NCBI RefSeq assembly: GCF_001278075.1
Contig: NZ_CP011340.1
Span: forward strand, 4,526,001 to 4,590,000
DNA: 64,000 nt
Direction of reading: 5' to 3'
Source: Streptomyces pristinaespiralis
GTDB taxonomy: Bacteria; Actinomycetota; Actinomycetes; Streptomycetales; Streptomycetaceae
The notes under the pieces were generated by a model, which searched no databases, was not told the origin of the DNA, and saw only the letters and a list, made by a program, of their open reading frames with translations. The translations under genes were made by a program, and so were the position numbers. Shown here piece after piece: positions 1 to 64,000 of this stretch; position 1 is the first letter of the stretch; each line of letters starts with the position of its first letter.

Positions 1-895
1 CGGTCGCGTGGCGCTCGGAGGCGGCGGCGATCTCCGCCGTGAGCCGCTCCGTCGTCTCCGCCAGTTCGGCGGCGTGCTTCTCTGCCTGCTCCTCGTACGG
101 CCGCCGGTCGGTGAACGTCATCACCGCGCCGACCAGCTGGTCCCCGTCGCGCACCGGCGCCGTCGTCAGGTCGACGGCGACCCTGGAGCCGTTCTTCGCC
201 CACAGCACCTGGCCGCGCACCCGGTGCTTGCGCCCGGACTTGAGGGTGTCGGCGAGCGGCGACTCCTCGTAAGGGAACGGCTCGCCGTCCGCGCGCGAGT
301 GCAGGATCAGCGGATGCAGCTCCTGGCCGCCGAGGTCGCTGGCGCGGAACCCGAGGATCTGGGCGGCGGCCGGGTTGACCAGGACGACCCGTCCGTCGGT
401 GTCGGTGCCCACGACACCCTCGGAGGCCGCCCGGAGGATCATCTCGGTCTGCCGCTGCGAACGCGCCAGCTCCGCCTCGGTGTCCACGGTGCCCGACAGA
501 TCGCGGACGACGAGCATCAGCAGCTCGTCGCCGGTGTACGCGTTGTAGGAGTCGTACGCCTCGCGCCCGTCCTCCAGGCTGGCGCTGGTCACCTCTACGG
601 GGAACTCGCCGCCGTCCGTACGCCGCGCGATCATGCGGGTGGGCTTGGTCCGCCCCCGCTGGTCGGCGGAGTCGGGCCGGCGCATCGACCCCGGGATCAG
701 CCGAGAGTCGAACTCGGGCAGCAGATCGAGGAGACCCCGTCCGACCAATGCGGTCCCGGGGGTCTCGAAAAGCTCGAGGGCGATGGTGTTGGCGTTGACG
801 ACCGTGCCGTTGGCATTGACGAGAACGAGCCCGTCCGGAAGGGCGTCGAGTATGGCTGCGAGGCGAGCAGCGCCTCGGGATGGCCTGCTGCTCAC
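1..895 (-). CDS. PAS-domain sensor protein, N-terminal part (cut by window edge)
   Basis: The first 298 residues of a cytoplasmic signalling protein; the C-terminal output domain lies outside the window. Two PAS folds are visible, at about residues 12-134 (with the DGLVLVNANG core) and 146-265 (EGVVGTDTDGRVVLVNPAA). A heptad-like Glu/Ala-rich coiled coil follows at 265-297, as is typical before a kinase, cyclase or phosphatase domain. The GTG start at 895 has GGAGGA about 10 nt upstream. There is no signal peptide or membrane segment, so it probably senses an internal ligand or redox state. From the S. coelicolor gene order I would guess a hybrid or histidine-kinase output, but that part cannot be seen. 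Confidence 0.8.
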   Translation of the reverse strand, partial: MSSRPSRGAARLAAILDALPDGLVLVNANGTVVNANTIALELFETPGTALVGRGLLDLLPEFDSRLIPGSMRRPDSADQRGRTKPTRMIARRTDGGEFPVEVTSASLEDGREAYDSYNAYTGDELLMLVVRDLSGTVDTEAELARSQRQTEMILRAASEGVVGTDTDGRVVLVNPAAAQILGFRASDLGGQELHPLILHSRADGEPFPYEESPLADTLKSGRKHRVRGQVLWAKNGSRVAVDLTTAPVRDGDQLVGAVMTFTDRRPYEEQAEKHAAELAETTERLTAEIAAASERHAT

Positions 896-1064
896 GACGA
901 CGGTTCCTCCCTGACCTACTGCGTATTGCGGACGGCCGGTCCCATACTGCCCCTCGGGCCTCGGCCTGTCACTGAAGGGAGTCTAAGGGCACCGGCCGGG
1001 GCTCGGACGGCGGATGAGGGGGAGCTCTCACCAAGGTTGTGTGCACATGGCGTCCGCCGTCGGC

Positions 1065-1529
1065 CTATGACCTGGTGTTCGGCAGCACGGGCTCGAGTGT
1101 CTGCCAGCGTGAGATCTCGCAGCCGTTGCTCCGGTCGAAGGTGGCGTCCACCTGCCGCCCCTGCCAGGTACCGGTGACCCGCGCCGTGGCCGGCCCGCCG
1201 AACTGCTGGGTGCACATCTGGTCCTCGGCCACCGGGGCGAACGGGTCCTGCTGCTCCCGCGCGAGCTCCTCGAGGCGGCTGCAGGCCGACTCGGCGGAGG
1301 GGTGCGTCCCGCCGGCCGGTCCGCACTCCAGCTCGTACCGGCCGTCCGTCCGGGTGTTCCCGCTCGCCGAGACGATCACTGTCAGCCGGTCGGGCTGCTC
1401 GGCGGACGGTCTCTCCAGCAGCGGAAGGGGCAGCGGCGGCGGTGAGAGCACGACCGCCCCGGCGGTGGGAACGGCCGAGGCCAGCGCGGCGACGGACGCG
1501 GTTGCGGTGAGGACGAGGCGGCGCAGCAT
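1065..1529 (-). CDS. Secreted subtilisin inhibitor-like (SSI, family I16) protein
   Basis: A 154-residue secreted serine-protease inhibitor of the Streptomyces subtilisin inhibitor family. A basic N-terminus and an Ala-rich hydrophobic stretch (1-27) form a signal peptide. The SSI core is recognisable: Cys69 and Cys83 around the GTHPSAESAC segment, Cys106, Cys137 and the GTWQGR strand, giving the four cysteines of the two conserved disulfides. Aligned to SSI (Cys71-Pro72-Met73 with P1 Met73), the reactive loop here reads Cys106-Thr107-Gln108-Gln109. P1 is therefore Gln and the usual P2 Pro is Thr, which is atypical. ATG 1529 is preferred over the longer frame because AGGAG lies just upstream. 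Its target protease is unknown. Confidence 0.85.
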   Translation of the reverse strand: MLRRLVLTATASVAALASAVPTAGAVVLSPPPLPLPLLERPSAEQPDRLTVIVSASGNTRTDGRYELECGPAGGTHPSAESACSRLEELAREQQDPFAPVAEDQMCTQQFGGPATARVTGTWQGRQVDATFDRSNGCEISRWQTLEPVLPNTRS

Positions 1530-1730
1530 GGGGGCTCCTGAAGATTCACGTGTCCGGAGGGGGCCGCGACCGGCCCCGGCATGTCTAACGCTGCTCACGC
1601 CACGGCGTTGCGCAACCGCAAGCGCTTTGCTCTGCGGGCCCAGGGGCTAGTACCGTGGACGGCGATTGGTGACACGCCCTTGGGCTGTGTCATCATCTGC
1701 ACGCAACACTCGCGCCCGCGCGGGTGTGCT

Positions 1731-1821
1731 GGAGGCGTCGCCTAGTCCGGTCTATGGCGCCGCACTGCTAATGCGGTTTGGGTCTTAAAGCCCATCGAGG
1801 GTTCAAATCCCTCCGCCTCCG
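1731..1821 (+). tRNA. tRNA-Ser(GCU)
   Basis: Class II tRNA with a long variable arm. The acceptor GGAGGCG pairs with CGCCTCC, and the discriminator is G1821. The anticodon loop CTGCTAA sits on the CCGCA/TGCGG stem, giving anticodon GCT at 1767-1769. The T-arm GGTTCAAATCC is present. The 3' CCA is encoded at 1822-1824. Confidence 0.95.
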
Positions 1822-1833
1822 CCAGCTGATCAC

Positions 1834-1863
1834 CGAAGCCCCGGCCACACGGCCGGGGCTTCG
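1834..1863 (+). terminator. Terminator of tRNA-Ser(GCU)
   Basis: Perfect 13-bp arms (1834-1846 and 1851-1863) enclose an ACAC loop, 10 nt after the tRNA CCA. There is no long T-tract, as is usual in Streptomyces. Confidence 0.8.
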
Positions 1864-2008
1864 GTCGTCCCGGAGCCCGTGCGGGTACACCCGTTCAGGT
1901 GTTTTCGCAGGTCAGATGGGGTGCGGCTAATGGATTTCGCGTCGCGGCGCAGGTCATGTAATGTTGTTCCCGCAACGCCGACCAGGCAGAAAAGCCCGGG
2001 AAGCACAA

Positions 2009-2081
2009 GCACTCGTAGCTTAACGGATAGAGCATCTGACTACGGATCAGAAGGTTGCAGGTTCGAATCCTGCCGAGTGCA
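2009..2081 (+). tRNA. tRNA-Arg(ACG)
   Basis: A 73-nt tRNA with acceptor GCACTCG/CGAGTGC and discriminator A2081. The anticodon loop CTACGGA on the TCTGA/TCAGA stem gives ACG at 2042-2044, whose A34 is the substrate of TadA (encoded at 28232-28672). CCA is not encoded. Confidence 0.95.
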
Positions 2082-2091
2082 CACAGTTGAG

Positions 2092-2120
2092 AGGCCCCCG
2101 GAGAGATCCGGGGGCCTTTT
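2092..2120 (+). terminator. Rho-independent terminator of tRNA-Arg
   Basis: 11-bp arms (2092-2102 and 2107-2117) followed by TTTT, starting 10 nt after the tRNA. Confidence 0.85.
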
Positions 2121-2358
2121 GCGTCGGGGTCGTACCGTCACGGTGATCTGCGCATGCCGCAGGAAGCGCTGTGCCACCTTCGGGTGGACCTCGAGGGCGA
2201 CCGGCATCGACCGGCACCGCCCGGTTCCCGGCACGCTCACGGGACGACATCGTCCGGCGCGCGGAGCAGATGGTGACGGCCGGAACGCATTTGGTGTGCT
2301 CAGCCCCCATGCGCTTGAGTGTCCACGTCAAGTCGGTGATGGATACGAGGGGTTGACG

Positions 2359-3015
2359 TTGAGTAAGGCAGCACGGGGGATCGTGGCCGGAGCGGTGCTG
2401 ATGGCAGCACTGACGGCATGTGGTGATTCGGACGACGGTCTGGACGCCTTCCGCGGGGACGGCGACAGGCCCCCGGTCACGCTGACGCCGGACATGGTTC
2501 GCACCGCCCTCCCCAGCAAGGCGAGCGCCCCCAAGGGCTTCGAGGGCGACGACATCGAGGTCGAGGTCGGCGACGAGGCCGTCGAGGAGTGCAGCGAATC
2601 GACCGAGTCCAACTGCGGTGGGCTGATCAGCATGGGCGCCACCGACTTCGACACGGACGACAGCGGCCGGGGCGACAGCTCCGACTTCGACGGTGAGGTC
2701 GCCTTCGGCATCCTGGCCTTCCAGAGCCCGGGCGACGCCCGAGCCACGTACAAGGCGCTGGTCACCGAGGAGCGCAGCAAGGCCGAGGTGGACGGTAAGA
2801 CGGCGAAGGCGGTGAAGATCGAAGCGGGCGCCGAGGAGACCGAGGCCTTCGAGGACGCCGATGGCGAGACCATGGTCATGATGCGGATCGGCAGCGTCGT
2901 CGCCGTGGTGAACGGCGACGGCACCTTCGTGGAGAAGCCGAACTACAACGACCTCGCGAAGCTCCAGATCGACCGGCTGAAGAAGACGGCCCAGGGCATG
3001 AACCCCGACGCGTGA
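2359..3015 (+). CDS. Putative lipoprotein
   Basis: A 218-residue exported lipoprotein of unknown function. The start is chosen as TTG 2359, with GAGGGG at 2347-2352 ending 6 nt upstream; TTG 2353 is an alternative, while longer frames run into tRNA-proximal DNA. The signal peptide ends in the lipobox Leu-Thr-Ala-Cys within the first 25 residues. The mature protein is very acidic (many Asp/Glu) with two Cys in the segment ECSESTESNCGG, possibly a disulfide. It stands alone between tRNA-Arg and a bidirectional terminator. No catalytic motif is visible, and a substrate-binding or envelope-stress role would be a guess. Confidence 0.75.
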   Translation: MSKAARGIVAGAVLMAALTACGDSDDGLDAFRGDGDRPPVTLTPDMVRTALPSKASAPKGFEGDDIEVEVGDEAVEECSESTESNCGGLISMGATDFDTDDSGRGDSSDFDGEVAFGILAFQSPGDARATYKALVTEERSKAEVDGKTAKAVKIEAGAEETEAFEDADGETMVMMRIGSVVAVVNGDGTFVEKPNYNDLAKLQIDRLKKTAQGMNPDA

Positions 3016-3108
3016 TCCGCTGAGCCTCCACGGCTCCGTCGCCGGCCGGGCCGCACCCGCGGGGCGGGTCGGGAGACCGCAGCGCCCTGAGGAGAACGCC
3101 GGGCGGAC

Positions 3109-3142
3109 GAGAAGCCCCCTGGACATGTCCGGGGGGCTTCTC
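3109..3142. terminator. Bidirectional terminator between convergent genes
   Basis: Near-perfect inverted repeat with 11-bp GAGAAGCCCCC / GGGGGCTTCTC arms around a GGACATGTCC palindrome. It lies between the lipoprotein (+) and the small membrane protein (-). Confidence 0.75.
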
Positions 3143-3145
3143 GCG

Positions 3146-3472
3146 TCAGCGGGTGCCGTCGACGTCGTCCCCGGCTGCGTCGCCCGTGGGATGACGTCTT
3201 GAGGGGAGACCGGCATGACGGATCTTCCCGAGCAGACGCTCGCTGGGCAGGCACAGGACGCGCAGGGCCGAGTTGGTCGCCACGAAGTAGGCGGGTCGGA
3301 CCCAGCCTTCCTCCTTGCACACCAGACCCCGGGTGCCGGACCGGTAGGCATGGCGGAGGTACTGTCGGCGGAGAGGCCCTCCGGCGAGCAGCAGCACCGG
3401 TGATGCGGCCAACGCCAGGGCGGTCACACCGAGGCGAAGGGCGAGGGCCCGGGTCGTGTTCTCCACGCGCAT
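3146..3472 (-). CDS. Small putative membrane-anchored protein
   Basis: A 108-residue ORF with one hydrophobic helix at about residues 12-31 and a basic remainder containing two Cys. The frame extends upstream to 3631, but ATG 3472 puts the hydrophobic helix near the N-terminus, as expected of an exported or membrane protein. The ribosome-binding site is weak, so both the start and the reality of the gene are uncertain. It converges on the lipoprotein gene across a strong hairpin, which supports transcription from this strand. I recognise no family. Confidence 0.45.
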   Translation of the reverse strand: MRVENTTRALALRLGVTALALAASPVLLLAGGPLRRQYLRHAYRSGTRGLVCKEEGWVRPAYFVATNSALRVLCLPSERLLGKIRHAGLPSRRHPTGDAAGDDVDGTR

Positions 3473-3650
3473 GGGAGAAGTGTGCGGCACGGGCCACGGC
3501 AGACCCCGCGGGCACCACTCGCGGGCCGCAGGTGCGGCGCGTCGGGCGTCAGCGGTGCCGATAGGGTCGCCACAGGGCCCTGTACGGACGGCGCACACGC
3601 CGGTGGTTTCGAGACGGTCGCAGGCGCACACCCTGCCGAATGCGCAGCAG

Positions 3651-3688
3651 GCGAGAGGGCCCTTGGAGAGATCCGGGGGCCCTCTCGC
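3651..3688. terminator. Hairpin upstream of the DUF2797 gene
   Basis: 12-bp perfect arms (3651-3662 and 3677-3688). The internal GGAGAGATCC resembles the tRNA-Arg terminator at 2092. It may insulate the DUF2797 gene or act as a 5' leader element. Confidence 0.5.
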
Positions 3689-3759
3689 GTGCGTGGTGCG
3701 AAGCGGTGGCCGTCGCGCAGGGAGGCAGAAGGACCGGCGTTCACCCTGTGGAGGTGGGT

Positions 3760-4626
3760 ATGGGCTGGCGGTGTGCCGGGGTCGGCTGGCCGAGTGGGGC
3801 GCGGGTGAGTGTGCTGCGCTGGGAGGGCGGGCGGGTCAGCCCGCTCGCCCTCGGCAAGGGCCTCGGCTTCCGGGCGGAGGGCGCCCGCCGCTGTGTCGGT
3901 GCGCGGGGGAACACGTGCCCGATGGGCGCGATGGTGCCCGGCCGGGCGACCCGGGCGCGGTGCCCGGAGTGTGCGCGGCTGGACCGGGCGCACTCGGTGG
4001 CCGCTGACGCGGTGCCTGACGATCCCCGTACGTACCGGGTGTACCTGGCCTGGTTCGGGCCGGGCATGACGAAGGTCGGCATCACCGCGGAGGAACGCGG
4101 CCCGGCCCGGCTGCTCGAGCAGGGCGCCGTGGTGTTCGCCTGGCTGGGGCGGGGCCCGCTGATGGCGGCGCGGCGCACGGAGGAGTTGTTGCGGGCGGCG
4201 CTGGGTGTGCCCGACCGGATCCCGTACGCCCGCAAGCGGGCCGTGCGGGCCGCGTTGCCGGGGCCGGACGAGCGGATCGCGGAGGTGGCCGGACTGCATC
4301 GGCGCGCGCTGGCGCTGTCGGGGTGGGCGGAGTCCCTGGAGCCGATCGCGTTCGAGGCGGTGGACCACGTCGGGGTGTTCGGGCTCGACGGGCTGCCGGC
4401 CGCCGACGCGGTGGTGCGCGAGCTGGTGGACGGCGGGGCGGTCGCGGGCCGGCTGCTGGCCGTGGCCGGGCCGGATCTGCATCTGCGGACGGCGAGGGAC
4501 GGGATCGTCGTGGTCGACACCCGGCTGATGACCGGGTGGGACCTGGTCGGCGCCGGGGAGGGCGAGGCGCTGAGCGTGCCCACGGCCGGTGTGCGGGAGG
4601 ACGGCGTGCAGGGCGGCCTGTTCTGA
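3760..4626 (+). CDS. DUF2797 family protein
   Basis: A 288-residue protein of the DUF2797 family, whose function is unknown. Cys45, Cys53, Cys68 and Cys71 (spacing C-x7-C-x14-C-x2-C) look like a structural zinc site near the N-terminus. The following YRVYLAWFG and MTKVGIT segments are the conserved core of the family. ATG 3760 lies directly behind GGAGGT; GTG 3754 is possible. The C-terminal half is an alpha/beta region without catalytic motifs I can name. It is monocistronic, followed by a repeat-rich gap and an amidohydrolase on the same strand. Confidence 0.8.
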   Translation: MGWRCAGVGWPSGARVSVLRWEGGRVSPLALGKGLGFRAEGARRCVGARGNTCPMGAMVPGRATRARCPECARLDRAHSVAADAVPDDPRTYRVYLAWFGPGMTKVGITAEERGPARLLEQGAVVFAWLGRGPLMAARRTEELLRAALGVPDRIPYARKRAVRAALPGPDERIAEVAGLHRRALALSGWAESLEPIAFEAVDHVGVFGLDGLPAADAVVRELVDGGAVAGRLLAVAGPDLHLRTARDGIVVVDTRLMTGWDLVGAGEGEALSVPTAGVREDGVQGGLF

Positions 4627-4637
4627 CCTCCTCCCGG

Positions 4638-4715
4638 AACGGGACCGCCGTACCCCTTGACCGGGACCGCCGTTCCCCGGATCGGGAGTGCCGCTCCAGG
4701 AACGGGTCCGCCGCC
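4638..4715 (+). repeat. Four phased imperfect repeats (CGGGACCGCCG-like)
   Basis: Four degenerate copies of an A-x-CGGG-x-x-x-GCCG unit begin near 4638, 4660, 4681 and 4701. The period is therefore 20-22 bp, about two helical turns. They fill the gap between the DUF2797 stop and the amidohydrolase start at 4802. They could be operator half-sites or simple low-complexity drift. Confidence 0.4.
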
Positions 4716-4801
4716 GTCCGCGTCCGCGGGTCCGGCGCTCGACCGATCTCGTCGGTGATCGATCTGGACGCCGGACCGACCGGGGACGGAAGGTGGCTGT
4801 C

Positions 4802-5692
4802 ATGAGCAACGGATCCGCGCAGGACGCGGCGGCTGAGGTACGGCGGTTCTGGCAGCGGCTGGGCCTGCCGGGGCTCGTGGACGTGCACACGCATTTCATG
4901 CCGGAGCGCGTACTGCGGAAGGTGTGGGCCTACTTCGACGCCGTCGGCCCGATGACCGGTATGGAGTGGCCGATCACCTACCGGCACGAGGAGGAGGAAC
5001 GGGTCGCGCTGCTGCGGGATTTCGGCGTGCGGGCCTTCACCTCGATGCTCTACCCGCACAAGCCCGGGATGGCGGCCTGGCTCAACGGCTGGGCGGCCGA
5101 CTTCGCGGCGAGGACGCCGGACTGCGTGCACACGGCGACGCTCTTTCCCGAGGAGGGCGTGGACCGTTATGTACGGGAGGCGGTCGAGGGCGGGGCGCGG
5201 ATCTTCAAGTCCCATCTGCAGGTGGGGGCGTACGACCCGGGCGACCCGCTGCTGGACCCGGTCTGGGGGCTGCTCGCCGAGGCGCGGGTGCCGGTGGTGA
5301 TGCACTGCGGTTCGGGTCCCGCCCCCGGCAAGCACACCGGGCCGGAGCCGGTCGGGCGGTTGCTGGCGCGCCATCCCCGGCTGCGGCTGGTGGTGGCGCA
5401 CATGGGCATGCCCGAGTACGGCGACTTCCTGGACCTGGCCGGGCGTTACGCGGAGGTCCGGCTGGACACGACGATGGCGTTCACGGACTTCAGCGAGGCC
5501 TTCGCGCCGTTCCCGGTGGGGGAGCGGTCGCGCCTGGCCGACCTGGGGGACCGGATCGTGCTGGGCACGGACTTCCCGAACATCCCGTACCCGTACGCGC
5601 ATCAGCTGCGGGTGCTGGAGCGGCTCGGGCTCGGCGACGACTGGCTGCGGGCCGTCTGCCACGACAACGGGGCGCGGCTGCTGGGCGCCTAG
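4802..5692 (+). CDS. Amidohydrolase (TatD/ACMSD-like metal-dependent hydrolase)
   Basis: A 296-residue soluble TIM-barrel hydrolase of the amidohydrolase_2 superfamily. Metal-site signatures are present: His29 and His31 in VDVHTHF, a central His in VVMHCGSG, His in VVAHMGMPEYG and a late Asp in LGTDFPN. No signal peptide is seen, so it is cytoplasmic. ATG 4802 has GGAAGGTGG upstream. The substrate cannot be assigned; relatives decarboxylate or hydrolyse small aromatic or cyclic acids. It ends at a strong terminator shared with the convergent subtilase gene. Confidence 0.85.
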   Translation: MSNGSAQDAAAEVRRFWQRLGLPGLVDVHTHFMPERVLRKVWAYFDAVGPMTGMEWPITYRHEEEERVALLRDFGVRAFTSMLYPHKPGMAAWLNGWAADFAARTPDCVHTATLFPEEGVDRYVREAVEGGARIFKSHLQVGAYDPGDPLLDPVWGLLAEARVPVVMHCGSGPAPGKHTGPEPVGRLLARHPRLRLVVAHMGMPEYGDFLDLAGRYAEVRLDTTMAFTDFSEAFAPFPVGERSRLADLGDRIVLGTDFPNIPYPYAHQLRVLERLGLGDDWLRAVCHDNGARLLGA

Positions 5693-5701
5693 AACATGGT
5701 G

Positions 5702-5743
5702 CAGGGGCCTGCCGATGCCCTCCTCGACATCGGCAGGCCCCTG
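5702..5743. terminator. Bidirectional terminator between amidohydrolase and subtilase
   Basis: Perfect 16-bp arms (5702-5717 and 5728-5743) with a 10-nt loop, located 10 nt after the + strand stop and 25 nt from the - strand stop. Confidence 0.9.
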
Positions 5744-5767
5744 AGTCGGCCTGGAGGTGTGGACCTG

Positions 5768-7567
5768 TCAGAAGGTCAGGCTCCAGGAGTCGATGTAGCC
5801 GGTGTCACCGCTGTACATGTCGGTGACGCGCAGCTTCCAGGTGCCGCTCGCGGCGACACCGGAGGCGTCGACCGTGTAGGTGGTGATGACGTTGTCCGCG
5901 CTGTCGCTGGAGGTGTTCTGCAGCACCGCGGACGCACCGCTCGGGGCGACGATCTCGATCTTGAGGTCACCGCGGTAGGTGTGCTTGATGTCCACGGCGA
6001 TCTGGAGGTCGGCCGGAGCGTTGCCGCTGATGCCCGTCACCGCGAGGGACGACGTGACCGGGGTCTTGGTGTCCGGGATGTTCACGTTGTTGGCGTTGGT
6101 GAACACGCTGCCGGTGGGCGGCTGCGGGTCGGTGCCGCCGGACGCGCCGAGGGTGCGGGCGGCGTCGGCGAGGCCCGCGCCGCAGCCGCCGGAGCAGGTG
6201 CCGGGCAGCGTACGGGCGTTGCTCCTGATCGAGCTCTCGACCTGGGCCGGCGTGACGGACGGGTTGGCCTGGTACATCAGCGCGGCGAGGCCGGCGATGT
6301 GCGGGGCGGCCATGCTGGTGCCCTGGTACGCCTTGTAGTTCTCGGTGCTCGGGCTGCGGGTGCCGCTGTTCAGCGTGGACCAGATGCCGTTGGCGGAGCT
6401 CACCGCGGTCTCGCCGCCGGGGGCGGTGATGTCGACGATGGTGCCGTAGTTCGAGTAGGAGGCGCGGTTGCCCTCACGGTCGGACGCGGCGACGGTGATG
6501 ACGTTGCTGCAGTTCGCCGGGTTGAAGTTGGCCGCGTTGGCGTTGCTGTTGCCGGCCGCCACGACGACGGTGGTGCCGCGGTTCACGGCGGCGTTGATGG
6601 CGCTCTGGGTGCCGGAGTCGCAGGCCCCGCTGCCGCCGAGGCTCATGTTGATGACGTCGGCGGGGTTCGGGTTGTTCGGCACGCCCGAGACGGTGCCGCC
6701 GGAGGCCCAGGTGATGGAGTCCATGATGTCGGCCGTCGTGCCGCCGCACTTGCCGAGCACGCGGACCGGCTGGATGGTCGCGTTGTACGCGATGCCGGCG
6801 ATGCCCTTGCTGTTGTTCGTGGTGGCGGCGATGGTGCCCGCCACGTGGGTGCCGTGCCAGGAGCTGGTGGTGTCGCGCTCGGGGTAGTTGTTGCCGCACT
6901 CGCCCTGCAGCATCCAGTCGCCCGGGTCGGCGGCGTTGCTGTCGCGGCCGCCGCCGTCGTTCGCCATGAACGGGTCGGAGATGAAGTCGTAGCCCGCGAT
7001 CACGTTGCCGGCGAGATCGGAGTGGGCGACGTAGCCGGTGTCGATGACGGCGACCTTGACGCCCTCGCCCGTGGCCTTGTCCCAGGCACCGGGGACGTTC
7101 ATGCCGGCGGCCGACTCGAACAGGTCCCACTGGCGCTGGTACTCGGTGTCGTTCGGGTTCACGGCCGCGGCGTACACCCGGCGGTCGGGGACGACGTAGG
7201 CGACGTCCGGGTCGGCGCGGAAGGCGGCCATCACATCGTCGGCGTCCTTCTTGCCGAGCTCTCCGCCGAGGTCGACCAGGGCGGCTCCGGTGCCGAGGCG
7301 GCGGTCGAAGTCGAGGGACTCGCCGGCCTTCTTGCCCTTGGCCTCGGCGTCCTTGGCGGCCGCGGAGTCGGAGTTGGCCTCTGTCGTCATCGACTTGTAG
7401 CCGACGATGAGGCGCTCGACGGGGGCCTGGCCGGCCGGGGCCGAGGGTGCCGGGGCGGCGTCCGGGGCAGCGGTGGGCGCGGCGACCGAGGTGGCCGTGC
7501 CGACGCAGAGCATCGCGGTGGCGGTTGCCGCGAGGAGGGACGTGCGTATGAGTCTTGGACCGTTCAA
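5768..7567 (-). CDS. Secreted subtilisin-family (S8) serine protease with P-domain
   Basis: A 599-residue secreted endopeptidase. Domains in order: signal peptide (about 1-30), an Ala/Pro-rich stretch and I9-type propeptide (to about 132), the S8 catalytic domain, then a C-terminal P/proprotein-convertase-like beta domain (about 485-599). The catalytic triad is Asp176 (AVIDTGY), His238 (WHGTHVAG) and Ser418 (GTSMAAPH), with oxyanion Asn340 in VVAAGNS. Paired cysteines fit an extracellular fold. The start is TTG 7567 with AAAGG 8 nt upstream; no ATG or GTG is better placed. It is transcribed alone from a 430-bp upstream gap. The SSI-like gene at 1065-1529 could encode an inhibitor of such a protease, but nothing links them directly. 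Confidence 0.93.
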   Translation of the reverse strand: MNGPRLIRTSLLAATATAMLCVGTATSVAAPTAAPDAAPAPSAPAGQAPVERLIVGYKSMTTEANSDSAAAKDAEAKGKKAGESLDFDRRLGTGAALVDLGGELGKKDADDVMAAFRADPDVAYVVPDRRVYAAAVNPNDTEYQRQWDLFESAAGMNVPGAWDKATGEGVKVAVIDTGYVAHSDLAGNVIAGYDFISDPFMANDGGGRDSNAADPGDWMLQGECGNNYPERDTTSSWHGTHVAGTIAATTNNSKGIAGIAYNATIQPVRVLGKCGGTTADIMDSITWASGGTVSGVPNNPNPADVINMSLGGSGACDSGTQSAINAAVNRGTTVVVAAGNSNANAANFNPANCSNVITVAASDREGNRASYSNYGTIVDITAPGGETAVSSANGIWSTLNSGTRSPSTENYKAYQGTSMAAPHIAGLAALMYQANPSVTPAQVESSIRSNARTLPGTCSGGCGAGLADAARTLGASGGTDPQPPTGSVFTNANNVNIPDTKTPVTSSLAVTGISGNAPADLQIAVDIKHTYRGDLKIEIVAPSGASAVLQNTSSDSADNVITTYTVDASGVAASGTWKLRVTDMYSGDTGYIDSWSLTF

Positions 7568-7998
7568 GGCGTTGCCTTTCGAGGGTTCGACCCGGCAGCA
7601 CGAACCAGGGCATACCTGGTTCAGTGCATGACAATCCGGGGTGTTCCTGTGGCCGCTGACAGGGTGCAGGGGGTTGTGAGGGGGCGGCCGTCCGAGCGGG
7701 CAGCGAAGGGAGCCCCGTCGTCGAGCGCAGGTGGATCGGGGTGCGCGCTCGTGTCCGGATGCCGGGGACGCACGGTGCGGGGGCCGTCGGCTGGGTGGGC
7801 CGAGAACACCCGTACACGGCCCCCTTCAGCCGCTCGTGTCACCGGACGGTCGGACGCGCTGACAGCTCCCCCGCTGTGGATGCGCGTTCGACCGACCGAT
7901 GGGCATGGAACCTACGGCCGGAAATGCACACTCGCCTATCCGGGGGGGTGCCGCTACGGATACCTGATTAACCCCTGGTCGTCAGCACAACGGTCCGA
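7568..7998. other. Gene-free 431-bp stretch upstream of the subtilase
   Basis: Lies between the subtilase start (-) and the LAL regulator stop (-). It should hold the regulator's 3' end and the subtilase promoter. Short frames here have poor codon bias and no ribosome-binding site. I see no strong hairpin or repeat. Confidence 0.5.
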
Positions 7999-10827
7999 TT
8001 AGTCACTGTTTACGGGGGCGTTCGAAGTCTCCGGCAGCACGGCCGTGTCGATGATCCTGGCGAGATGTTGCCGCGACGCGGTGCCGAGTTTGCGCATCGC
8101 CCGTGCGACGTGCTGCTCCACCGTGCGCGGGGACAGATGCAGCGTCGTCGCGATCTCCCGGTTCGTCAGCCCGGTCCCCGCGAGCTCGGCGACCTCGCGC
8201 TCACGCGGCGAGAGACGGTCGCCGTACGAGGGCCGGCCAGGCGGGCGCGTCTCCTTGGCGGGCTGGTACGAACGGAGCAGGGCCCGGGCGCGAGCGGCGT
8301 CCCACACGGCACCGAGGTCGGTGAACTGCCGTGTGCAGGAGGTCAGGTCCGCGACGGCCTGTTCGTGGCGCGCCTTTTGTGCGGCGCCCCGGGCGTCCGT
8401 CTCGCTCACGTGCCACGCGTCCACCGCGTCGTCGGCTTCCGGTGGGCCGTCGGCCGCCCGCGCAGCCGTCCGGGTCGGTCCGGCGCCCGCCGCCAGGGCG
8501 CAGCGGCCCGCAGCCTCCGTGGTCAGCGCCTGGGCGTACGGGCTGGGCACCGACGCGTACGCGGCGGCCGCCGCCCGGTAGAACGGGACGGCGTCGGCCA
8601 ACCGGCCCTCGGCCTCGGCCAGCGCGGCGAGGCTCCAGCTGCCCGCGGCCTCGGCCCCGGGGGCGTCACGGCCTTCGAGCCCCGCGGTGTATTCGGCGAT
8701 CACCTCCCGTGCCGCTTCCGGGTCGCCCGATCGGGCGAGTGCCTCGACGGCCCAGGGCGCCAGGTCCGCCGCCCACACCCAGATTCCCTTGCGGCGGGCC
8801 CTCGCCCACGCCTCACGCGCCTCCCGCGCCGCGGCGGGCAGCTCCTGGCGGGCCAGGGCGAGCCGGATCAGGGCTCCCGAGGTGGCGGCGGCGAGCGGCG
8901 GCGCGGCCTCGTCCCGTGGCGCGGCGTTCACACCGGACAGCCACGACAGCGCCGCGTCCCACTCGCCCTGGGCCAGCGCGAGGAGCCCGCGCACCAGGCG
9001 GGCGTCCGCGCTGATCACCGGCATCGCGGCCGTGGAGGCGACGAAGCTCTCGCACCTGTCGGCCAGTCCGGCCCAGCGTCCGGTGACCCACTCGAGCCGC
9101 AGCCGGGTCCCGAGCGCCGTGTGCTCGGTGTAGGGCGCGCCGCTCTTGCCGGCCAGTTCGAAGCCCTCGGTGAGCAGGTCCTGCGCCCGCCCCGGGTGGC
9201 CGAGCCACAGAGCGGCGTCGGCGGCGTTGCACAGACCGCGGGCCGCGTGCAGCCGCGACCTTGGGTCGGGGCTGTCCGTGGGCAGCTCCGTGACGAGATC
9301 CCAGGCCTGCGGGTCGCCGCAACTCATGGCCAGACCGACGCGGTTGGCGGCGACGGCCGAGCGGGCGGCTTCGTCGCCACTGTCCTCCGCGGTCCTGGCC
9401 GCGTCCTCCAGCCACCCCTGGTGGACCTCGAGCGAGGAACCGGGCCAGTGGGGCATGACCAGCGCGGACATCGCACGCGCCGACAGGTCGGGCCGGGCCT
9501 CGCGCAGTTCGGCGGCGGCCCGCTCCAGTTCGTGCCAGCCCTTGTCACTCATGCCGACCTGGTTGCACAGCAGCAGCCCCAGGTCGAGCCGGAGTTCGCC
9601 CCGCACGGCCGCGGGGAGGGCGGCGTCCTCGACGATCTGGGTCAGCACCTGGACGGTCTGGTCGGAGCGCAGTCCGACGACCGCGCTGCGGGCCAGGATC
9701 GGGGCCAGCCGGGCACGGGTCTGCGGCGGTACGGCCGGGTCGGCGAGGGTCTGCTCGAGCAGGCCGATGGCCTCCTGGTGCCGCTCCGACTCCGCCGCCT
9801 CCCGCGCGGCCTGTTCGACGGCGCGCAGCCAGCCGCGTATCCGGCCGCCGGCTCTGTGGTGCCCGGCCAGTGCCGCCCAGGGCACGGGCTGCCGGTGCGC
9901 CAGCACGTCGGCCGCCCGCCCGTGCAGTTCCTGCCGTACGGGCCCCGGCACGGAACCGTGCACCGCGACGGCCGCCAGAGGAACGGGCAGTCCGTAGCGG
10001 CCCTCTCCCGACTCCGTCAGCGCCGCGCCGGCGAGTGCGGTGAGCAGCGCCTCCCTGCCGAGGGCCCGGCCCAGTCCCGACACGGCGACGAGTTCGTCGC
10101 GGCCCACCGGCTCGCCCAATGCGGCGGCGGCCCAGACGATCGGCCGGTGCTCCGGCGGCAGGGCGGCCGTCCGGCCGAGACTCAGCTCGGCCAGCCGCAC
10201 GGGCACGCCCGCGGCGTCCACGTCGGCGGCCGTGCACCGCTGCCGGGTGCTGTCGCGCAGTACCGCGAGCAGGTCGACGACGACCTGCGCGACGCCGCCG
10301 GAGCGCTCGTGCAGCCGAGCCACCGCCTCCGCCGTACAGCGCTCGCCGAGGGCGGCCGCCGCGGCCTGCCTGACCTCTGCCTGCGTCCACGGCCGTATCC
10401 GGTGCCGCAGGACGGTCAGGCCGGGCGGGTAGCGGGGCGGCGGGGCCCCCAGCGGAAGGCCGGGTACGGCCAGTTCCTCGGGCCGGTAGGCGACCACTGC
10501 GGCCAGTCCCGGCCACGGCTGCTCCAGGATCCGGTGGAGCCGGCGCAGCTGATCGTCGTCCGCGCGGTGCACGTCGTCGACGATCAGCAGAACGGGCCGG
10601 TCGCGCACCTGCTGCTCCGCCGTCTCCGGCACGGTCCCCGAGTCGCCGCACGTCCACCGCAGGCAGGTCGCTTCGGTGCCCTCGGTGAGTGCGGCCAGTT
10701 CGTCGGCGAGGCGGCTCTTGCCCGTACCGGCGGTGCCCTCCACCAGCACGAGGACGGGCGCGGCGCCGTTCCCGGCGAGTGTCCGCCGCAGCCGTAGCCG
10801 CCAGAAGGATTCGTGTGCCGTGCCCAC
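7999..10827 (-). CDS. LuxR-family (LAL-type) ATP-binding transcriptional regulator
   Basis: A 942-residue large ATP-binding LuxR regulator. Walker A GTAGTGKS is at residues 31-38 and Walker B VLLIVDDVH ends near residue 87, defining an N-terminal STAND-like ATPase. A long alpha-helical TPR-like middle follows (about 330-820). The C-terminal LuxR helix-turn-helix (about 875-935) contains the conserved LSPREREVAELAGTG and TNREIATTLHLSPRTVEQHV segments. GTG 10827 has AAGG about 9 nt upstream. It diverges from the response regulator gene across 129 bp. LAL proteins usually activate secondary-metabolite or sugar-response genes; the target here is unknown, though the subtilase lies immediately downstream on the same strand. 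Confidence 0.93.
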   Translation of the reverse strand: MGTAHESFWRLRLRRTLAGNGAAPVLVLVEGTAGTGKSRLADELAALTEGTEATCLRWTCGDSGTVPETAEQQVRDRPVLLIVDDVHRADDDQLRRLHRILEQPWPGLAAVVAYRPEELAVPGLPLGAPPPRYPPGLTVLRHRIRPWTQAEVRQAAAAALGERCTAEAVARLHERSGGVAQVVVDLLAVLRDSTRQRCTAADVDAAGVPVRLAELSLGRTAALPPEHRPIVWAAAALGEPVGRDELVAVSGLGRALGREALLTALAGAALTESGEGRYGLPVPLAAVAVHGSVPGPVRQELHGRAADVLAHRQPVPWAALAGHHRAGGRIRGWLRAVEQAAREAAESERHQEAIGLLEQTLADPAVPPQTRARLAPILARSAVVGLRSDQTVQVLTQIVEDAALPAAVRGELRLDLGLLLCNQVGMSDKGWHELERAAAELREARPDLSARAMSALVMPHWPGSSLEVHQGWLEDAARTAEDSGDEAARSAVAANRVGLAMSCGDPQAWDLVTELPTDSPDPRSRLHAARGLCNAADAALWLGHPGRAQDLLTEGFELAGKSGAPYTEHTALGTRLRLEWVTGRWAGLADRCESFVASTAAMPVISADARLVRGLLALAQGEWDAALSWLSGVNAAPRDEAAPPLAAATSGALIRLALARQELPAAAREAREAWARARRKGIWVWAADLAPWAVEALARSGDPEAAREVIAEYTAGLEGRDAPGAEAAGSWSLAALAEAEGRLADAVPFYRAAAAAYASVPSPYAQALTTEAAGRCALAAGAGPTRTAARAADGPPEADDAVDAWHVSETDARGAAQKARHEQAVADLTSCTRQFTDLGAVWDAARARALLRSYQPAKETRPPGRPSYGDRLSPREREVAELAGTGLTNREIATTLHLSPRTVEQHVARAMRKLGTASRQHLARIIDTAVLPETSNAPVNSD

Positions 10828-10956
10828 GCCGACCGCCTTCAGACTTCCGGTTCCGCTCCCTGTACGACCCCCGGATGTTTCCGTTGACTCAGCCGCACCT
10901 TCTCAGGGAATTCACAGGTTCGGGAAAGAAGCCTCTCAGGGCAATGTCACAGCCTG

Positions 10957-11700
10957 ATGAACATGACCACGACCTCGCCCCAGGGGCGCACCGAAATGCT
11001 CAGGCCGGACGGCAGCCCCGTGCGGGTGCTCGTCGTGGACGACGAGGCGCCGCTGAGCGAGTTGCTGTCGATGGCCCTGCGGTACGAGGGCTGGGAGGTG
11101 CGCAGCGCCGGCGACGGCGCGGGTGCGGTGCGTACGGTGAGGGAGTTCAGGCCGGACGCCGTGGTGCTCGACATCATGCTGCCGGACATGGACGGGCTCG
11201 CCGTCCTCGGGCGGCTGCGGCGTGAGGCGCCGGACGTGCCCGTCCTGTTCCTGACGGCACGGGACGCCGTCGAGGACCGGATCGCGGGCCTCACGGCCGG
11301 CGGTGACGACTACGTGACCAAGCCGTTCTCGCTGGAGGAGGTCGTGGCACGGCTGCGCGGCCTGATCCGGCGGTCCGGCACGGCGGCGGTGCGCAGCGAG
11401 TCGCTGCTCGCGGTGGGGGACCTGACGCTCGACGAGGACAGCCACGAGGTCACACGCGGCGGGCAGTCGATCCACCTGACCGCGACGGAGTTCGAGCTCC
11501 TGCGCTATCTGATGCGCAATCCGCGCCGAGTGCTCAGCAAGGCCCAGATCCTGGACCGGGTGTGGAGCTACGACTTCGGGGGCCAGGCCAACGTCGTCGA
11601 GCTCTACATCTCCTATCTGCGGCGGAAGATCGACGCGGGCCGTCCGCCGATGATCCACACGCGGCGCGGTGCGGGATATCTGATCAAGCCCGGTGAGTGA
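10957..11700 (+). CDS. OmpR-family response regulator
   Basis: A 247-residue two-component regulator. The receiver domain (about 22-135) has acidic pocket Asp28/Asp29, phospho-acceptor Asp72 (VVLDIMLPDMDG), the FLTA switch and the invariant Lys in VTKPF. The C-terminal winged helix (about 150-245) ends with the typical RGAGYLIKPGE. ATG 10957 has no clear ribosome-binding site, and ATG 10963 is an alternative. Its stop overlaps the histidine kinase start by 8 nt, implying translational coupling. It heads a four-gene run with two membrane glycosyltransferases. Confidence 0.95.
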   Translation: MNMTTTSPQGRTEMLRPDGSPVRVLVVDDEAPLSELLSMALRYEGWEVRSAGDGAGAVRTVREFRPDAVVLDIMLPDMDGLAVLGRLRREAPDVPVLFLTARDAVEDRIAGLTAGGDDYVTKPFSLEEVVARLRGLIRRSGTAAVRSESLLAVGDLTLDEDSHEVTRGGQSIHLTATEFELLRYLMRNPRRVLSKAQILDRVWSYDFGGQANVVELYISYLRRKIDAGRPPMIHTRRGAGYLIKPGE

Positions 11701-13438
11701 GGTGACCTCGCGGCGGCCGTGGTCGCTGCGGGCACGCCTGGTGGTCTCGGCGGTGCTGCTGATCGCCGTGGTGGGCGCGGTGATCGGCACGGTCACGACG
11801 ATCGCCTTCCGCACCTATCTGTACGGACAGCTGGACACCCGGCTGACGGCGGTGGCGATGCGCGCCTCGGGGCCGCCCGCGGTGGACGCGACGCGGCCGC
11901 CGGACATGCCGCGCATGGGGCCGCTGGACTTCGTGACCGGGGGCGGCACACCCGTCGGGACGGTGGGCGCGGTCGTCGAGGACGACGGCGCCGTGGTCCG
12001 GGCCGTGGCGAGCACCCAGCTGGAGCCGTCGGGTCCGGAACCGACAGAGAGCGTGCTCGACGCGGCGCAGACGAAGGCACTGGCCGCCGTGGTGCGCGAC
12101 GAGAAGCCGCACACCGTGGACCTGCCGGGGATGGGCGGGTACCGGGTGACCTACGCGAGCGGTGTACGTGGCGCCTTCCTCGTCGGCGTCCCGACCAAGG
12201 ACGTGCGGAACGCGCTCGGGGCGCTCGTGCTGGTCGAGGTGTGCGTCACCGGTGCAGGGCTGGTCGCCGCCGGGATCGCGGGCGCCGGCATGGTGGGAGT
12301 GGCCCTGCGCCCGCTGCGGCGGGTGGCCGCGACCGCGACGCGGGTGTCCGAACTGCCGTTGCACAGCGGCGAGGTGTCCCTGCTCGAGCGGGTGCCGGAG
12401 GCGCTGGCGGATCCGCGGACCGAGGTCGGACAAGTGGGGGCGGCGGTGAACCGCATGCTCGGCCACGTCGGTTCGGCGCTGGCGGCACGGCAGCAGAGCG
12501 AGACACGGGTACGGCAGTTCGTCGCGGACGCCGGCCACGAGCTGCGCACGCCGCTCGCGTCCATCCGCGGGTACGCCGAACTGACGCGGCGGGGCCGGGA
12601 GAAGGAAGCGGCGGGTCCGGACACCCGGCACGCGCTCGGCCGTATCGAGGCGGAGGCGACGCGTATGACGGGACTGGTGGAGGATCTGCTGCTGCTGGCC
12701 AGACTCGATGCCGGACGGCCGCTCTGTGTCGAGAGCACCGATCTCTCACCGCTGGTCGTGGACGCGGTCGCGGACGCCAGGGCGGCGGGACCGGGCCATG
12801 CGTGGCGGCTGGAGCTGCCGTCCCGGCCGGCGGCGATCCGGGGCGACGCGCCCCGGATCCAGCAGGTCCTCGTCAACCTGCTCGCCAACGCCCGCACCCA
12901 CACCCCGCCGGGCACCACCGTCACGGCGCGCGTGCGCCTCACCGGGCCGGCCGCCGCCCCGGCGCGCGACCGCGCGCCTGTCTCCGCCGCTCCCCCGGTT
13001 TCCGGCCCGGCACCGGCGTCCGCCGCTCCCCCGGCGCACGGCCCGGTCCCGGCGTCCGTCGCTCCCCCGGCGCACGGCCCGGTCCCGGCCGTTGTGCTCG
13101 AGGTCGAGGACGACGGGCCGGGCATCCCGGAGGGCCTGCTGCCGCACATCTTCGAGCGCTTCGCCCGTGGCGACGCCTCCCGGTCGCGCCAGGCCGGCAG
13201 CACCGGCCTCGGGCTCGCCATCGTGCACGCCGTCGTGGCCGCCCACGACGGCGCCGTGACGGTGCGCTCGGCCCCCGGCCGCACGGTGTTCGCCGTCACG
13301 CTGCCCGCCGCACCTGCCGCGCCCGCACCTGCAGCGCCCGGTCCTGCCGTCGGCCCCGCCGCACCGGGCGCGCCGAACTCGCACCCCGCCCTGCCGCCGG
13401 CCCCGCCGGCACCGGCTCACAGACGGACCACAGGCTGA
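11693..13438 (+). CDS. Sensor histidine kinase (HAMP-HisKA-HATPase)
   Basis: A 581-residue membrane kinase partnered with the preceding regulator. Transmembrane helices at about 16-37 and 176-202 enclose an extracytoplasmic sensor; HAMP follows at about 203-262. HisKA contains the phospho-acceptor His282 (ADAGHELRTPL). The ATPase domain has the N-box VLVNLLANA, G1 DDGPGIP, F-box IFERFARG and G2 GLGLAIVHAV. Unusually, a Pro/Ala-rich insert built from a 36-bp tandem repeat sits between the N and G1 boxes, and the C-terminus ends in another Pro/Ala-rich tail. GTG 11693 overlaps the regulator gene. The signal is unknown. Confidence 0.94.
   Translation: MSEVTSRRPWSLRARLVVSAVLLIAVVGAVIGTVTTIAFRTYLYGQLDTRLTAVAMRASGPPAVDATRPPDMPRMGPLDFVTGGGTPVGTVGAVVEDDGAVVRAVASTQLEPSGPEPTESVLDAAQTKALAAVVRDEKPHTVDLPGMGGYRVTYASGVRGAFLVGVPTKDVRNALGALVLVEVCVTGAGLVAAGIAGAGMVGVALRPLRRVAATATRVSELPLHSGEVSLLERVPEALADPRTEVGQVGAAVNRMLGHVGSALAARQQSETRVRQFVADAGHELRTPLASIRGYAELTRRGREKEAAGPDTRHALGRIEAEATRMTGLVEDLLLLARLDAGRPLCVESTDLSPLVVDAVADARAAGPGHAWRLELPSRPAAIRGDAPRIQQVLVNLLANARTHTPPGTTVTARVRLTGPAAAPARDRAPVSAAPPVSGPAPASAAPPAHGPVPASVAPPAHGPVPAVVLEVEDDGPGIPEGLLPHIFERFARGDASRSRQAGSTGLGLAIVHAVVAAHDGAVTVRSAPGRTVFAVTLPAAPAAPAPAAPGPAVGPAAPGAPNSHPALPPAPPAPAHRRTTG
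12979..13086 (+). repeat. Three-copy 36-bp in-frame tandem repeat in the kinase gene
   Basis: Copies at 13015-13050 and 13051-13086 differ at one base; 12979-13014 is a degenerate third copy. Each encodes 12 residues of the ASAAPPAHGPVP type, within the ATPase domain of the histidine kinase. Confidence 0.85.
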
Positions 13439-13478
13439 GCACACGGCCGTGACAGCGGGCCCTTCGAAGGTCGTCGGT

Positions 13479-14759
13479 ATGCGAACCGACACCCCATGGG
13501 GAACCCTGCCGGCCCGCGAGCATCTGCTCGCCGGCGCGGCCGATCGACCCGTACTGGATGTGGTGATCCCGGTCTTCGACGAGGAGGCCGATCTCGAACG
13601 GTGCGTGCTGCGGCTGCACGAGCACCTCACGAGGACCTTCCCGTACGGATTCCGGATCACCGTCGCCGACAACGCGAGCACCGACCGTACGCCCGAGATC
13701 GCCGCCCGGCTGGAGGCGGACATCGCCGAGGTGCGGGCGTACCGGCTGGAGGAGAAGGGACGGGGGCGGGCGCTGCGCACGGTGTGGTCCCACTCGGACG
13801 CGCCCGTCCTCGCGTACATGGACGTCGACCTGTCCACCGACCTCAACGCCCTCCTCCCGCTCGTCGCACCGCTGATCTCCGGCCACTCGGACCTGGCGAT
13901 CGGGTCCCGGCTGACGCGCAGCTCGCGGGTGGTGCGCGGTCCGAAGCGTGAGTTCGTCTCGCGTGCCTACAACCTGATCCTCAAGTCCTCGCTGGCGGCG
14001 CGCTTCTCGGACGCCCAGTGCGGGTTCAAGGCCGTCCGGCGGGACGTGGCGCAGCGGCTGCTGCCGATGGTGGAGGACACCGGATGGTTCTTCGACACCG
14101 AGCTGCTGGTGCTCGCGGAGCGGGCCGGTCTGCGGATCCACGAGGTGCCGGTGGACTGGGTCGACGACCCCGATTCGACCGTCCACATCGTGAGGACGGC
14201 CGCCGAGGACCTCAAGGGCGTCTGGCGGGTCGGGCGCGCACTCGCGGTCGGAGCGCTCCCGCTCGACCGGCTCGCCCGCCCCTTCGGTGACGACCCGCGT
14301 GACCGTGACCTCAGCGGGGTGCCGAGGGGACTCGCCCGTCAGCTCGTCGGCTTCTGCGTGGTCGGTGCGTTCTCGACCCTGCTGTTCCTGCTGCTGTACT
14401 CGCTCTTCCGTACCGGGGCGGGGCCGCAGACGGCGAACGCCGCCGCCCTGCTGCTCTCGGCGGTCGCCAACACCGCGGCCAACCGCCGGCTCACGTTCGG
14501 CGTGCGCGGCAGGGACCGCGCCGTACGCCACCAGGCACAGGGCCTGGTCGTGTTCGGCATCGGACTCGCCCTGACCAGCGGCTCGCTCGCCGCCCTGGAC
14601 GCGGCGGCGGGCGGTCCCTCCCACGGCACCGAGCTGGCCGTCCTCGTCGCGGCGAACCTCGCCGCGACCGTGCTGCGGTTCCTGCTCCTGCGGTCCTGGG
14701 TCTTTCCCGAACGGCATCGTGCCGACGACGACATGAGCGACATGAGGTACACCCCATGA
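13479..14759 (+). CDS. GT2 glycosyltransferase fused to a GtrA-like membrane domain
   Basis: A 426-residue polyprenyl-phosphate glycosyltransferase. The N-terminal GT2 domain (about 20-250) shows the nucleotide-sugar pocket VVIPVFDEE and the metal-binding DVDLS. The remainder has four hydrophobic helices of the GtrA family (about 285-410), ending with RSWVFPE. Such fusions transfer a sugar to a lipid phosphate and help flip it across the membrane. ATG 13479 has GAAGG upstream; GTG 13449 is possible but has no ribosome-binding site. The stop overlaps the GT39 start by 4 nt, so the product is probably the sugar donor for that enzyme. Confidence 0.9.
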   Translation: MRTDTPWGTLPAREHLLAGAADRPVLDVVIPVFDEEADLERCVLRLHEHLTRTFPYGFRITVADNASTDRTPEIAARLEADIAEVRAYRLEEKGRGRALRTVWSHSDAPVLAYMDVDLSTDLNALLPLVAPLISGHSDLAIGSRLTRSSRVVRGPKREFVSRAYNLILKSSLAARFSDAQCGFKAVRRDVAQRLLPMVEDTGWFFDTELLVLAERAGLRIHEVPVDWVDDPDSTVHIVRTAAEDLKGVWRVGRALAVGALPLDRLARPFGDDPRDRDLSGVPRGLARQLVGFCVVGAFSTLLFLLLYSLFRTGAGPQTANAAALLLSAVANTAANRRLTFGVRGRDRAVRHQAQGLVVFGIGLALTSGSLAALDAAAGGPSHGTELAVLVAANLAATVLRFLLLRSWVFPERHRADDDMSDMRYTP

Positions 14760-16852
14760 CCACGACCGTTCCGCCCGGCGGGATCACGCCTGCCGACGCC
14801 GCCGGGCACGCACACCCGCGGGCCGGCCGGCTCGCCGCACTGTGGCGCGGCAGGGAGGCGGACGCCCGCTGGGTACGTCCCGCGTTCTTGGCCCTGCTCG
14901 CCGCGACGGCACTGCTCTACCTCTGGAACCTGAGCGCCTCCGGTTACGCCAACTCCTTCTACTCCGCGGCTGCGCAGGCCGGCAGCGAGAGCTGGAAGGC
15001 CTTCTTCTTCGGCGCCTCGGACCCGGCGGGCTCCATCACGGTGGACAAGCCCCCGGCCGCGCTCTGGCCGATGGCGCTGTCCGTGCGCATCTTCGGCCTC
15101 GGCTCCTGGCAGATCCTCGTCCCCGAGGTCCTGATGGGCGTGGCCACCGTCGCCGTGCTCCACGCGGCGGTGCGCCGGCGCTTCACCCCGGCGGCGGGAC
15201 TCCTCGCGGGCGCCGTGCTGGCGCTGACCCCGGTCGCCGCGCTGATGTTCCGCTTCAACAACCCGGACGCCCTGCTGGCGCTGCTGATGACGGTCACCGT
15301 GTACTGCGTGCTGCGGGCGCTCGAGGATGCGCGGACCACCTGGCTGGTGTGGGCGGGCGTCGCGGTGGGTCTCGCGTTCCTGACCAAGACGCTTCAGGCG
15401 TTCCTGATCCTGCCGCCGCTGGCGCTGGTGTACGCGGTGTGCGCGCCGACGACGCTGCGCCGCCGGCTCGGCCAACTCGCCCTGGCGGGACTGGCGATCG
15501 TGGTCTCGGGCGGCTGGTGGGTGGCTGTCGTGGAGCTGTGGCCCGCGTCCTCCCGCCCGTACATCGGCGGATCCCAGGCCAACAGCTTCCTGGAACTGAC
15601 CTTCGGCTACAACGGCCTCGGCCGGATCAACGGCGAGGAGACGGGCAGCGTCGGCGGCGGGGGAGGAGGCGGCTGGGGCGAGACCGGCGTGGACCGGCTG
15701 TTCGCCGGGAACATCGGCGGTCAGGTCTCCTGGCTGCTCCCCGCCGCCCTGCTGCTGCTCGTCGCGGCGCTCTTCCTGACCGGGCGGGCGGCGCGTACGG
15801 ACACGGCCAGGGCCGCGTTCCTGGTCTGGGGCGGCTCGTTGCTGAGCACGGCCGTGATCTTCAGCTTCATGGCCGGGATCTTCCACGAGTACTACACGGT
15901 GGCCCTGGCGCCGTACATCGCGGCGCTCGTCGGCATGGGCGGCACGCTGCTGTGGGAGGAGCGCGCGAAGCCGCTTCGGTCGGCGCTGCTGGCGGCCACG
16001 GTGGCGCTCTCGGCGTGGTGGTCGTACGTGCTGCTGGGCCGGTCCGCGGACTACCTTCCGTGGCTGCGTACGGCGGTGCTGATCGGCGGTCTCGTCTCCG
16101 CGGCGGTCCTGCTGTTCGTGGTCAGGGCCGGCCGGCGGACGGCCCTGGCCGCCGCCGCACTCGGTGTCGCGGCTCTGCTGGCCGGTCCTGCGGCGTACTC
16201 GCTGACGACCGTGGGCGAGGGGCACGCGGGCTCGATCGTGACAGCGGGCCCGGCCGTTGCGGGTGGCCGGGGCGGCCCGGGCGGCGGACCCGGCGGCGTC
16301 CCGGGCGGTGACGACGGTGACGGCGGCCGGGCGGGAGTGCGGCCCCCCACGGGAGCGGCGCAGGGCGCGGGCCCCGGCACGGCGGCGCCCCCGGCAGGCA
16401 CCGGCCAGGCACGGCCGCAGGGCCAGGGCCAGGGCGGCTTCCCCGCCCGCGGCGAGACGGGTGGGCCCGGCGGAGGCGGCGGCATGGGCGGCCTCCTCGA
16501 CGGGGCGGACGTGGGCGCCGAGGCCGAGTCCCTGCTGGAGCGGGACGCCGACGACTACACCTGGGCGGCCGCGGCCATCGGATCGCAGAACGCCGCGAGC
16601 TACCAACTCGCGACGGGTGAACCGGTGATGGCGATCGGCGGCTTCAACGGCAGCGACCCGTCCCCGACCCTCGCCCGGTTCAAGCAGTACGTGGCCGACG
16701 GGCGGATCCACTGGTTCATCGGCGGCGGTGACGGGCCGGGCGGCGGCGCCGGCGGCGGGACGAGTTCCGAGATCACCGCCTGGGTCCAGGACGAGTTCAC
16801 CCCGGTCACGGTGGACGGCGTCACCTTCTACGACCTGACCGCGGAGAAATAG
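14756..16852 (+). CDS. GT39/ArnT-like membrane glycosyltransferase
   Basis: A 698-residue multi-spanning enzyme of the dolichyl-phosphate-mannose/ArnT superfamily, which moves a lipid-linked sugar onto an extracytoplasmic acceptor. The conserved first loop reads YANSFYSAAAQAGSESWKAF, followed by the DKPP motif; the acidic residues there bind metal and donor. About 11-13 helices are visible up to residue 490. A Gly/Pro-rich linker (about 500-590) then leads to a soluble C-terminal domain. ATG 14756 overlaps the GT2 stop (ATGA). The upstream two-component genes suggest regulated envelope or protein glycosylation. The acceptor is unknown. Confidence 0.92.
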   Translation: MTTTVPPGGITPADAAGHAHPRAGRLAALWRGREADARWVRPAFLALLAATALLYLWNLSASGYANSFYSAAAQAGSESWKAFFFGASDPAGSITVDKPPAALWPMALSVRIFGLGSWQILVPEVLMGVATVAVLHAAVRRRFTPAAGLLAGAVLALTPVAALMFRFNNPDALLALLMTVTVYCVLRALEDARTTWLVWAGVAVGLAFLTKTLQAFLILPPLALVYAVCAPTTLRRRLGQLALAGLAIVVSGGWWVAVVELWPASSRPYIGGSQANSFLELTFGYNGLGRINGEETGSVGGGGGGGWGETGVDRLFAGNIGGQVSWLLPAALLLLVAALFLTGRAARTDTARAAFLVWGGSLLSTAVIFSFMAGIFHEYYTVALAPYIAALVGMGGTLLWEERAKPLRSALLAATVALSAWWSYVLLGRSADYLPWLRTAVLIGGLVSAAVLLFVVRAGRRTALAAAALGVAALLAGPAAYSLTTVGEGHAGSIVTAGPAVAGGRGGPGGGPGGVPGGDDGDGGRAGVRPPTGAAQGAGPGTAAPPAGTGQARPQGQGQGGFPARGETGGPGGGGGMGGLLDGADVGAEAESLLERDADDYTWAAAAIGSQNAASYQLATGEPVMAIGGFNGSDPSPTLARFKQYVADGRIHWFIGGGDGPGGGAGGGTSSEITAWVQDEFTPVTVDGVTFYDLTAEK

Positions 16853-16876
16853 CGCTGTACAGCGTATGGGAATCTC

Positions 16877-16914
16877 TTGTACGGTGTACGAGTATCTTCC
16901 CGTACACCGTACAA
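16877..16914. promoter_or_regulatory. Perfect inverted-repeat operator before the MFS gene
   Basis: 14-bp arms TTGTACGGTGTACG (16877-16890) and their exact complement (16901-16914) flank a 10-bp spacer, ending 9 nt before the ATG and abutting the AAGGAG ribosome-binding site. A further palindrome CGCTGTACAGCG sits at 16853-16864 and shares the TGTAC core. It is probably bound by the TetR protein encoded downstream. Confidence 0.85.
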
Positions 16915-16923
16915 GGAGCCTGA

Positions 16924-18429
16924 ATGACGGCAACGACGACCGAGACCAGTAAGGCCCCCTCGGGCGGCCACCCGCAGCGCTGGCTGATCCTCGGCGTCAT
17001 CTGTCTCGCCCAGCTCACCGTGCTGCTCGACAACACCGTCCTGTCCGTGGCGATCCCGTCCCTCACGAGGGAGCTCCACGCCTCGACGGCCGACATCCAG
17101 TGGATGATCAACGCCTATTCGCTGGTCCAGTCGGGCCTGCTGCTCACCGCGGGCAACGCGGCGGACCGCTACGGCCGCAGGAAGATGCTGGTCGCGGGCC
17201 TGGCCCTGTTCGGCATCGGTTCGCTCGCCGCCGGACTCGCCCAGACCTCCGGACAGTTGATCGCGGCGCGAGCCGGCATGGGCGTCGGCGGGGCGCTGCT
17301 GATGACCACGACCCTCGCGGTCGTCGTGCAGGTCTTCGACGAGACCGAGCGGGTGAAGGCGATCGCCCTGTGGTCGACGGTCAGCTCGCTCGGCTTCGCG
17401 GCCGGACCGCTGATCGGCGGCGTGATGCTCGAGCACTACTGGTGGGGCGCGATCTTCCTGATCAACATCCCCGTCGCCGTGATCGGCCTGGTGGCGGTCG
17501 TCCTGCTGGTCCCGGAGTCCAAGAACCCGCAGGGCGACAGGCCCGACCTGCTCGGCGCGGTGCTGTCCACGATCGGTATGACGGCCGTCGTGTACGCGAT
17601 CATCTCGGGCCCGGACCACGGCTGGACCTCCACCCAGGTCCTGGCGTCCGCCGCCCTCGGCGCGCTCTTCCTCGGCGCGTTCGTGTTCTGGGAGCTGCGG
17701 ATCCCGTACCCGATGCTCGACATGCACTTCTTCCGTAACCAGCGCTTCATCGGCGCGGTCGCCGGCGCCATCCTGGTGGCGTTCGGCATGACCGGTTCGC
17801 TCTTCCTGCTGACCCAGCACCTCCAGTTCGTGCTGGGGTACGGGGCGCTGGACGCCGGTCTCCGCACGGCTCCGCTGGCGCTGACGGTCGTCGCGCTCAA
17901 CCTGACGGGCATGGGCGCCCGGCTGCTGCGGATCTTCGGGACGCCGGTCACCATCGCCGTCGGCATGGCCCTGGTCTCCGGTGGCCTCGCGGCCATCGCC
18001 GTCCTCGGGGCCGGCGGCTACAACGGGATGCTGCTCGGCCTGGTCGTCATGGGCGCCGGCGTGGCGCTGTCCATGCCCGCGATGGCCAACGCGATCATGA
18101 GCGCCATCCCGCCGGAGAAGGCGGGCGTGGGCGCCGGCATCAACGGCACCCTCGCCGAGTTCGGCAACGGCCTCGGCGTCGCCGTCCTGGGCGCGGTGCT
18201 CAACTCCCGCTTCGCCGCTCTCGTACCCGCGGCCGTCGGAGCGACCTCGCTGCCCGCCGCCCTGGCGGCGGCGGACGACGCCGGTGAGCGTGCCCGGATC
18301 TCGGATGCGTTCGCCTCCGGACTGGAGACGAGTCAGCTGGTGGGCGCGGTGGCGGTGCTGGCCGGCGGTCTGCTGGCCGCGCTGCTGCTGCGGCGGGCCG
18401 AGCGGGCGGACCCTCCGGCGAAGGCCTGA
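16924..18429 (+). CDS. MFS drug-efflux transporter (DHA2/EmrB-QacA type)
   Basis: A 501-residue inner-membrane exporter with about 14 hydrophobic helices. Family signatures are present: QLTVLLDNTVLSVAIPSL in helix 1 (with the acidic D1-type residue), ADRYGRRK in loop 2-3 (motif A), and GFAAGPLIGG in helix 5 (antiporter motif C). It probably expels a small hydrophobic compound using the proton gradient. ATG 16924 has AAGGAG in front. A perfect inverted repeat overlaps the leader, and a TetR gene follows after a terminator, so repressor-controlled, ligand-induced expression is likely. Confidence 0.93.
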   Translation: MTATTTETSKAPSGGHPQRWLILGVICLAQLTVLLDNTVLSVAIPSLTRELHASTADIQWMINAYSLVQSGLLLTAGNAADRYGRRKMLVAGLALFGIGSLAAGLAQTSGQLIAARAGMGVGGALLMTTTLAVVVQVFDETERVKAIALWSTVSSLGFAAGPLIGGVMLEHYWWGAIFLINIPVAVIGLVAVVLLVPESKNPQGDRPDLLGAVLSTIGMTAVVYAIISGPDHGWTSTQVLASAALGALFLGAFVFWELRIPYPMLDMHFFRNQRFIGAVAGAILVAFGMTGSLFLLTQHLQFVLGYGALDAGLRTAPLALTVVALNLTGMGARLLRIFGTPVTIAVGMALVSGGLAAIAVLGAGGYNGMLLGLVVMGAGVALSMPAMANAIMSAIPPEKAGVGAGINGTLAEFGNGLGVAVLGAVLNSRFAALVPAAVGATSLPAALAAADDAGERARISDAFASGLETSQLVGAVAVLAGGLLAALLLRRAERADPPAKA

Positions 18430-18442
18430 CACCGCGAGGCGG

Positions 18443-18478
18443 CCACGGTGCTGTGCCGCAGAGGGCACAGCACCGTGG
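18443..18478 (+). terminator. Terminator after the MFS gene
   Basis: Perfect 15-bp arms (18443-18457 and 18464-18478) with a 6-nt loop, 14 nt after the stop; no T-tract. Confidence 0.85.
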
Positions 18479-18565
18479 CGGAGCATGGCGGCATAGCATC
18501 GGAGGCGGGCGGACCGGAGCGTTCCGGCACCGCCCGTCCGGCCGGAAGAACCGAGAGGGTGTGCG

Positions 18566-19336
18566 ATGGCGAGTACGACCGACCGCACGAAGAGCCCCGC
18601 ACGGACCAGTGTCTGGCTGGAGGGCAAGGCGGCTGACCGCGGGCGCAGGTCGGCCCAGCCGGCCGGACTGGACCGCGACAAGATCATCGATGCCACGGTC
18701 CGGCTCCTGGACGCCGAGGGCGCGGCCCGGTTCTCCATGCGGAAGCTGGCCGCAGAGCTGAATGTCACCGCGATGTCGGTCTACTGGTACGTCGACACCA
18801 AGGACGACCTGCTGGAGCTGGCCCTCGACGCGGTCTTCGGAACCGTGGCGCTGCCCGACACGGACGCGGGCGACTGGCGCGAGCAGCTGCGCGCCCTGGC
18901 CGCCGGGTACCGGGCGCTGCTGGTCCGGCATCCGTGGGTGTCGCCGCTGATCGGGACGTACCTGAACATCGGCCCGCACTCGATGGCCTTCTCGCAGGCT
19001 GCCCAGAAGATCGTCCGCAACACCGGCCTGCCGCCCCACGGGCAGATGGGAGGCATCTCCGCGGTCTTCCAGTTCGTCTACGGGTTCGGCACCATCGAGG
19101 GCCACTTCATCGAGCGCTGCGCGGAGGCCGGGCTCAACCAGGACGAGTACTTCCGCGAGGCCATGGGGACGATCCGCGAACGGCCGCAGTACCGCGAGAC
19201 GTTCGCCCAGTCCGACGAGCTGATGGAGGCGCGCGGTGGCGACACCGTGGAGGAGATGCGGGAGCGTGACTTCGGATTCGCGCTCGATCTCCTGATCGCG
19301 GGTATCGAAGCGATGGTGGAGCGCTCGAAGGCGTAG
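18566..19336 (+). CDS. TetR-family transcriptional regulator
   Basis: A 256-residue repressor. The helix-turn-helix occupies about residues 38-85, with the FSMRKLAAELNVTAMSVYWY segment typical of the TetR subgroup that has a TetR_C-like ligand domain. The rest is helical. ATG 18566 follows GAGAGGG. It lies on the same strand as the MFS exporter but behind a terminator, so it has its own promoter. By family precedent it should repress the exporter through the 14-bp inverted repeat at 16877-16914. No comparable palindrome is evident before its own start. Confidence 0.92.
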   Translation: MASTTDRTKSPARTSVWLEGKAADRGRRSAQPAGLDRDKIIDATVRLLDAEGAARFSMRKLAAELNVTAMSVYWYVDTKDDLLELALDAVFGTVALPDTDAGDWREQLRALAAGYRALLVRHPWVSPLIGTYLNIGPHSMAFSQAAQKIVRNTGLPPHGQMGGISAVFQFVYGFGTIEGHFIERCAEAGLNQDEYFREAMGTIRERPQYRETFAQSDELMEARGGDTVEEMRERDFGFALDLLIAGIEAMVERSKA

Positions 19337-19424
19337 CCCGCCCGGCCCGGAACACGCCCGCCGACGGCGGCGGACCGTACGGACCGGCCGGTGCCTCGGG
19401 CCGGCCGGTCCGCCCGGGAGCCGG

Positions 19425-19892
19425 TCAGTCCTCGGCGAGCCGCGCCGGGAAGCCGCCCGTGGCGATCGGACCCCACCGTTCCGGCGTGACGCGGATGATC
19501 GACTTGCCCTGCTTCCGCATCGCCTCGCGGTACTCGTCCCAGTCCGGGTGCTCACCGGAGATGTTGCGGAAGTACTCGACGAGCGGCTCCACCGACTCGG
19601 GAGCGTCCAGCACCTCCGCGGTGCCGTCGACCTGCACCCACGGACCGTTCCAGTCGTCCGACAGGACGATCACACTGACGCGCGCGTCCCGCTTGGCGTT
19701 GCGCGTCTTCGCCCGCTCCGGATAGGTCGAGACGACGATCCGCCCCGAGTCGTCCACCCCGCAGGTGAGCGGCGAGCCCTGAGGGGAGCCGTCCGCGCGG
19801 CGCGTCAGCAGGATCGCCCGGTGCCGGGGCCGTACGAAGTCCAGCAACTGCTCGAGTTCCACCGTGGTGTTGGTGGCGGTCTGTCGTGCCAT
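19425..19892 (-). CDS. PPOX-class F420-dependent oxidoreductase family protein
   Basis: A 155-residue split-barrel protein of the pyridoxamine-phosphate-oxidase-like (PPOX) superfamily, probably using F420 or a flavin. The barrel strands RHRAILLTRRADGSPQGSPL and RIVVSTYPERAKTRNAKRD match the cofactor-phosphate-binding region of the family. ATG 19892 is preferred over GTG 19901 because AAGGTG is correctly spaced. It is the last gene of a MarR-MFS-YceI operon, 10 nt after the YceI stop, so it may chemically modify the molecule handled by those proteins. The substrate is unknown. Confidence 0.85.
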   Translation of the reverse strand: MARQTATNTTVELEQLLDFVRPRHRAILLTRRADGSPQGSPLTCGVDDSGRIVVSTYPERAKTRNAKRDARVSVIVLSDDWNGPWVQVDGTAEVLDAPESVEPLVEYFRNISGEHPDWDEYREAMRKQGKSIIRVTPERWGPIATGGFPARLAED

Positions 19893-19902
19893 GGCCGGCA
19901 CC

Positions 19903-20721
19903 TTACGGGAGTTCGCCGCCCTGGACGGCCTGGATGTCCAGCTCCACCTTCAGCGTCGTCCCGATGGCGGAGATGCCGGTCTGCACCACCTGGTTGTAGT
20001 GCATGGCGAAGTCGTCCCGGTGCAGCTCCGCCGTGGCGCGGAAGGCGGCGCGCACCCCGCCCCACGGGTCGGGGCCGGTGCCCAGGTAGCTCAGGTCGAG
20101 GTCGACCTCGCGGACGACGCCGTGCAGCGACAGCTCGCCCCGCACCGTCCAGCGGTCGGGCCCGGCCGGAAGCAGGGCGGTGGACCGGTAGGTGATGTCG
20201 GGGAAGCGCTCGGCGTCCAGGAAGTCCGGCGACCGCAGGTGCTTGTCCCGCAGCCCGTTGCCCGTGTCGATCGACCCGGCGGAGATCACCGCGTCGACCC
20301 GGGAACCCTCCACGTCCTCCGCGATCTCGATCCGGCCGCCGAACTCGGTGAAGCGACCGCGCACGCTGGAGATCCCGAGGTGCTGTGCCGTGGCGCCCAC
20401 CGACGAGTGCGCCGGGTCGAGCGACCAGGTGCCGGGCGGAGGAAGCTCCGTCCCGCCCTGACGGGACAGCACCACCGTGCCGGCGTCCACCCGTCCGCTC
20501 GCCGTGACCAGCGCGGTCGACGCGGCCGGCGCGTAGCCGAGGGCCGTCACGATCACCGTGTACGGCCCGGCCGGCAGGCCGGTCGTGTCGCTCACCGTGC
20601 CGTCCGCGCCTGCCTGCGCCCGCAGCACCTGGGTGCCGGTCATGTCCGTCACGGTGACGACCGCGTGCTGGACGGCCCAGCCGTCGCGGGTCCGTACCTG
20701 TGCGCGAAGTCCCATGCCCAT
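19903..20721 (-). CDS. YceI-family lipid-binding protein with N-terminal carboxypeptidase-regulatory-like domain
   Basis: A 272-residue protein of two beta domains. Residues 4-85 form a transthyretin-like (CarboxypepD_reg) fold, with the AGPYTVIVTALGYAP motif. Residues 95-268 are YceI, a lipocalin-like barrel that binds isoprenoid or fatty chains, with motifs WSLDPAHSSVG and MHYNQVVQTG. No signal peptide is visible, unlike periplasmic YceI of E. coli, so it is probably cytoplasmic. The same accessory domain occurs three times at the C-terminus of the exporter encoded just upstream, hinting at physical partnership. ATG 20721 has a weak ribosome-binding site. Confidence 0.88.
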   Translation of the reverse strand: MGMGLRAQVRTRDGWAVQHAVVTVTDMTGTQVLRAQAGADGTVSDTTGLPAGPYTVIVTALGYAPAASTALVTASGRVDAGTVVLSRQGGTELPPPGTWSLDPAHSSVGATAQHLGISSVRGRFTEFGGRIEIAEDVEGSRVDAVISAGSIDTGNGLRDKHLRSPDFLDAERFPDITYRSTALLPAGPDRWTVRGELSLHGVVREVDLDLSYLGTGPDPWGGVRAAFRATAELHRDDFAMHYNQVVQTGISAIGTTLKVELDIQAVQGGELP

Positions 20722-20883
20722 CGATCCCGTTTCTGTGTCCGGCCCTCACGGGCCGTAGGAAGTGTTCGGGCCCCGGGCGGGGCGACCGGCCGTCCCCTGC
20801 CTGCCGCCCCGTCCCGGGGCCCGTCTCCGCCGGGCGGGCGGCCCGTCTCCGCTTGGAACGAGGCGCCCGGTCCCGGAGGTCCG

Positions 20884-23355
20884 TTACTCGCCCGGGTGGG
20901 CGAGTTCGATGTCGTGACCGTCGACGCCACGACCGGTCACGGTCAACTGGCCCGCGACCGGCGGGTATCCGGTCGCGATGACCGAGTACTCGCCCGCGTC
21001 CAGGTCGGCGAAGGCGTACGCCCCGTCGTCGCCGGTGGTCGCCGTGGCGACCACGTTCCCCGCGGCGTCCACGAGGGTCACCCGGGCGTCGGCCAGCGGC
21101 AGGCCCGCGGCCCCGCGGACCACACCCCGGACCACGGCGCCGTACCGGAGCGCCGCCTCGATCCGGGTCACGCCCTGGCCGCCGATCTCCACGGGCAGCG
21201 CGAGCGGCCGGTAGCCGGGCGCGTTCACCGCGACCGTCACCGCGCCCGGCACGAGCTCGGCGAAGGCGAACTCGCCCTGGGCCGTGCTCGTCCCGGTGGC
21301 GAGCACGTCACCGCGCACGTCCGTGACGACGACCATGGCGCCTTCGACGGGACTGCCGCCTTCGGCCGCCCGCACCACTCCGCCGAGACCGCTCGTCCCG
21401 GCGAGGAGGATGTCGTACACCAGCGGCTCGTCCGCGACGTTCACCGTGGAGGCCTGCGGCTGGAAGCCGTCGGCCGAGGCGATCAGCACGTACGACCCGG
21501 CGCCCGGCGCGTCCAGCGTGTAGCTGCCGTCCCCCTGGGCGACGGAGCGGCCGAGCTGCCGGCCGGCCGGCGAGATCAGCGTGACGGCGGCCCTGGGCAC
21601 CGCGGCGCCCTCGGAACCGCGCACCACACCGCGTACCGCGACACCGGAGGCGGCGGGGGCGACCGGCTCGGTCGCGACGGCCTGCGCCGGGGCGGGGGCG
21701 GTGGCGACGGCGAGCGCCTCCGGGGCTTCGGAGCCGGCGACGGCGTCCTCGGTCTCCTTCGCGGCGGCGTCCGACGAGCTGCTCTTCAGCGCGACCTCCT
21801 TGATGAAGAGGGTCACCAGGAAGGCGACGAGCGCGAAGGGAGCGGAGTACAGGAAGATGTCGGCGACCCCGTGCCCGTAGGCCGTCTCCATCACCGTGCG
21901 GATCGGAACCGGCAGCTTGTCCAGGTCGGGGATGCCACCGCCGCCCGTACCGCCGTGCCCCAGCGCCTGGCCCTGCGGGCCGAGTTCGGCGAGCCCGTCC
22001 TTGACGTAGTGGGTGACCCGGTTGGCCATGATCGCGCCGAGCGCGGAGACGCCGATCGCGCCGCCGAGGGACCGGAAGAAGGTGACGACCGAGCTGGCCG
22101 CGCCGAGGTCCGACGGGTCCACCTGGTTCTGGGTGCAGAGCACGAGGTTCTGCATCATCATGCCGAGACCGAGGCCCATCAGGACCATGAAGACCGCGAT
22201 GTGCCAGTACTCGGTGTCGTAGCGGATGGTGCCCAGCAGACCGAGGCCCGCCGTCACCAGGGCACCGCCTGCGACCAGCCAGGCCTTCCAGCGGCCGGTC
22301 TTGGTGATGATCTGGCCGGAGACGGTCGACGAGACGAAGAGGCCGCCGATCATCGGGATCGTCAGCACACCGGACATGGTCGGCGACTCGTCCCGCGCCA
22401 GCTGGAAGTACTGGCTGAAGAACACCGTGCCGGCGAACATCGCGACGCCGACGAAGAGCGAGGCCAGCGACGCCAGCGTGATCGTGCGGTTGCGGAACAG
22501 CCGCAGCGGGATGATCGGTTCGCTCGCCTTCGACTCCACGAGGAGGAAGAGCGCGCCGAGCACCACGGAACCGCCGACCATCGCGGCGGACTGCCACGAG
22601 ATCCAGTCGTACTTGTCGCCGGCGAAGGTCACCCACACCAGCAGCAGCGAGACGGCGGCGCTGATGAAGAACGCGCCCGACCAGTCGACCTTCACCTGGC
22701 GCTTGACCACGGGCAGCTTCAGGGTCTTCTGCAGCACGATCAGGGCGATCAGCGCGAACGGCACGCCGACGTAGAAGCACCAGCGCCAGCCCAGCCACTC
22801 GGTGTCGGTGATGACGCCGCCGAGAAGCGGGCCGCCGACGGTCGCGACTGCGAAGACGGCGCCGATGTATCCGCTGTAGCGGCCCCGCTCACGGGGGGCG
22901 ATCATCGCGGCCATCACGATCTGCGCGAGGGCGGACAGACCGCCGACGCCGATGCCCTGGACCACGCGGCAGGCGATCAGCATGCCGGAGTTCTGCGAGA
23001 GTCCGGCGACGACCGAACCCAGGACGTAGATCAGCAGCGATATCTGGACCAGCAGCTTCTTGGAGAAGAGGTCCGAGAGCTTGCCCCAGAGCGGGGTGGT
23101 CGCGGTCATCGCCAGCAGCGAGGCGGTGACGACCCAGGTATAGGCGCTCTGCCCGCCGCCGAGGTCGGTGATGATCTCCGGCAGGGCGTTGGAGACGATC
23201 GTCGACGACAGGATGGCGACGAACATGCCGAGCAGCAGCCCGGACAGCGCCTCCATGATCTGCCGATGTGTCATCGGCGCCCCGCCGTCGGAGGCGGATC
23301 CACCGCCGTGCTTGGCGTGGCCGCCCCGCACACCGGTCGGTGTGGTCGTAGCCAT
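20884..23355 (-). CDS. MFS exporter fused to three carboxypeptidase-regulatory-like domains
   Basis: An 823-residue protein with about 14 transmembrane helices of a DHA2 drug exporter (to about 510; motif A GKLSDLFSKK, motif C AVATVGGPLLGG). An Ala/Pro linker follows, then three tandem transthyretin-like repeats (about 570-640, 648-725 and 735-815), each with a G-x-Y/V-x-V-x-A-x-GY/GF-x-P pattern. The usual DHA2 exporter ends soon after the last helix, so the 250-residue tail is an added module. ATG 23355 has AAGGAAG just upstream; ATG 23373, overlapping the MarR stop (ATGA), is the alternative. It is translationally linked to MarR and followed by YceI and PPOX genes. Confidence 0.9.
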   Translation of the reverse strand: MATTTPTGVRGGHAKHGGGSASDGGAPMTHRQIMEALSGLLLGMFVAILSSTIVSNALPEIITDLGGGQSAYTWVVTASLLAMTATTPLWGKLSDLFSKKLLVQISLLIYVLGSVVAGLSQNSGMLIACRVVQGIGVGGLSALAQIVMAAMIAPRERGRYSGYIGAVFAVATVGGPLLGGVITDTEWLGWRWCFYVGVPFALIALIVLQKTLKLPVVKRQVKVDWSGAFFISAAVSLLLVWVTFAGDKYDWISWQSAAMVGGSVVLGALFLLVESKASEPIIPLRLFRNRTITLASLASLFVGVAMFAGTVFFSQYFQLARDESPTMSGVLTIPMIGGLFVSSTVSGQIITKTGRWKAWLVAGGALVTAGLGLLGTIRYDTEYWHIAVFMVLMGLGLGMMMQNLVLCTQNQVDPSDLGAASSVVTFFRSLGGAIGVSALGAIMANRVTHYVKDGLAELGPQGQALGHGGTGGGGIPDLDKLPVPIRTVMETAYGHGVADIFLYSAPFALVAFLVTLFIKEVALKSSSSDAAAKETEDAVAGSEAPEALAVATAPAPAQAVATEPVAPAASGVAVRGVVRGSEGAAVPRAAVTLISPAGRQLGRSVAQGDGSYTLDAPGAGSYVLIASADGFQPQASTVNVADEPLVYDILLAGTSGLGGVVRAAEGGSPVEGAMVVVTDVRGDVLATGTSTAQGEFAFAELVPGAVTVAVNAPGYRPLALPVEIGGQGVTRIEAALRYGAVVRGVVRGAAGLPLADARVTLVDAAGNVVATATTGDDGAYAFADLDAGEYSVIATGYPPVAGQLTVTGRGVDGHDIELAHPGE

Positions 23356-23369
23356 GAACTTCCTTTTCG

Positions 23370-23825
23370 TCATACGGGTGTACGGGTGGCGTGGGCCCGG
23401 CAGTCCCCGACGGATTCGCGGAGGCGGGCCAGCATCGCGTTCAGCTGTCCGACTTCTTCGTCGGACCAGTCCTTGAGGTAGTGGGCGAACATGTCCGTGC
23501 TGCGGCGGCCGAGGTCGTCGAGCAGGTCCTTGCCCGCCGGGGTGAGCCGCAGGATGCGGGACCGCCGGTCATCGGGGTCGGGCGACCGCTCCAGCCAGCC
23601 GCGCTCCACCACATGGGCCACATGCCGGCTGGTGACGGACATGTCGACGGCCATCAGCTCGGCGAGGCGGCCCATCCGCATCTCTCCGTGACGGCCGATC
23701 AGCGACAGCACCGCGGCGGACCCGGAGGGGCACTCGGCGGGCAGGATCCGCGAGACGCTCCGTTTCACGGCCCCGATGGCACCTATCTGCCGGGCCAGCT
23801 CCTCGTACTGACTCCGCTCGGCCAA
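23370..23825 (-). CDS. MarR-family transcriptional regulator
   Basis: A 151-residue winged-helix regulator; the recognition region is MGRLAELMAVDMSVTSRHV and the wing ERSPDPDDRRSR. TTG 23825 is chosen because GGGAGGGG lies immediately upstream; the open frame continues to 23885 but would run across the operator. Two TTGC-N5-GCAA palindromes precede it, matching autoregulation. It controls the downstream exporter operon, with which it overlaps or nearly overlaps. The inducer is probably the exported compound (inference from the family). Confidence 0.92.
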   Translation of the reverse strand: MAERSQYEELARQIGAIGAVKRSVSRILPAECPSGSAAVLSLIGRHGEMRMGRLAELMAVDMSVTSRHVAHVVERGWLERSPDPDDRRSRILRLTPAGKDLLDDLGRRSTDMFAHYLKDWSDEEVGQLNAMLARLRESVGDCRAHATRTPV

Positions 23826-23843
23826 GGCCCCTCCCACTTTTCG

Positions 23844-23885
23844 TTGCTTAGGGCAACGATAGAAGCCGTTGGTTGCTACAGGCAA
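23844..23885. promoter_or_regulatory. Twin MarR operators (TTGC-N5-GCAA)
   Basis: TTGCTTAGGGCAA (23844-23856) and TTGCTACAGGCAA (23873-23885) are spaced 29 bp centre to centre, near three helical turns, so both dimers would bind one DNA face. They lie 19-60 bp before the MarR start. Confidence 0.75.
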
Positions 23886-24026
23886 ATGAAAACGGGCCGG
23901 AATGGGTAAAGGAACCCAAAAGGCTTTGCATGTGCGGAGTCATGGGCCGGTCATGTGCCGCTCGGAGCCCTCCGGCCGCCCGCCCGGGGTTGGGGCCGTC
24001 GACGCCGTTCGCTAGGGTCCTGCCCC

Positions 24027-24248
24027 ATGGCACACAACCCCCATGCTCCCCAAGGCCAGGGCCCCGAGGGCAACTACGACCCCGCGGGCAGCACCCAGAT
24101 GTTCCGCGCCTTCGTCGACGAAGGCGCCCCCCAGGGCCGTGCGGCGGCCACGCCCGCGGCGACGTCCTCCTCGCGCGTCGGCCTCATCGCCGGCGTCGTC
24201 GCGGTGGTGGTCATCCTCGGCGCGGTCGCCTGGCTCGCGCTCGGTTAG
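24027..24248 (+). CDS. Small single-span membrane protein
   Basis: A 73-residue protein: a polar Gly/Pro/Ala-rich N-terminus followed by one C-terminal transmembrane helix (about 50-72, rich in Val/Ala/Ile), giving a tail-anchored-like layout. ATG 24027 is preceded by TAGGGT 8 nt upstream, a probable -10 box, suggesting a leaderless transcript. It converges on the lipoprotein gene with only 25 nt between stops. No family function is known to me. Confidence 0.75.
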   Translation: MAHNPHAPQGQGPEGNYDPAGSTQMFRAFVDEGAPQGRAAATPAATSSSRVGLIAGVVAVVVILGAVAWLALG

Positions 24249-24273
24249 GCCTGTCCGGGCCGGTCAGGCCCGG

Positions 24274-25044
24274 TCACTTCCATGTCGCGGTGACGTCCTG
24301 GGTCTCGATGTGCATGCCCAGGGGCACCCGCCAGGCGTCCACGCAGACCGTGTACGCCTGCTTCCGCACGGCTCCGGGCCCGATCGGCGCGGGCAGCGCC
24401 TGGCGGGACTCGCGCGTGGCCCAGTCGACGCCGAGCGCGCCGATGATGTGCGTGGCGAACGTGACGGTGCCGGACACGGCCGGGGTGCCGCCGGTGTTGC
24501 GGAACTCCACGGTGACCTTCTCGCACCAGCGCCGGTCGAGGGCCTCGCGGACGGGCTCGCCGACCTGAAGCACGGCTGGGCCCGTGGGGCCTGTGGGGCC
24601 CGGCTCCGGGCCGGAGGGGGACGGCGCCGGCGTGGACGGTCCCGGGGCCGGTGAGGCGCCGGGAGTGCCGCCGGGACCCGGGGTCTGCTGCGGTCCGCCG
24701 CTCCCGGAGGGGCCGGCGCCGCTCGTGCCGCCTGTGCCGCTCGCGGGTGTGCGGCCAGGACCGCCGCGCGTGTGATCGTCGCCCGCCGGGCCGTTGGCCG
24801 GCCCGGCGGTGCCCGGCCGAGGCGCCTTGCCCGCGGTCCCGTCGTCGGCGTGTCCTTCGCTCGTGTCCAGCGGTGCGAGCGAGACCGTGCCCTTCGGCGG
24901 CACGGCAGCGGTCGGCGCGCGGTCCGCTCCCGGTCCGGCGGCGCCGAGCGCCACGTCACCTTCGCCGCTGCCGCCGCACGCGGTCAGCGCTCCGCAGAGG
25001 CAGAGCGCCGACGCCACGATTCCTGGACCGGTTCGCCGTCGCAT
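24274..25044 (-). CDS. Putative lipoprotein with Gly/Pro-rich linker
   Basis: A 256-residue exported lipoprotein: the signal peptide ends in lipobox Leu-Thr-Ala-Cys at about residue 23. Residues about 50-165 are a Gly/Pro/Ala/Thr-rich low-complexity linker suited to spanning the cell wall. A compact C-terminal beta domain (about 165-256) contains two Cys, at EKVTVEF-adjacent WCEK and at VCVDAW. ATG 25044 is the natural start. The function is unknown; the layout suggests a wall-spanning binding protein. Confidence 0.8.
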   Translation of the reverse strand: MRRRTGPGIVASALCLCGALTACGGSGEGDVALGAAGPGADRAPTAAVPPKGTVSLAPLDTSEGHADDGTAGKAPRPGTAGPANGPAGDDHTRGGPGRTPASGTGGTSGAGPSGSGGPQQTPGPGGTPGASPAPGPSTPAPSPSGPEPGPTGPTGPAVLQVGEPVREALDRRWCEKVTVEFRNTGGTPAVSGTVTFATHIIGALGVDWATRESRQALPAPIGPGAVRKQAYTVCVDAWRVPLGMHIETQDVTATWK

Positions 25045-25130
25045 CGCGCCAGTGTGACTGACGACCCGTCAGGAAGGAACCTTACGGAAGGCACTTCGGG
25101 ACGGGCCTCGAGCGGACGGAGCCCGGATCG

Positions 25131-25988
25131 TCAGTCCGCGATCAGCCCCTCCCGCAGCTGCGCGAGTGTGCGGGTCAGCAGGCGCGAGACATGCATCTGC
25201 GAGATGCCGACCTCCTCGCCGATCTGCGACTGGGTCATGTTGGCGAAGAAGCGGAGCATGATGATCTGTCGCTCACGGGGCGGCAGTTTGGCGAGCAGCG
25301 GCTTGAGGGACTCGCGGTACTCCACGCCTTCCAGCGCCGAGTCCTCGTAGCCGAGGCGGTCCGCGAGCGAGCCCTCGCCGCCGTCGTCCTCCGGTGAGGG
25401 CGAGTCGAGCGACGAGGCCGTGTAGGCGTTGCCCACGGCGAGGCCGTCGACCACGTCCTCCTCCGACACCCCGAGCACCGCGGCCAGTTCGGGAACGGTC
25501 GGGGAGCGGTCGAGCTTCTGGGCGAGCTCGTCGCTCGCCTTGGTGAGTGCGAGACGCAGCTCCTGGAGCCGGCGCGGAACCCGAACCGACCACGAGGTGT
25601 CACGGAAGAAGCGCTTGATCTCCCCGACGACCGTCGGCATCGCGAAGGTAGGGAACTCCACGCCCCGTTCGCAGTCGAAGCGGTCGATCGCCTTGATCAG
25701 GCCGATGGTGCCGACCTGGACGATGTCCTCCATCGGTTCGTTGCGGCTGCGGAACCGCGCAGCGGCGTACCGGACGAGGGGGAGGTTGAGCTCGATGAGG
25801 GTGTCGCGCACGTAGGTGCGCTCCGGGCTGTCGTCGGCCGCGCCCTCGCTGTCCAGGGCGCGGAGCCGCAGGAACAGGGAGCGGGACAGAGTGCGGGTGT
25901 CGATGGCTTCCGAGCTGCCGGGCACGACGGGTGCGGGCGCGCTTGGAGCGCGAGTGAGCACCTTCGAGCTGCCCTGTTCTACGGACAT
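25131..25988 (-). CDS. sigN: SigF/SigB-family RNA polymerase sigma factor SigN
   Basis: A 285-residue group 3 sigma factor. Region 2 (about 65-135) contains [23 protein letters not shown] and the -10-recognition segment [19 protein letters not shown]; region 3 spans about 140-215 and region 4 about 225-283 ([21 protein letters not shown]). ATG 25988 follows AAGGGGG. It sits directly downstream of a second, closely related sigma gene on the same strand, the arrangement of sigN and sigF in S. coelicolor. I assign sigN by order and divergence. SigN acts in aerial hyphae. An upstream repeat is shared with sigF. Confidence 0.85.
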   Translation of the reverse strand: MSVEQGSSKVLTRAPSAPAPVVPGSSEAIDTRTLSRSLFLRLRALDSEGAADDSPERTYVRDTLIELNLPLVRYAAARFRSRNEPMEDIVQVGTIGLIKAIDRFDCERGVEFPTFAMPTVVGEIKRFFRDTSWSVRVPRRLQELRLALTKASDELAQKLDRSPTVPELAAVLGVSEEDVVDGLAVGNAYTASSLDSPSPEDDGGEGSLADRLGYEDSALEGVEYRESLKPLLAKLPPRERQIIMLRFFANMTQSQIGEEVGISQMHVSRLLTRTLAQLREGLIAD

Positions 25989-26222
25989 GCCACCCCCTTG
26001 AGGTCGCGGACGGTCGCGGTGGCCGCGACCGTCTGAGGAACGCAGCCTCCACCTGAATACCGGCGGCGAGGCTGCGGCAAACGCGGTTCCAGCAGAATGT
26101 CACATGTCGGCAACACGCTGTAGTGACATGTCGACAAGTATCGCGCAAAAATGCCCAGTAAACAGGGGGTGTAAGGCTTTTGAGCCCCCGTCAGCGGCTC
26201 AAGGATGCTCTACCCGTTCGAG

Positions 26223-27071
26223 CTACGCTTCGATCCTGTTTGCGGAACGAAGTCGAGCGAAACTTCTCGCCAGCAGTCGCGACACATGCATCTGGGAGAC
26301 GCCGAGCTCCTGACTGATCTGCGACTGTGTCAGGTTGCTGTAGTAGCGGAGCATCAGGATCCGCTGTTCCCGCTCCGGCAGCTGGACGAGGAGATGGCGG
26401 ACCAGATCGCGGTGTTCGACGCCGGCCAGCGCCGGGTCCTCGTAGCCGAGCCGGTCCAGCAGCCCGGGCATGCCGTCGCCCTCCTGGGCGGCCTCCAGCG
26501 ACGTCGCGTGGTACGAGCGTCCGGCCTCGATGCAGGCCAGTACCTCGTCCTCGCCGATCTTCAGCCGCTCGGCGATCTCGGCGGTCGTGGGCGACCGGCC
26601 GTGGGCGGTCGTCAGGTCCTCGGTGGCCCCGTTCACCTGCACCCACAGCTCGTGAAGACGCCGTGGCACGTGGACCGTCCGCACGTTGTCGCGGAAGTAC
26701 CGCTTGATCTCGCCCACCACCGTGGGCATCGCGAAGGTCGGGAACTGCACGCCGCGGTCCGGGTCGAACCGGTCGATGGCGTTGATCAGCCCGATGGTGC
26801 CGACCTGGACGACGTCCTCCATCGGCTCGTTGCGACTGCGGAAGCGGGCGGCGGCGTACCGCACGAGGGGGAGATTGGCCTCGATGAGTGCGGCGCGCAC
26901 CCTGGAGTGCTCCGCGGTCCCCGCCTGGAGTCCTTTGAGGCGGCCGAACAGCACCTGGGTCAGGGCCCGGGTGTCCGCGCCGCGCCTCTGCGGTCTCGCG
27001 GCAGGGGCGGTGTCGTCCGGCCTCTCGTTCTGAGGTGGCACCTGAGGCGCAGTACTGGCCGACACGGTCAA
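26223..27071 (-). CDS. sigF: Sporulation sigma factor SigF
   Basis: A 282-residue group 3 sigma factor, highly similar in regions 2 and 4 to its neighbour ([40 protein letters not shown]). Its N-terminus, with [14 protein letters not shown], resembles S. coelicolor SigF as I remember it. SigF directs late sporulation genes for spore wall and pigment. TTG 27071 has AAGGGG 4-5 nt away; GTG 27065 is an alternative start. A 234-bp gap separates it from sigN, which therefore probably has its own promoter. No anti-sigma gene is adjacent. Confidence 0.87.
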
Positions 27072-27241
27072 GCCACCCCTTCGCGGTCATTTTCGGTCAA
27101 CTCATCCGTCAAAAGCGGTCATAGCATCACAAGACATGTCCACTGTGTGCAAGCACCTCATAACGCCGTGTTGACGTCATGCCGGGATGGAAAACCGACA
27201 AGCCCCCCGCCCTGGACGGCGAGGGGCTTGCGAAGGGGCTC

Positions 27242-27535
27242 TCAGAACTCGTAGTCGGCGATCACCCACGTGGCGAACTCGCGCCACTGTCCGGCGGCCG
27301 CCTGGTGGGCCGGATGCTCGATGTACCGCTTCAGCGCGTCCCTGTCGGCCACGGCCGAGTTGATGGCGAAGTCGTAGGCGATCGGCCGGTCCGTGATGTT
27401 CCAGGCGCACTCCCAGAACTCCAGCTCCGGTACGACCCCGTCCAGCTCCTGGAAGGCCTTCACTCCGGCGACGACGCGGGGCTCGTCGCGCTCGACACCC
27501 TCGTTGAGCTTGAAGAGGACCAGATGGCGGATCAA
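27242..27535 (-). CDS. Dabb-family (stress-responsive A/B barrel) protein
   Basis: A 97-residue dimeric ferredoxin-like alpha/beta barrel (Dabb domain) covering the whole protein, from MIRHLVLFKL to the His-rich YIEHPAHQAA helix and final WVIADYEF. Members are small stress proteins or cyclases/monooxygenase-like enzymes; no specific reaction can be named. TTG 27535 has GGGAG 6 nt upstream. It lies between sigF and a small membrane protein, all on the - strand with gaps. Confidence 0.9.
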   Translation of the reverse strand: MIRHLVLFKLNEGVERDEPRVVAGVKAFQELDGVVPELEFWECAWNITDRPIAYDFAINSAVADRDALKRYIEHPAHQAAAGQWREFATWVIADYEF

Positions 27536-27613
27536 GAGGCACTCCCTGGTTGGCCGGCAGGCCGGGGCCTGGCCGGCGGATCGTGGCCGGGGGCCGCGAT
27601 GCCTGGCGCGGCC

Positions 27614-27778
27614 CTAGTTGACGAGCTCGGTCATGAACTCTCCGACGCCCTGCGCGGCGCTCGAAATGCCCTCGAACCCTACCCCCACCAGGTCGGCCGC
27701 CCGGTCGGGGGAGTTGATGATCGTGTACAGGATGAAGACGACCACGATGTACACGGCAATCTTCTTGGCTTGCACCAT
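27614..27778 (-). CDS. Small membrane protein (54 aa)
   Basis: A 54-residue protein with one N-terminal transmembrane helix (about 6-24, AVYIVVVFILYTIINSP) and an amphipathic tail. ATG 27778 has AGGGG 5 nt upstream, far better than the in-frame upstream alternatives. It is conserved in position in Streptomyces as far as I recall; its function is unknown. The Gly/Ala/Ser tail could peripherally bind membrane or a partner. Confidence 0.75.
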   Translation of the reverse strand: MVQAKKIAVYIVVVFILYTIINSPDRAADLVGVGFEGISSAAQGVGEFMTELVN

Positions 27779-28016
27779 CGGCCCCTGTCTCCCCTGCTGT
27801 CCTGCCCCTGGCGACGCGTCGCGTGAGTCTAGCCGAGCGCATTCGGACAGATTTTCCACGCCGGAACGCCTGTTGCCCGCGCTCTTTCGCGTGTGAAGCG
27901 GGGCGGAGCGGGGCGCCGGAGTCCCGGGCGCCCGCGCGGGGTCCGGAGATCCGTCTGCGGGCCGTGGCGGCGGGCCGTGAGGTCCTGGGCGTCCGGAGCG
28001 GTGCGGGGTCACGACG

Positions 28017-28045
28017 AAGGCCCCGGTGACATGCACCGGGGCCTT
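28017..28045 (-). terminator. Terminator of tRNA-Ser(CGA)
   Basis: Perfect 12-bp arms (28017-28028 and 28034-28045) just downstream of the tRNA on the - strand. Confidence 0.85.
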
Positions 28046-28054
28046 CGACAAGAG

Positions 28055-28139
28055 CGGTAGCGGAGGGATTTGAACCCTCGGTGACTTGCGCCACACTCGC
28101 TTTCGAGGCGAGCTCCTTCGGCCGCTCGGACACGCTACC
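28055..28139 (-). tRNA. tRNA-Ser(CGA)
   Basis: 85-nt class II tRNA. Acceptor GGTAGCG/CGCTACC, discriminator G. Anticodon loop CTCGAAA on its stem gives CGA (complement of 28103-28105). A long variable arm and GGTTCAAATCC T-arm are present. Confidence 0.95.
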
Positions 28140-28231
28140 GGGAGAGAGCTTAGCCCAAGGTGGGCCGTGCTCTGAAATCGGTTATGGGTGAGCGTCCGCC
28201 GAGTACGTCCCGGAGCGCCGTGCGGAGCTGT

Positions 28232-28672
28232 TCAGCGGTCGCCCGGCCGGTCGCGGAAGAACGCCGTGAGCTGTTTGGAGCACTCCTCGCCCAGCACCCC
28301 GCTCACGACTTCGGGCCGGTGGTTGAGCCGACGGTCCCGCACGACGTCCCACAGTGAGCCGGCCGCGCCGGCCTTGTCGTCCCGGGCGCCGTAGACCACG
28401 CGCGCCACCCGCGACTGCACGAGCGCGCCGGCGCACATCGTGCACGGCTCCAACGTCACGACGAGCGTGCAGCCGGTCAGCCGCCACTCGCCGAGGACGG
28501 CGGCGGCCCTGCGGATCGCCAGCACCTCGGCGTGCGCCGTCGGGTCGCCCGTCGCCTCCCGCTCGTTGTGCCCGACGGCGAGGATCGTGCCTTCCCCGGA
28601 GAGGACGACGGCGCCGACCGGCACGTCGCCGCCCTGCGCCGCGCGGTCCGCCTCGCCGAGGGCAAGGCGCAT
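28232..28672 (-). CDS. tadA: tRNA-specific adenosine deaminase
   Basis: A 146-residue zinc deaminase that converts A34 to inosine in tRNA-Arg(ACG), the tRNA encoded at 2009-2081. The zinc/catalytic signature is complete: HAE in PTAHAEVLA and PCxxC in LEPCTMCAGA, with substrate-loop residues ARDDKAGAAGS. ATG 28672 is chosen because GGGAGGT lies 4 nt upstream. A GTG at 28762, overlapping the preceding stop (TAGTG), would add 30 unconserved residues. It is downstream of, and probably cotranscribed with, the deaminase-associated gene. Confidence 0.92.
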   Translation of the reverse strand: MRLALGEADRAAQGGDVPVGAVVLSGEGTILAVGHNEREATGDPTAHAEVLAIRRAAAVLGEWRLTGCTLVVTLEPCTMCAGALVQSRVARVVYGARDDKAGAAGSLWDVVRDRRLNHRPEVVSGVLGEECSKQLTAFFRDRPGDR

Positions 28673-28761
28673 CGACACCTCCCACGGACCGCGCACGGGA
28701 TCGTTCCCCGGCACCGGTTCCGACGTGCGGTCCGGTGCCTGTTCGTCTGCCGGGTGGGGCA

Positions 28762-29298
28762 CTAGCGCACGGTCTCCAGTACCTCGCCGGCGCCGAGCGC
28801 GTCCGCGATCTCCGACAGCGCGTCGGTCTCCAGCGCCAGCAGTTCCTTCTCGGACAGCCCGAGATCCGCGAGGATCTCGCGGTCGCCCGCCGGGCCCGTC
28901 GGCACGGTTTCGCCGGCCTGGGCGGGCAGGTCGACCGTGTCCGTCCCGTCCTCCTCCGGTTCTCCGTCCTCCGTACCGTCGAGGTCCAGCGCGTCGAGGT
29001 CGGCGGCGGGGTCGTCGTCGTCCCCGCCGAGCAGTTCGTTGGTGAGGATCTCCCCATAGGAGGAGCGTGCGGCAGCGGCCGCGTCCGAGACGAAGATCCG
29101 AGGGTCCTCCTCGCCCTCGACCCGGAGGACACCGAACCAGGCGTCCTCCTGCTCGATGAAGACGAGGACCGTGTCCTCGTCCACCGAGGCTTCGCGGGCC
29201 AGGTCGGTCAGATCCGACAGGGTCTCCACATCGTCGAGCTCTGTGTCGCTCGCTTCCCACCCGTCATGAGTGCGCGCGAGCAGTGCGGCGAAGTACAC
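28762..29298 (-). CDS. tRNA adenosine deaminase-associated protein
   Basis: A 178-residue acidic cytoplasmic protein found beside tadA in actinomycetes. The N-terminal half is a compact alpha/beta domain starting VYFAALLARTHDGWEA; the middle is an Asp/Glu-rich low-complexity segment (about 100-135); the end is helical and Leu/Ala-rich. GTG 29298 has GGGAGAG 8 nt upstream. Linkage to tadA suggests a partner or regulator, but its activity is unknown. The acidic stretch may mimic nucleic acid or bind a basic partner (inference). Confidence 0.85.
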   Translation of the reverse strand: MYFAALLARTHDGWEASDTELDDVETLSDLTDLAREASVDEDTVLVFIEQEDAWFGVLRVEGEEDPRIFVSDAAAAARSSYGEILTNELLGGDDDDPAADLDALDLDGTEDGEPEEDGTDTVDLPAQAGETVPTGPAGDREILADLGLSEKELLALETDALSEIADALGAGEVLETVR

Positions 29299-29450
29299 CG
29301 TGACTCTCCCACTGATCAGAGGTGTGACGACCGGCGGCGCGTTCTGCGATCGTGCCCCGCCCACTCGGAATCGTGGCAGAAAGAGGCGCGTTGCGAGAGG
29401 TCTTCCGTCGTTGCGTCGGCCATCAGTTCTTAAGGGGCTCGTAGGACGGT

Positions 29451-29633
29451 CTACCAGCGGAAGGTCCGCATGCGCATCTGCCGGCGCATCCGGGCGGCTC
29501 GGGCGCGTCGCGGCTGGACACGGTCGCGCAGCGCTTTGGCCTCGTTCAGTTCGCGCAGGAACTGGGCGCGTCGCCTGCGGCGCTCCCCTTCGTTCGCGAT
29601 CTCCTCTTCCGGCTCCGGCTCGGACTCCGGCAT
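29451..29633 (-). CDS. Small arginine-rich protein (60 aa)
   Basis: A 60-residue bipolar protein: an acidic N-terminus (Glu/Pro repeats, 2-17) followed by a strongly basic, Arg-rich C-terminus with repeated RRxRxxR and a final RTFRW. The basic half looks suited to RNA or DNA binding. ATG 29633 lies after a GGGGTGG segment. It diverges from upp across 144 bp. The family name is unknown to me. Confidence 0.65.
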
Positions 29634-29777
29634 CGGCCACACCACCCCACGGCTGTATCCGTTTTCCCCCAAGGACCTGTCCGCCGGGCACTTCCTCGGC
29701 CCTGCGGCCTGGGGAGACACCTCTCCACCTTCCCTCCGGAACCGTCCTTGATGCGAGTGCGGGCTACTGTTGACGCC

Positions 29778-30413
29778 ATGCGGATCCACGTTGTCGACCA
29801 CCCCCTGGTGGCGCACAAACTCACCACGCTGCGCGACAGGCGCACCGATTCCCCCACCTTCCGGCGGCTCGCCGACGAGCTGGTCACCCTGCTCGCCTAC
29901 GAGGCCACCCGGGACGTGCGTACCGAGCAGGTCGACATCGAGACCCCGGTGACGGGCACGACCGGCGTGAAGCTGTCCCACCCGCGTCCGCTGGTGGTGC
30001 CGATCCTGCGGGCCGGTCTCGGCATGCTGGACGGCATGGTCCGGCTGCTGCCGACCGCCGAGGTGGGCTTCCTCGGGATGATCCGCAACGAGGAGACGCT
30101 CGAGGCGTCCACGTACGCGACGCGTATGCCGGAGGACCTTTCCGGGCGCCAGGTGTACGTGCTGGACCCGATGCTGGCGACGGGCGGGACGCTGGTCGCC
30201 GCGATCCGCGAGCTGATCAAGCGCGGCGCGGACGATGTGACCGCGGTCGTGCTGCTGGCGGCGCCGGAGGGCGTCGAGGTGATGGAGCGCGAGCTGGCGG
30301 GCACGCCGGTGACCGTCGTGACGGCCTCGGTGGACGAGCGCCTGAACGAGCACGGATACATCGTGCCGGGCCTCGGCGACGCGGGTGACCGCATGTACGG
30401 GTCCGCGGAGTAG
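29778..30413 (+). CDS. upp: Uracil phosphoribosyltransferase
   Basis: A 211-residue cytosolic salvage enzyme making UMP from uracil and PRPP. The PRPP loop [13 protein letters not shown] and the uracil-binding C-terminus ([15 protein letters not shown]) are intact; the length is normal. ATG 29778 has no ribosome-binding site but TACTGT lies 7 nt upstream, so the message is probably leaderless. It is monocistronic. Confidence 0.96.
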
Positions 30414-30503
30414 CGGTCATTCAGTGATGCGGCCCGTCGCGCCGCAGGACAGCGGAAGGGCCGGAGAACTCCGGTCCTTCCGTCGTCCCTGGTCCGTGAC
30501 TGC

Positions 30504-31127
30504 CTAGCACGTGCCGGAAGGCGCCGGCTTCGGCTGCGAGAGGGCCGCGAGGGCGACGTCCGCGTTCGCCTTCGCGTCGAGGGCCTTGAACGCGGTGCCG
30601 ATGATGAAGTCGACGTCGGCCGTCCTGCGGGTGTCGGTCTTCGCCTGGAAGCCCTGCACCTGGGTGCCGAGCACCCGGAAGGCGCCGTTCTGGGCGGTGG
30701 TCGCTCCGAGCAGTACGGCGGTGCCGGGGACCTTCTTGTCGTAGGCCGCCGGTGCGTTCGCGACCTTGCCGATCTTGAAGCCACGTTTCTTCAACTCGTC
30801 GGCCGTCGACTTGGCCAGGCCGGCGCGCGGCGTCGCGTTGTAGACGTTCACCGTGATCTGGCGTGGCAGCGGCGGCGGGGGCGCCGCGGAGGGGGAGGGG
30901 GCGGGCTTGCACCGTGTGCCGCCACCGCTCGCCGAGGTCTTCGCGCCGCCGCCCGTGAACGCGTCGATGAGCTGCACCGTCCCCCAGCCTGCGAGGCCCA
31001 GCGCGGCCACCGCGGCGACAGCCGCAAGGACGATCCTGCGGCGGTTCCGGGGGCGTCGCATTCGTGGGTACTTGTCGCCCGTGATGCGGTACTTTCCGCC
31101 CATGCCGGGGGGAGTCAGCATGCTCAT
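30504..31127 (-). CDS. LytR_C-domain membrane protein
   Basis: A 207-residue single-span protein: a basic cytoplasmic N-terminus (1-30), a transmembrane helix (about 31-53), a Pro/Ala/Ser-rich linker (70-88) and a C-terminal LytR_C domain (about 90-200; ITVNVYNATPRAGLAKSTADEL). This domain is found at the end of LytR-CpsA-Psr cell-wall ligases but here lacks the ligase part, so it is likely a wall-associated accessory. ATG 31127 is 6 nt after TACGCT, a probable -10 box, suggesting leaderless expression. Confidence 0.88.
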   Translation of the reverse strand: MSMLTPPGMGGKYRITGDKYPRMRRPRNRRRIVLAAVAAVAALGLAGWGTVQLIDAFTGGGAKTSASGGGTRCKPAPSPSAAPPPPLPRQITVNVYNATPRAGLAKSTADELKKRGFKIGKVANAPAAYDKKVPGTAVLLGATTAQNGAFRVLGTQVQGFQAKTDTRRTADVDFIIGTAFKALDAKANADVALAALSQPKPAPSGTC

Positions 31128-31297
31128 GGGCGCAGCGTAGTGCGGTGCGGTGGCTATGCCTACTAAACGATCAGTCGATTGCGTCCGTACGGTGCCGAAA
31201 CGACCCCGAAAGGATCAGCCGCGGACCGTGGCCGACCCTCCTCGGGACACCACCGGCCGTCGCCGCGGCCACCGAGGTCGGGAGGCGCGGGGCCGGC

Positions 31298-31594
31298 TCA
31301 GCCCAGCTCGAGCACGCGGGCGTGCAGGACCTGACGCTGCTGGAGGGCCGCGCGCACGGCGCGGTGCAGGCCGTCCTCCAGATAGAGGTCGCCCTGCCAC
31401 TTCACGACGTGGGCGAAGAGGTCTCCGTAGAACGTCGAGTCCTCTGCGAGCAGCGTCTCGAGATCCAGCTGTCCCTTGGTGGTCACGAGCTGATCGAGGC
31501 GGACCGGGCGCGGCGCGACATCCGCCCACTGCCGGGTGCTTTCCCGGCCGTGGTCGGGATACGGCCGCCCGTTACCGATGCGCTTGAAGATCAC
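31298..31594 (-). CDS. Conserved small protein with a ParB-like DGxHR motif
   Basis: A 98-residue cytoplasmic protein conserved in actinomycetes. The C-terminal segment VKWQGDLYLEDGLHRAVRAA resembles the strand-turn-helix DGxHR signature of ParB/sulfiredoxin-fold proteins. The N-terminal half is unassigned. GTG 31594 is the natural start, with a weak ribosome-binding site. No partner gene lies next to it, so I do not call a toxin-antitoxin pair. Confidence 0.75.
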   Translation of the reverse strand: MIFKRIGNGRPYPDHGRESTRQWADVAPRPVRLDQLVTTKGQLDLETLLAEDSTFYGDLFAHVVKWQGDLYLEDGLHRAVRAALQQRQVLHARVLELG

Positions 31595-31994
31595 ACGGAA
31601 AGCCTACCGGTCAAGAGGCTCATGGCGCAGCCATGGAACCGCGGCGCGATCCTGATCAATACTTTGCAAACCGGGTGAATGGGGTCTCCCGCTGTTCTTC
31701 CTCGCCCGTGTTCAAGGGACGTCCCCGGTGTCTCCGCGCCGCCGTGGGGGTGCTCCGGTGGGTGGGCACCGCCTTGAAGAGCGGGCACGGCCTGGTTCCC
31801 GGCAGGTCACGCCGAGCGTGCGGTGATTCGCCCGAAAGGGTCGGCGGCTTCTTCCTCCCGGGCCCCGGGAGTACGTGGCGGGGGTTCTCGCGGACCCTCC
31901 GTGGCACGGCGCGCCGCGGGCGAGGAGCCCGCGGCGCGCCGCGACCGGTGCGGCCTCGCGCCCGTCGTGGGCGGAGCGGCCGGTGTGGTGGGTG
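31595..31994. other. Gene-free 400-bp stretch between the DGxHR protein and the M28 peptidase
   Basis: Contains the promoter side of the upstream - strand gene and the strong hairpin at 31907-31941. Frames such as 31656-31907 (-) are Arg/Pro-rich, without domain or ribosome-binding site, and I do not accept them as genes. Confidence 0.5.
31907..31941 (-). terminator. Terminator of the M28 peptidase gene
   Basis: Perfect 15-bp arms of almost pure G and C (31907-31921 and 31927-31941), loop GAGGA, 54 nt after the peptidase stop. Confidence 0.85.
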
Positions 31995-33554
31995 TTACTC
32001 GGTCACTTCGTGGTCGTGGCCGTCGTGCAGGCCGCCGCCGCTGCCCGCGTCGCCGTCCGTCGGGACGGTGGTGACCGGCTTGCGCAGCGAGCTGATGTCG
32101 TGGGCGTAGGTGCCCACGGCGTTGGCGATGATGCCGATGTTGACGGCGAACGCCTTCATGTTGATGTTGCTGATGTCGTCGCCCGCGGCGTGGTAGTTCA
32201 CGTCGTACGCGATGCCCGCGGAGCCGCCGAACTTCTTGGCCTGCGCCTCGGTCTTGATGCCCTCCGCGCCGGTGAAGGTGCCGCCGGACGGGATGCCGAC
32301 CTCGATGAACGGCCCGTAGTCGGAGCGGCCGGTGAAGTCGGTGCCCTCGTGCGGGGTGCCCCGCTTGTCGAGGAACTCGTTGATGTCACGCTCGAGCTGC
32401 GCGGAGCCCGCCGGGCCCGCGCCGGAACCGACGCCGTCGGAGTTGTCGCCGTCGTAGACGAAGAGTCCGTAGTTCGGCGACGCGATCATGTCGAAGTTGA
32501 GGTAGAGCTTGATCTCCTTCTTCCCCAGGCTGCTGAGGTTCGCGACGTAGTGCTCGGAGCCGAGCAGTCCGTTCTCCTCGGCCGACCACCAGGCGAAGCG
32601 CACCTTGTTGGTGGGCTGCTTCTCCCGCTTGGCGAGCTCCTCCGCGACCTCGAGCAGTCCGGCGGAGCCGGAGCCGTTGTCGTTGATGCCGGGGCCGGCG
32701 GTCACCGAGTCGAGGTGGGCGCCGAGCATCACCGTGTTGGCGGCGTTGCCCCGGCGGGTCTCCGCGATCACGTTGTTGGTGCTGCGCTTCTCCTGGAGCT
32801 CACGGACCTCGAAGGAGACCTCGAGCGGGCCCTTGGCGAGGTCGGCGGCGAGCTTCTCGCCCTCGGCCTGCGTGATGCCGCCCGTCGGGATCTTCGCGGA
32901 GGCCTGGTCGCCCAAGGTGCCGGAGAGGGTGCCCTCGGTGTTGTTGTAGACGATGGCGCCGACCGCGCCGGCGGCGGCCGCGGCGGCCTGCTTCTCGGCG
33001 AAGCTGCAGCCGCCACGCTTGATCAGCGCGATCTTGCCGGTGAAGGTGCCCGACGTGTAGTCGGCCGCCTCGCAGCCCGTCGTGTCGTCCACGGGCACCG
33101 CCGCCACAGCGGCCTTGATGCCGCCCACAGGAGTGGACTTGGTGTACGTCATGGCCGCGATCTCGACGTCACGCGGGGCCGGTGAGAGAACGGAGAGCTT
33201 CTCGGCGAGCGTCTCCGTGTAGATGAAGTCGAAGCGCTGGTACGAGACGTCGTACCCGTACTTCTTCATCTGCTGGTACACGTACGCGGCGGAGGCGTCG
33301 TGTCCGAGCGAGCCGGCGGCGCGGTGGCCGCCCGTGCTGTCCGCTATCTGCTGGAACTTCTCAAGGTGCTCGAATGCGTCGTCCGCGGACGACTTCTGGA
33401 CCAGCTTCCGTGCCAGCTTCGACGCGTCCATGGCCGCCCGGTCGCCCGGGTCCTGACGGTGCGCAGCGGACGGGGAGGCGGACGCCAGCAGGAGCGGGGT
33501 CGCGAGTGCGGCAGCGGCCACGGTGGCCACGGCTCTGCGATGGGTTGCCTTCAC
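31995..33554 (-). CDS. Secreted M28-family aminopeptidase with PA domain
   Basis: A 519-residue secreted zinc aminopeptidase related to S. griseus aminopeptidase. Signal peptide 1-31 (ends SPSAA). A PA domain is inserted at about 140-235. The di-zinc site is complete: His in LGAHLDSV, Asp in INDNGSGS, Glu pair in SAEENG, Asp in LNFDMIAS and His in VNYHAAGDD. The C-terminus is His/Asp-rich (HDGHDHE), perhaps metal-binding. GTG 33554 has GGAAGGA upstream; the frame extends further but starts before the signal peptide there. It probably degrades peptides released by extracellular proteases. Confidence 0.94.
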   Translation of the reverse strand: MKATHRRAVATVAAAALATPLLLASASPSAAHRQDPGDRAAMDASKLARKLVQKSSADDAFEHLEKFQQIADSTGGHRAAGSLGHDASAAYVYQQMKKYGYDVSYQRFDFIYTETLAEKLSVLSPAPRDVEIAAMTYTKSTPVGGIKAAVAAVPVDDTTGCEAADYTSGTFTGKIALIKRGGCSFAEKQAAAAAAGAVGAIVYNNTEGTLSGTLGDQASAKIPTGGITQAEGEKLAADLAKGPLEVSFEVRELQEKRSTNNVIAETRRGNAANTVMLGAHLDSVTAGPGINDNGSGSAGLLEVAEELAKREKQPTNKVRFAWWSAEENGLLGSEHYVANLSSLGKKEIKLYLNFDMIASPNYGLFVYDGDNSDGVGSGAGPAGSAQLERDINEFLDKRGTPHEGTDFTGRSDYGPFIEVGIPSGGTFTGAEGIKTEAQAKKFGGSAGIAYDVNYHAAGDDISNINMKAFAVNIGIIANAVGTYAHDISSLRKPVTTVPTDGDAGSGGGLHDGHDHEVTE

Positions 33555-33695
33555 AGAGGTCCTTCCCGATGTGAACGAGGGTTGAGGGGAAGCTAGCGAT
33601 CTCTGTCGCCCCTGTGAACACTTGTGCCGTAACTCATGGCGCATTTCCCCCCATCAGCGCACGGAAGCGCTTCATCCACTTCAACTCCCGGTTCT

Positions 33696-34364
33696 TCAGG
33701 GCTTCCTGGGCGACTTCGTCGACTTGGTGGACTTGGCCGTCTTGGCCGTCTTCGTCGCCTTCAGGGTCCTGGCGGTCTGCGTGGCCTTGGCGGCCTTGGC
33801 GGCGGCCTTCTTCTCCTGCTTGTACGCCCGCACCCTGGCGAGCGATTCGGGGCCGGTGATGTCGGCCGCCGACCGGTAGGAGTCCTTCTCGCCGTACGCG
33901 CCGGCCGCCTCCCGCCAGCCCTCCGGACGTACGCCGTACTGCTTGCCCAGGAGGGCCAGAAAGATCTGCGCCTTCTGCTCGCCGAAGCCCGGGAGCGCCT
34001 TCAGCCTCGCCAGAAGATCCGCGCCGTCGGCCGCTTCGGTCCAGACGGCGCTCGCGTCGCCGCCGTACTCGTCGACGAGGAACCGGCACAGTTCCTGGAC
34101 CCGCTTGGCCATCGACGCCGGGTAGCGGTGGACCGCCGGCCTCTCCCGCAGAAGTTCGGTGAAGGCGTCCGGGTCGTAGGCGGCGATCTCTGCGGCGTCG
34201 AGATCGTCGGTGCCCAGCCGCTGCGCCACGGTGTACGGGCCGGTGAACGCCCACTCCATGGGGATCTGCTGGTCGAGGAGCATCCCGATCAGGGCGGCGA
34301 GAGGGCTGCGGCCGAGGAGTTCGTCGGCCTCCGGTTGCTGGGCGAGGTGAATCGTGGCTTCCAT
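33696..34364 (-). CDS. HhH-GPD base-excision DNA glycosylase-like protein with Lys-rich tail
   Basis: A 222-residue repair protein. Residues 1-170 form an HhH-GPD-type fold, with the helix-hairpin-helix ALPGFGEQKAQIFLALLGKQ. The usual catalytic Lys/Asp pair is not obvious, so base specificity and activity are uncertain. The last 45 residues are a Lys/Ala/Thr tail of the histone-H1-like type seen on several actinobacterial DNA-binding proteins. ATG 34364 follows GGGG. It lies 84 nt downstream of the ECF42-like gene on the same strand, perhaps cotranscribed. Confidence 0.85.
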   Translation of the reverse strand: MEATIHLAQQPEADELLGRSPLAALIGMLLDQQIPMEWAFTGPYTVAQRLGTDDLDAAEIAAYDPDAFTELLRERPAVHRYPASMAKRVQELCRFLVDEYGGDASAVWTEAADGADLLARLKALPGFGEQKAQIFLALLGKQYGVRPEGWREAAGAYGEKDSYRSAADITGPESLARVRAYKQEKKAAAKAAKATQTARTLKATKTAKTAKSTKSTKSPRKP

Positions 34365-34448
34365 GCCCCGATGATCACCCGGCCGCCGGTGCGCCGCCAG
34401 CGAAGCGTCCGGCGGCTGAAGGCCGGTGAGGCCCGGGCCGCGCGGGTG

Positions 34449-35684
34449 TCACGGGCTCAGCCGGTCGGCCCTGGCCCGCAGGTAGCGGGCCTCCGGGATG
34501 CTCAGGGTCATGGCGGCCGCCGAGCGGTAGGCGGCACGGGCCGCCTCGAGGTCGCCCGCCTTCTCCAGCAGGTGCGCCCGTACGGACTCCAGCCGGTGGT
34601 TGCCGCTCAGCCCCTCCTCCAGGCGGGCCACTTCGGTGAGACCGGCACGCGGGCCGTGCACCATGGCCGTCGCGACCGCCCGGCCGAGCTCGGCCATCGG
34701 TTCGGGGGCGCGGGCGACGAGAACGTCGTAGAGCGCGAGGATCTGCGGCCAGTCCGTCCCGGCGGCGCTCGGGGCTTCGTCGTGCAACGCGGCGATCGCC
34801 GCCTGCAGTTGGTACGGACCCGCCGGACCCTGCGTCAGCGCCTCCTCCACCAGTCGGGTGCCCTCGGCGATCGCCGCGCGGTCCCAGCGGGTGCGGTCCT
34901 GCTCGTCGAGTGGGATCAGCTCTCCGTGCGGGCCGGTGCGGGCGGCGCTGCGGGCGTCCGTGAGCAGCATCAGCGCCAGCAGCCCGGTCACCGCGCCTTC
35001 CTCCGGCAGCAGCCGGCGGACGGCACGAGCCAGGCGGATCGCCTCCGCCGCCAGGTCGGCGCGGTGCAGGTGGCGGCCGGAGGTCGCCGTGTACCCCTCG
35101 TTGAAGATCAGATAGAGCACCTGCAGCACGGCGGCGAGGCGGGCGTCGCGGTCCGCCGCGCCGGGCTGCCGGAACGGCAGACCTCGTATCCGCTGCTTCG
35201 CCCGGCTGATCCGCTGCGCCATGGTGGCCTCCGGCACCAGGTGCGCGCGGGCGATCTCGGCGGTCGTCAGACCACCGACGGCCCGCAGGGTGAGCGCGAT
35301 CTGCGCCGCCGGGGCCAGCCCAGGGTGGCAGCACAGGAACAGCAGCGTGAGGGTGTCGTCGTCGGCGGGTGCGCGGGACTCACCGGGCGGCGGTGCCGTG
35401 AAGGCGTCCCGCGGGGCGAGCCGGCCGGCCGTCTCCTCGCGCCGGTGCCGAGCCTCCTCGCTGCGCAGCAGGTCCGTCAGGCGACGGGAGGCGACCCTGA
35501 TCAGCCAGCCGCGCGGGTTCTCCGGGACGCCGCTCCCCGGCCACTGCTGCGCCGCCGCCAGCAGCGCCTCCTGAACGGCGTCCTCCGCCAGGTCGAAGTG
35601 GCCGTACCGGCGCACCAGCGCGCCGAGGACCTGCGGCGCGTGCAGGCGCAGCAGGCCCTCGACCCGGCCGGGATCAGCAGACAT
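34449..35684 (-). CDS. ECF42-type RNA polymerase sigma factor
   Basis: A 411-residue sigma factor: region 2 (about 8-75, with DLAEDAVQEALLAA), region 4 (about 110-170, with GGLTTAEIARAHLVPEATMAQR) and a long C-terminal extension of TPR-like helices (about 180-411). That layout, next to a DGPF/YCII-family gene, defines the ECF42 group. The extension is thought to be needed for activity in place of an anti-sigma factor (known for the family). ATG 35684 overlaps the DGPF gene by 11 nt. Confidence 0.92.
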   Translation of the reverse strand: MSADPGRVEGLLRLHAPQVLGALVRRYGHFDLAEDAVQEALLAAAQQWPGSGVPENPRGWLIRVASRRLTDLLRSEEARHRREETAGRLAPRDAFTAPPPGESRAPADDDTLTLLFLCCHPGLAPAAQIALTLRAVGGLTTAEIARAHLVPEATMAQRISRAKQRIRGLPFRQPGAADRDARLAAVLQVLYLIFNEGYTATSGRHLHRADLAAEAIRLARAVRRLLPEEGAVTGLLALMLLTDARSAARTGPHGELIPLDEQDRTRWDRAAIAEGTRLVEEALTQGPAGPYQLQAAIAALHDEAPSAAGTDWPQILALYDVLVARAPEPMAELGRAVATAMVHGPRAGLTEVARLEEGLSGNHRLESVRAHLLEKAGDLEAARAAYRSAAAMTLSIPEARYLRARADRLSP

Positions 35685-36090
35685 CGCCTCCGCCGTCCAT
35701 GATCTGCCGGATCACCACGGGGTATTCGACGGTGCCTTCGGGGACCGGGCACTGGGTGATGCGGGACGCGATCTCCGTCACGCGGTCCAGGCTCTCGCAC
35801 TCCAGGACCCAGTACCCGGCGAGCACCTCCTTCGTCTCGCCGTACGGCCCGTCCGTCACCACCGGCCGGCCGTCCTTGCCGGACAGGACGTGCCGGGTCT
35901 GCGCCGGCGCGGCCAGGCCCTGCCCGTCGACGAGCTCGCCGGACTCGGCGAGGTCGTCGTTGATGCTCTGCATGAACGAGAACATCGCCTGGATCTCCTT
36001 CTCGTTCCAGGCCGGGGCGTGCTCGGAGCCGTTGCCGCTCATCGCCTCGTAGTCCGCCTGCGTTCCCTGAATCATCACCAGGTACTTCAT
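35674..36090 (-). CDS. DGPF/YCII-family protein, ECF42 partner
   Basis: A 138-residue small alpha/beta protein with the family-naming DGPF-like motif (VTDGPYGETKE) and start MKYLVMIQG. Such genes are the usual target and neighbour of ECF42 sigma factors; their biochemical role is unknown. ATG 36090 has AAGGAGCG in front, whereas the longer frame to 36138 has none. Overlap with the sigma gene implies coupled translation. Confidence 0.92.
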   Translation of the reverse strand: MKYLVMIQGTQADYEAMSGNGSEHAPAWNEKEIQAMFSFMQSINDDLAESGELVDGQGLAAPAQTRHVLSGKDGRPVVTDGPYGETKEVLAGYWVLECESLDRVTEIASRITQCPVPEGTVEYPVVIRQIMDGGGDVC

Positions 36091-36235
36091 GACTCGCTCC
36101 TTGTGGCCGGTCGGTCGCCCCCTTCGGGCAACTCTCACAGGAGACGTCGGAGACGTCGGCGCGTTCTCGACACGACGCGGCAGAATTTTTCGCGGACCGC
36201 GGCGAAGCCGCCCCCGGAGGGGCGGACGCGCGAAC

Positions 36236-36265
36236 GCCGGCCCCGGGAGAAGTCCCGGGACCGGC
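36236..36265 (-). terminator. Terminator of the lysyl oxidase gene
   Basis: 13-bp arms with one G-T-type mismatch around GAAG, 38 nt after the stop, followed by a second shorter hairpin near 36269-36290. Confidence 0.7.
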
Positions 36266-36303
36266 GCCGGCCGGAGAGTTCCGGCCCTGCTGTCGGACGG
36301 ATG

Positions 36304-37998
36304 TCAGTTGGCGTCGACCAGGTCGTGCGCCGGCACCTTCACCGTGCGGGCGCCCGGCTTGCCGCCCAGCACGACCTTGCGGAGTGCGCTGTTGTTGTCG
36401 AGATCGGTCTCCTGCAGCCGCTTCTCCGGGTTGGCCAGCACCTGGATGTAGTAGGTGCCGTTGGGCAGGTCGGTGATGTCGAAGGACTGGCCCGGCAGGT
36501 CCTGGGTGTAGGTGTCGCCGGAGCCCACGTCCAGCACCTCACGGACGGAGATCGAGTTCTCCTGGCCGCACGCGGTGGACAGGTCCGTGTTCTCCGGGTG
36601 CCAGTTGGCGTTCTTCACCGTGTAGTCGACGGCGTCGGTGTTGGCCAGGCAGAAGGCCTCCTTGCCGCTGCGCACCGCTTCCTTCTGGTCGGCCTTGAGC
36701 AGCCGGTAACTGGCGAAGTCGGTGAAGTGCCAGTGCTCGTGACCCGGCCGCGGGTCCCACTCCATGGTGCCGGTCGGGGCGTAGCCGACCTGCTTGCCCT
36801 TGGCGTCGTAGAAGTACTGGTAGGCGTCCATCAGCTTCTTGCCGGGGGAGCGGAATCCGTCCACCACCAGCTGCGCGGGGCCCGCGTTCCACACGTTGGC
36901 GCTGAACGCCAGGTAGTCCTTGCCGGGGACGTCGTCCCCGCCGTCGCTGATCTGGATGCCGTACGCCGGCAGCGACCGCAGGTCCGGCTTCGGCACGTCA
37001 GGCACGGACGCCTTGCCGGTCGGCCGGTTCGCGTTGGGCGACAGCGCGGGGGCCTGCCGGGAGCCGTCGGTCCGCCCGGCCCCGTCACCTGCCTGCGCGG
37101 CCTTGAGAGCGGCCTTCTTGATCGCCCAGGGCACGGCGGGCGGAGCGGACGGGTAGGGCCCGTGGCCGGCGTTGTACGAGGGGCCGGCGCCGCTCGTGGG
37201 CGCCGCGGGAGCGGCGGCGCGCGTAGCGCTGTGTCCCGAGTGGCCGGCCGCGTGGCCCGCGTGCTCCTTGGCCGCGGACGCGCGCGCGCCCTCCTCCCAG
37301 CTGCGCTCCCGCACGGTCACGCTGATCGTCTGCGGCTTGTCCGCGATGCCGAACAGGTCCCGGTAGCGCTTCGCCACGGACACCTTCGCGGTGTACTTGC
37401 CGGCCGGCAGGGCGACCGGGGCGGTGTAGAAGCCGGAGTACGTGTTGGACGCCCAGCCGTTCTCCACACCCCACACCGAGCCGAGCGTGAAGGGGTTCGT
37501 GGGACAGCTCTGCGGATACTTCGACTTCGCAGGGGCGTCGGGGCGGACCCGGCCGGAGGCGTTGTTCGGGCAGAACGCCTCGTCCTTGGTCACCACGGTC
37601 TTGCCGGCCGCGTCGGTGACCGTGATCCGGACGAAGCCGGGAAGCCCGGAGAAGTCCTTCACGAGCCCGGCGGGCAGCGTCTTGGTCCTGGGTGCCTTGT
37701 TGCCCTGCCGGATGATCTGCGTGGCGACGACCGGGTCCTTGTAGGACTTGCGGGTCACCTTGAGCTCGAGCGGGCCGTTCTCGGCGGTGAGGTAGGTCCC
37801 GAGGTCGAGGTAGACGCCGGGCTCTTCCTTCCAGGAGTCGAGGGTGACCGACGTGGAGGCGGCGATCAGACTGAACTTCGGCTTGGTCTGTGCCTTCCGG
37901 GCGTCGGGTGCTGCGGCGACGACACCGGCGGTGACGGCGATCGCCGCGCCCGCGGCGATCGCGGGGCGCCACAGGCGGGCATGGTGGGATCTGGTCAT
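36304..37998 (-). CDS. Secreted lysyl-oxidase-family copper enzyme
   Basis: A 564-residue exported protein. Signal peptide 1-31; an N-terminal beta-rich region (about 35-230) carrying several Cys; a His/Ala-rich linker (EHAGHAAGHSGH, about 250) and Pro-rich spacer; then the lysyl-oxidase domain (about 345-564). The copper-ligand signature GHEHWHF (His-x-His-x-His) is intact. Lysyl oxidases use copper and a lysyl-tyrosyl quinone to oxidise protein lysines to aldehydes for cross-linking; the quinone-forming Lys and Tyr were not located with certainty. ATG 37998 has GAGG upstream. The His-rich linker may store or deliver copper. Confidence 0.9.
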   Translation of the reverse strand: MTRSHHARLWRPAIAAGAAIAVTAGVVAAAPDARKAQTKPKFSLIAASTSVTLDSWKEEPGVYLDLGTYLTAENGPLELKVTRKSYKDPVVATQIIRQGNKAPRTKTLPAGLVKDFSGLPGFVRITVTDAAGKTVVTKDEAFCPNNASGRVRPDAPAKSKYPQSCPTNPFTLGSVWGVENGWASNTYSGFYTAPVALPAGKYTAKVSVAKRYRDLFGIADKPQTISVTVRERSWEEGARASAAKEHAGHAAGHSGHSATRAAAPAAPTSGAGPSYNAGHGPYPSAPPAVPWAIKKAALKAAQAGDGAGRTDGSRQAPALSPNANRPTGKASVPDVPKPDLRSLPAYGIQISDGGDDVPGKDYLAFSANVWNAGPAQLVVDGFRSPGKKLMDAYQYFYDAKGKQVGYAPTGTMEWDPRPGHEHWHFTDFASYRLLKADQKEAVRSGKEAFCLANTDAVDYTVKNANWHPENTDLSTACGQENSISVREVLDVGSGDTYTQDLPGQSFDITDLPNGTYYIQVLANPEKRLQETDLDNNSALRKVVLGGKPGARTVKVPAHDLVDAN

Positions 37999-38368
37999 CA
38001 ATCCTCATATCCGAGTGCCTGACGGGACATGGATCAACAGCCCGCTCGCATGACCGGCCGCCCCGTCGAAACGACGCGGCCCCCCGTCGCGAAGCTGTGT
38101 CCCGCCTGTGAGAGTCGAAGGACGGCCCTGTCGGTTGTCTGGGGCCGTTCAGCTCGCGGATGGTTGGCCGGAACCATGCCGTTTTCGCCGGATCCGGCCG
38201 ACATCACAGGGATCCCGCCCGCAGGGCTCCCGGCCCGTGCTACGCCGCCGTGTTCGGCCACCCCGGGACGGCGAACGTCGAAGGGCCCACCGCGAACGGT
38301 GGGGCCCTTCGACATCGTGCCGCCAGGACGTCGTACCCGACCCGGTCCGCGCCTGGCCGTCCACCGGG
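37999..38368. other. Gene-free 370-bp stretch upstream of lysyl oxidase
   Basis: Should hold the lysyl oxidase promoter and the hemolysin-III terminator (38277-38313). Frames here are shadows without ribosome-binding sites. Confidence 0.5.
38277..38313 (-). terminator. Hairpin downstream of the hemolysin-III gene (duplicate of 40672)
   Basis: Arms GTCGAAGGGCCC-ACCG / CGGT-GGGGCCCTTCGAC with the loop region CGCGAACG. It is almost identical to the hairpin at 40672-40709. It lies 56 nt beyond the hemolysin-III stop, in terminator position. Confidence 0.75.
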
Positions 38369-39160
38369 TCAGAGGGCGGCGAGGCAGATGGCGGTGTAGT
38401 GCGCCGCGAAGGCCGTCACAGTGAGTGCGTGGAAGACCTCGTGGTACCCGAACCAGCGGGGTGAGGGGTCTGGGCGCTGCAGGGCGTAGACGACTGCGCC
38501 GGCGCTGTAGAGAAGACCGCCGGCCACGATCAATATCAGTACGGCTGTCCCGCCGGTGTGCAGGAAGTCGGGCAGGTAGCGCACCGGTGCCCAGCCCAGG
38601 GCCAGGTAGCAGGGCGTGTACAGCCAACGGGGAGCCCCGACCCACAGCACGCGGAAGACGACGCCGGCCAGCGCGCCCGTCCATACGATCCACAGCAGGA
38701 CCGTCCGCTGACCCGGCGCGAGCAGGAGTACGGCCAGGGGAGTGCAGGTGCCGGCGATGATCAGGAAGATGTTGGCGTGGTCGAGGCGCCGCAGGACGGC
38801 CTCGCCGAGCGGCCCCCAGGTGCCGCGGTGGTACACCGCGCTCGTTCCGAACAGCAGCCAGGCGGTGACGGCGTACACGCCACAGGCAAGGACCGCCTGC
38901 GGCGTGCGGGCCAGAAGGATGAGGAAGACGCCTGCGATCAGCGAGGCGGGAACCATCCCCGCGTGGAGCCAGCCGCGCAGCTTCGGTTTGAGCGGCTCCA
39001 TGATGTCGGCTGCCCGCTCCACGAGAGCATCGACAGGGCCGGATTCTTCTCCCGCCCTGTCACCGGTCGATTCGGCCGGCCGGGCTGTTCCGCTGTCGGG
39101 GTGCGGCGGGCCGGAGGAGGCATGGTCATGTGCTGGGACGTGGGGATCATGGGCAGCCAT
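38369..39160 (-). CDS. Hemolysin III / PAQR-family membrane protein
   Basis: A 263-residue inner-membrane protein with seven helices after a 60-residue polar, His/Pro-rich N-terminus. Family residues are visible: TSAVYHRG after helix 2, RRLDHANIFLIIAGTCTP and the C-terminal FGYHEVFHALTVTAFAAHY, supplying the conserved Ser/His/Asp/His metal site of PAQR hydrolases. In bacteria these are linked to membrane homeostasis rather than haemolysis. The ATG start at 39160 is the longest; the extended N-terminus is unusual. It is monocistronic. Confidence 0.92.
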   Translation of the reverse strand: MAAHDPHVPAHDHASSGPPHPDSGTARPAESTGDRAGEESGPVDALVERAADIMEPLKPKLRGWLHAGMVPASLIAGVFLILLARTPQAVLACGVYAVTAWLLFGTSAVYHRGTWGPLGEAVLRRLDHANIFLIIAGTCTPLAVLLLAPGQRTVLLWIVWTGALAGVVFRVLWVGAPRWLYTPCYLALGWAPVRYLPDFLHTGGTAVLILIVAGGLLYSAGAVVYALQRPDPSPRWFGYHEVFHALTVTAFAAHYTAICLAAL

Positions 39161-39252
39161 GCGGTCATGCTAAGCAGCGTTCGACGGCGGCCTGATCTCG
39201 GATCTGCAGAAAAGCTACCCCTCATGCACTCCAAAATCTGTTCCCGCCGAAG

Positions 39253-39281
39253 TAGACATTGTGTGGCTCTGTGGCTATGGT
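39253..39281 (+). promoter_or_regulatory. Orphan housekeeping-type promoter
   Basis: -35 TAGACA (39253-39258), 17-bp spacer, -10 TATGGT (39276-39281). The match to the HrdB-type consensus is close. The nearest annotated gene downstream on this strand starts 680 bp away. Confidence 0.6.
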
Positions 39282-39443
39282 TTCTCTCGTAGTCAAGGTC
39301 GAAGGGCCCGGCCAGACATGAACTGGCGGGCAGCAGTACTGAGTTCGCAGTGCGGTGCGGTGGTGGAGTACCGAAGCCAGGGTTGTTGCAGGATGGCGAC
39401 GGGACTGACGGCCGTACCGGGTGGCCCGACAGGGGCTGCCATG

Positions 39444-39675
39444 AGCAGTACCGCAGTAAGTGCAGTAGGCAGTACCAGCAGTCGGTACACAGAGGTCTCT
39501 CAGTAAAGGCGCCGGGCTGCAGGCGCGCGTGCTGAGAGGTTCGGCAGTGGGGTTCCGAGCCGGAGCAGATGCAGGACGGGCGACGAGGCCGGCTGCCGGA
39601 CAAGGTGGCTTCCTGGAGCCACCAGCAGGTCGCAGTTCAGCAGTGCAAGCAGTACCGCAGTTCGCAGTATCAGTA
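39444..39675 (+). repeat. CAGTA repeat clusters
   Basis: Two clusters (39444-39505 and 39648-39675) share the 14-mer AGCAGTACCGCAGT and are rich in CAGTA, all in one orientation. A weaker relative, CAGCAGTACTGAGTTCGCAG, lies at 39331-39350. Confidence 0.7.
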
Positions 39676-39887
39676 GTTGGTTCAGAGGGAAGAACGGAGG
39701 AGTCGAGCGCCATCAGGATCGCCCGGACAAGAAGGATCGAGTCCGGGTACCGCAAGACCCCGGATAGGCAGGTGGTCCCCGGTCACGCATCCGCGATCCC
39801 CGCGCGTCCGCCCGACTTTCGGGCCGGTCCGCGGACCCAGTAGGCCGGCGCAGCACTAGGGCCGGCAGATGGTGTAGCAATTCCTTC

Positions 39888-39919
39888 GGGGCCCTGGTGC
39901 CGTACGGCACCAGGGCCCC
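39888..39919 (+). terminator. Perfect 14-bp-arm hairpin before the MerR-like gene
   Basis: Arms 39888-39901 and 39906-39919 with loop GTAC form a fully symmetrical 32-bp palindrome. It stands 44 nt before the next start, so it is either a terminator for the orphan unit or an attenuator-like leader hairpin. Confidence 0.7.
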
Positions 39920-39963
39920 TCCATGCGTTGCCCGGTCCCCGATACGTTCCACAACGAGGTGAG

Positions 39964-40302
39964 ATGACAGCAGACGACCCGCTTGGCCGTCTTGAAGACG
40001 ACGACTACCCCGCCTACACGATGGGGCGAGCAGCCGAGATGCTCGGCACCACCCCCGCCTTCCTGCGGGCCATCGGCGAAGCAAGGCTGATCACTCCGCT
40101 GCGCTCGGAAGGTGGCCACCGCCGCTACTCCCGTTACCAGTTGAGGGTCGCCGCCCGAGCCCGCGAAATTGTGGACCAGGGGACCCCTATCGACGCTGCG
40201 TGCCGGATCGTGATCCTCGAGGACCAACTCGAGGAAGCGCAGCGACTCAACGCCGAATACCGCCGCTCCGTAACCGACCAGCACCCTCGGACCGCAGCCT
40301 GA
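39964..40302 (+). CDS. MerR-like helix-turn-helix regulator
   Basis: A 112-residue protein with a MerR-type winged helix (about 18-62: YTMGRAAEMLGTTPAFLR, wing GGHRRYSRYQL). The C-terminal helix (about 75-105), with VILEDQLEEAQRLN, should give a short dimerisation coiled coil. No effector domain is present, so it is probably not a metal sensor. The wing motif GGHRRY is shared with BldC at the window's end. ATG 39964 follows GAGGTG. The preceding hairpin may control it. Confidence 0.88.
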   Translation: MTADDPLGRLEDDDYPAYTMGRAAEMLGTTPAFLRAIGEARLITPLRSEGGHRRYSRYQLRVAARAREIVDQGTPIDAACRIVILEDQLEEAQRLNAEYRRSVTDQHPRTAA

Positions 40303-40671
40303 CATGAGAGCGCCTGCCACCGCGCGCAGGCGCCGCAGCCCTCCGTGTCTCTCGACGGCCGCCCGCGCCCTGGCGGCGCAACCACAGGAACCGAGGGTCC
40401 CGTGAACCTTCGACGGAACCCTTGGTGCGTTGTGCACAGGTCGAGATCGGTCGGCTACTGCCCCCACGGTGAGCAGGCCAGGAGGGAGCACACGCCGACA
40501 CGTCCCGTGCCGGGCGGCGTACGGCCGGCCTGCCGGATCCGCTGATCAAAGTGCTCCGCCACCCCCAGGAGGAGCAGGCGGCGGAGCGAACGGCGGCCGG
40601 CAGTGAAGAAGGTCGCCCAGCGGGTCGGCGACATGCTCCGGGAGCCGCCGAAGGCAACTGGGGCGGGCAAC
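40303..40671. other. Gene-free stretch between the MerR-like gene and tRNA-Ser(GGA)
   Basis: No accepted gene. A frame from GTG 40402 encodes 47 residues with a Cys/His-containing WCVVHRSRSVGYCPHG segment, but its start lacks a ribosome-binding site and I leave it out. Confidence 0.4.
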
Positions 40672-40709
40672 GTCGAAGGGCCCCACCGCGAACGGTGGGG
40701 CCCTTCGAC
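40672..40709 (-). terminator. Terminator of tRNA-Ser(GGA) (duplicate of 38277)
   Basis: Arms GTCGAAGGGCCCCACCG / CGGTGGGGCCCTTCGAC, perfect 17 bp around a CGAA loop, 20 nt beyond the tRNA CCA on the - strand. Confidence 0.85.
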
Positions 40710-40731
40710 TTCGTGCCCGGTGAGGCACTGG

Positions 40732-40816
40732 CGGAGGATACGAGATTCGAACTCGTGAGGGGTTGCCCCCAACACGCTTTCCAAGCGTGCGCCCTAGGCC
40801 ACTAGGCGAATCCTCC
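40732..40816 (-). tRNA. tRNA-Ser(GGA)
   Basis: 85-nt class II tRNA. Acceptor GGAGGAT/ATCCTCC, discriminator G. Loop TTGGAAA on CACGC/GCGTG gives anticodon GGA (complement of 40780-40782). CCA is encoded (40729-40731). Confidence 0.95.
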
Positions 40817-40927
40817 GCCGCAAACAATACAAGACGTTGAGGAGTGCTCGCGAACCCCTTCCCGATCTACGTTCCCGATCTCGTCCGGGGGTCATGACCA
40901 CCCCCTGGTATCGGGTAGCCTGGGTGC

Positions 40928-41014
40928 AGCCCCTCACGTGGCGCTATCTGACTGAACTCCCCCAGGGCCGGAAGGCAGCAAGGGTAGGTCGGCTCTGGCG
41001 GGTGCGTGGGGGGC
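40928..41014 (+). ncRNA. ffs: 4.5S signal recognition particle RNA (small SRP RNA)
   Basis: Contains the universally conserved SRP domain IV: CAGGGCCGGAAGGCAGCAAG (GGAA tetraloop region and asymmetric loop for Ffh binding), bracketed by pairing arms CCCCTCACG (40930) and CGTGGGG (41005). Located directly upstream of dnaX as in other actinomycetes. The exact ends are estimated from the stem. Confidence 0.9.
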
Positions 41015-41078
41015 GCTTGCGTTCCCGGGGGATCCGGGGCGGCTCCGGTTGTCCGTGGGCCCCGATAACCTCGTAGGT

Positions 41079-43358
41079 GTGTCGTCCCTTGCGCTGTACC
41101 GCCGCTACCGCCCCGAGTCGTTCGCAGAGGTCATCGGTCAGGAGCATGTCACTGACCCGCTCCAGCAGGCCCTGCGCAACAACCGGGTCAATCACGCGTA
41201 CCTGTTCAGCGGGCCGCGCGGCTGCGGAAAGACGACCAGCGCCCGCATCCTCGCCCGTTGTCTGAACTGCGAGCAGGGGCCGACGCCGACGCCCTGCGGC
41301 GAGTGCCAGTCCTGCCAGGACCTGGCGCGCACCGGACCCGGGTCCATCGACGTCATCGAGATCGACGCCGCCTCGCACGGTGGTGTGGACGACGCGCGTG
41401 AGCTGCGCGAGAAGGCCTTCTTCGGCCCCGCGAGCAGCCGGTACAAGATCTACATCATCGACGAGGCCCACATGGTCACCCCGGCGGGATTCAACGCCCT
41501 GCTGAAGGTGGTCGAGGAGCCCCCGGAGCACCTGAAGTTCATTTTCGCGACAACCGAGCCCGAGAAGGTCATCGGCACCATCCGGTCGCGTACGCACCAC
41601 TACCCGTTCCGCCTCGTCCCGCCCGGGACGCTCCGGACGTATCTGGCGGAGGTGTGCGGCCGGGAGGGCATCCCGGTGGAGGACGGCGTGCTCCCGCTGG
41701 TGGTACGGGCCGGCGCGGGGTCGGTACGTGACTCCATGTCCGTCATGGACCAGCTGCTCGCCGGCGCCGCCGACGACGGTGTGACATACGCCATGGCGAC
41801 GGCCCTGCTCGGCTACACGGACGGTTCGCTGCTCGACTCCGTCGTGGACGCCTTCGCGGCGGGTGACGGAGCCGCCGCCTTCGAGGTCGTGGACCGCGTC
41901 ATCGAAGGCGGGAACGACCCGCGCCGGTTCGTCGCGGACCTGTTGGAGCGGCTGCGCGACCTGGTGATCCTCGCCGCCGTGCCGGACGCGGGCACCAAGG
42001 GGCTGATCGACGCCCCGGCGGACGTGGTCGAGCGGATGCAGGCGCAGGCCGCCGTGTTCGGCGCCGCCGAGCTCAGCAGGGCCGCGGACCTGGTCAACAC
42101 GGGCCTGACCGAGATGCGGGGAGCCACGTCGCCGCGGCTCCAGCTGGAGCTGATCTGCGCCCGGGTGCTGCTGCCGGCGGCCTTCGACGACGAGCGGTCG
42201 GTGCGGGCCCGGCTGGACCGCCTGGAGCGGGGGGCGACGTTCTCGCCCGGTGGCCAGGGCCCCGCCATGGGATACGTGCCCGGGCCGGACGCCCAGGCGC
42301 ACGCGCCCGTCCCGCCGGGTGCCGGCCCCGCCGCCGCCCGTGCCGCGGCGCGCGGCGACGCGGCGCCCACGGTTCCCGCGCCTGCCCCGTCGCCGTCGCC
42401 TGCGCCCGAGCCGGTCGCGCCGCCCGTCGGGCAGCAGCCTCAGCAGGCGCCCCAGCAACCCCAGCGGCCGCCGCAGCCGGAGCCGCACCAGCAGCCCCAG
42501 CCGCAGCCGGCCGCCTCCCGCCCCGGTGCCTGGCCCGGGACCGCAGGCCCGGCCGGGGCTCCCGCGGAGCCGGCCCGTCGGCCCGGCGGCTGGCCCACGG
42601 CCTCCGCCCCCGGCCAGGGCGCGCCGCAGCCTGCCGCGCCGGCCCCCGCGCCCGCACCGGCCGCCGCGCCCGCCCCGGCCCCTGCGGCGACGCCCGGCGC
42701 CGGCCTGGCCCAGGGCGCCGGCCAGGTGCGGAACATGTGGCCGGAGATCCTGGAGGCGGTCAAGAACCGCCGTCGCTTCACCTGGATCCTGCTCAGTCAG
42801 AACGCGCAGGTGACCGGCTTCGACGGCACGACCCTCCAGCTGGGCTTCATCAACGCCGGCGCCAGGGACAACTTCGCGAGCAGCGGCAGCGAAGAGGTCC
42901 TGAAGCAGGCGCTCGCCGAGCAGTTCAACGTGCAGTGGAAGGTCGAGGCGATCGTCGACCCGTCCGGCGGCTCCGGCGGCCCGGGCGGCACCGCACCCCC
43001 GGCGGGCGGCCCCGGCGGCTGCGGCAGCCAGGGCGGCTACGGCCAGGGCAGGCCGCAGCCCGCCGCCCCCGCCCCCCAGCCCGCCCCCGCCGCACCGGCG
43101 CCGCAGTTCGACCGTGCCCCGTCGCAGCCGTCGCAGCCGTCGCACCAGGCGTCCGCACAGGCCGCCCCGGCGCCCGCGCCGCAGTCCTCGCCGGAGCCGC
43201 CCAGGTCCGCGGAGCCGTACGGACGGCCCTCGGTGTCCATCGAGGACGACGTTCCGGAGGAGGACGATCCGGACCTGGTCGACTCCGCGCTGTCCGGCCA
43301 CGACCTCATCGTGCGCGAGCTCGGTGCCACGGTCGTGGAGGAATATACGAACGAGTAG
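41079..43358 (+). CDS. dnaX: DNA polymerase III subunit gamma/tau
   Basis: A 759-residue clamp-loader ATPase. Walker A GPRGCGKT (Lys51), zinc-module cysteines Cys64, Cys73, Cys76 and Cys79, and Walker B IIDEAH near 127 are all present. Domains I-III span to about 375, then a long Pro/Gln/Ala linker (about 385-555), a tau-specific domain (about 560-640) and a second Pro-rich, acidic tail. GTG 41079 is chosen because family proteins start with SSLALYRRYRPE; TAACCT 7 nt upstream suggests a leaderless message. No A-AAA-AAG slippery site is seen, so a gamma frameshift product is not expected. Confidence 0.96.
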   Translation: MSSLALYRRYRPESFAEVIGQEHVTDPLQQALRNNRVNHAYLFSGPRGCGKTTSARILARCLNCEQGPTPTPCGECQSCQDLARTGPGSIDVIEIDAASHGGVDDARELREKAFFGPASSRYKIYIIDEAHMVTPAGFNALLKVVEEPPEHLKFIFATTEPEKVIGTIRSRTHHYPFRLVPPGTLRTYLAEVCGREGIPVEDGVLPLVVRAGAGSVRDSMSVMDQLLAGAADDGVTYAMATALLGYTDGSLLDSVVDAFAAGDGAAAFEVVDRVIEGGNDPRRFVADLLERLRDLVILAAVPDAGTKGLIDAPADVVERMQAQAAVFGAAELSRAADLVNTGLTEMRGATSPRLQLELICARVLLPAAFDDERSVRARLDRLERGATFSPGGQGPAMGYVPGPDAQAHAPVPPGAGPAAARAAARGDAAPTVPAPAPSPSPAPEPVAPPVGQQPQQAPQQPQRPPQPEPHQQPQPQPAASRPGAWPGTAGPAGAPAEPARRPGGWPTASAPGQGAPQPAAPAPAPAPAAAPAPAPAATPGAGLAQGAGQVRNMWPEILEAVKNRRRFTWILLSQNAQVTGFDGTTLQLGFINAGARDNFASSGSEEVLKQALAEQFNVQWKVEAIVDPSGGSGGPGGTAPPAGGPGGCGSQGGYGQGRPQPAAPAPQPAPAAPAPQFDRAPSQPSQPSHQASAQAAPAPAPQSSPEPPRSAEPYGRPSVSIEDDVPEEDDPDLVDSALSGHDLIVRELGATVVEEYTNE

Positions 43359-43419
43359 CGGCCCCCGTCTCGGAGGCCCGTACGACGGGCAGTGGTCTGC
43401 GGCGGTTAGGCTGACTGCC

Positions 43420-44682
43420 GTGAAGGTCCTCGTCATCGGCGGCGGCGCCCGCGAACATGCCCTGTGCCGCTCTCTGTCCCTCGATCCCGACGTCACCGCT
43501 CTGCACTGCGCGCCCGGAAACGCCGGTATCGCTGAGGTCGCCGAGCTCCATCCGGTCGACCAGATGGACGGCGCGGCCGTCGCGGAGCTGGCCACCGGGC
43601 TCGGAGCCGGGCTGGTCGTCGTCGGCCCCGAGGCTCCCCTCGTCGCCGGTGTCGCCGACGCCGTGCGCCGGGTGGGAATCCCCTGCTTCGGCCCCTCCAA
43701 GGAGGCGGCGCAGCTCGAGGGCTCCAAGGCCTTCGCGAAGGACGTGATGGCCGCGGCCGAGGTGCCGACCGCCCGCAGCTACGTCTGCACGACCGCGGAG
43801 GAGATCGACGAGGCGCTCGACGCCTTCGGAGCTCCGTACGTCGTCAAGGACGACGGCCTGGCGGCCGGCAAGGGTGTCGTCGTCACCGACGACGTCGCCG
43901 CCGCCCGCGAGCACGCGCTGGCCTGCGGCCGGGTCGTGATCGAGGAGTTCCTCGACGGTCCCGAGGTCTCCCTGTTCGCCATCACCGACGGCGAGACGGT
44001 ACTTCCCCTCCAGCCCGCGCAGGACTTCAAGCGCGCCCTCGACGACGACGAGGGCCCCAACACGGGCGGCATGGGCGCCTACTCGCCGCTGCCCTGGGCC
44101 GACCCGAAGCTGGTCGACGAGGTCATGGCGAGCGTGCTCCAGCCGACCGTCGACGAGCTGCGCCGCCGTGGAACCCCGTTCTCCGGCCTGCTGTACGCGG
44201 GGCTGGCGATCACCTCGCGCGGTGTGCGGGTGATCGAGTTCAACGCCCGCTTCGGCGACCCCGAGACGCAGGTCGTCCTGGCCCGTCTCAAGACGCCGCT
44301 GGCGCGTGTCCTGCTCCATGCGGCCAAGGGCACGCTGGACACGGAGCCGCCGCTCACCTGGCGCGACGACGCGGCCGTGACCGTCGTGGTGGCCTCCCAC
44401 AACTATCCGGGCACCCCGCGCACCGGCGACCCGATCGAGGGCCTCGAGGACGTCGCGGCCGAGGACGCTCCCCACGCGTATGTGCTGCACGCCGGTACGA
44501 AGCGGGACGGCGACGCGGTCGTGAGCGCCGGCGGCCGGGTGCTGTCGGTCACGGCGACAGGCAAGGACCTCACCGAAGCCCGTGAGCGGGCCTACCGCGC
44601 CGTGGGCAGGATCCGTCTCGACGGGTCCCAGCACCGTACGGACATCGCCCGCAAGGCCGCGGAGGCGCAGCCCGGCGCCTGA
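43420..44682 (+). CDS. purD: Phosphoribosylamine-glycine ligase (GAR synthetase)
   Basis: A 420-residue ATP-grasp enzyme for step 2 of purine synthesis (phosphoribosylamine + glycine + ATP to GAR). It starts KVLVIGGGAREHAL; nucleotide-binding DDGLAAGKGVVV, GPEVSLFAITDG, NTGGMGAYSP and EFNARFGDPE are intact. GTG 43420 lies 7 nt after TAGGCT, indicating a leaderless transcript. It stands 61 nt after dnaX. The other pur genes are distributed over the next 17 kb. Confidence 0.97.
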   Translation: MKVLVIGGGAREHALCRSLSLDPDVTALHCAPGNAGIAEVAELHPVDQMDGAAVAELATGLGAGLVVVGPEAPLVAGVADAVRRVGIPCFGPSKEAAQLEGSKAFAKDVMAAAEVPTARSYVCTTAEEIDEALDAFGAPYVVKDDGLAAGKGVVVTDDVAAAREHALACGRVVIEEFLDGPEVSLFAITDGETVLPLQPAQDFKRALDDDEGPNTGGMGAYSPLPWADPKLVDEVMASVLQPTVDELRRRGTPFSGLLYAGLAITSRGVRVIEFNARFGDPETQVVLARLKTPLARVLLHAAKGTLDTEPPLTWRDDAAVTVVVASHNYPGTPRTGDPIEGLEDVAAEDAPHAYVLHAGTKRDGDAVVSAGGRVLSVTATGKDLTEARERAYRAVGRIRLDGSQHRTDIARKAAEAQPGA

Positions 44683-45077
44683 GCCGGGATCCGGTCGCGC
44701 GTGCACCTGGCCGGCGCCTGAGCCGGTCCGGCCGCCCTCGCTCCCGGGCCCGCCTGCGCGACGCCCCGACCGTGCGACGCCCTCGCCCCGAGCCCGGCCA
44801 CGCGCCCGCCCTCGCGAGGTCCGCGGGGCCGCCGGGTGACGCCGCGCACCGCCTTACGACGCCCGCCCGGACATTCCTTCCGGGCGGGCGATCCTTTGCC
44901 CAAAGCCATTCCATCGAGTGACGGCTTCCTCATCCGGATGACGGCCGCCGAAGCCCCAACTATGGTGCGGCGCAAGCATTCCGGCACTTGGCCCACCGGC
45001 ATTGCGATGTCAGTGGGCGATGCCACAGTGGGGGAGTGACCAACACCGTCGCAGGGCAGAGGGGGTGAGGTCCGGCC
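44683..45077. other. 395-bp gap after purD
   Basis: Holds a second copy of the 16-mer CCGGCGCCTGAGCCGG from the purD 3' end (first near 44671, second near 44711) and the terminator at 44861-44889. It should also hold the promoter of the following gene; TATGGT near 44963 is a candidate -10. A frame at 44836-45039 is not accepted: no ribosome-binding site. Confidence 0.5.
44861..44889 (+). terminator. Terminator after purD
   Basis: Perfect 10-bp arms GCCCGCCCGG / CCGGGCGGGC with a 9-nt loop, about 180 nt beyond the stop. Confidence 0.7.
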
Positions 45078-46736
45078 GTGTCCGGTACCGGTATCGGTGA
45101 GTCGATGGGCGCCAGGGGCGCCCGCGCCAAGGCACTGGCCGTGCTGCGTATCCGCAGCAGGGCGGTCGCGGTGGCACTTCTCCCGGCGGCCGTCGCCGTC
45201 GTCCTGTTCGCAGGCGGGGCGACGGGACACATGGAGGGCGGCGGCTGGGACGTCGCCCGCTGGGTCGTCACGGTCTGCGCGCTTGTCGTGCTGGTGACCG
45301 CCGCGGCCGTGACCGCGGTGATCGTGCGTGCCTCCCCTGCCCTGAGCCCGACCGTGGAGCTGCCGGAGCGTTCCGCCCCGGATCTCTACCGGCTGGTGAG
45401 GGACCTGGCGGAGCGCCTCGAGGTGCCCGCGCCGTCCGCGTTGGCGCTCACTCCGGACTGCGACAGCTGGCTCGAGGACCGGTCGCACCCCGCGCACTCG
45501 ATATCGGGTGCCCGGCGGCGCACGGGCGAGGCCCCGGTGCTGGTCATCGGTTCGCCGTTCCTGTGGTGGATGCGGGTGGCCGAGCTGCGCGCGGTGCTCG
45601 CGCCGGTCGTCGCGGGCACCGGGTCCGCCGCCGACCCCGACATAGCCGCCGCCCGCCGTTTCGTCCGGGGGCTGGACGCGGTCGTGGCCGATGCCGCCCG
45701 TCCCGGACAGGGCACGACGCGCAAGCTGCTCTCCGGCTTCGTCGGCAGGACCGCGCGGCTGCTGCTCCGCAGCTGTCAGGACCACGCCGCAGGCATGGAG
45801 CGCTGGGTCGCCGCGGCCGCTTCCGAGCGTGCACAGGCTGTGGACTACGGGCTGCGGATCGTGGCCCAGGAGCAGGTCGGCCTGGCCTACGCGGGCTGGG
45901 ACCGGCTGCTGACGAGGGTGGCGCTGCCCGCCTGGCGGATGGGCCGATGGCCGTCCCGGCTGGACGCAGGTGTCGTGTCCGCCCTGACCGAGCTGTCGCG
46001 CCGGGACCGCCTCGCGGAAGGCTTCACCTCGCGCCTCGGCGAGCGCCCCGCCTGCGACCTGCTGGAGGAGCCGGGCGCGGTCGACGAGGCGGCGTCGCTG
46101 CTGGCGGCTCGTCTCTTCCACGGCGGCCCCGCCGGCCAGGGCCCCGACTGGGCGCCGGTCGACTGGCAGCGCTATCCGGAAGAGGTGGTGGACCGGAAGT
46201 GGCGTACGGAAGCGGCGCGTATCCATCAGGTTCTCGACGAACTGGGCGTCGCGCCGTCGACGGGGCCGCAGGGGCCGACACTGGTCCGGGTCATGGACCA
46301 CCTGTCCGCGCGGCCCGGTGGAGAGGCGAGCGAGGCGCTGGCCGCCGTGCTGACCGCCCGGGTGGCGCGTGAGGAGGCACTCGTGGAGACGCCGGCGGAG
46401 GCCGGGCGGGAACCGGTGGACGCGTCCGAGGACGCCCTGGCCCTCTGGGGCGGGGGCGATCCGCTGCCCCTCATGCCGCTTCAGCCGCCGCGGACCGGCC
46501 GCGAGCTGCTCGCCGACCATGTCGTCGCGATGGTGTGCTGCACGGCGGTCGACACCGTCGGCGCGGCGCCGGGGCTCGACTGGCTCGACGGTCCGGCGCT
46601 CCTGGTCGACGGCGAGCGCCGGGCGGACCTGGCGGCGCCCGTGCTGAGCCTGGTGGAGGACGGTGACGCGCAGCCGCTGCGGGTCTGGCTGGGCTCGCTC
46701 GGCGTCCGCCCGGAAAAGCCGGTCCGCCTTTTCTGA
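45078..46736 (+). CDS. Membrane protein with a degenerate M48-peptidase-like domain
   Basis: A 552-residue protein with two N-terminal transmembrane helices (about 28-48 and 60-82) and a long cytoplasmic part. The stretch VLVIGSPFLWWMRVAELRAVLA matches the M48 metalloprotease segment that normally continues into HExxH; here it continues PVVAG, so the zinc motif is missing. The later ASERAQAVDYGLRIVAQ resembles the M48 third-ligand helix but also lacks the acidic ligand. It is thus probably a pseudo-peptidase or scaffold. GTG 45078 has GAGG 9 nt upstream. It lies between purD and a DMFase-like gene on the same strand. Confidence 0.75.
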   Translation: MSGTGIGESMGARGARAKALAVLRIRSRAVAVALLPAAVAVVLFAGGATGHMEGGGWDVARWVVTVCALVVLVTAAAVTAVIVRASPALSPTVELPERSAPDLYRLVRDLAERLEVPAPSALALTPDCDSWLEDRSHPAHSISGARRRTGEAPVLVIGSPFLWWMRVAELRAVLAPVVAGTGSAADPDIAAARRFVRGLDAVVADAARPGQGTTRKLLSGFVGRTARLLLRSCQDHAAGMERWVAAAASERAQAVDYGLRIVAQEQVGLAYAGWDRLLTRVALPAWRMGRWPSRLDAGVVSALTELSRRDRLAEGFTSRLGERPACDLLEEPGAVDEAASLLAARLFHGGPAGQGPDWAPVDWQRYPEEVVDRKWRTEAARIHQVLDELGVAPSTGPQGPTLVRVMDHLSARPGGEASEALAAVLTARVAREEALVETPAEAGREPVDASEDALALWGGGDPLPLMPLQPPRTGRELLADHVVAMVCCTAVDTVGAAPGLDWLDGPALLVDGERRADLAAPVLSLVEDGDAQPLRVWLGSLGVRPEKPVRLF

Positions 46737-46920
46737 ACGGGGCCGCCCGCCGGAGCGGGCCGGTCGCTATCCGGAGCGATCTCTTCCGGTTCCGGTCTCC
46801 CCGCCGTCAATTCGCGACGAACGGTGACGGAGTGCATGCGTAATGTGATGTGCTGGAGACCGGCGCTGAACGGCTCGGCGCGGCGCGGTTGTCACAGGGG
46901 CACCGAGAGAGGGGGCAGGC

Positions 46921-48381
46921 ATGGGGGCGGACCAGATCCGGCGATGGGAATCGGGCGCTCTCGCGCACGCCGTCTCCGATCCTTTCGGCCAGGGCCCGCT
47001 GCCCTGGCTGCGCGGCAGTGAGAACTACTTCGACGACACCGGCCAGGTGGTCCCCTGGTACGCGGATCCGAGCCTGGCCCGCGGCGGCTCCGGCGGCCCC
47101 CGTACCGCGGACGACGTGCGCCGTCAGATCAAGGGCTTCGTGAGTCCCGGAGCCGCCGCACCCGGTGAGGCCGTCGACTTCCACATCACGGTGGACCCGC
47201 CGCAGCAGTTCTCCGTCGACGTCTACCGGATCGGCCACTACGGGGGCGACGGCGCCGCGAAGATCACTACGAGTCCCCGGCTCTCCGGGATCGTCCAGCC
47301 TCCCCCGCTCACCGCCGACCGCACGGTCTCCTGCCATCACTGGTGGCTCTCGTGGCGGCTCCAGATCCCCTCGTACTGGTCCATCGGCGCTTACGTCGCC
47401 GTGCTGACCACCCTGGACGGGTACCGCTCCCACATCCCCTTCACGGTCCGCGACGACCATCCCGCGGACCTGCTTCTGCTGCTGCCCGACATCACCTGGC
47501 AGGCGTACAACCTCTATCCGGAGGACGGCCGCACCGGCGCGAGCCTCTATCACGCCTGGGACGAGGACGGCAGGCTGCTGGGCGAGGAGGACGCCGCGAC
47601 CACGGTGTCCTTCGACCGTCCGTACGCGGGGGCCGGCCTCCCCCTCCACGTCGGCCACGCCTACGACTTCATCCGCTGGGCCGAGCGGTACGGCTACGAC
47701 CTCGCCTACGCCGACACCCGCGACCTGCACGCCGGACGCGTCGACCCGGCCCGCTACCGCGGCCTGGTCTTCCCCGGCCATGACGAGTACTGGTCGGCCC
47801 CCATGCGCCGGGCGGTGGAGCTGGCCCGCGACCGGGGGACCTCGCTCGTCTTCCTCTCCGCCAACACCATGTACTGGCAGGTCGAGCTCTCCCCGTCGCC
47901 GTCCGGCATGCCCGACCGGCTGCTGACCTGCCGCAAGCGCCGCGGCCCCGGAAAGCCGGCGTTGTGGCGGGAGGTGGACCGCGCCGAGCAGCAGCTGCTG
48001 GGCATCCAGTACGCGGGCCGGGTGCCGGACCCGTCCCCGCTGGTCGTGCGCAACGCGGACCACTGGCTGTGGGAGGCCACCGGCGCGGGGGAGGGCGACG
48101 AGCTGCCCGGCCTGGTCGCCGGAGAGGCCGACCGGTACTTCCCGCGCACGGCGCTGCCCGAGCACGAGCGCCGGATCCTGCTCGCCCACTCCCCGTACCG
48201 GGACAGCGACGGCACGGTCCGCCACCAGGAGACCTCCCTCTACCGGGCACCGTCCGGCGCCCTGGTCTTCGCCTCCGGCACCTTCGCGTGGTCCCCCGCC
48301 CTGGACCGTCCCGGCCATGTCGACACCCGGATCCAGCGGGCGACCGCCAATCTCCTGGACCGCATCTGCAAGCGTGACTAG
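46921..48381 (+). CDS. N,N-dimethylformamidase beta-subunit-like protein
   Basis: A 486-residue soluble protein of the family containing the large-subunit C-terminal domain of N,N-dimethylformamidase. Conserved-looking blocks include PEDGRTGASLYHA, GHDEYWSAPMR and FLSANTMYWQV, which form the glutamine-amidotransferase-like core with the iron-binding Tyr/His/Glu region of true DMFases. Metal ligands cannot be assigned with certainty. No small-subunit gene is adjacent, so DMF hydrolysis is not implied. ATG 46921 follows a GGGGG-containing site. It sits between the pseudo-peptidase gene and purC. Confidence 0.82.
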   Translation: MGADQIRRWESGALAHAVSDPFGQGPLPWLRGSENYFDDTGQVVPWYADPSLARGGSGGPRTADDVRRQIKGFVSPGAAAPGEAVDFHITVDPPQQFSVDVYRIGHYGGDGAAKITTSPRLSGIVQPPPLTADRTVSCHHWWLSWRLQIPSYWSIGAYVAVLTTLDGYRSHIPFTVRDDHPADLLLLLPDITWQAYNLYPEDGRTGASLYHAWDEDGRLLGEEDAATTVSFDRPYAGAGLPLHVGHAYDFIRWAERYGYDLAYADTRDLHAGRVDPARYRGLVFPGHDEYWSAPMRRAVELARDRGTSLVFLSANTMYWQVELSPSPSGMPDRLLTCRKRRGPGKPALWREVDRAEQQLLGIQYAGRVPDPSPLVVRNADHWLWEATGAGEGDELPGLVAGEADRYFPRTALPEHERRILLAHSPYRDSDGTVRHQETSLYRAPSGALVFASGTFAWSPALDRPGHVDTRIQRATANLLDRICKRD

Positions 48382-48530
48382 TCCCTCTCCGGACGCATCG
48401 AGGCGCGGTGGGCCGGCGGCATCTCGCCGGCCGGCCGGGCCGCCGCCGGGGCCTCCCGCACCCTGACCAGGTGGGTCCCGCCCGCGTACGGGACAATCGG
48501 AGCTGTTGTTCATATTCACGGGGAGGAACC

Positions 48531-49430
48531 GTGTCCGGATTCGTCGAAAAGCCCGAGCCGCTGCAGGTGCCGGGCCTGGTGCATCTGCACACCGGCAAGG
48601 TGCGCGACCTGTACCAGAACGAGGCGGGCGACCTCGTGATGGTCGCCAGCGATCGCATGTCGGCGTACGACTGGGTGCTGCCCACCGAGATCCCCGACAA
48701 GGGCCGGGTCCTCACCCAGCTCTCGCTGTGGTGGTTCGAGCGGCTCGAGGACCTGATCGGCAACCACGTCATCTCCACGGAGCTGCCGCCCGGCGCGCCC
48801 GCGGACTGGGCCGGCCGCACCATGGTGTGCAAGTCGCTGCGCATGGTCCCGGTCGAGTGCGTGGCCCGCGGCTACCTCACCGGATCGGGCCTCGCCGAAT
48901 ACCGGGAGAGCCGCACCGTGTGCGGGCTGGCGCTCCCCGAGGGGCTGAGCGACGGTTCCGAGCTCCCCGCCCCGATCTTCACGCCCGCGACCAAGGCCGC
49001 CGTCGGGGAGCACGACGAGAACGTGAGCTACGAGGAGGTCGCCCGCCAGGTCGGTGCCGAGACCGCCGCCCACCTGCGCCAGTCGACCCTCGCCGTGTAC
49101 TCCCGGGCCCGTGACATCGCGCGCGACCGGGGCATCATCCTGGCCGACACGAAGTTCGAGTTCGGCTTCGACGGTGACGCGCTGGTCATCGCCGACGAGG
49201 TGCTCACCCCGGACTCGTCCCGATTCTGGCCGGCGGCGAGCTGGCAGCCGGGCCGCGCCCAGCCGTCGTACGACAAGCAGTACGTCCGGGACTGGCTGAC
49301 CTCGCCCGAGTCGGGCTGGGACCGCAAGAGCGAGCAGCCGCCGCCCGCACTGCCGCAGGAGGTCGTGGACGCGACCCGCGCCAAGTACGTGGAGGCCTAC
49401 GAGCTCCTGACCGGTGCGACCTGGTCCTAG
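48531..49430 (+). CDS. purC: SAICAR synthetase
   Basis: A 299-residue enzyme for purine step 7: CAIR + aspartate + ATP to SAICAR. Motifs: GKVRDLYQ at the nucleotide-binding strand, SDRMSAYDW, ECVARGYLTGSG and LADTKFEFGFD. GTG 48531 has GGGAGGAACC, an excellent ribosome-binding site; longer frames lack one. A terminator and a tRNA-Gly gene follow. Confidence 0.97.
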   Translation: MSGFVEKPEPLQVPGLVHLHTGKVRDLYQNEAGDLVMVASDRMSAYDWVLPTEIPDKGRVLTQLSLWWFERLEDLIGNHVISTELPPGAPADWAGRTMVCKSLRMVPVECVARGYLTGSGLAEYRESRTVCGLALPEGLSDGSELPAPIFTPATKAAVGEHDENVSYEEVARQVGAETAAHLRQSTLAVYSRARDIARDRGIILADTKFEFGFDGDALVIADEVLTPDSSRFWPAASWQPGRAQPSYDKQYVRDWLTSPESGWDRKSEQPPPALPQEVVDATRAKYVEAYELLTGATWS

Positions 49431-49447
49431 CGGGACCTCAGGACATG

Positions 49448-49482
49448 AAGAAGCCCCCGGCGAGAACGCCGGGGGCTTCTTT
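49448..49482. terminator. Terminator between purC and tRNA-Gly
   Basis: Perfect 15-bp arms (49448-49462 and 49467-49481) with loop AGAA and a T-rich end in the + direction; it can serve both convergent genes. Confidence 0.9.
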
Positions 49483-49487
49483 CCTTG

Positions 49488-49560
49488 AGCGGACGACGAG
49501 ATTCGAACTCGCGACCCTCACCTTGGCAAGGTGATGCTCTACCAACTGAGCCACGTCCGC
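49488..49560 (-). tRNA. tRNA-Gly(GCC), copy 1
   Basis: 73-nt tRNA. Acceptor GCGGACG/CGTCCGC, discriminator T. Loop TTGCCAA on TCACC/GGTGA gives GCC (complement of 49525-49527). Identical to the copy at 50188-50260. Confidence 0.95.
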
Positions 49561-50147
49561 ATGCGCCGTAGCGCGGAGACCACTATACCCAAACTCGGCG
49601 GTGCGCGAGACGCGCCGCCGTCCGAAGCTCTCCTCGAAGGCCGGCGAAGGCCCGGCACGGGCCCGGCAGCGGCCGGACACGAGGGCTTTCCGCGCCGCCG
49701 CCAGATCCGGTGAGACCTCCTCGCGACGGCAGCCGGCGCGATCGGTCGCCGATCACCTCGGCTTTCGGCATGGCCGGAAGCGAGCGCACGCCGACCGGTC
49801 ACCGGCGGCCAACGCGCCCTCCCCGTAAGGCTTTCGGGCAAACCCGGCCGGGACACCACCGTGGCGCCCGGATGCCGGCGTCATTCCGGGGAGCCCTTCC
49901 CGCAGCCGTCACGAGGACTCCGCGCGGGGGCGCCCGCGGCTCGCGCGATCATGATTCGCCGACAGGAGCGGTGACGTTCACGTTGTGGCCACTGTCACAT
50001 GTGTACGCCCGGGATGCCCGGAGCAGGCGTCTCTCCCTCCGGCGCGGGCGCGTGACCTCGATCGCGCTGCCTTTGCCGTCCCGTGTTCGCGCGACCGATG
50101 CCGTCGGCACCCGGCGGTCCCGGACGGCAGGAAGTCCCCGAGCACGA
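49561..50147. other. Region between the two identical tRNA-Gly(GCC) genes
   Basis: About 590 bp without a secure gene; it must contain the promoter of copy 1. A weak coding candidate lies at 49985-50188 (listed separately). No integrase, repeat or element remnant is visible. Confidence 0.5.
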
Positions 50148-50188
50148 CGAAGGCCCCGGTCGTAATGACCGGGGCCTTCGTTCTCTGA
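49985..50188 (+). CDS. Candidate small Cys-containing protein (67 aa), uncertain
   Basis: A 67-codon frame from GTG 49985, with the Cys-rich start VATVTCVRPGCPEQA and a second pair in CSRDRC, which could form a small zinc site. The first 45 codons have moderately GC-rich third positions. Against it: no ribosome-binding site, and the last 20 codons are the tRNA terminator hairpin, ending at the tRNA boundary. It may be real, chance, or a real gene with a different end. Confidence 0.25.
   Translation: MATVTCVRPGCPEQASLPPARARDLDRAAFAVPCSRDRCRRHPAVPDGRKSPSTTKAPVVMTGAFVL
50148..50180 (-). terminator. Terminator of the tRNA-Gly(GCC) copy 2
   Basis: Perfect 14-bp arms (50148-50161 and 50167-50180), loop GTAAT, 7 nt beyond the tRNA on the - strand. 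Confidence 0.85.
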
Positions 50189-50260
50189 GCGGACGACGAG
50201 ATTCGAACTCGCGACCCTCACCTTGGCAAGGTGATGCTCTACCAACTGAGCCACGTCCGC
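50188..50260 (-). tRNA. tRNA-Gly(GCC), copy 2
   Basis: Identical in all 73 positions to the copy at 49488-49560; anticodon complement at 50225-50227. It lies 79 nt downstream of tRNA-Gly(UCC), probably in one transcript. Confidence 0.95.
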
Positions 50261-50339
50261 ATTGTTGCCGCTCGGCTCTCACCGGGCGGTACGCCACCAC
50301 TGTACCTGATCCACATCGGTGGACGGTAAAGCGATGCAG

Positions 50340-50411
50340 AGCGGGTGACAGGAATTGCACACTGCGCCTTCCCCCTGGAAGGGGGATGTTCTACTACTGA
50401 ACTACACCCGC
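50340..50411 (-). tRNA. tRNA-Gly(UCC)
   Basis: 72-nt tRNA. Acceptor GCGGGTG/CACCCGC, discriminator T. Loop CTTCCAG on TCCCC/GGGGA gives anticodon TCC (complement of 50377-50379). Confidence 0.95.
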
Positions 50412-50520
50412 ACGCTCCTCGAGGCGGGCCTTTCGGCTTGCCCCTCGGCGTGCTCCAGACTCTAGCGGATCACCAGGGGTGCAGTGCAACTCCGTTCGGC
50501 GCGGCCGTGGCCGGCGTCCC

Positions 50521-50859
50521 TCAACTGGCCTCGCGGAAGGCCTCGTAGACGCGCTTGGGGATGCGGCCGCGGGCCGGCACGTCCATCTTGTTGGACTGCG
50601 CCCAGGCCCGGACCGCCGCCGGTGCGGCCTCGACGGCGGTGTGCCGGTAGGAGACGGCGCGCGACTTGTCGCGCTTGCCACTGCTCGTCTGCTTTCGTCC
50701 GGCCGCCACGTAGGGTGCCAGTGCCTTGCGCAGTTTCTTTGCATTGGAGAGATTGAGGTCGATCTCGTACGACTTCCCGTCGAGGCCGAACGTGACCGTT
50801 TCCGTCGCTTCTCCGCCATCGATGTCGTCGGAGAGCGTGACCACCACTCGCTGAGCCAC
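50521..50859 (-). CDS. lsrL: Lsr2-family nucleoid-associated protein
   Basis: A 112-residue H-NS-like silencer. The N-terminal dimerisation domain (AQRVVVTLSDDIDGGEA, about 1-60) and the C-terminal AT-rich-DNA-binding domain with the RGR hook (VPARGRIPKRV, about 98-108) are both present. Lsr2 proteins coat AT-rich, often horizontally acquired DNA and silence it. The position just upstream of purS corresponds to S. coelicolor LsrL rather than the main Lsr2 (from memory). GTG 50859 has AAAGGA 10 nt upstream. Confidence 0.92.
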   Translation of the reverse strand: MAQRVVVTLSDDIDGGEATETVTFGLDGKSYEIDLNLSNAKKLRKALAPYVAAGRKQTSSGKRDKSRAVSYRHTAVEAAPAAVRAWAQSNKMDVPARGRIPKRVYEAFREAS

Positions 50860-51149
50860 GGATATCGGTCCTTTCCCTGCGGTATCGCCGGAACGGCGTG
50901 GGTTGTGACGTGCGGCGATACCGGTTATTCGGCTGTCGAGGGGCAATGCTGCTTTCCTCTGTATTCCTTTGTACAGCGGATGGGCGCGCATTGTGAAGCC
51001 CCGGCAATTACTTGCGCGTGTCCTTCACAATGGAGCCCGGCAATCTTTCCTTGGATTTCGCGATGCGTGGGTTTGATATCTACCCGCGTAGATTTTCCGG
51101 GCGGGTACGCTGAGGGAACCGCCCTCGCAACACACCACCGGGAGTGCCC

Positions 51150-51395
51150 GTGGCTCGCGTCGTAGTCGACGTCATGCTCAAGCCCGAGATCCTCGACCCC
51201 CAGGGACAGGCGGTGCAGCGTGCACTGCCGCGACTGGGATTCGCCGGGATCGCGGACGTCCGTCAGGGAAAGCGCTTCGAACTGGAGGTGGAGGGGCCGG
51301 TCGACGACGCCGCCCTCTCCCGCATCCATGAGATGGCTGAAACGTTCCTCGCCAACACCGTCATCGAGGACTTCGTCGTGAAGGTGGAGTCGTGA
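51150..51395 (+). CDS. purS: Phosphoribosylformylglycinamidine synthase subunit PurS
   Basis: An 81-residue small subunit bridging PurQ and PurL in FGAM synthetase. Characteristic segments are [18 protein letters not shown] and [14 protein letters not shown] 51150 is preferred to GTG 51144 because GGGAG has a 5-nt spacing to it. The stop overlaps the purQ start (GTGA), beginning the purSQL operon. Confidence 0.95.
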
Positions 51396-52068
51396 CCGCT
51401 CGTATCGGCGTCGTCACCTTCCCCGGAACGCTCGATGACCAGGACGCGCTGCGTGCCGCACGGCTCGCCGGCGCCGAGGCGGTACCGCTCTGGCACCGCG
51501 ACAAGGACCTCAAGCAGGTCGACGCGGTCGTCCTCGCCGGAGGTTTCTCGTACGGCGACTATCTGCGGGCCGGCGCCATCTCCCGGTTCTCGCCGGTGAT
51601 GGAGACGATCATCGAGCAGGCGAAGGCCGGTATGCCGGTCCTCGGTATCTGCAACGGTTTCCAGATCCTCACGGAGGCCCATCTCCTGCCGGGCGCGATG
51701 CTGCGGAACAACCATCTGCACTTCATCTGCCGCGACCAGAAGCTGCGGGTGGAGAACGCGGACACCGCCTGGACCGCGGACTACGGTTCGGGCCAGGAGA
51801 TCTCCGTACCGCTGAAGAACATGGACGGCCGGTACGTCGCCGACGAGCGGGTGCTCGACGAGCTCGAGGCCGAGGGCCGTGTCGCCTTCCGCTACCTGGA
51901 CCTGAACCCCAACGGTTCGCTGCGCGACATCGCCGGCATCACCAACGCCGCGGGCAACGTGGTCGGTCTGATGCCGCACCCCGAGCACGCCGTGGAGCCG
52001 CTGATCGGTACCGGCGGTACCGACGGGCTCGGATTCTTCACCTCCGTTCTCAAGAAGCTGGTCGCAGC

Positions 52069-52072
<4 letters not shown>
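51392..52072 (+). CDS. purQ: Phosphoribosylformylglycinamidine synthase subunit PurQ
   Basis: A 226-residue class I glutamine amidotransferase providing ammonia for step 4. Nucleophile Cys in [11 protein letters not shown], and His and Glu in [10 protein letters not shown] complete the triad. GTG 51392 overlaps purS and the end overlaps purL (ATGA), so all three subunits are translationally coupled. Confidence 0.97.
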
Positions 52073-54318
<2,246 letters not shown>

Positions 54319-54330
54319 CCTGTGGTCGAT

Positions 54331-54361
54331 GGCCCCCGTCCGGTTCCGACCGGGCGGGGGC
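54331..54361 (+). terminator. Terminator of the purSQL operon
   Basis: Imperfect inverted repeat with GGCCCCCGTCCGG and its near complement around TTCC, then CTTCTT; 12 nt after the purL stop. Confidence 0.75.
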
Positions 54362-54376
54362 TTCTTCGTGCGGGCC

Positions 54377-54407
54377 TTGCACGAGATTACGTAGTTGCGT
54401 AATCTCG
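54377..54407 (+). promoter_or_regulatory. Promoter and operator of the ArsR-like gene
   Basis: -35 TTGCAC (54377-54382), 17-bp spacer, -10 TAATCT (54400-54405), with transcription expected at or next to ATG 54412. A perfect 10-bp inverted repeat, CGAGATTACG (54382-54391) and CGTAATCTCG (54398-54407), covers the spacer and -10 box. Confidence 0.8.
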
Positions 54408-54411
54408 ACTC

Positions 54412-54927
54412 ATGGATCTGGAAGAGCGGGTCGCCGCGCTCGAGCGGCGGCTGGCGGCCCTGGAAGGCAACCGGCCCGCGGCGAGCAGCCCGGGTGACGG
54501 CGACTTCTGGGCGCTGGAGGGGCTGAAACAGCAACTCGCGGACGCCGGCGAAGCGGCGGCGGACGGCGGTGTGCTGTTCACCGGAGCCGTCCGCCTGCCC
54601 ACCCAGGAGCGGTACGAGTGGCAGTACGGGGCGCTCACCCCGGGGCTTCTCGACGAGGACGGTGCCGACCGGGGACGGACCGCCGAGTCGCTGGCCGCCC
54701 TCGGCAACGCCGTCCGGCTGCGTCTGCTGCGCGAGATCCTCGGCGGCCGCCGTACCGCCGCCGAGCTGGCCGAGCTCGAAGGGCTCGGCACCACCGGCCA
54801 GATCTACCACCACCTGCGCCAACTGACCGGCGCCGGCTGGCTCCACACGACGGGGCGCGGTCGCTACGAGGTGCCCGGGGCCCGGGTGGTCCCGCTGCTC
54901 GTGGTGCTGACCGCCGCGTTCCCGTGA
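54412..54927 (+). CDS. ArsR-like winged-helix regulator
   Basis: A 171-residue regulator: an N-terminal coiled coil (DLEERVAALERRLAALEG), a middle linker and a C-terminal winged helix (about 95-165: LGNAVRLRLLREIL, TGQIYHHLRQLTGAGWL). No metal-binding Cys pair is present, so the signal is not a classical ArsR metal. It lacks a ribosome-binding site and is probably leaderless from the promoter at 54377. The operator over that promoter indicates autorepression. It may also control the M23 peptidase gene 36 nt downstream. Confidence 0.85.
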   Translation: MDLEERVAALERRLAALEGNRPAASSPGDGDFWALEGLKQQLADAGEAAADGGVLFTGAVRLPTQERYEWQYGALTPGLLDEDGADRGRTAESLAALGNAVRLRLLREILGGRRTAAELAELEGLGTTGQIYHHLRQLTGAGWLHTTGRGRYEVPGARVVPLLVVLTAAFP

Positions 54928-54963
54928 CACCGCAGGACCGTGCCGCACCAAGGGGGAACGACC

Positions 54964-55806
54964 GTGTCCGTACGCAAGGCGACCGTGATCGTCTACCGGG
55001 CAGGATGGGTGGCGTTCTTCGCGCTCGTCCTCCTCGACCTGTTCGCCGGCCTTCCGTTCGACCGGTTCTGGGTCTGGTCACCCGCGCTGCTCCCCCTCGC
55101 GATACTCGTGGGCGCTTCCGTCCGCTCCCGGCGGATGCAGCGTGACAACCCGCGCGAGGCCGTCGAGGTCGGCGTACCGGTGCGCGGCCGCTGGTCCGCG
55201 CTGAACAGCCCGGCCGACCGCACGCCGAGCCACGGCACCCACGGATACGGGCAGACGTACGCCATCGACCTCGTCGCCGAGCCGGCTCAGGGCGCCCGGC
55301 CGGGGTTCAAGGTCCTGTGGCCCGTCGTCCGCCGGAACAGGGACTTTCCGGCTTTCGGGGAGCCGCTGTTCGCCGTCGCCGACGCCACCGTCGTCCACGC
55401 GGAGGACCGTCAGCGCGACCATCTGAGCCGCAATTCGCTCCTCGCGGTGCTCTACCTGTTGATCGTCGAGGCGTCGCTCCGGGACATCGGCGGAGTCCGT
55501 AGGATCTTCGGCAACCATGTCGTCCTGGACCTCGGCGACGGAGTGTTCGCCGTGTATGCGCATCTGCGGCGCGGCTCCCTCGCGGTCCGGCCCGGCGACC
55601 GGGTCCGGGCAGGGCAGCAGATCGCCCAATGCGGCAACTCCGGCAACTCCTCCGAACCGCACCTCCACTTCCAGCTGATGGACGGCCCGGACGCGGACAC
55701 CGCGGCGGGCGTCCCGTTCCGCTGGCGCGGCCTCGAAGTCCCAGGGAACGGGGAGACGTTCACCGCCCCGGACAACACGGTGCCGGGCGGCCGCCCCACC
55801 CCGTAG
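54964..55806 (+). CDS. M23-family peptidase (membrane-anchored)
   Basis: A 280-residue LytM/M23 endopeptidase-like protein with two N-terminal helices (about 10-55) and the catalytic domain at about 85-265. Zinc-site elements are visible: HGYGQTYAIDLV (His, Asp) and EPHLHFQL (HxH). It would cut or remodel peptidoglycan cross-links outside the membrane if active. An inserted Arg/Asp-rich segment (about 135-180) separates the halves. GTG 54964 follows AAGGGGG. It is probably cotranscribed with the ArsR-like gene. Confidence 0.86.
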   Translation: MSVRKATVIVYRAGWVAFFALVLLDLFAGLPFDRFWVWSPALLPLAILVGASVRSRRMQRDNPREAVEVGVPVRGRWSALNSPADRTPSHGTHGYGQTYAIDLVAEPAQGARPGFKVLWPVVRRNRDFPAFGEPLFAVADATVVHAEDRQRDHLSRNSLLAVLYLLIVEASLRDIGGVRRIFGNHVVLDLGDGVFAVYAHLRRGSLAVRPGDRVRAGQQIAQCGNSGNSSEPHLHFQLMDGPDADTAAGVPFRWRGLEVPGNGETFTAPDNTVPGGRPTP

Positions 55807-55815
55807 GGTCGGCTC

Positions 55816-56607
55816 ATGCCACCGGCCAGGAAGCGTCTCCGCAGCTACGATCCCGCCACCACCCGCGCCGCCGTGCTCGCCCAGTTCGGGCACGTCAGGC
55901 AGGCCGTGGGCGGCCTCACCGACGAGCAGTTCGCCCTGCCGACGCGGCTCGGGGACTGGACCGTGCGGGAACTCGCGGCCCACGTCGCCATGGTGGCCGG
56001 GCTCGTCACCGGCTATCTGCGGCTGCCGGAGCCGGACAAGCAGGACCTGGCGCTGCTGGACTGGCCCTTCGCGACGGTGACGGCGGCCGGACAGGTCGAC
56101 GAGGACACCAGGGCGTTCGCGGAAGGCGGTGCGGTCACCGAACTGTTCGACCGCACGGCCGCCGGCCTCGAGGAACTGCTGCCGACCGCTTCCGCGGAGC
56201 GGCTCGTGCCCATGCGCTTCGGCGGGATGCGGCTCGGGGACTTCCTGGTCACCCGCACGGTCGAGCTGATCGTCCACACCGACGACCTGAACGACGCCAC
56301 CGGACTGGGCATCCCGTACGACCGCCGGGCGCTCGCCGCCTGCACACGGCTGCTCGCGGACGCCCTGGCGGTGAAGGCGCCGGGTGCGTCGACGGAGGTG
56401 CGTGTCCCGCCGTTCGCCGTGGTGCAGTGCGTCGAAGGACCGCGGCACACCCGCGGCACGCCGCCCAACGTCGTCGAGACCGATCCGCTGACCTGGATCC
56501 GCCTGGCCACCGGCCGCACCGCCTGGCGCGACGCGCTCGACTCGGCGAAGGTCGGCGCGAGCGGCGAGCGCGCCGATCTCGGGGCGCTGCTGCCGATCCT
56601 GGGCTGA
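55816..56607 (+). CDS. MDMPI/DinB-like (TIGR03083-type) protein
   Basis: A 263-residue cytoplasmic protein with the mycothiol-dependent maleylpyruvate isomerase-like four-helix metal-binding domain (about 12-160: LGDWTVRELAAHVAMV; TVELIVHTDDL), plus a C-terminal sterol-carrier-like part. His residues in AAHVA and VHTDD are the likely metal ligands. Members often use mycothiol. ATG 55816 is 9 nt after the M23 stop and also 6 nt after TAGGGT, so it may have its own leaderless message. Confidence 0.8.
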   Translation: MPPARKRLRSYDPATTRAAVLAQFGHVRQAVGGLTDEQFALPTRLGDWTVRELAAHVAMVAGLVTGYLRLPEPDKQDLALLDWPFATVTAAGQVDEDTRAFAEGGAVTELFDRTAAGLEELLPTASAERLVPMRFGGMRLGDFLVTRTVELIVHTDDLNDATGLGIPYDRRALAACTRLLADALAVKAPGASTEVRVPPFAVVQCVEGPRHTRGTPPNVVETDPLTWIRLATGRTAWRDALDSAKVGASGERADLGALLPILG

Positions 56608-56736
56608 CCGGTCCTGCGCCGACGGCCCGGCCGGACCGGCGGCTGAGGGACCGGGGGACGGGCCGGGCGGCCCGGGCCGTGCGGCCGGACGGGGGAACGG
56701 GCGGAACCGACACCACGGCCGCTCCGTCCCACGGGT

Positions 56737-57564
56737 ATGCGCAATCAGCTGAGCATTTCTGTGACCGCACTGGCCGTCCTCGCGCTCGCCGCCTGCGGCA
56801 CGGAGTCGGGCGCCGGCTCCGGTGACCGCGGCGACGGAGGAGGAACCGTGCAGCCCGATGTTCCCGTGACCGGTGTCCACTGGTCCGTCGACAGCGTCAC
56901 GGTCGGCGGCCGCAGGACCGAGGCCCCCGCCGACGCCCATGTCGAGATCACCGACAAGGGGCGGGCCCAGGGCAACTACGGCTGCAACCACTTCGGCGCC
57001 GACGTGAAGATCGAGGGCGACACCATCACGGTGGGGCCCGGAGAGATGACCGAGATGGCGTGCGAGGAGAAGATCCAGGGCTTCGAGGACACCCTGCGCG
57101 CCGCCTTCTCCGGGAAGCTCAAGGCGAAGCTCAGCGACGGCAGGCTGACCCTGACCACGGAGAAGGGCGACTCCATCGCGCTCACCTCGGAGCCCTCCTC
57201 CCCGCTGGTGGGCACCAAGTGGTCCGTGAACAGCCTGGTCTCCGGAGAGACGGCGGCATCCCTGCCGGCCGGCACGGAGAACAAGGCGCATCTGACCTTC
57301 GCCAAGGACGGGTCCGTCAGCGGCAACCTCGGCTGCAACCGCTTCACCAGCACGGCGAAGATCTCGGACGACTCGATCACCTTCGGCCGCCTGGCCTCGA
57401 CCCGGAAGCTGTGCGAAGGCCCGGTGATGGACGTGGAGCGCCGGCTGGTCAAGGTCCTCGAGGGGACGGTGAAGTACGAGCTCGGGCACCGGTCGCTGAC
57501 GCTCACCGCCCCGGACGGCGAGGGCTTCGCGGCGGTCGCCTCCGACACCGCCCGCGAGAAGTGA
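56737..57564 (+). CDS. META-domain lipoprotein
   Basis: A 275-residue exported lipoprotein: signal peptide with lipobox Leu-Ala-Ala-Cys (about residue 20) and two META domains (about 38-145 and 155-265), each with the typical GCNHF / GCNRF core and a second conserved Cys (MACEE; KLCEG). META/HslJ-like domains occur in heat-shock-linked envelope proteins; the role is otherwise unknown. ATG 56737. Confidence 0.9.
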   Translation: MRNQLSISVTALAVLALAACGTESGAGSGDRGDGGGTVQPDVPVTGVHWSVDSVTVGGRRTEAPADAHVEITDKGRAQGNYGCNHFGADVKIEGDTITVGPGEMTEMACEEKIQGFEDTLRAAFSGKLKAKLSDGRLTLTTEKGDSIALTSEPSSPLVGTKWSVNSLVSGETAASLPAGTENKAHLTFAKDGSVSGNLGCNRFTSTAKISDDSITFGRLASTRKLCEGPVMDVERRLVKVLEGTVKYELGHRSLTLTAPDGEGFAAVASDTAREK

Positions 57565-57870
57565 CCGTGTGAACTAGCACACGCCGCCGCCGACGGCCGC
57601 GACCGACCGGGCAGGGCGCGCGTTGACACAGGGTGATCACGCCGATGCCCATCGGCCGGAGGCCGAATCCCTGGCCGGAACGGGGTGCGAGGACGTCCGT
57701 CCCGGATCGTGGACGTCCCACTGGACGATTCCGGGGTGTCCGGGGAGGTCGCGCGCACGTCGGCGGGCCCATGGGAACGGGCCCTTGATGCGCCGTTTGC
57801 GCCCCTGGAAACCCGGTTGCGCGGTGTCCCCAATTCGGACCAGTGGTCGATCTCGCCTACACTCGGTGGC
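57565..57870. other. 306-bp gap upstream of purF
   Basis: Holds the META gene's 3' side and the purF promoter at 57835-57863. The - strand frame 57503-57772 and the in-frame + extension of purF to 57685 lack start signals. No riboswitch fold (such as a guanine aptamer) was recognised. Confidence 0.5.
57835..57863 (+). promoter_or_regulatory. Putative purF promoter (leaderless)
   Basis: TCGGAC (57835-57840), 17-bp spacer, TACACT (57858-57863), 7 nt before GTG 57871. Confidence 0.6.
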
Positions 57871-59388
57871 GTGCCACGTGGTGACGGACGACTCAACCAC
57901 GACCTGCTCCCCGGTGAGAAGGGCCCCCAGGACGCTTGCGGCGTCTTCGGTGTCTGGGCTCCGGGAGAAGAGGTCGCGAAGCTCACTTACTTCGGGCTCT
58001 ACGCCCTCCAACATCGAGGCCAGGAATCCGCGGGAATCGCGGTGAGCAACGGCTCCCAGATCCTCGTCTTCAAGGACATGGGCCTGGTTTCCCAGGTCTT
58101 CGACGAAACCTCCCTCGGCTCCCTCACGGGTCATATCGCGGTCGGTCACGCCCGCTACTCGACCACGGGCGCCTCGGTGTGGGAGAACGCGCAGCCGACC
58201 TTCCGGGCCACCGCCCACGGCTCGATCGCGCTCGGCCACAACGGAAACCTGGTCAACACCGCCCAGCTCGCGGAGATGGTCGCCGAACTCCCCAAGGAGA
58301 ACGGCCGGGCCACCCAGGTCGCCGCGACCAACGACACCGATCTGATCACCGCGCTGCTCGCCGGCCAGGTCGACGACGACGGCAAGCCGCTGACCATCGA
58401 GGAGGCGGCCGCCAAGGTCCTCCCCGAGGTCCGGGGCGCCTTCTCGCTCGTCTTCATGGACGAGGGCACCCTCTACGCGGCCCGCGACCCGCAGGGCATC
58501 CGCCCGCTGGTCCTCGGCCGCCTCGAGCGCGGCTGGGTCGTCGCGTCCGAGACCGCCGCCCTCGACATCTGTGGCGCCAGCTTCGTCCGGGAGATCGAGC
58601 TCGGAGAGCTCATCGCCATCGACGAGAACGGCCTCCGCAGTTCGCGCTTCGCAGAAGCGAAGCCCAAGGGCTGTGTCTTCGAGTACGTCTATCTGGCCCG
58701 CCCGGACACGGACATCGCCGGCCGGAACGTCTACCTCTCCCGTGTGGAGATGGGCAGGAAACTGGCCAAGGAAGCCCCGGTCGAGGCCGACCTGGTCATA
58801 GCGACGCCGGAGTCCGGCACGCCCGCGGCCATCGGCTACGCAGAGGCCAGCGGCATCCCGTACGGCTCCGGCCTGGTGAAGAACGCCTATGTCGGCCGCA
58901 CCTTCATCCAGCCCTCGCAGACCATCCGCCAGCTGGGTATCCGCCTCAAGCTGAACCCGCTCAAGGAAGTCATCCGGGGCAAGCGGCTGGTCGTCGTGGA
59001 CGACTCGATCGTCCGCGGCAACACCCAGCGTGCCCTGGTCAAGATGCTCCGCGAGGCGGGAGCGGCCGAGGTCCACATCCGGATCTCGTCCCCGCCGGTG
59101 AAGTGGCCCTGCTTCTTCGGGATCGACTTCGCGACCCGCGCGGAGCTCATCGCCAACGGCATGACGATCGATGAGATCGGCACCTCGCTCGGGGCCGACT
59201 CCCTGTCGTACATCTCCATCGACGGCATGATCGAGGCGACCACGATCGCCAAGCCGAACCTGTGCCGTGCCTGCTTCGACGGCGAGTACCCGATGGAGCT
59301 GCCCGACCCCGAGCTGCTCGGCAAGCAGCTTCTGGAGACCGAGCTGGCGGGCGGCTCCGACGCCGCCGACGCGCTCCGTCGTCCGTGA
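57871..59388 (+). CDS. purF: Amidophosphoribosyltransferase
   Basis: A 505-residue enzyme committing PRPP to purine synthesis (step 1). It is of the B. subtilis type: a 22-residue propeptide precedes the nucleophile Cys23 (DACGVFG), and 4Fe-4S cluster cysteines are suggested by KWPCFFGID and NLCRACFDGE. PRPP loop VVVDDSIVRGNT. GTG 57871 fits the propeptide length and follows a -10 box by 7 nt. Confidence 0.97.
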   Translation: MPRGDGRLNHDLLPGEKGPQDACGVFGVWAPGEEVAKLTYFGLYALQHRGQESAGIAVSNGSQILVFKDMGLVSQVFDETSLGSLTGHIAVGHARYSTTGASVWENAQPTFRATAHGSIALGHNGNLVNTAQLAEMVAELPKENGRATQVAATNDTDLITALLAGQVDDDGKPLTIEEAAAKVLPEVRGAFSLVFMDEGTLYAARDPQGIRPLVLGRLERGWVVASETAALDICGASFVREIELGELIAIDENGLRSSRFAEAKPKGCVFEYVYLARPDTDIAGRNVYLSRVEMGRKLAKEAPVEADLVIATPESGTPAAIGYAEASGIPYGSGLVKNAYVGRTFIQPSQTIRQLGIRLKLNPLKEVIRGKRLVVVDDSIVRGNTQRALVKMLREAGAAEVHIRISSPPVKWPCFFGIDFATRAELIANGMTIDEIGTSLGADSLSYISIDGMIEATTIAKPNLCRACFDGEYPMELPDPELLGKQLLETELAGGSDAADALRRP

Positions 59389-59421
59389 TCCCCCTGCAGT
59401 ACGACACGAAAGTTCTCCAGC

Positions 59422-60522
59422 ATGTCTGCTGAATCTTCCGAGCGTGCTCCGCACGCGGGCACCGGTGCCAGCTACGCGGCGGCGGGCGTCGACATCGAGG
59501 CGGGCGACCGCGCGGTGGAGCTGATGAAGGAGTGGGTGAAGAAGACGCAGCGCCCCGAGGTCGCGGGCCTCGGCGGCCTCGGCGGTTTCGCCGGCCTCTT
59601 CGACGCCTCCGCCCTCAAGCGCTACGAGCGTCCGCTTCTTGCCTCCGCCACCGACGGCGTCGGCACCAAGGTCGACATCGCCCGCCAGATGGGTGTCTAC
59701 GACACGATCGGCCACGACCTGGTGGCCATGGTCATGGACGACATCGTGGTCTGCGGCGCGGAGCCGCTGTTCATGACCGACTACATCTGCGTCGGCAAGG
59801 TCCACCCCGAGCGGGTGGCGGGGATCGTCAAGGGCATCGCGGAGGGCTGCGTGCTCGCCGGTACCGCCCTGGTCGGCGGCGAGACCGCGGAGCACCCGGG
59901 CCTGCTCGGCCCCGACGACTTCGACGTCGCGGGCGCCGGTACCGGTGTGGTCGAGGCGGACCGGCTGCTCGGCCCGGAACGCATCCGTAAGGGGGACGCG
60001 GTCATCGCGATGGCGTCGTCCGGGCTTCACTCCAACGGGTACTCGCTGGTCCGGCACGTGCTGTTCGACCGGGCGAAGATGTCGCTGGACCAGCAGGTCG
60101 AGGAGCTCGGCCGGACGCTGGGCGAGGAACTGCTCGAGCCCACCAAGATCTACTCGCTGGACTGCCTGGCGCTCACCCGGACCACCGAGGTGCACGCGTT
60201 CAGCCACATCACCGGCGGCGGTCTGGCCAACAACCTGGCGCGGGTCTTCCCCGACTCGCTGCACGCGGTCGTCGACCGTTCGACCTGGACCCCCGGTGCA
60301 GTGTTCGACCTCGTCGGCAAGGCCGGCCAGGTCGAGCAGCTCGAGCTGGAGAAGACCCTCAACATGGGCGTCGGCATGATGGCCGTCGTGCCGCAGGAGT
60401 CCGTCGATGTGGCGCTGACCACACTCGCCGACCGCGGGGTCGACTCGTGGGTGGCAGGGACCGTCGTCGAGCGGGACAGCGACCGGCACACGGGTGCGGA
60501 GCTGACCGGGACGTACGCGTAG
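59422..60522 (+). CDS. purM: Phosphoribosylformylglycinamidine cyclo-ligase (AIR synthetase)
   Basis: A 366-residue ATP-dependent cyclase for step 5 (FGAM to AIR). Motifs: SATDGVGTKVDIA, HDLVAMVMDDIVVCGA, GLHSNGYSLVR and HITGGGLANNL. It lies 33 nt after purF and is probably cotranscribed. ATG 59422 has only a weak ribosome-binding site. Confidence 0.97.
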   Translation: MSAESSERAPHAGTGASYAAAGVDIEAGDRAVELMKEWVKKTQRPEVAGLGGLGGFAGLFDASALKRYERPLLASATDGVGTKVDIARQMGVYDTIGHDLVAMVMDDIVVCGAEPLFMTDYICVGKVHPERVAGIVKGIAEGCVLAGTALVGGETAEHPGLLGPDDFDVAGAGTGVVEADRLLGPERIRKGDAVIAMASSGLHSNGYSLVRHVLFDRAKMSLDQQVEELGRTLGEELLEPTKIYSLDCLALTRTTEVHAFSHITGGGLANNLARVFPDSLHAVVDRSTWTPGAVFDLVGKAGQVEQLELEKTLNMGVGMMAVVPQESVDVALTTLADRGVDSWVAGTVVERDSDRHTGAELTGTYA

Positions 60523-60607
60523 CAGCCGTGGTCGTGCTGTCGGCGAGAGCCGACAGACAGAACCCGGTCCGGGGTCGCCCCTGGACCGGGTCAGTGTCGG
60601 TGCAGCG

Positions 60608-60862
60608 TCAAGCGCCGCGGCGCTGTTGCGACGACGGACCGGACTCGTCGTCCTCGTCCTCGTCGTCGTTGTACAGATCCGCGTACTGTGCGTACGGGTC
60701 GTCTTCCTCGTCGTCGTCCTCGAACGGCTCGCCGTTCGGAGGCTGACTCGAAGTCGAAGCGCCCAGCTCGTTGGCCAGACGCGACAGGTCAGTCCCGCCG
60801 CTGTTGTACTTCAGCTGGCGGGCGACCTTTGTCTGCTTGGCCTTGGCCCGGCCGCGCCCCAT
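60608..60862 (-). CDS. DUF3073 family protein
   Basis: An 84-residue protein matching the DUF3073 family: a basic start (GRGRAKAKQTKVARQLKY) followed by an acidic tail rich in Asp/Glu with DPYAQYADLY. The charge split suggests nucleic-acid binding with autoinhibition, but no function is known. ATG 60862 follows GAGGGGG. Convergent with purM. Confidence 0.9.
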   Translation of the reverse strand: MGRGRAKAKQTKVARQLKYNSGGTDLSRLANELGASTSSQPPNGEPFEDDDEEDDPYAQYADLYNDDEDEDDESGPSSQQRRGA

Positions 60863-61142
60863 GGCTCGACCCCCTCGGTGACGGGGCTCGACGGCCCCAG
60901 AGTCTTGACACGCGTTCATGAGTCGGAACGGGCTCTCCGTGGAGAGACCGGTCCGTAGGGCTTCAACGGTACCTGCTTCCGCGGCCATACGGTACGCCGC
61001 CCGCATCACGTGCCACTTCACAGGACCAGCGAGGTACCCAGAACTCGCTGGTCAACTGCGATTTTAACCTCTTCCCGGCGGTCGACCCGCCGACCGGGGT
61101 GAGTCTTGTCTCCCCCGAGGCCGGTGGGCCGGTCGGACACGG

Positions 61143-62234
61143 TCAGCGACCGCGCGCCTCCGCCATGCGGTGCTCGGCGATCCGGTCGGCCGCCGCGGCC
61201 GGCGGAATACCGTCTTCCTTCGCACGTGCGAATATTGCCAGCGTGGTGTCGAAGATCTTGGACGCCTTCGCCTTGCAGCGGTCGAAGTCGAAGCCGTGCA
61301 GTTCGTCGGCGACCTGGATGACACCGCCGGCGTTCACCACGTAGTCGGGCGCGTAGAGGATGCCGCGGTCCGCGAGGTCCTTCTCCACACCCGGGTGCGC
61401 GAGCTGGTTGTTGGCCGCGCCGCAGACGACCTTCGCCGTCAGGACCGGGACGGTCGCGTCGTTCAGGGCGCCGCCGAGCGCACAGGGGGCGTAGACGTCC
61501 AGGCCCTCGGTGCGGATCAGGGTGGCCGTGTCGGCGACCGCGGTCACCTTGGGGTGCCGGTCGAGGATCCGGCGCACCGACTCCTCGCGGACGTCCGTGA
61601 TCACGACCTCGGCCCCGTCGGAGACCAGGTGGTCGACCAGGTGGTGGCCCACCTTGCCGACGCCCGCGACGCCGACCTTGCGGCCGCGCAGCGTCGGCTC
61701 GCCCCACATGTGCCGGGCCGAGGCGCGCATGCCCTGGAAGACGCCGTAGGCGGTCAGCACGGAGGAGTCGCCCGCGCCGCCGTTCTCGGGGGAGCGTCCG
61801 GTGACCCAGCGGCTCTCGCGTGCGACGACGTCCATGTCGACGACGTAGGTGCCCACGTCGCACGCGGTCACGTAACGGCCGCCGAGGGAGTCGACGAACC
61901 GGCCGTAGGCGAGCAGCAGCTCCTCGGACTTGATCTGCTCGGGGTCGCCGATGATCACAGCCTTGCCGCCACCGTGGTCGAGACCGGCCATGGCGTTCTT
62001 GTAGGACATGCCGCGGGAGAGGTTCAGCGCGTCGGCGACGGCCTCTTCCTCGGACGCGTACGGGTAGAAGCGGGTGCCGCCGAGGGCGGGGCCCAGGGCG
62101 GTGGAGTGGATGGCGATGACGGCCTTCAGGCCACTGGCGCGGTCCTGGCACAGCACGACTTGCTCGTGGCCCCCCTGCTCCGATCGGAACAGGGTGTGCA
62201 GTACGTCGGCATTGGCGCCGGTCACATCGGTCAC
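61143..62234 (-). CDS. vdh: Valine (branched-chain amino acid) dehydrogenase
   Basis: A 363-residue NAD-dependent Glu/Leu/Phe/Val dehydrogenase that deaminates valine and other branched-chain amino acids to 2-keto acids, feeding fatty-acid and polyketide precursors. Catalytic-Lys region [12 protein letters not shown], Rossmann motif [12 protein letters not shown] and NNQLAHPG are intact. GTG 62234 (TDV start) has GGGAG 8 nt away and matches S. coelicolor Vdh as I recall; TTG 62249 is the longer option. It diverges from the next gene. Confidence 0.93.
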
Positions 62235-62420
62235 GGTGGTGACTCCCAAGTACGAAGCGGCGGAGACAGCCCCTCCTTAAGCATCCACCCGTCGCTTTTG
62301 GCAGGGCGGACACGGGGGAGGGACCGGTTGGGCAAGAGGGTAAGTCCTACGCGTGCGTAGATCCGACGCAGTGCCGAGGATCACCCTCTCGCGGAGTACC
62401 GGCGTGGAAGGATTCCCGGC

Positions 62421-63260
62421 ATGCCAGCGCTGTCCTCGGTTCTTGTGCCCTATGCGTCCTATCTGCGGATCTACGAGCCGCTGGCGGCCTTCCCCGAGCC
62501 GGAACGCGACCACTGGGCCCGCTACGCCCGCAGGGAGGCCACGCCGACGGCGCAGGACGAACTGCGCCGCTCGCTGGCCGACTTGCTGCCGACGCCACCC
62601 GTTCCCGTGCCGGTGCACGAGAGTGCCGACGCGTTCGTGGCGGACGTCGACGGGGTGGTCTGTGTCTGCCCCTGGCGCACCCGGCTGCGCGGCTGGCTGG
62701 CCCTGGAGGAGCTTCCCGGGCAGTTGCCGGCGCCGCTGCTGGACGCGGTGCTCCCGCGGGTCGTGCGGGACCAGGCGGCGGCGGACTTCGAACAGTGGCG
62801 GGCGCGCAACCCGGACGCCCGGCCGTGGATCAGGACGGCGGTCTGGCATGTACCCGTCGGCTGGTTCACCCTCTTCGCCGACGAGGAGCGTGAGTACGAG
62901 GCGGCCGGCCCGGCCGCGCCCGTGCTGCGGTACCGGACGCCGATGGTCCAGGCACGCAGACGGGTCGCACGGGCGCTGCGGACGCTGCGGGAGACGATCG
63001 ACGAGGGCCCGCTGACCGACGGGCTGCTGGACGTCGGCCGCTGGCTCGAGGAGTTCCACCCGCGTTCGCTGGTGGAGCTCGACTACGGGGGCCTCGTACA
63101 CGCGCTGCCGGGCGGAGAGCTGGCGCAGGACCGGTCTGCGGCCGATGTGGCGGAGGGGATCGCGGCGCTGCGGGCCGGCGACGGGGACGGAGCGGCGCGG
63201 GCGTACGGGCGGCTGACCGAGCGCTGGCGGGCCGTCAGGGATCGTCAGTTCGCCAACTGA
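62421..63260 (+). CDS. Conserved hypothetical protein (279 aa)
   Basis: A 279-residue cytoplasmic protein without a recognised domain, conserved between vdh and bldC in Streptomyces. It begins PALSSVLVPYASYLRIYEPL and is rich in Arg/Glu helices; a TRLRGWLALEELPGQLP segment and a VELDYGGLVHALPGGEL segment look conserved. ATG 62421 has AAGGA upstream. CTACGCGTGCGTAG at 62347-62360 is a palindrome in the shared divergent promoter region with vdh. Confidence 0.8.
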   Translation: MPALSSVLVPYASYLRIYEPLAAFPEPERDHWARYARREATPTAQDELRRSLADLLPTPPVPVPVHESADAFVADVDGVVCVCPWRTRLRGWLALEELPGQLPAPLLDAVLPRVVRDQAAADFEQWRARNPDARPWIRTAVWHVPVGWFTLFADEEREYEAAGPAAPVLRYRTPMVQARRRVARALRTLRETIDEGPLTDGLLDVGRWLEEFHPRSLVELDYGGLVHALPGGELAQDRSAADVAEGIAALRAGDGDGAARAYGRLTERWRAVRDRQFAN

Positions 63261-63473
63261 AGGCCGACTTCGTTGTCGGGGGCGCGCTGCGTACAGGACG
63301 TAGGTCCCGATCCGGGCACTTGCCCCTCAAGCGTGACGGACGGCACTAACCGTGCTCTTGCGCCCATCACCTACCCTCGTGTCAAAATAGGACAAGGAGT
63401 CCGGGGAGGGTTCCTTCCGTCCAAGTAAGGGCGGAATGCTCAGCATTGCACGCTATGGGGGGTCTGGCGACTC

Positions 63474-63504
63474 CTGATCGCTCTGTGACTGATCGTTACT
63501 GTGA
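63474..63504 (+). repeat. Tandem direct repeat upstream of bldC
   Basis: CTGATCGCTCTGTGA (63474-63488) is followed directly by CTGATCGTTACTGTGA (63489-63504), with GTGACTG continuing after. Candidate site for a head-to-tail binding regulator. Confidence 0.65.
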
Positions 63505-63704
63505 CGTGACTGTCCGTTATGGCATGGTCCATCGGGCTTCGGCCGCTGATGGACACCTGAGAGGGCAATTCCATCGGTTTGGCCGACGTCGCTGGACAGA
63601 TGGTGTAGTTGTAGTGCCGAGGACAAGCCGTTCGTCCTATAACCGACTCGGCCCGCGTCTGCCATTTCGGGCAACGCGGGTCAAGGTGCAGAATTTAGAG
63701 GAAA

Positions 63705-63726
63705 GAACCGAGATGGTTCGGTTCTC
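63705..63726 (+). promoter_or_regulatory. Hairpin in the bldC leader beside the ribosome-binding site
   Basis: Perfect 8-bp stem AGAACCGA / TCGGTTCT with loop GATGGT, ending 4 nt before the GAGGAGG ribosome-binding site of bldC. Confidence 0.65.
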
Positions 63727-63741
63727 CCGAGGAGGCCGCTC

Positions 63742-63948
63742 ATGACCGCTCGCACCCCTGATGCCGAGCCGCTGCTGACCCCGGCTGAGGTTGCCACCAT
63801 GTTCCGCGTGGACCCGAAGACGGTTACCCGCTGGGCCAAGGCAGGCAAGCTCACGTCCATCCGCACGCTCGGAGGACATCGCCGGTACCGCGAGGCAGAG
63901 GTCCGCGCACTGCTTGCGGGTATTCCGCAGCAGCGCAGCGAGGCCTGA
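63742..63948 (+). CDS. bldC: Developmental regulator BldC
   Basis: A 68-residue MerR-like protein consisting only of the winged helix: LLTPAEVATMFRVDPKTVTR (helix-turn-helix) and wing TLGGHRRYREAEV. This is the full size of BldC, which lacks a dimerisation domain and binds DNA direct repeats by head-to-tail oligomerisation, delaying sporulation (established for Streptomyces BldC). ATG 63742 has GAGGAGG 8 nt upstream. No overlap with neighbours. Confidence 0.96.
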   Translation: MTARTPDAEPLLTPAEVATMFRVDPKTVTRWAKAGKLTSIRTLGGHRRYREAEVRALLAGIPQQRSEA

Positions 63949-64000
63949 ACACCCCTGTACGACCGGGTATTTCCGGGGCCCCCACCTCGGAGAACCCACC

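Follow-up and report, generated by a model that had tools for sequence, protein, structure and literature searches.

The locus and its transcription unit

The interval under study lies in a window of 64,000 nucleotides, the whole stretch of Streptomyces pristinaespiralis DNA that was analysed, and contains a promoter, CAGTA repeats, a duplicated 14-mer and a hairpin in front of a short MerR-type gene (Table 1). Streptomyces DNA matched a conserved block from about 39233 to 39929, and the stronger matches spanned promoter to hairpin (query positions 73–769). The first-pass annotation had described a strong promoter, nine CAGTA pentamers in one orientation within 342 bp, a 14-mer repeated 204 bp apart and a perfect hairpin with 14-bp arms. 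All four were confirmed, the promoter as a promoter-like site that was the only one returned by a promoter scan of 38900–40400. The description of the transcription unit as an orphan was wrong; it runs on into the MerR gene at 39964. The encoded protein carries a MerR helix-turn-helix domain (PF13411, 35.4 bits against a cut-off of 21.6), and a relative with 86% identity (P0097) is labelled HspR by one source. The unit is followed by a tRNA gene (40732–40816), a bacterial small SRP RNA (40925–41023) and a frame at 41049–43358 which, from its sequence, we take to resemble dnaX.

Table 1. Elements of the interval and the gene behind it, in window coordinates.
Feature	Position	Strand	Basis
Interval under study	39161–39963		Promoter, CAGTA repeats, duplicated 14-mer and hairpin all present
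Imperfect dyad AAATCT-N12-GTAGACAT, sharing bases with the -35 element	39234–39259	+	Conserved in leaders; probable MerR operator
Promoter-like site: -35 TAGACA, 17 bp, -10 TATGGT	39253–39281	+	Promoter scan; conserved columns in the leader alignment
5' hairpin, loop AGACAUGAA-like	39306–39331	+	Pairs kept in 59–66 of 66 leaders
Two stem domains (39353–39419 and 39420–39440)	39353–39440	+	RNAalifold; pairs kept in 61–66 of 66
Unpaired linker, GCAGUA-rich	39441–39495	+	Repeat counts and consensus fold
Three hairpin domains (about 39497–39539, 39540–39600 and 39604–39623)	39497–39623	+	Pairs kept in 63–66 of 66
Second unpaired linker, GCAGU/CAGUA-rich	39624–39690	+	Repeat counts and consensus fold
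3' core, multi-branched, highly conserved; basis of covariance model R1	39692–39889	+	Alignments, covariation
Perfect hairpin, terminator-like, no U run	39888–39919	+	Pairs kept in 62–66 of 66 leaders; compensatory changes
MerR-family (HspR-like) regulator gene, 112 aa	39964–40302	+	Pfam MerR_1, 1.2e-8; RBS-like GAGG at 39956–39959

A conserved multi-domain RNA fold

Folded as RNA, 39287–39930 gave a z-score of -7.4, and none of 20 shuffles was as low. The domains were mapped with RNAalifold on 66 full-length, non-redundant Streptomyces leaders, and in the fold over all domains each pair was kept in 59–66 of the 66 with many compatible changes. The pairs of the 3' core were kept in 76–88 of 88 Streptomyces leaders.

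A covariance model was built on 196 nt of the 3' core, and covariation was examined in 28 diverse copies, 23 from outside Streptomyces and five from divergent Streptomyces. In this alignment, which was fitted to the covariance model and thus favours the structure, 92.6% of the cells of the 47 core pairs were paired, both sides had changed in 22 of the 47 pairs, and the cells with both sides changed numbered 83 compared to 22.8 ± 4.5 in shuffles (0 of 500 as high). When the partner strand was slid, pairing fell to 29.6–45.9% and the both-side changes to 9–18 cells. Judged from these alignments, the interval is a large structured RNA.

Hairpins of the type CAG-A..GAA-CUG, resembling the one at 39306–39331, were seen by eye in leaders of other families. 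In the leaders of family f17 (L141, L142, L144 and L152), similar hairpins are repeated upstream of the core on GCAG/GCAGUA linkers like beads on a string, again by eye. At L134, L142, L143, L145 and L151, an AUG in the 3' strand of a core helix opens a frame that passes through the hairpin into MerR and so lengthens the protein; this AUG precedes the codons GTG TAG in the window copy.

One-way GCAGU linkers

CAGTA was counted at 39334, 39446, 39454, 39463, 39470, 39501, 39650, 39665 and 39671, with a tenth copy at 39838, where the window's own frequency predicts 0.16 per 401 bp. The opposite orientation, TACTG, occurs once in the interval, at 39337. The six densest 342-bp stretches for plus-strand CAGTA in the window all begin here, and the opposite orientation reaches at most two. 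Exact copies of the 14-mer AGCAGTACCGCAGT lie at 39444 and 39648.

The bias is shared by the relatives. In 88 leaders, CAGTA was found 481 times and TACTG seven times, compared to 75.8 and 13.4 in dinucleotide shuffles. The shorter GCAGT was found 991 times versus 171 in shuffles, and its complement ACTGC was likewise above shuffles (82 versus 30.8). In the consensus fold of the 66 leaders, 88% of the GCAGT bases were unpaired compared to 62% of all bases, with columns present in fewer than half of the rows taken as unpaired, which favours linkers. The linkers between the domains vary in length. For 20 cores of other families, the upstream 550 nt contained 62 GCAGT and 13 ACTGC in total; some of these leaders showed a strong bias (10:0, 6:0, 9:0 and 10:1), and elsewhere it was weak, in particular in the short f18 leaders. 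Linkers with this one-way bias suggest that actinobacteria possess a new RNA-binding protein with sequence specificity.

The promoter dyad

With identical spacing and at most two mismatches, the dyad was present in 85 of 88 Streptomyces leaders and in 18 of 20 leaders of other families. The source genome (8.5 Mb) has two sites at this stringency, each at one of its two leader copies. Exact sites in 61 Streptomyces genomes numbered 86, and 79 of them had an RNA core within 1 kb downstream. The remaining seven belonged to a longer leader (one), stood directly before a MerR gene (one) or accompanied leader fragments (five, two of them cut by contig ends). The covariance model found the core in all 31 dyad-site loci that were fetched. 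Thus, the dyad is a probable candidate operator of MerR, and a MerR protein acting on its own promoter would be the natural reading, with weaker sites possible elsewhere.

HspR is a MerR-family repressor of dnaK, and the downstream protein here is likewise of MerR type. The dyad is distinct from the HAIR sequence of HspR, and it was found only at its own unit.

Linkage of the RNA to the MerR gene

Of 105 RNA cores in the 61 Streptomyces genomes, 93 lay within 200 nt of a MerR match (E up to 1e-30); the median distance was 57 nt. In a separate check of 101 loci, 98 had a MerR match no more than 60 nt from where it was expected, three of them with broken genes. Outside Streptomyces, the same gene stood behind 18 of 20 cores inspected, as read from the output, with L140 and L150 as exceptions. 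The RNA therefore keeps a constant position before one gene family, as would a cis-regulatory leader.

The linkage is incomplete in both directions. Twelve cores had no MerR match: in the nine looked at, MerR was cut short, broken or gone, and of the other three, one ends with its contig and two are partial. Ten of the twelve still score at least 191 bits, one of these at a contig end, and no other conserved gene was noticed behind the eight MerR-less copies looked at in this respect. Conversely, MerR can exist without the leader, because 29 of 122 MerR relatives in the 61 genomes have no core (93 carry one) and some loci keep leader remnants or the dyad alone. BLAST found no leader at nine of 80 named MerR loci, and the model likewise found no core at any of them. 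Two of these nine (the MerR copies at L164:5892 and L194:5949) have lost the leader and keep the dyad with 0 and 1 mismatch directly before the gene; at L169, L182 and L193, remnants of the leader 3' end seem to be visible by eye. Tandem cores, each with its own promoter dyad, occur at L135, L140 and L143 of family f18. A MerR gene follows the second core at L135 and L143, and none was seen at L140.

The terminal hairpin

The hairpin at the end of the leader is a perfect 16+16 palindrome with a 14-bp stem and a 4-nt loop. It was not called by a simple terminator scan because it has no T run, and in this respect it departs from an intrinsic terminator. Termination without a U run is possible in Streptomyces. 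The distance from the hairpin to the MerR start is 44 nt which, together with the near-fixed linkage, bears out the suggestion of the first-pass annotation that the RNA is a long leader of the MerR-like gene.

With the 3' arm removed, the 5' arm of the terminator paired with GGGCC near the 5' end in 62–66 of 66 leaders. A long-range antiterminator is nevertheless not claimed, because GGGCCC is self-complementary and the f18 leaders that were printed lack the 5' partner by eye.

Distribution

DNA matches were found in 133 of 150 Streptomyces genomes, the source genome included, and among the matches listed many genomes had several. The second leader copy of the source genome lies near helicase, CBS and SCO5918-family genes. 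Among 394 genomes of the class, 82 were positive with the covariance model of the 3' core: 33 from Streptomyces and 49 from elsewhere, in 19 of 137 genera and in five families. Across the phylum, 296 genomes, drawn more thinly than for the class and with stricter filters, gave nine positives, all Streptomyces.

Matches were also present in 64 plasmid records, namely 61 from Streptomyces and one each from Embleya, Kitasatospora and Nonomuraea, with up to seven places per record. On NZ_CP108058.1 and other linear plasmids, up to seven RNA places on one Streptomyces plasmid lie beside stress-type genes. Among 60 plasmid records listed, 56 showed no annotated gene at the best place; two records are unannotated, and the gene table used for this check is incomplete. 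No sign of a phage or viral origin was seen: none of 50,697 phage records matched at E up to 1e-5 and one core pattern had no exact match in viral contigs.

Relation to stress genes and to S. coelicolor

The scan of genomes kept 80 of 574 confirmed loci as named loci, drawn from species other than S. coelicolor. Nearby genes encoded a cold-shock protein at 52 of the 80, a DEAD-box helicase at 47, a 'SCO5918 family' protein at 38 and a CBS protein at 34. By gene order, the corresponding places in S. coelicolor appear to be those of SCO5917 and SCO4688. PMC6009599 describes both as HspR homologues and counts them among 74 genes with heat-induced translation; polysome association at 42 °C was strongest for SCO5917 (9.2-fold). 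The same paper gives SCO5921 as cold shock, and PMC6637917 gives SCO4684 as cold shock and SCO4685 and SCO5920 as helicases.

The RNA–MerR family is probably tied to stress, because SCO5917 and SCO4688, apparent members by gene order, are among the heat-induced genes. That these two genes carry the leader is suggested by synteny with relatives, some of which lack it at that locus. If SCO5917 does carry it, the leader would be a concrete post-transcriptional candidate behind the reported heat-induced polysome loading of that gene.

A simple RNA thermometer at the ribosome site was rejected. In 40 leaders, the mean unpaired probability of the site, computed from secondary structure in a 320-nt context, was 0.44 at 25, 30, 37, 42 and 50 °C alike. 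Therefore heat, if it acts, would work through a protein or a larger rearrangement.

Comparison with catalogued RNAs

A scan of the window with Rfam 15 returned no family in the region, and the first-pass annotation knew of no described family to which it belongs. At E up to 5, eight weak hits were obtained, all below the gathering cut-off and all over the terminal hairpin. The literature searched, mostly open access and without supplementary tables, gave no description of the RNA; it included PMC6009599, PMC6637917, PMC2631018, PMC11109978, PMC2864571, PMC8079986, PMC8780764, PMC11678152 and PMC12286853. A transcript survey of S. avermitilis lists 188 cis-regulatory and 139 sRNA units with few Rfam matches, so data on the RNA may already exist unnamed. 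This large structured RNA occurs in most of the sampled Streptomyces genomes and in four other families of the class, and it appears uncatalogued in Rfam 15 and in the literature searched.

Like riboswitch and T-box attenuated leaders, the RNA is 5' and has a structured domain directly before a hairpin and a gene start. It differs from them in its length of ~600 nt, its extra domains and repeat-filled linkers, the lack of an Rfam-known aptamer and a hairpin without a U run. The gene behind it encodes a regulator and offers no clue to a small ligand. A short single-stranded motif repeated in an mRNA leader also recalls the trp leader read by TRAP, but the motif here is GCAGU/CAGUA rather than the triplets read by TRAP and its spacing is irregular.

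The ROOL and GOLLD families are in Rfam, and the Rfam scans gave no match of their type in sequence or structure. In length class and in its many hairpin domains the RNA resembles OLE, ROOL and GOLLD as presented in PMC12286853, where OLE has protein partners, ROOL measures 659 nt and ROOL and GOLLD are described as phage or prophage RNAs. It differs from these RNAs in having no Rfam 15 match and a MerR gene behind it, and no match to it was found among the phage records. The dauA, livJ and asfR motifs of Streptomyces are structured leaders as well, and the asfR motif precedes a regulator gene (PMC11109978); they are described there for other genes, and 'MerR' has no occurrence in the main text of that paper.

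Interpretation

The original observation is real and goes beyond its first reading, as the locus belongs to a family of large structured RNAs that form a unit with a MerR gene and their own dyad. Conserved structure, covariation and linkage bear out the structured RNA of ~600 nt proposed in the first-pass annotation together with its proposal of a MerR leader. With reasonable though far from full confidence, 39161–39963 comprises the promoter of the MerR-type gene that follows and its 5' leader, a structured RNA of ~600 nt with several domains; the folded RNA stands in front of a small stress-type regulator gene, which it probably controls. Transcription would start near 39287 and the leader would fold as predicted. 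The 3' core beside the hairpin may then decide whether RNA polymerase (or a ribosome) goes on into merR. The single-stranded GCAGU/CAGUA linkers could be read by a protein or by a factor linked to the ribosome, and the MerR protein may act back on the dyad at its own promoter.

Two explanations that dispense with a functional RNA fold as the main element fare poorly. The CAGTA repeats could be DNA-binding sites, for instance direct repeats for a BldC-like MerR protein, with RNA structure secondary; a set of protein-binding sites was one of the options in the first-pass annotation. Repeats that all point one way in front of a MerR-type gene would suit such sites, but their start-to-start spacing is irregular, with peaks at 6–10, 15–16 and 23 nt and no multiples of the DNA turn, the one-way motif falls mostly in unpaired RNA linkers between conserved helices, and the conserved promoter dyad is already an operator candidate; we consider this explanation improbable. 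Still further down the scale, and hardly credible, is a decayed or unusual protein-coding gene, or chance. The longest stop-free runs of 91–235 codons per leader invite the thought of a gene and are not unusual at high GC, but gap lengths versus homologues ignore the frame (246, 550 and 265 for remainders 0, 1 and 2 on division by three), neither of two frames tested in the interval matched a Pfam family, and compensatory change is strong. A coding frame was rejected on these indels and the Pfam result; the conserved frame that the first-pass annotation had named as evidence against an RNA was looked for and did not appear.

In the more serious rival, the unit exists to make the RNA, which would be large, act in trans or as a scaffold and stop at the hairpin. 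MerR, reached by read-through, would be its dedicated transcription controller, and the GCAGU linkers would dock many copies of an RNA-binding protein. This is a minority reading, doubtful on the present evidence and kept alive because of the size of the RNA, the almost exclusive dyad and the RNA copies without MerR. The size is within the range reported for ROOL in PMC12286853, and the dyad was found only at the unit or its remnants. Most of the twelve MerR-less cores still score highly, and tandem leaders can share one MerR gene behind the second (L135 and L143). A pure cis-regulator would not need those twelve of 105 cores, of which at least one is at a contig end and two are partial. Against a product RNA stand the nearly constant spacing at which MerR follows 93 of 105 cores and the several species that lost the leader yet kept MerR; the nine MerR-less cores looked at may be recent decay, as their MerR is cut short, broken or gone. 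The best reading, favoured because of this linkage and the place of the hairpin, is still that a leader of unusual length controls a MerR gene that regulates itself; we hold it to be moderately probable. RNA, dyad and MerR gene make up a self-contained regulatory module, which is also present on plasmids. More speculatively, and rather unlikely at present, the RNA could represent a class of large bacterial RNAs not seen before, namely a folded, modular scaffold whose single-stranded GCAGUA arrays gather many copies of an RNA-binding protein, acting beyond its own mRNA and governed by a MerR with the RNA's promoter as its main or only DNA target.

Hairpins flanking the unit

Two nearly identical GC-rich hairpins (GTCGAAGGGCCC ... 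GGGCCCTTCGAC) at 38274–38313 and 40670–40709, 2.4 kb apart, bracket an HlyIII gene, the leader RNA and the MerR gene. By eye, the copy at 40670–40709 is one base longer; a genome search without gaps, at up to three mismatches, returned only the copy at 38274–38313. A 12-mer of these hairpins recurs inside the leader at 39298–39309, with five matches in the window compared to 0.04 expected.
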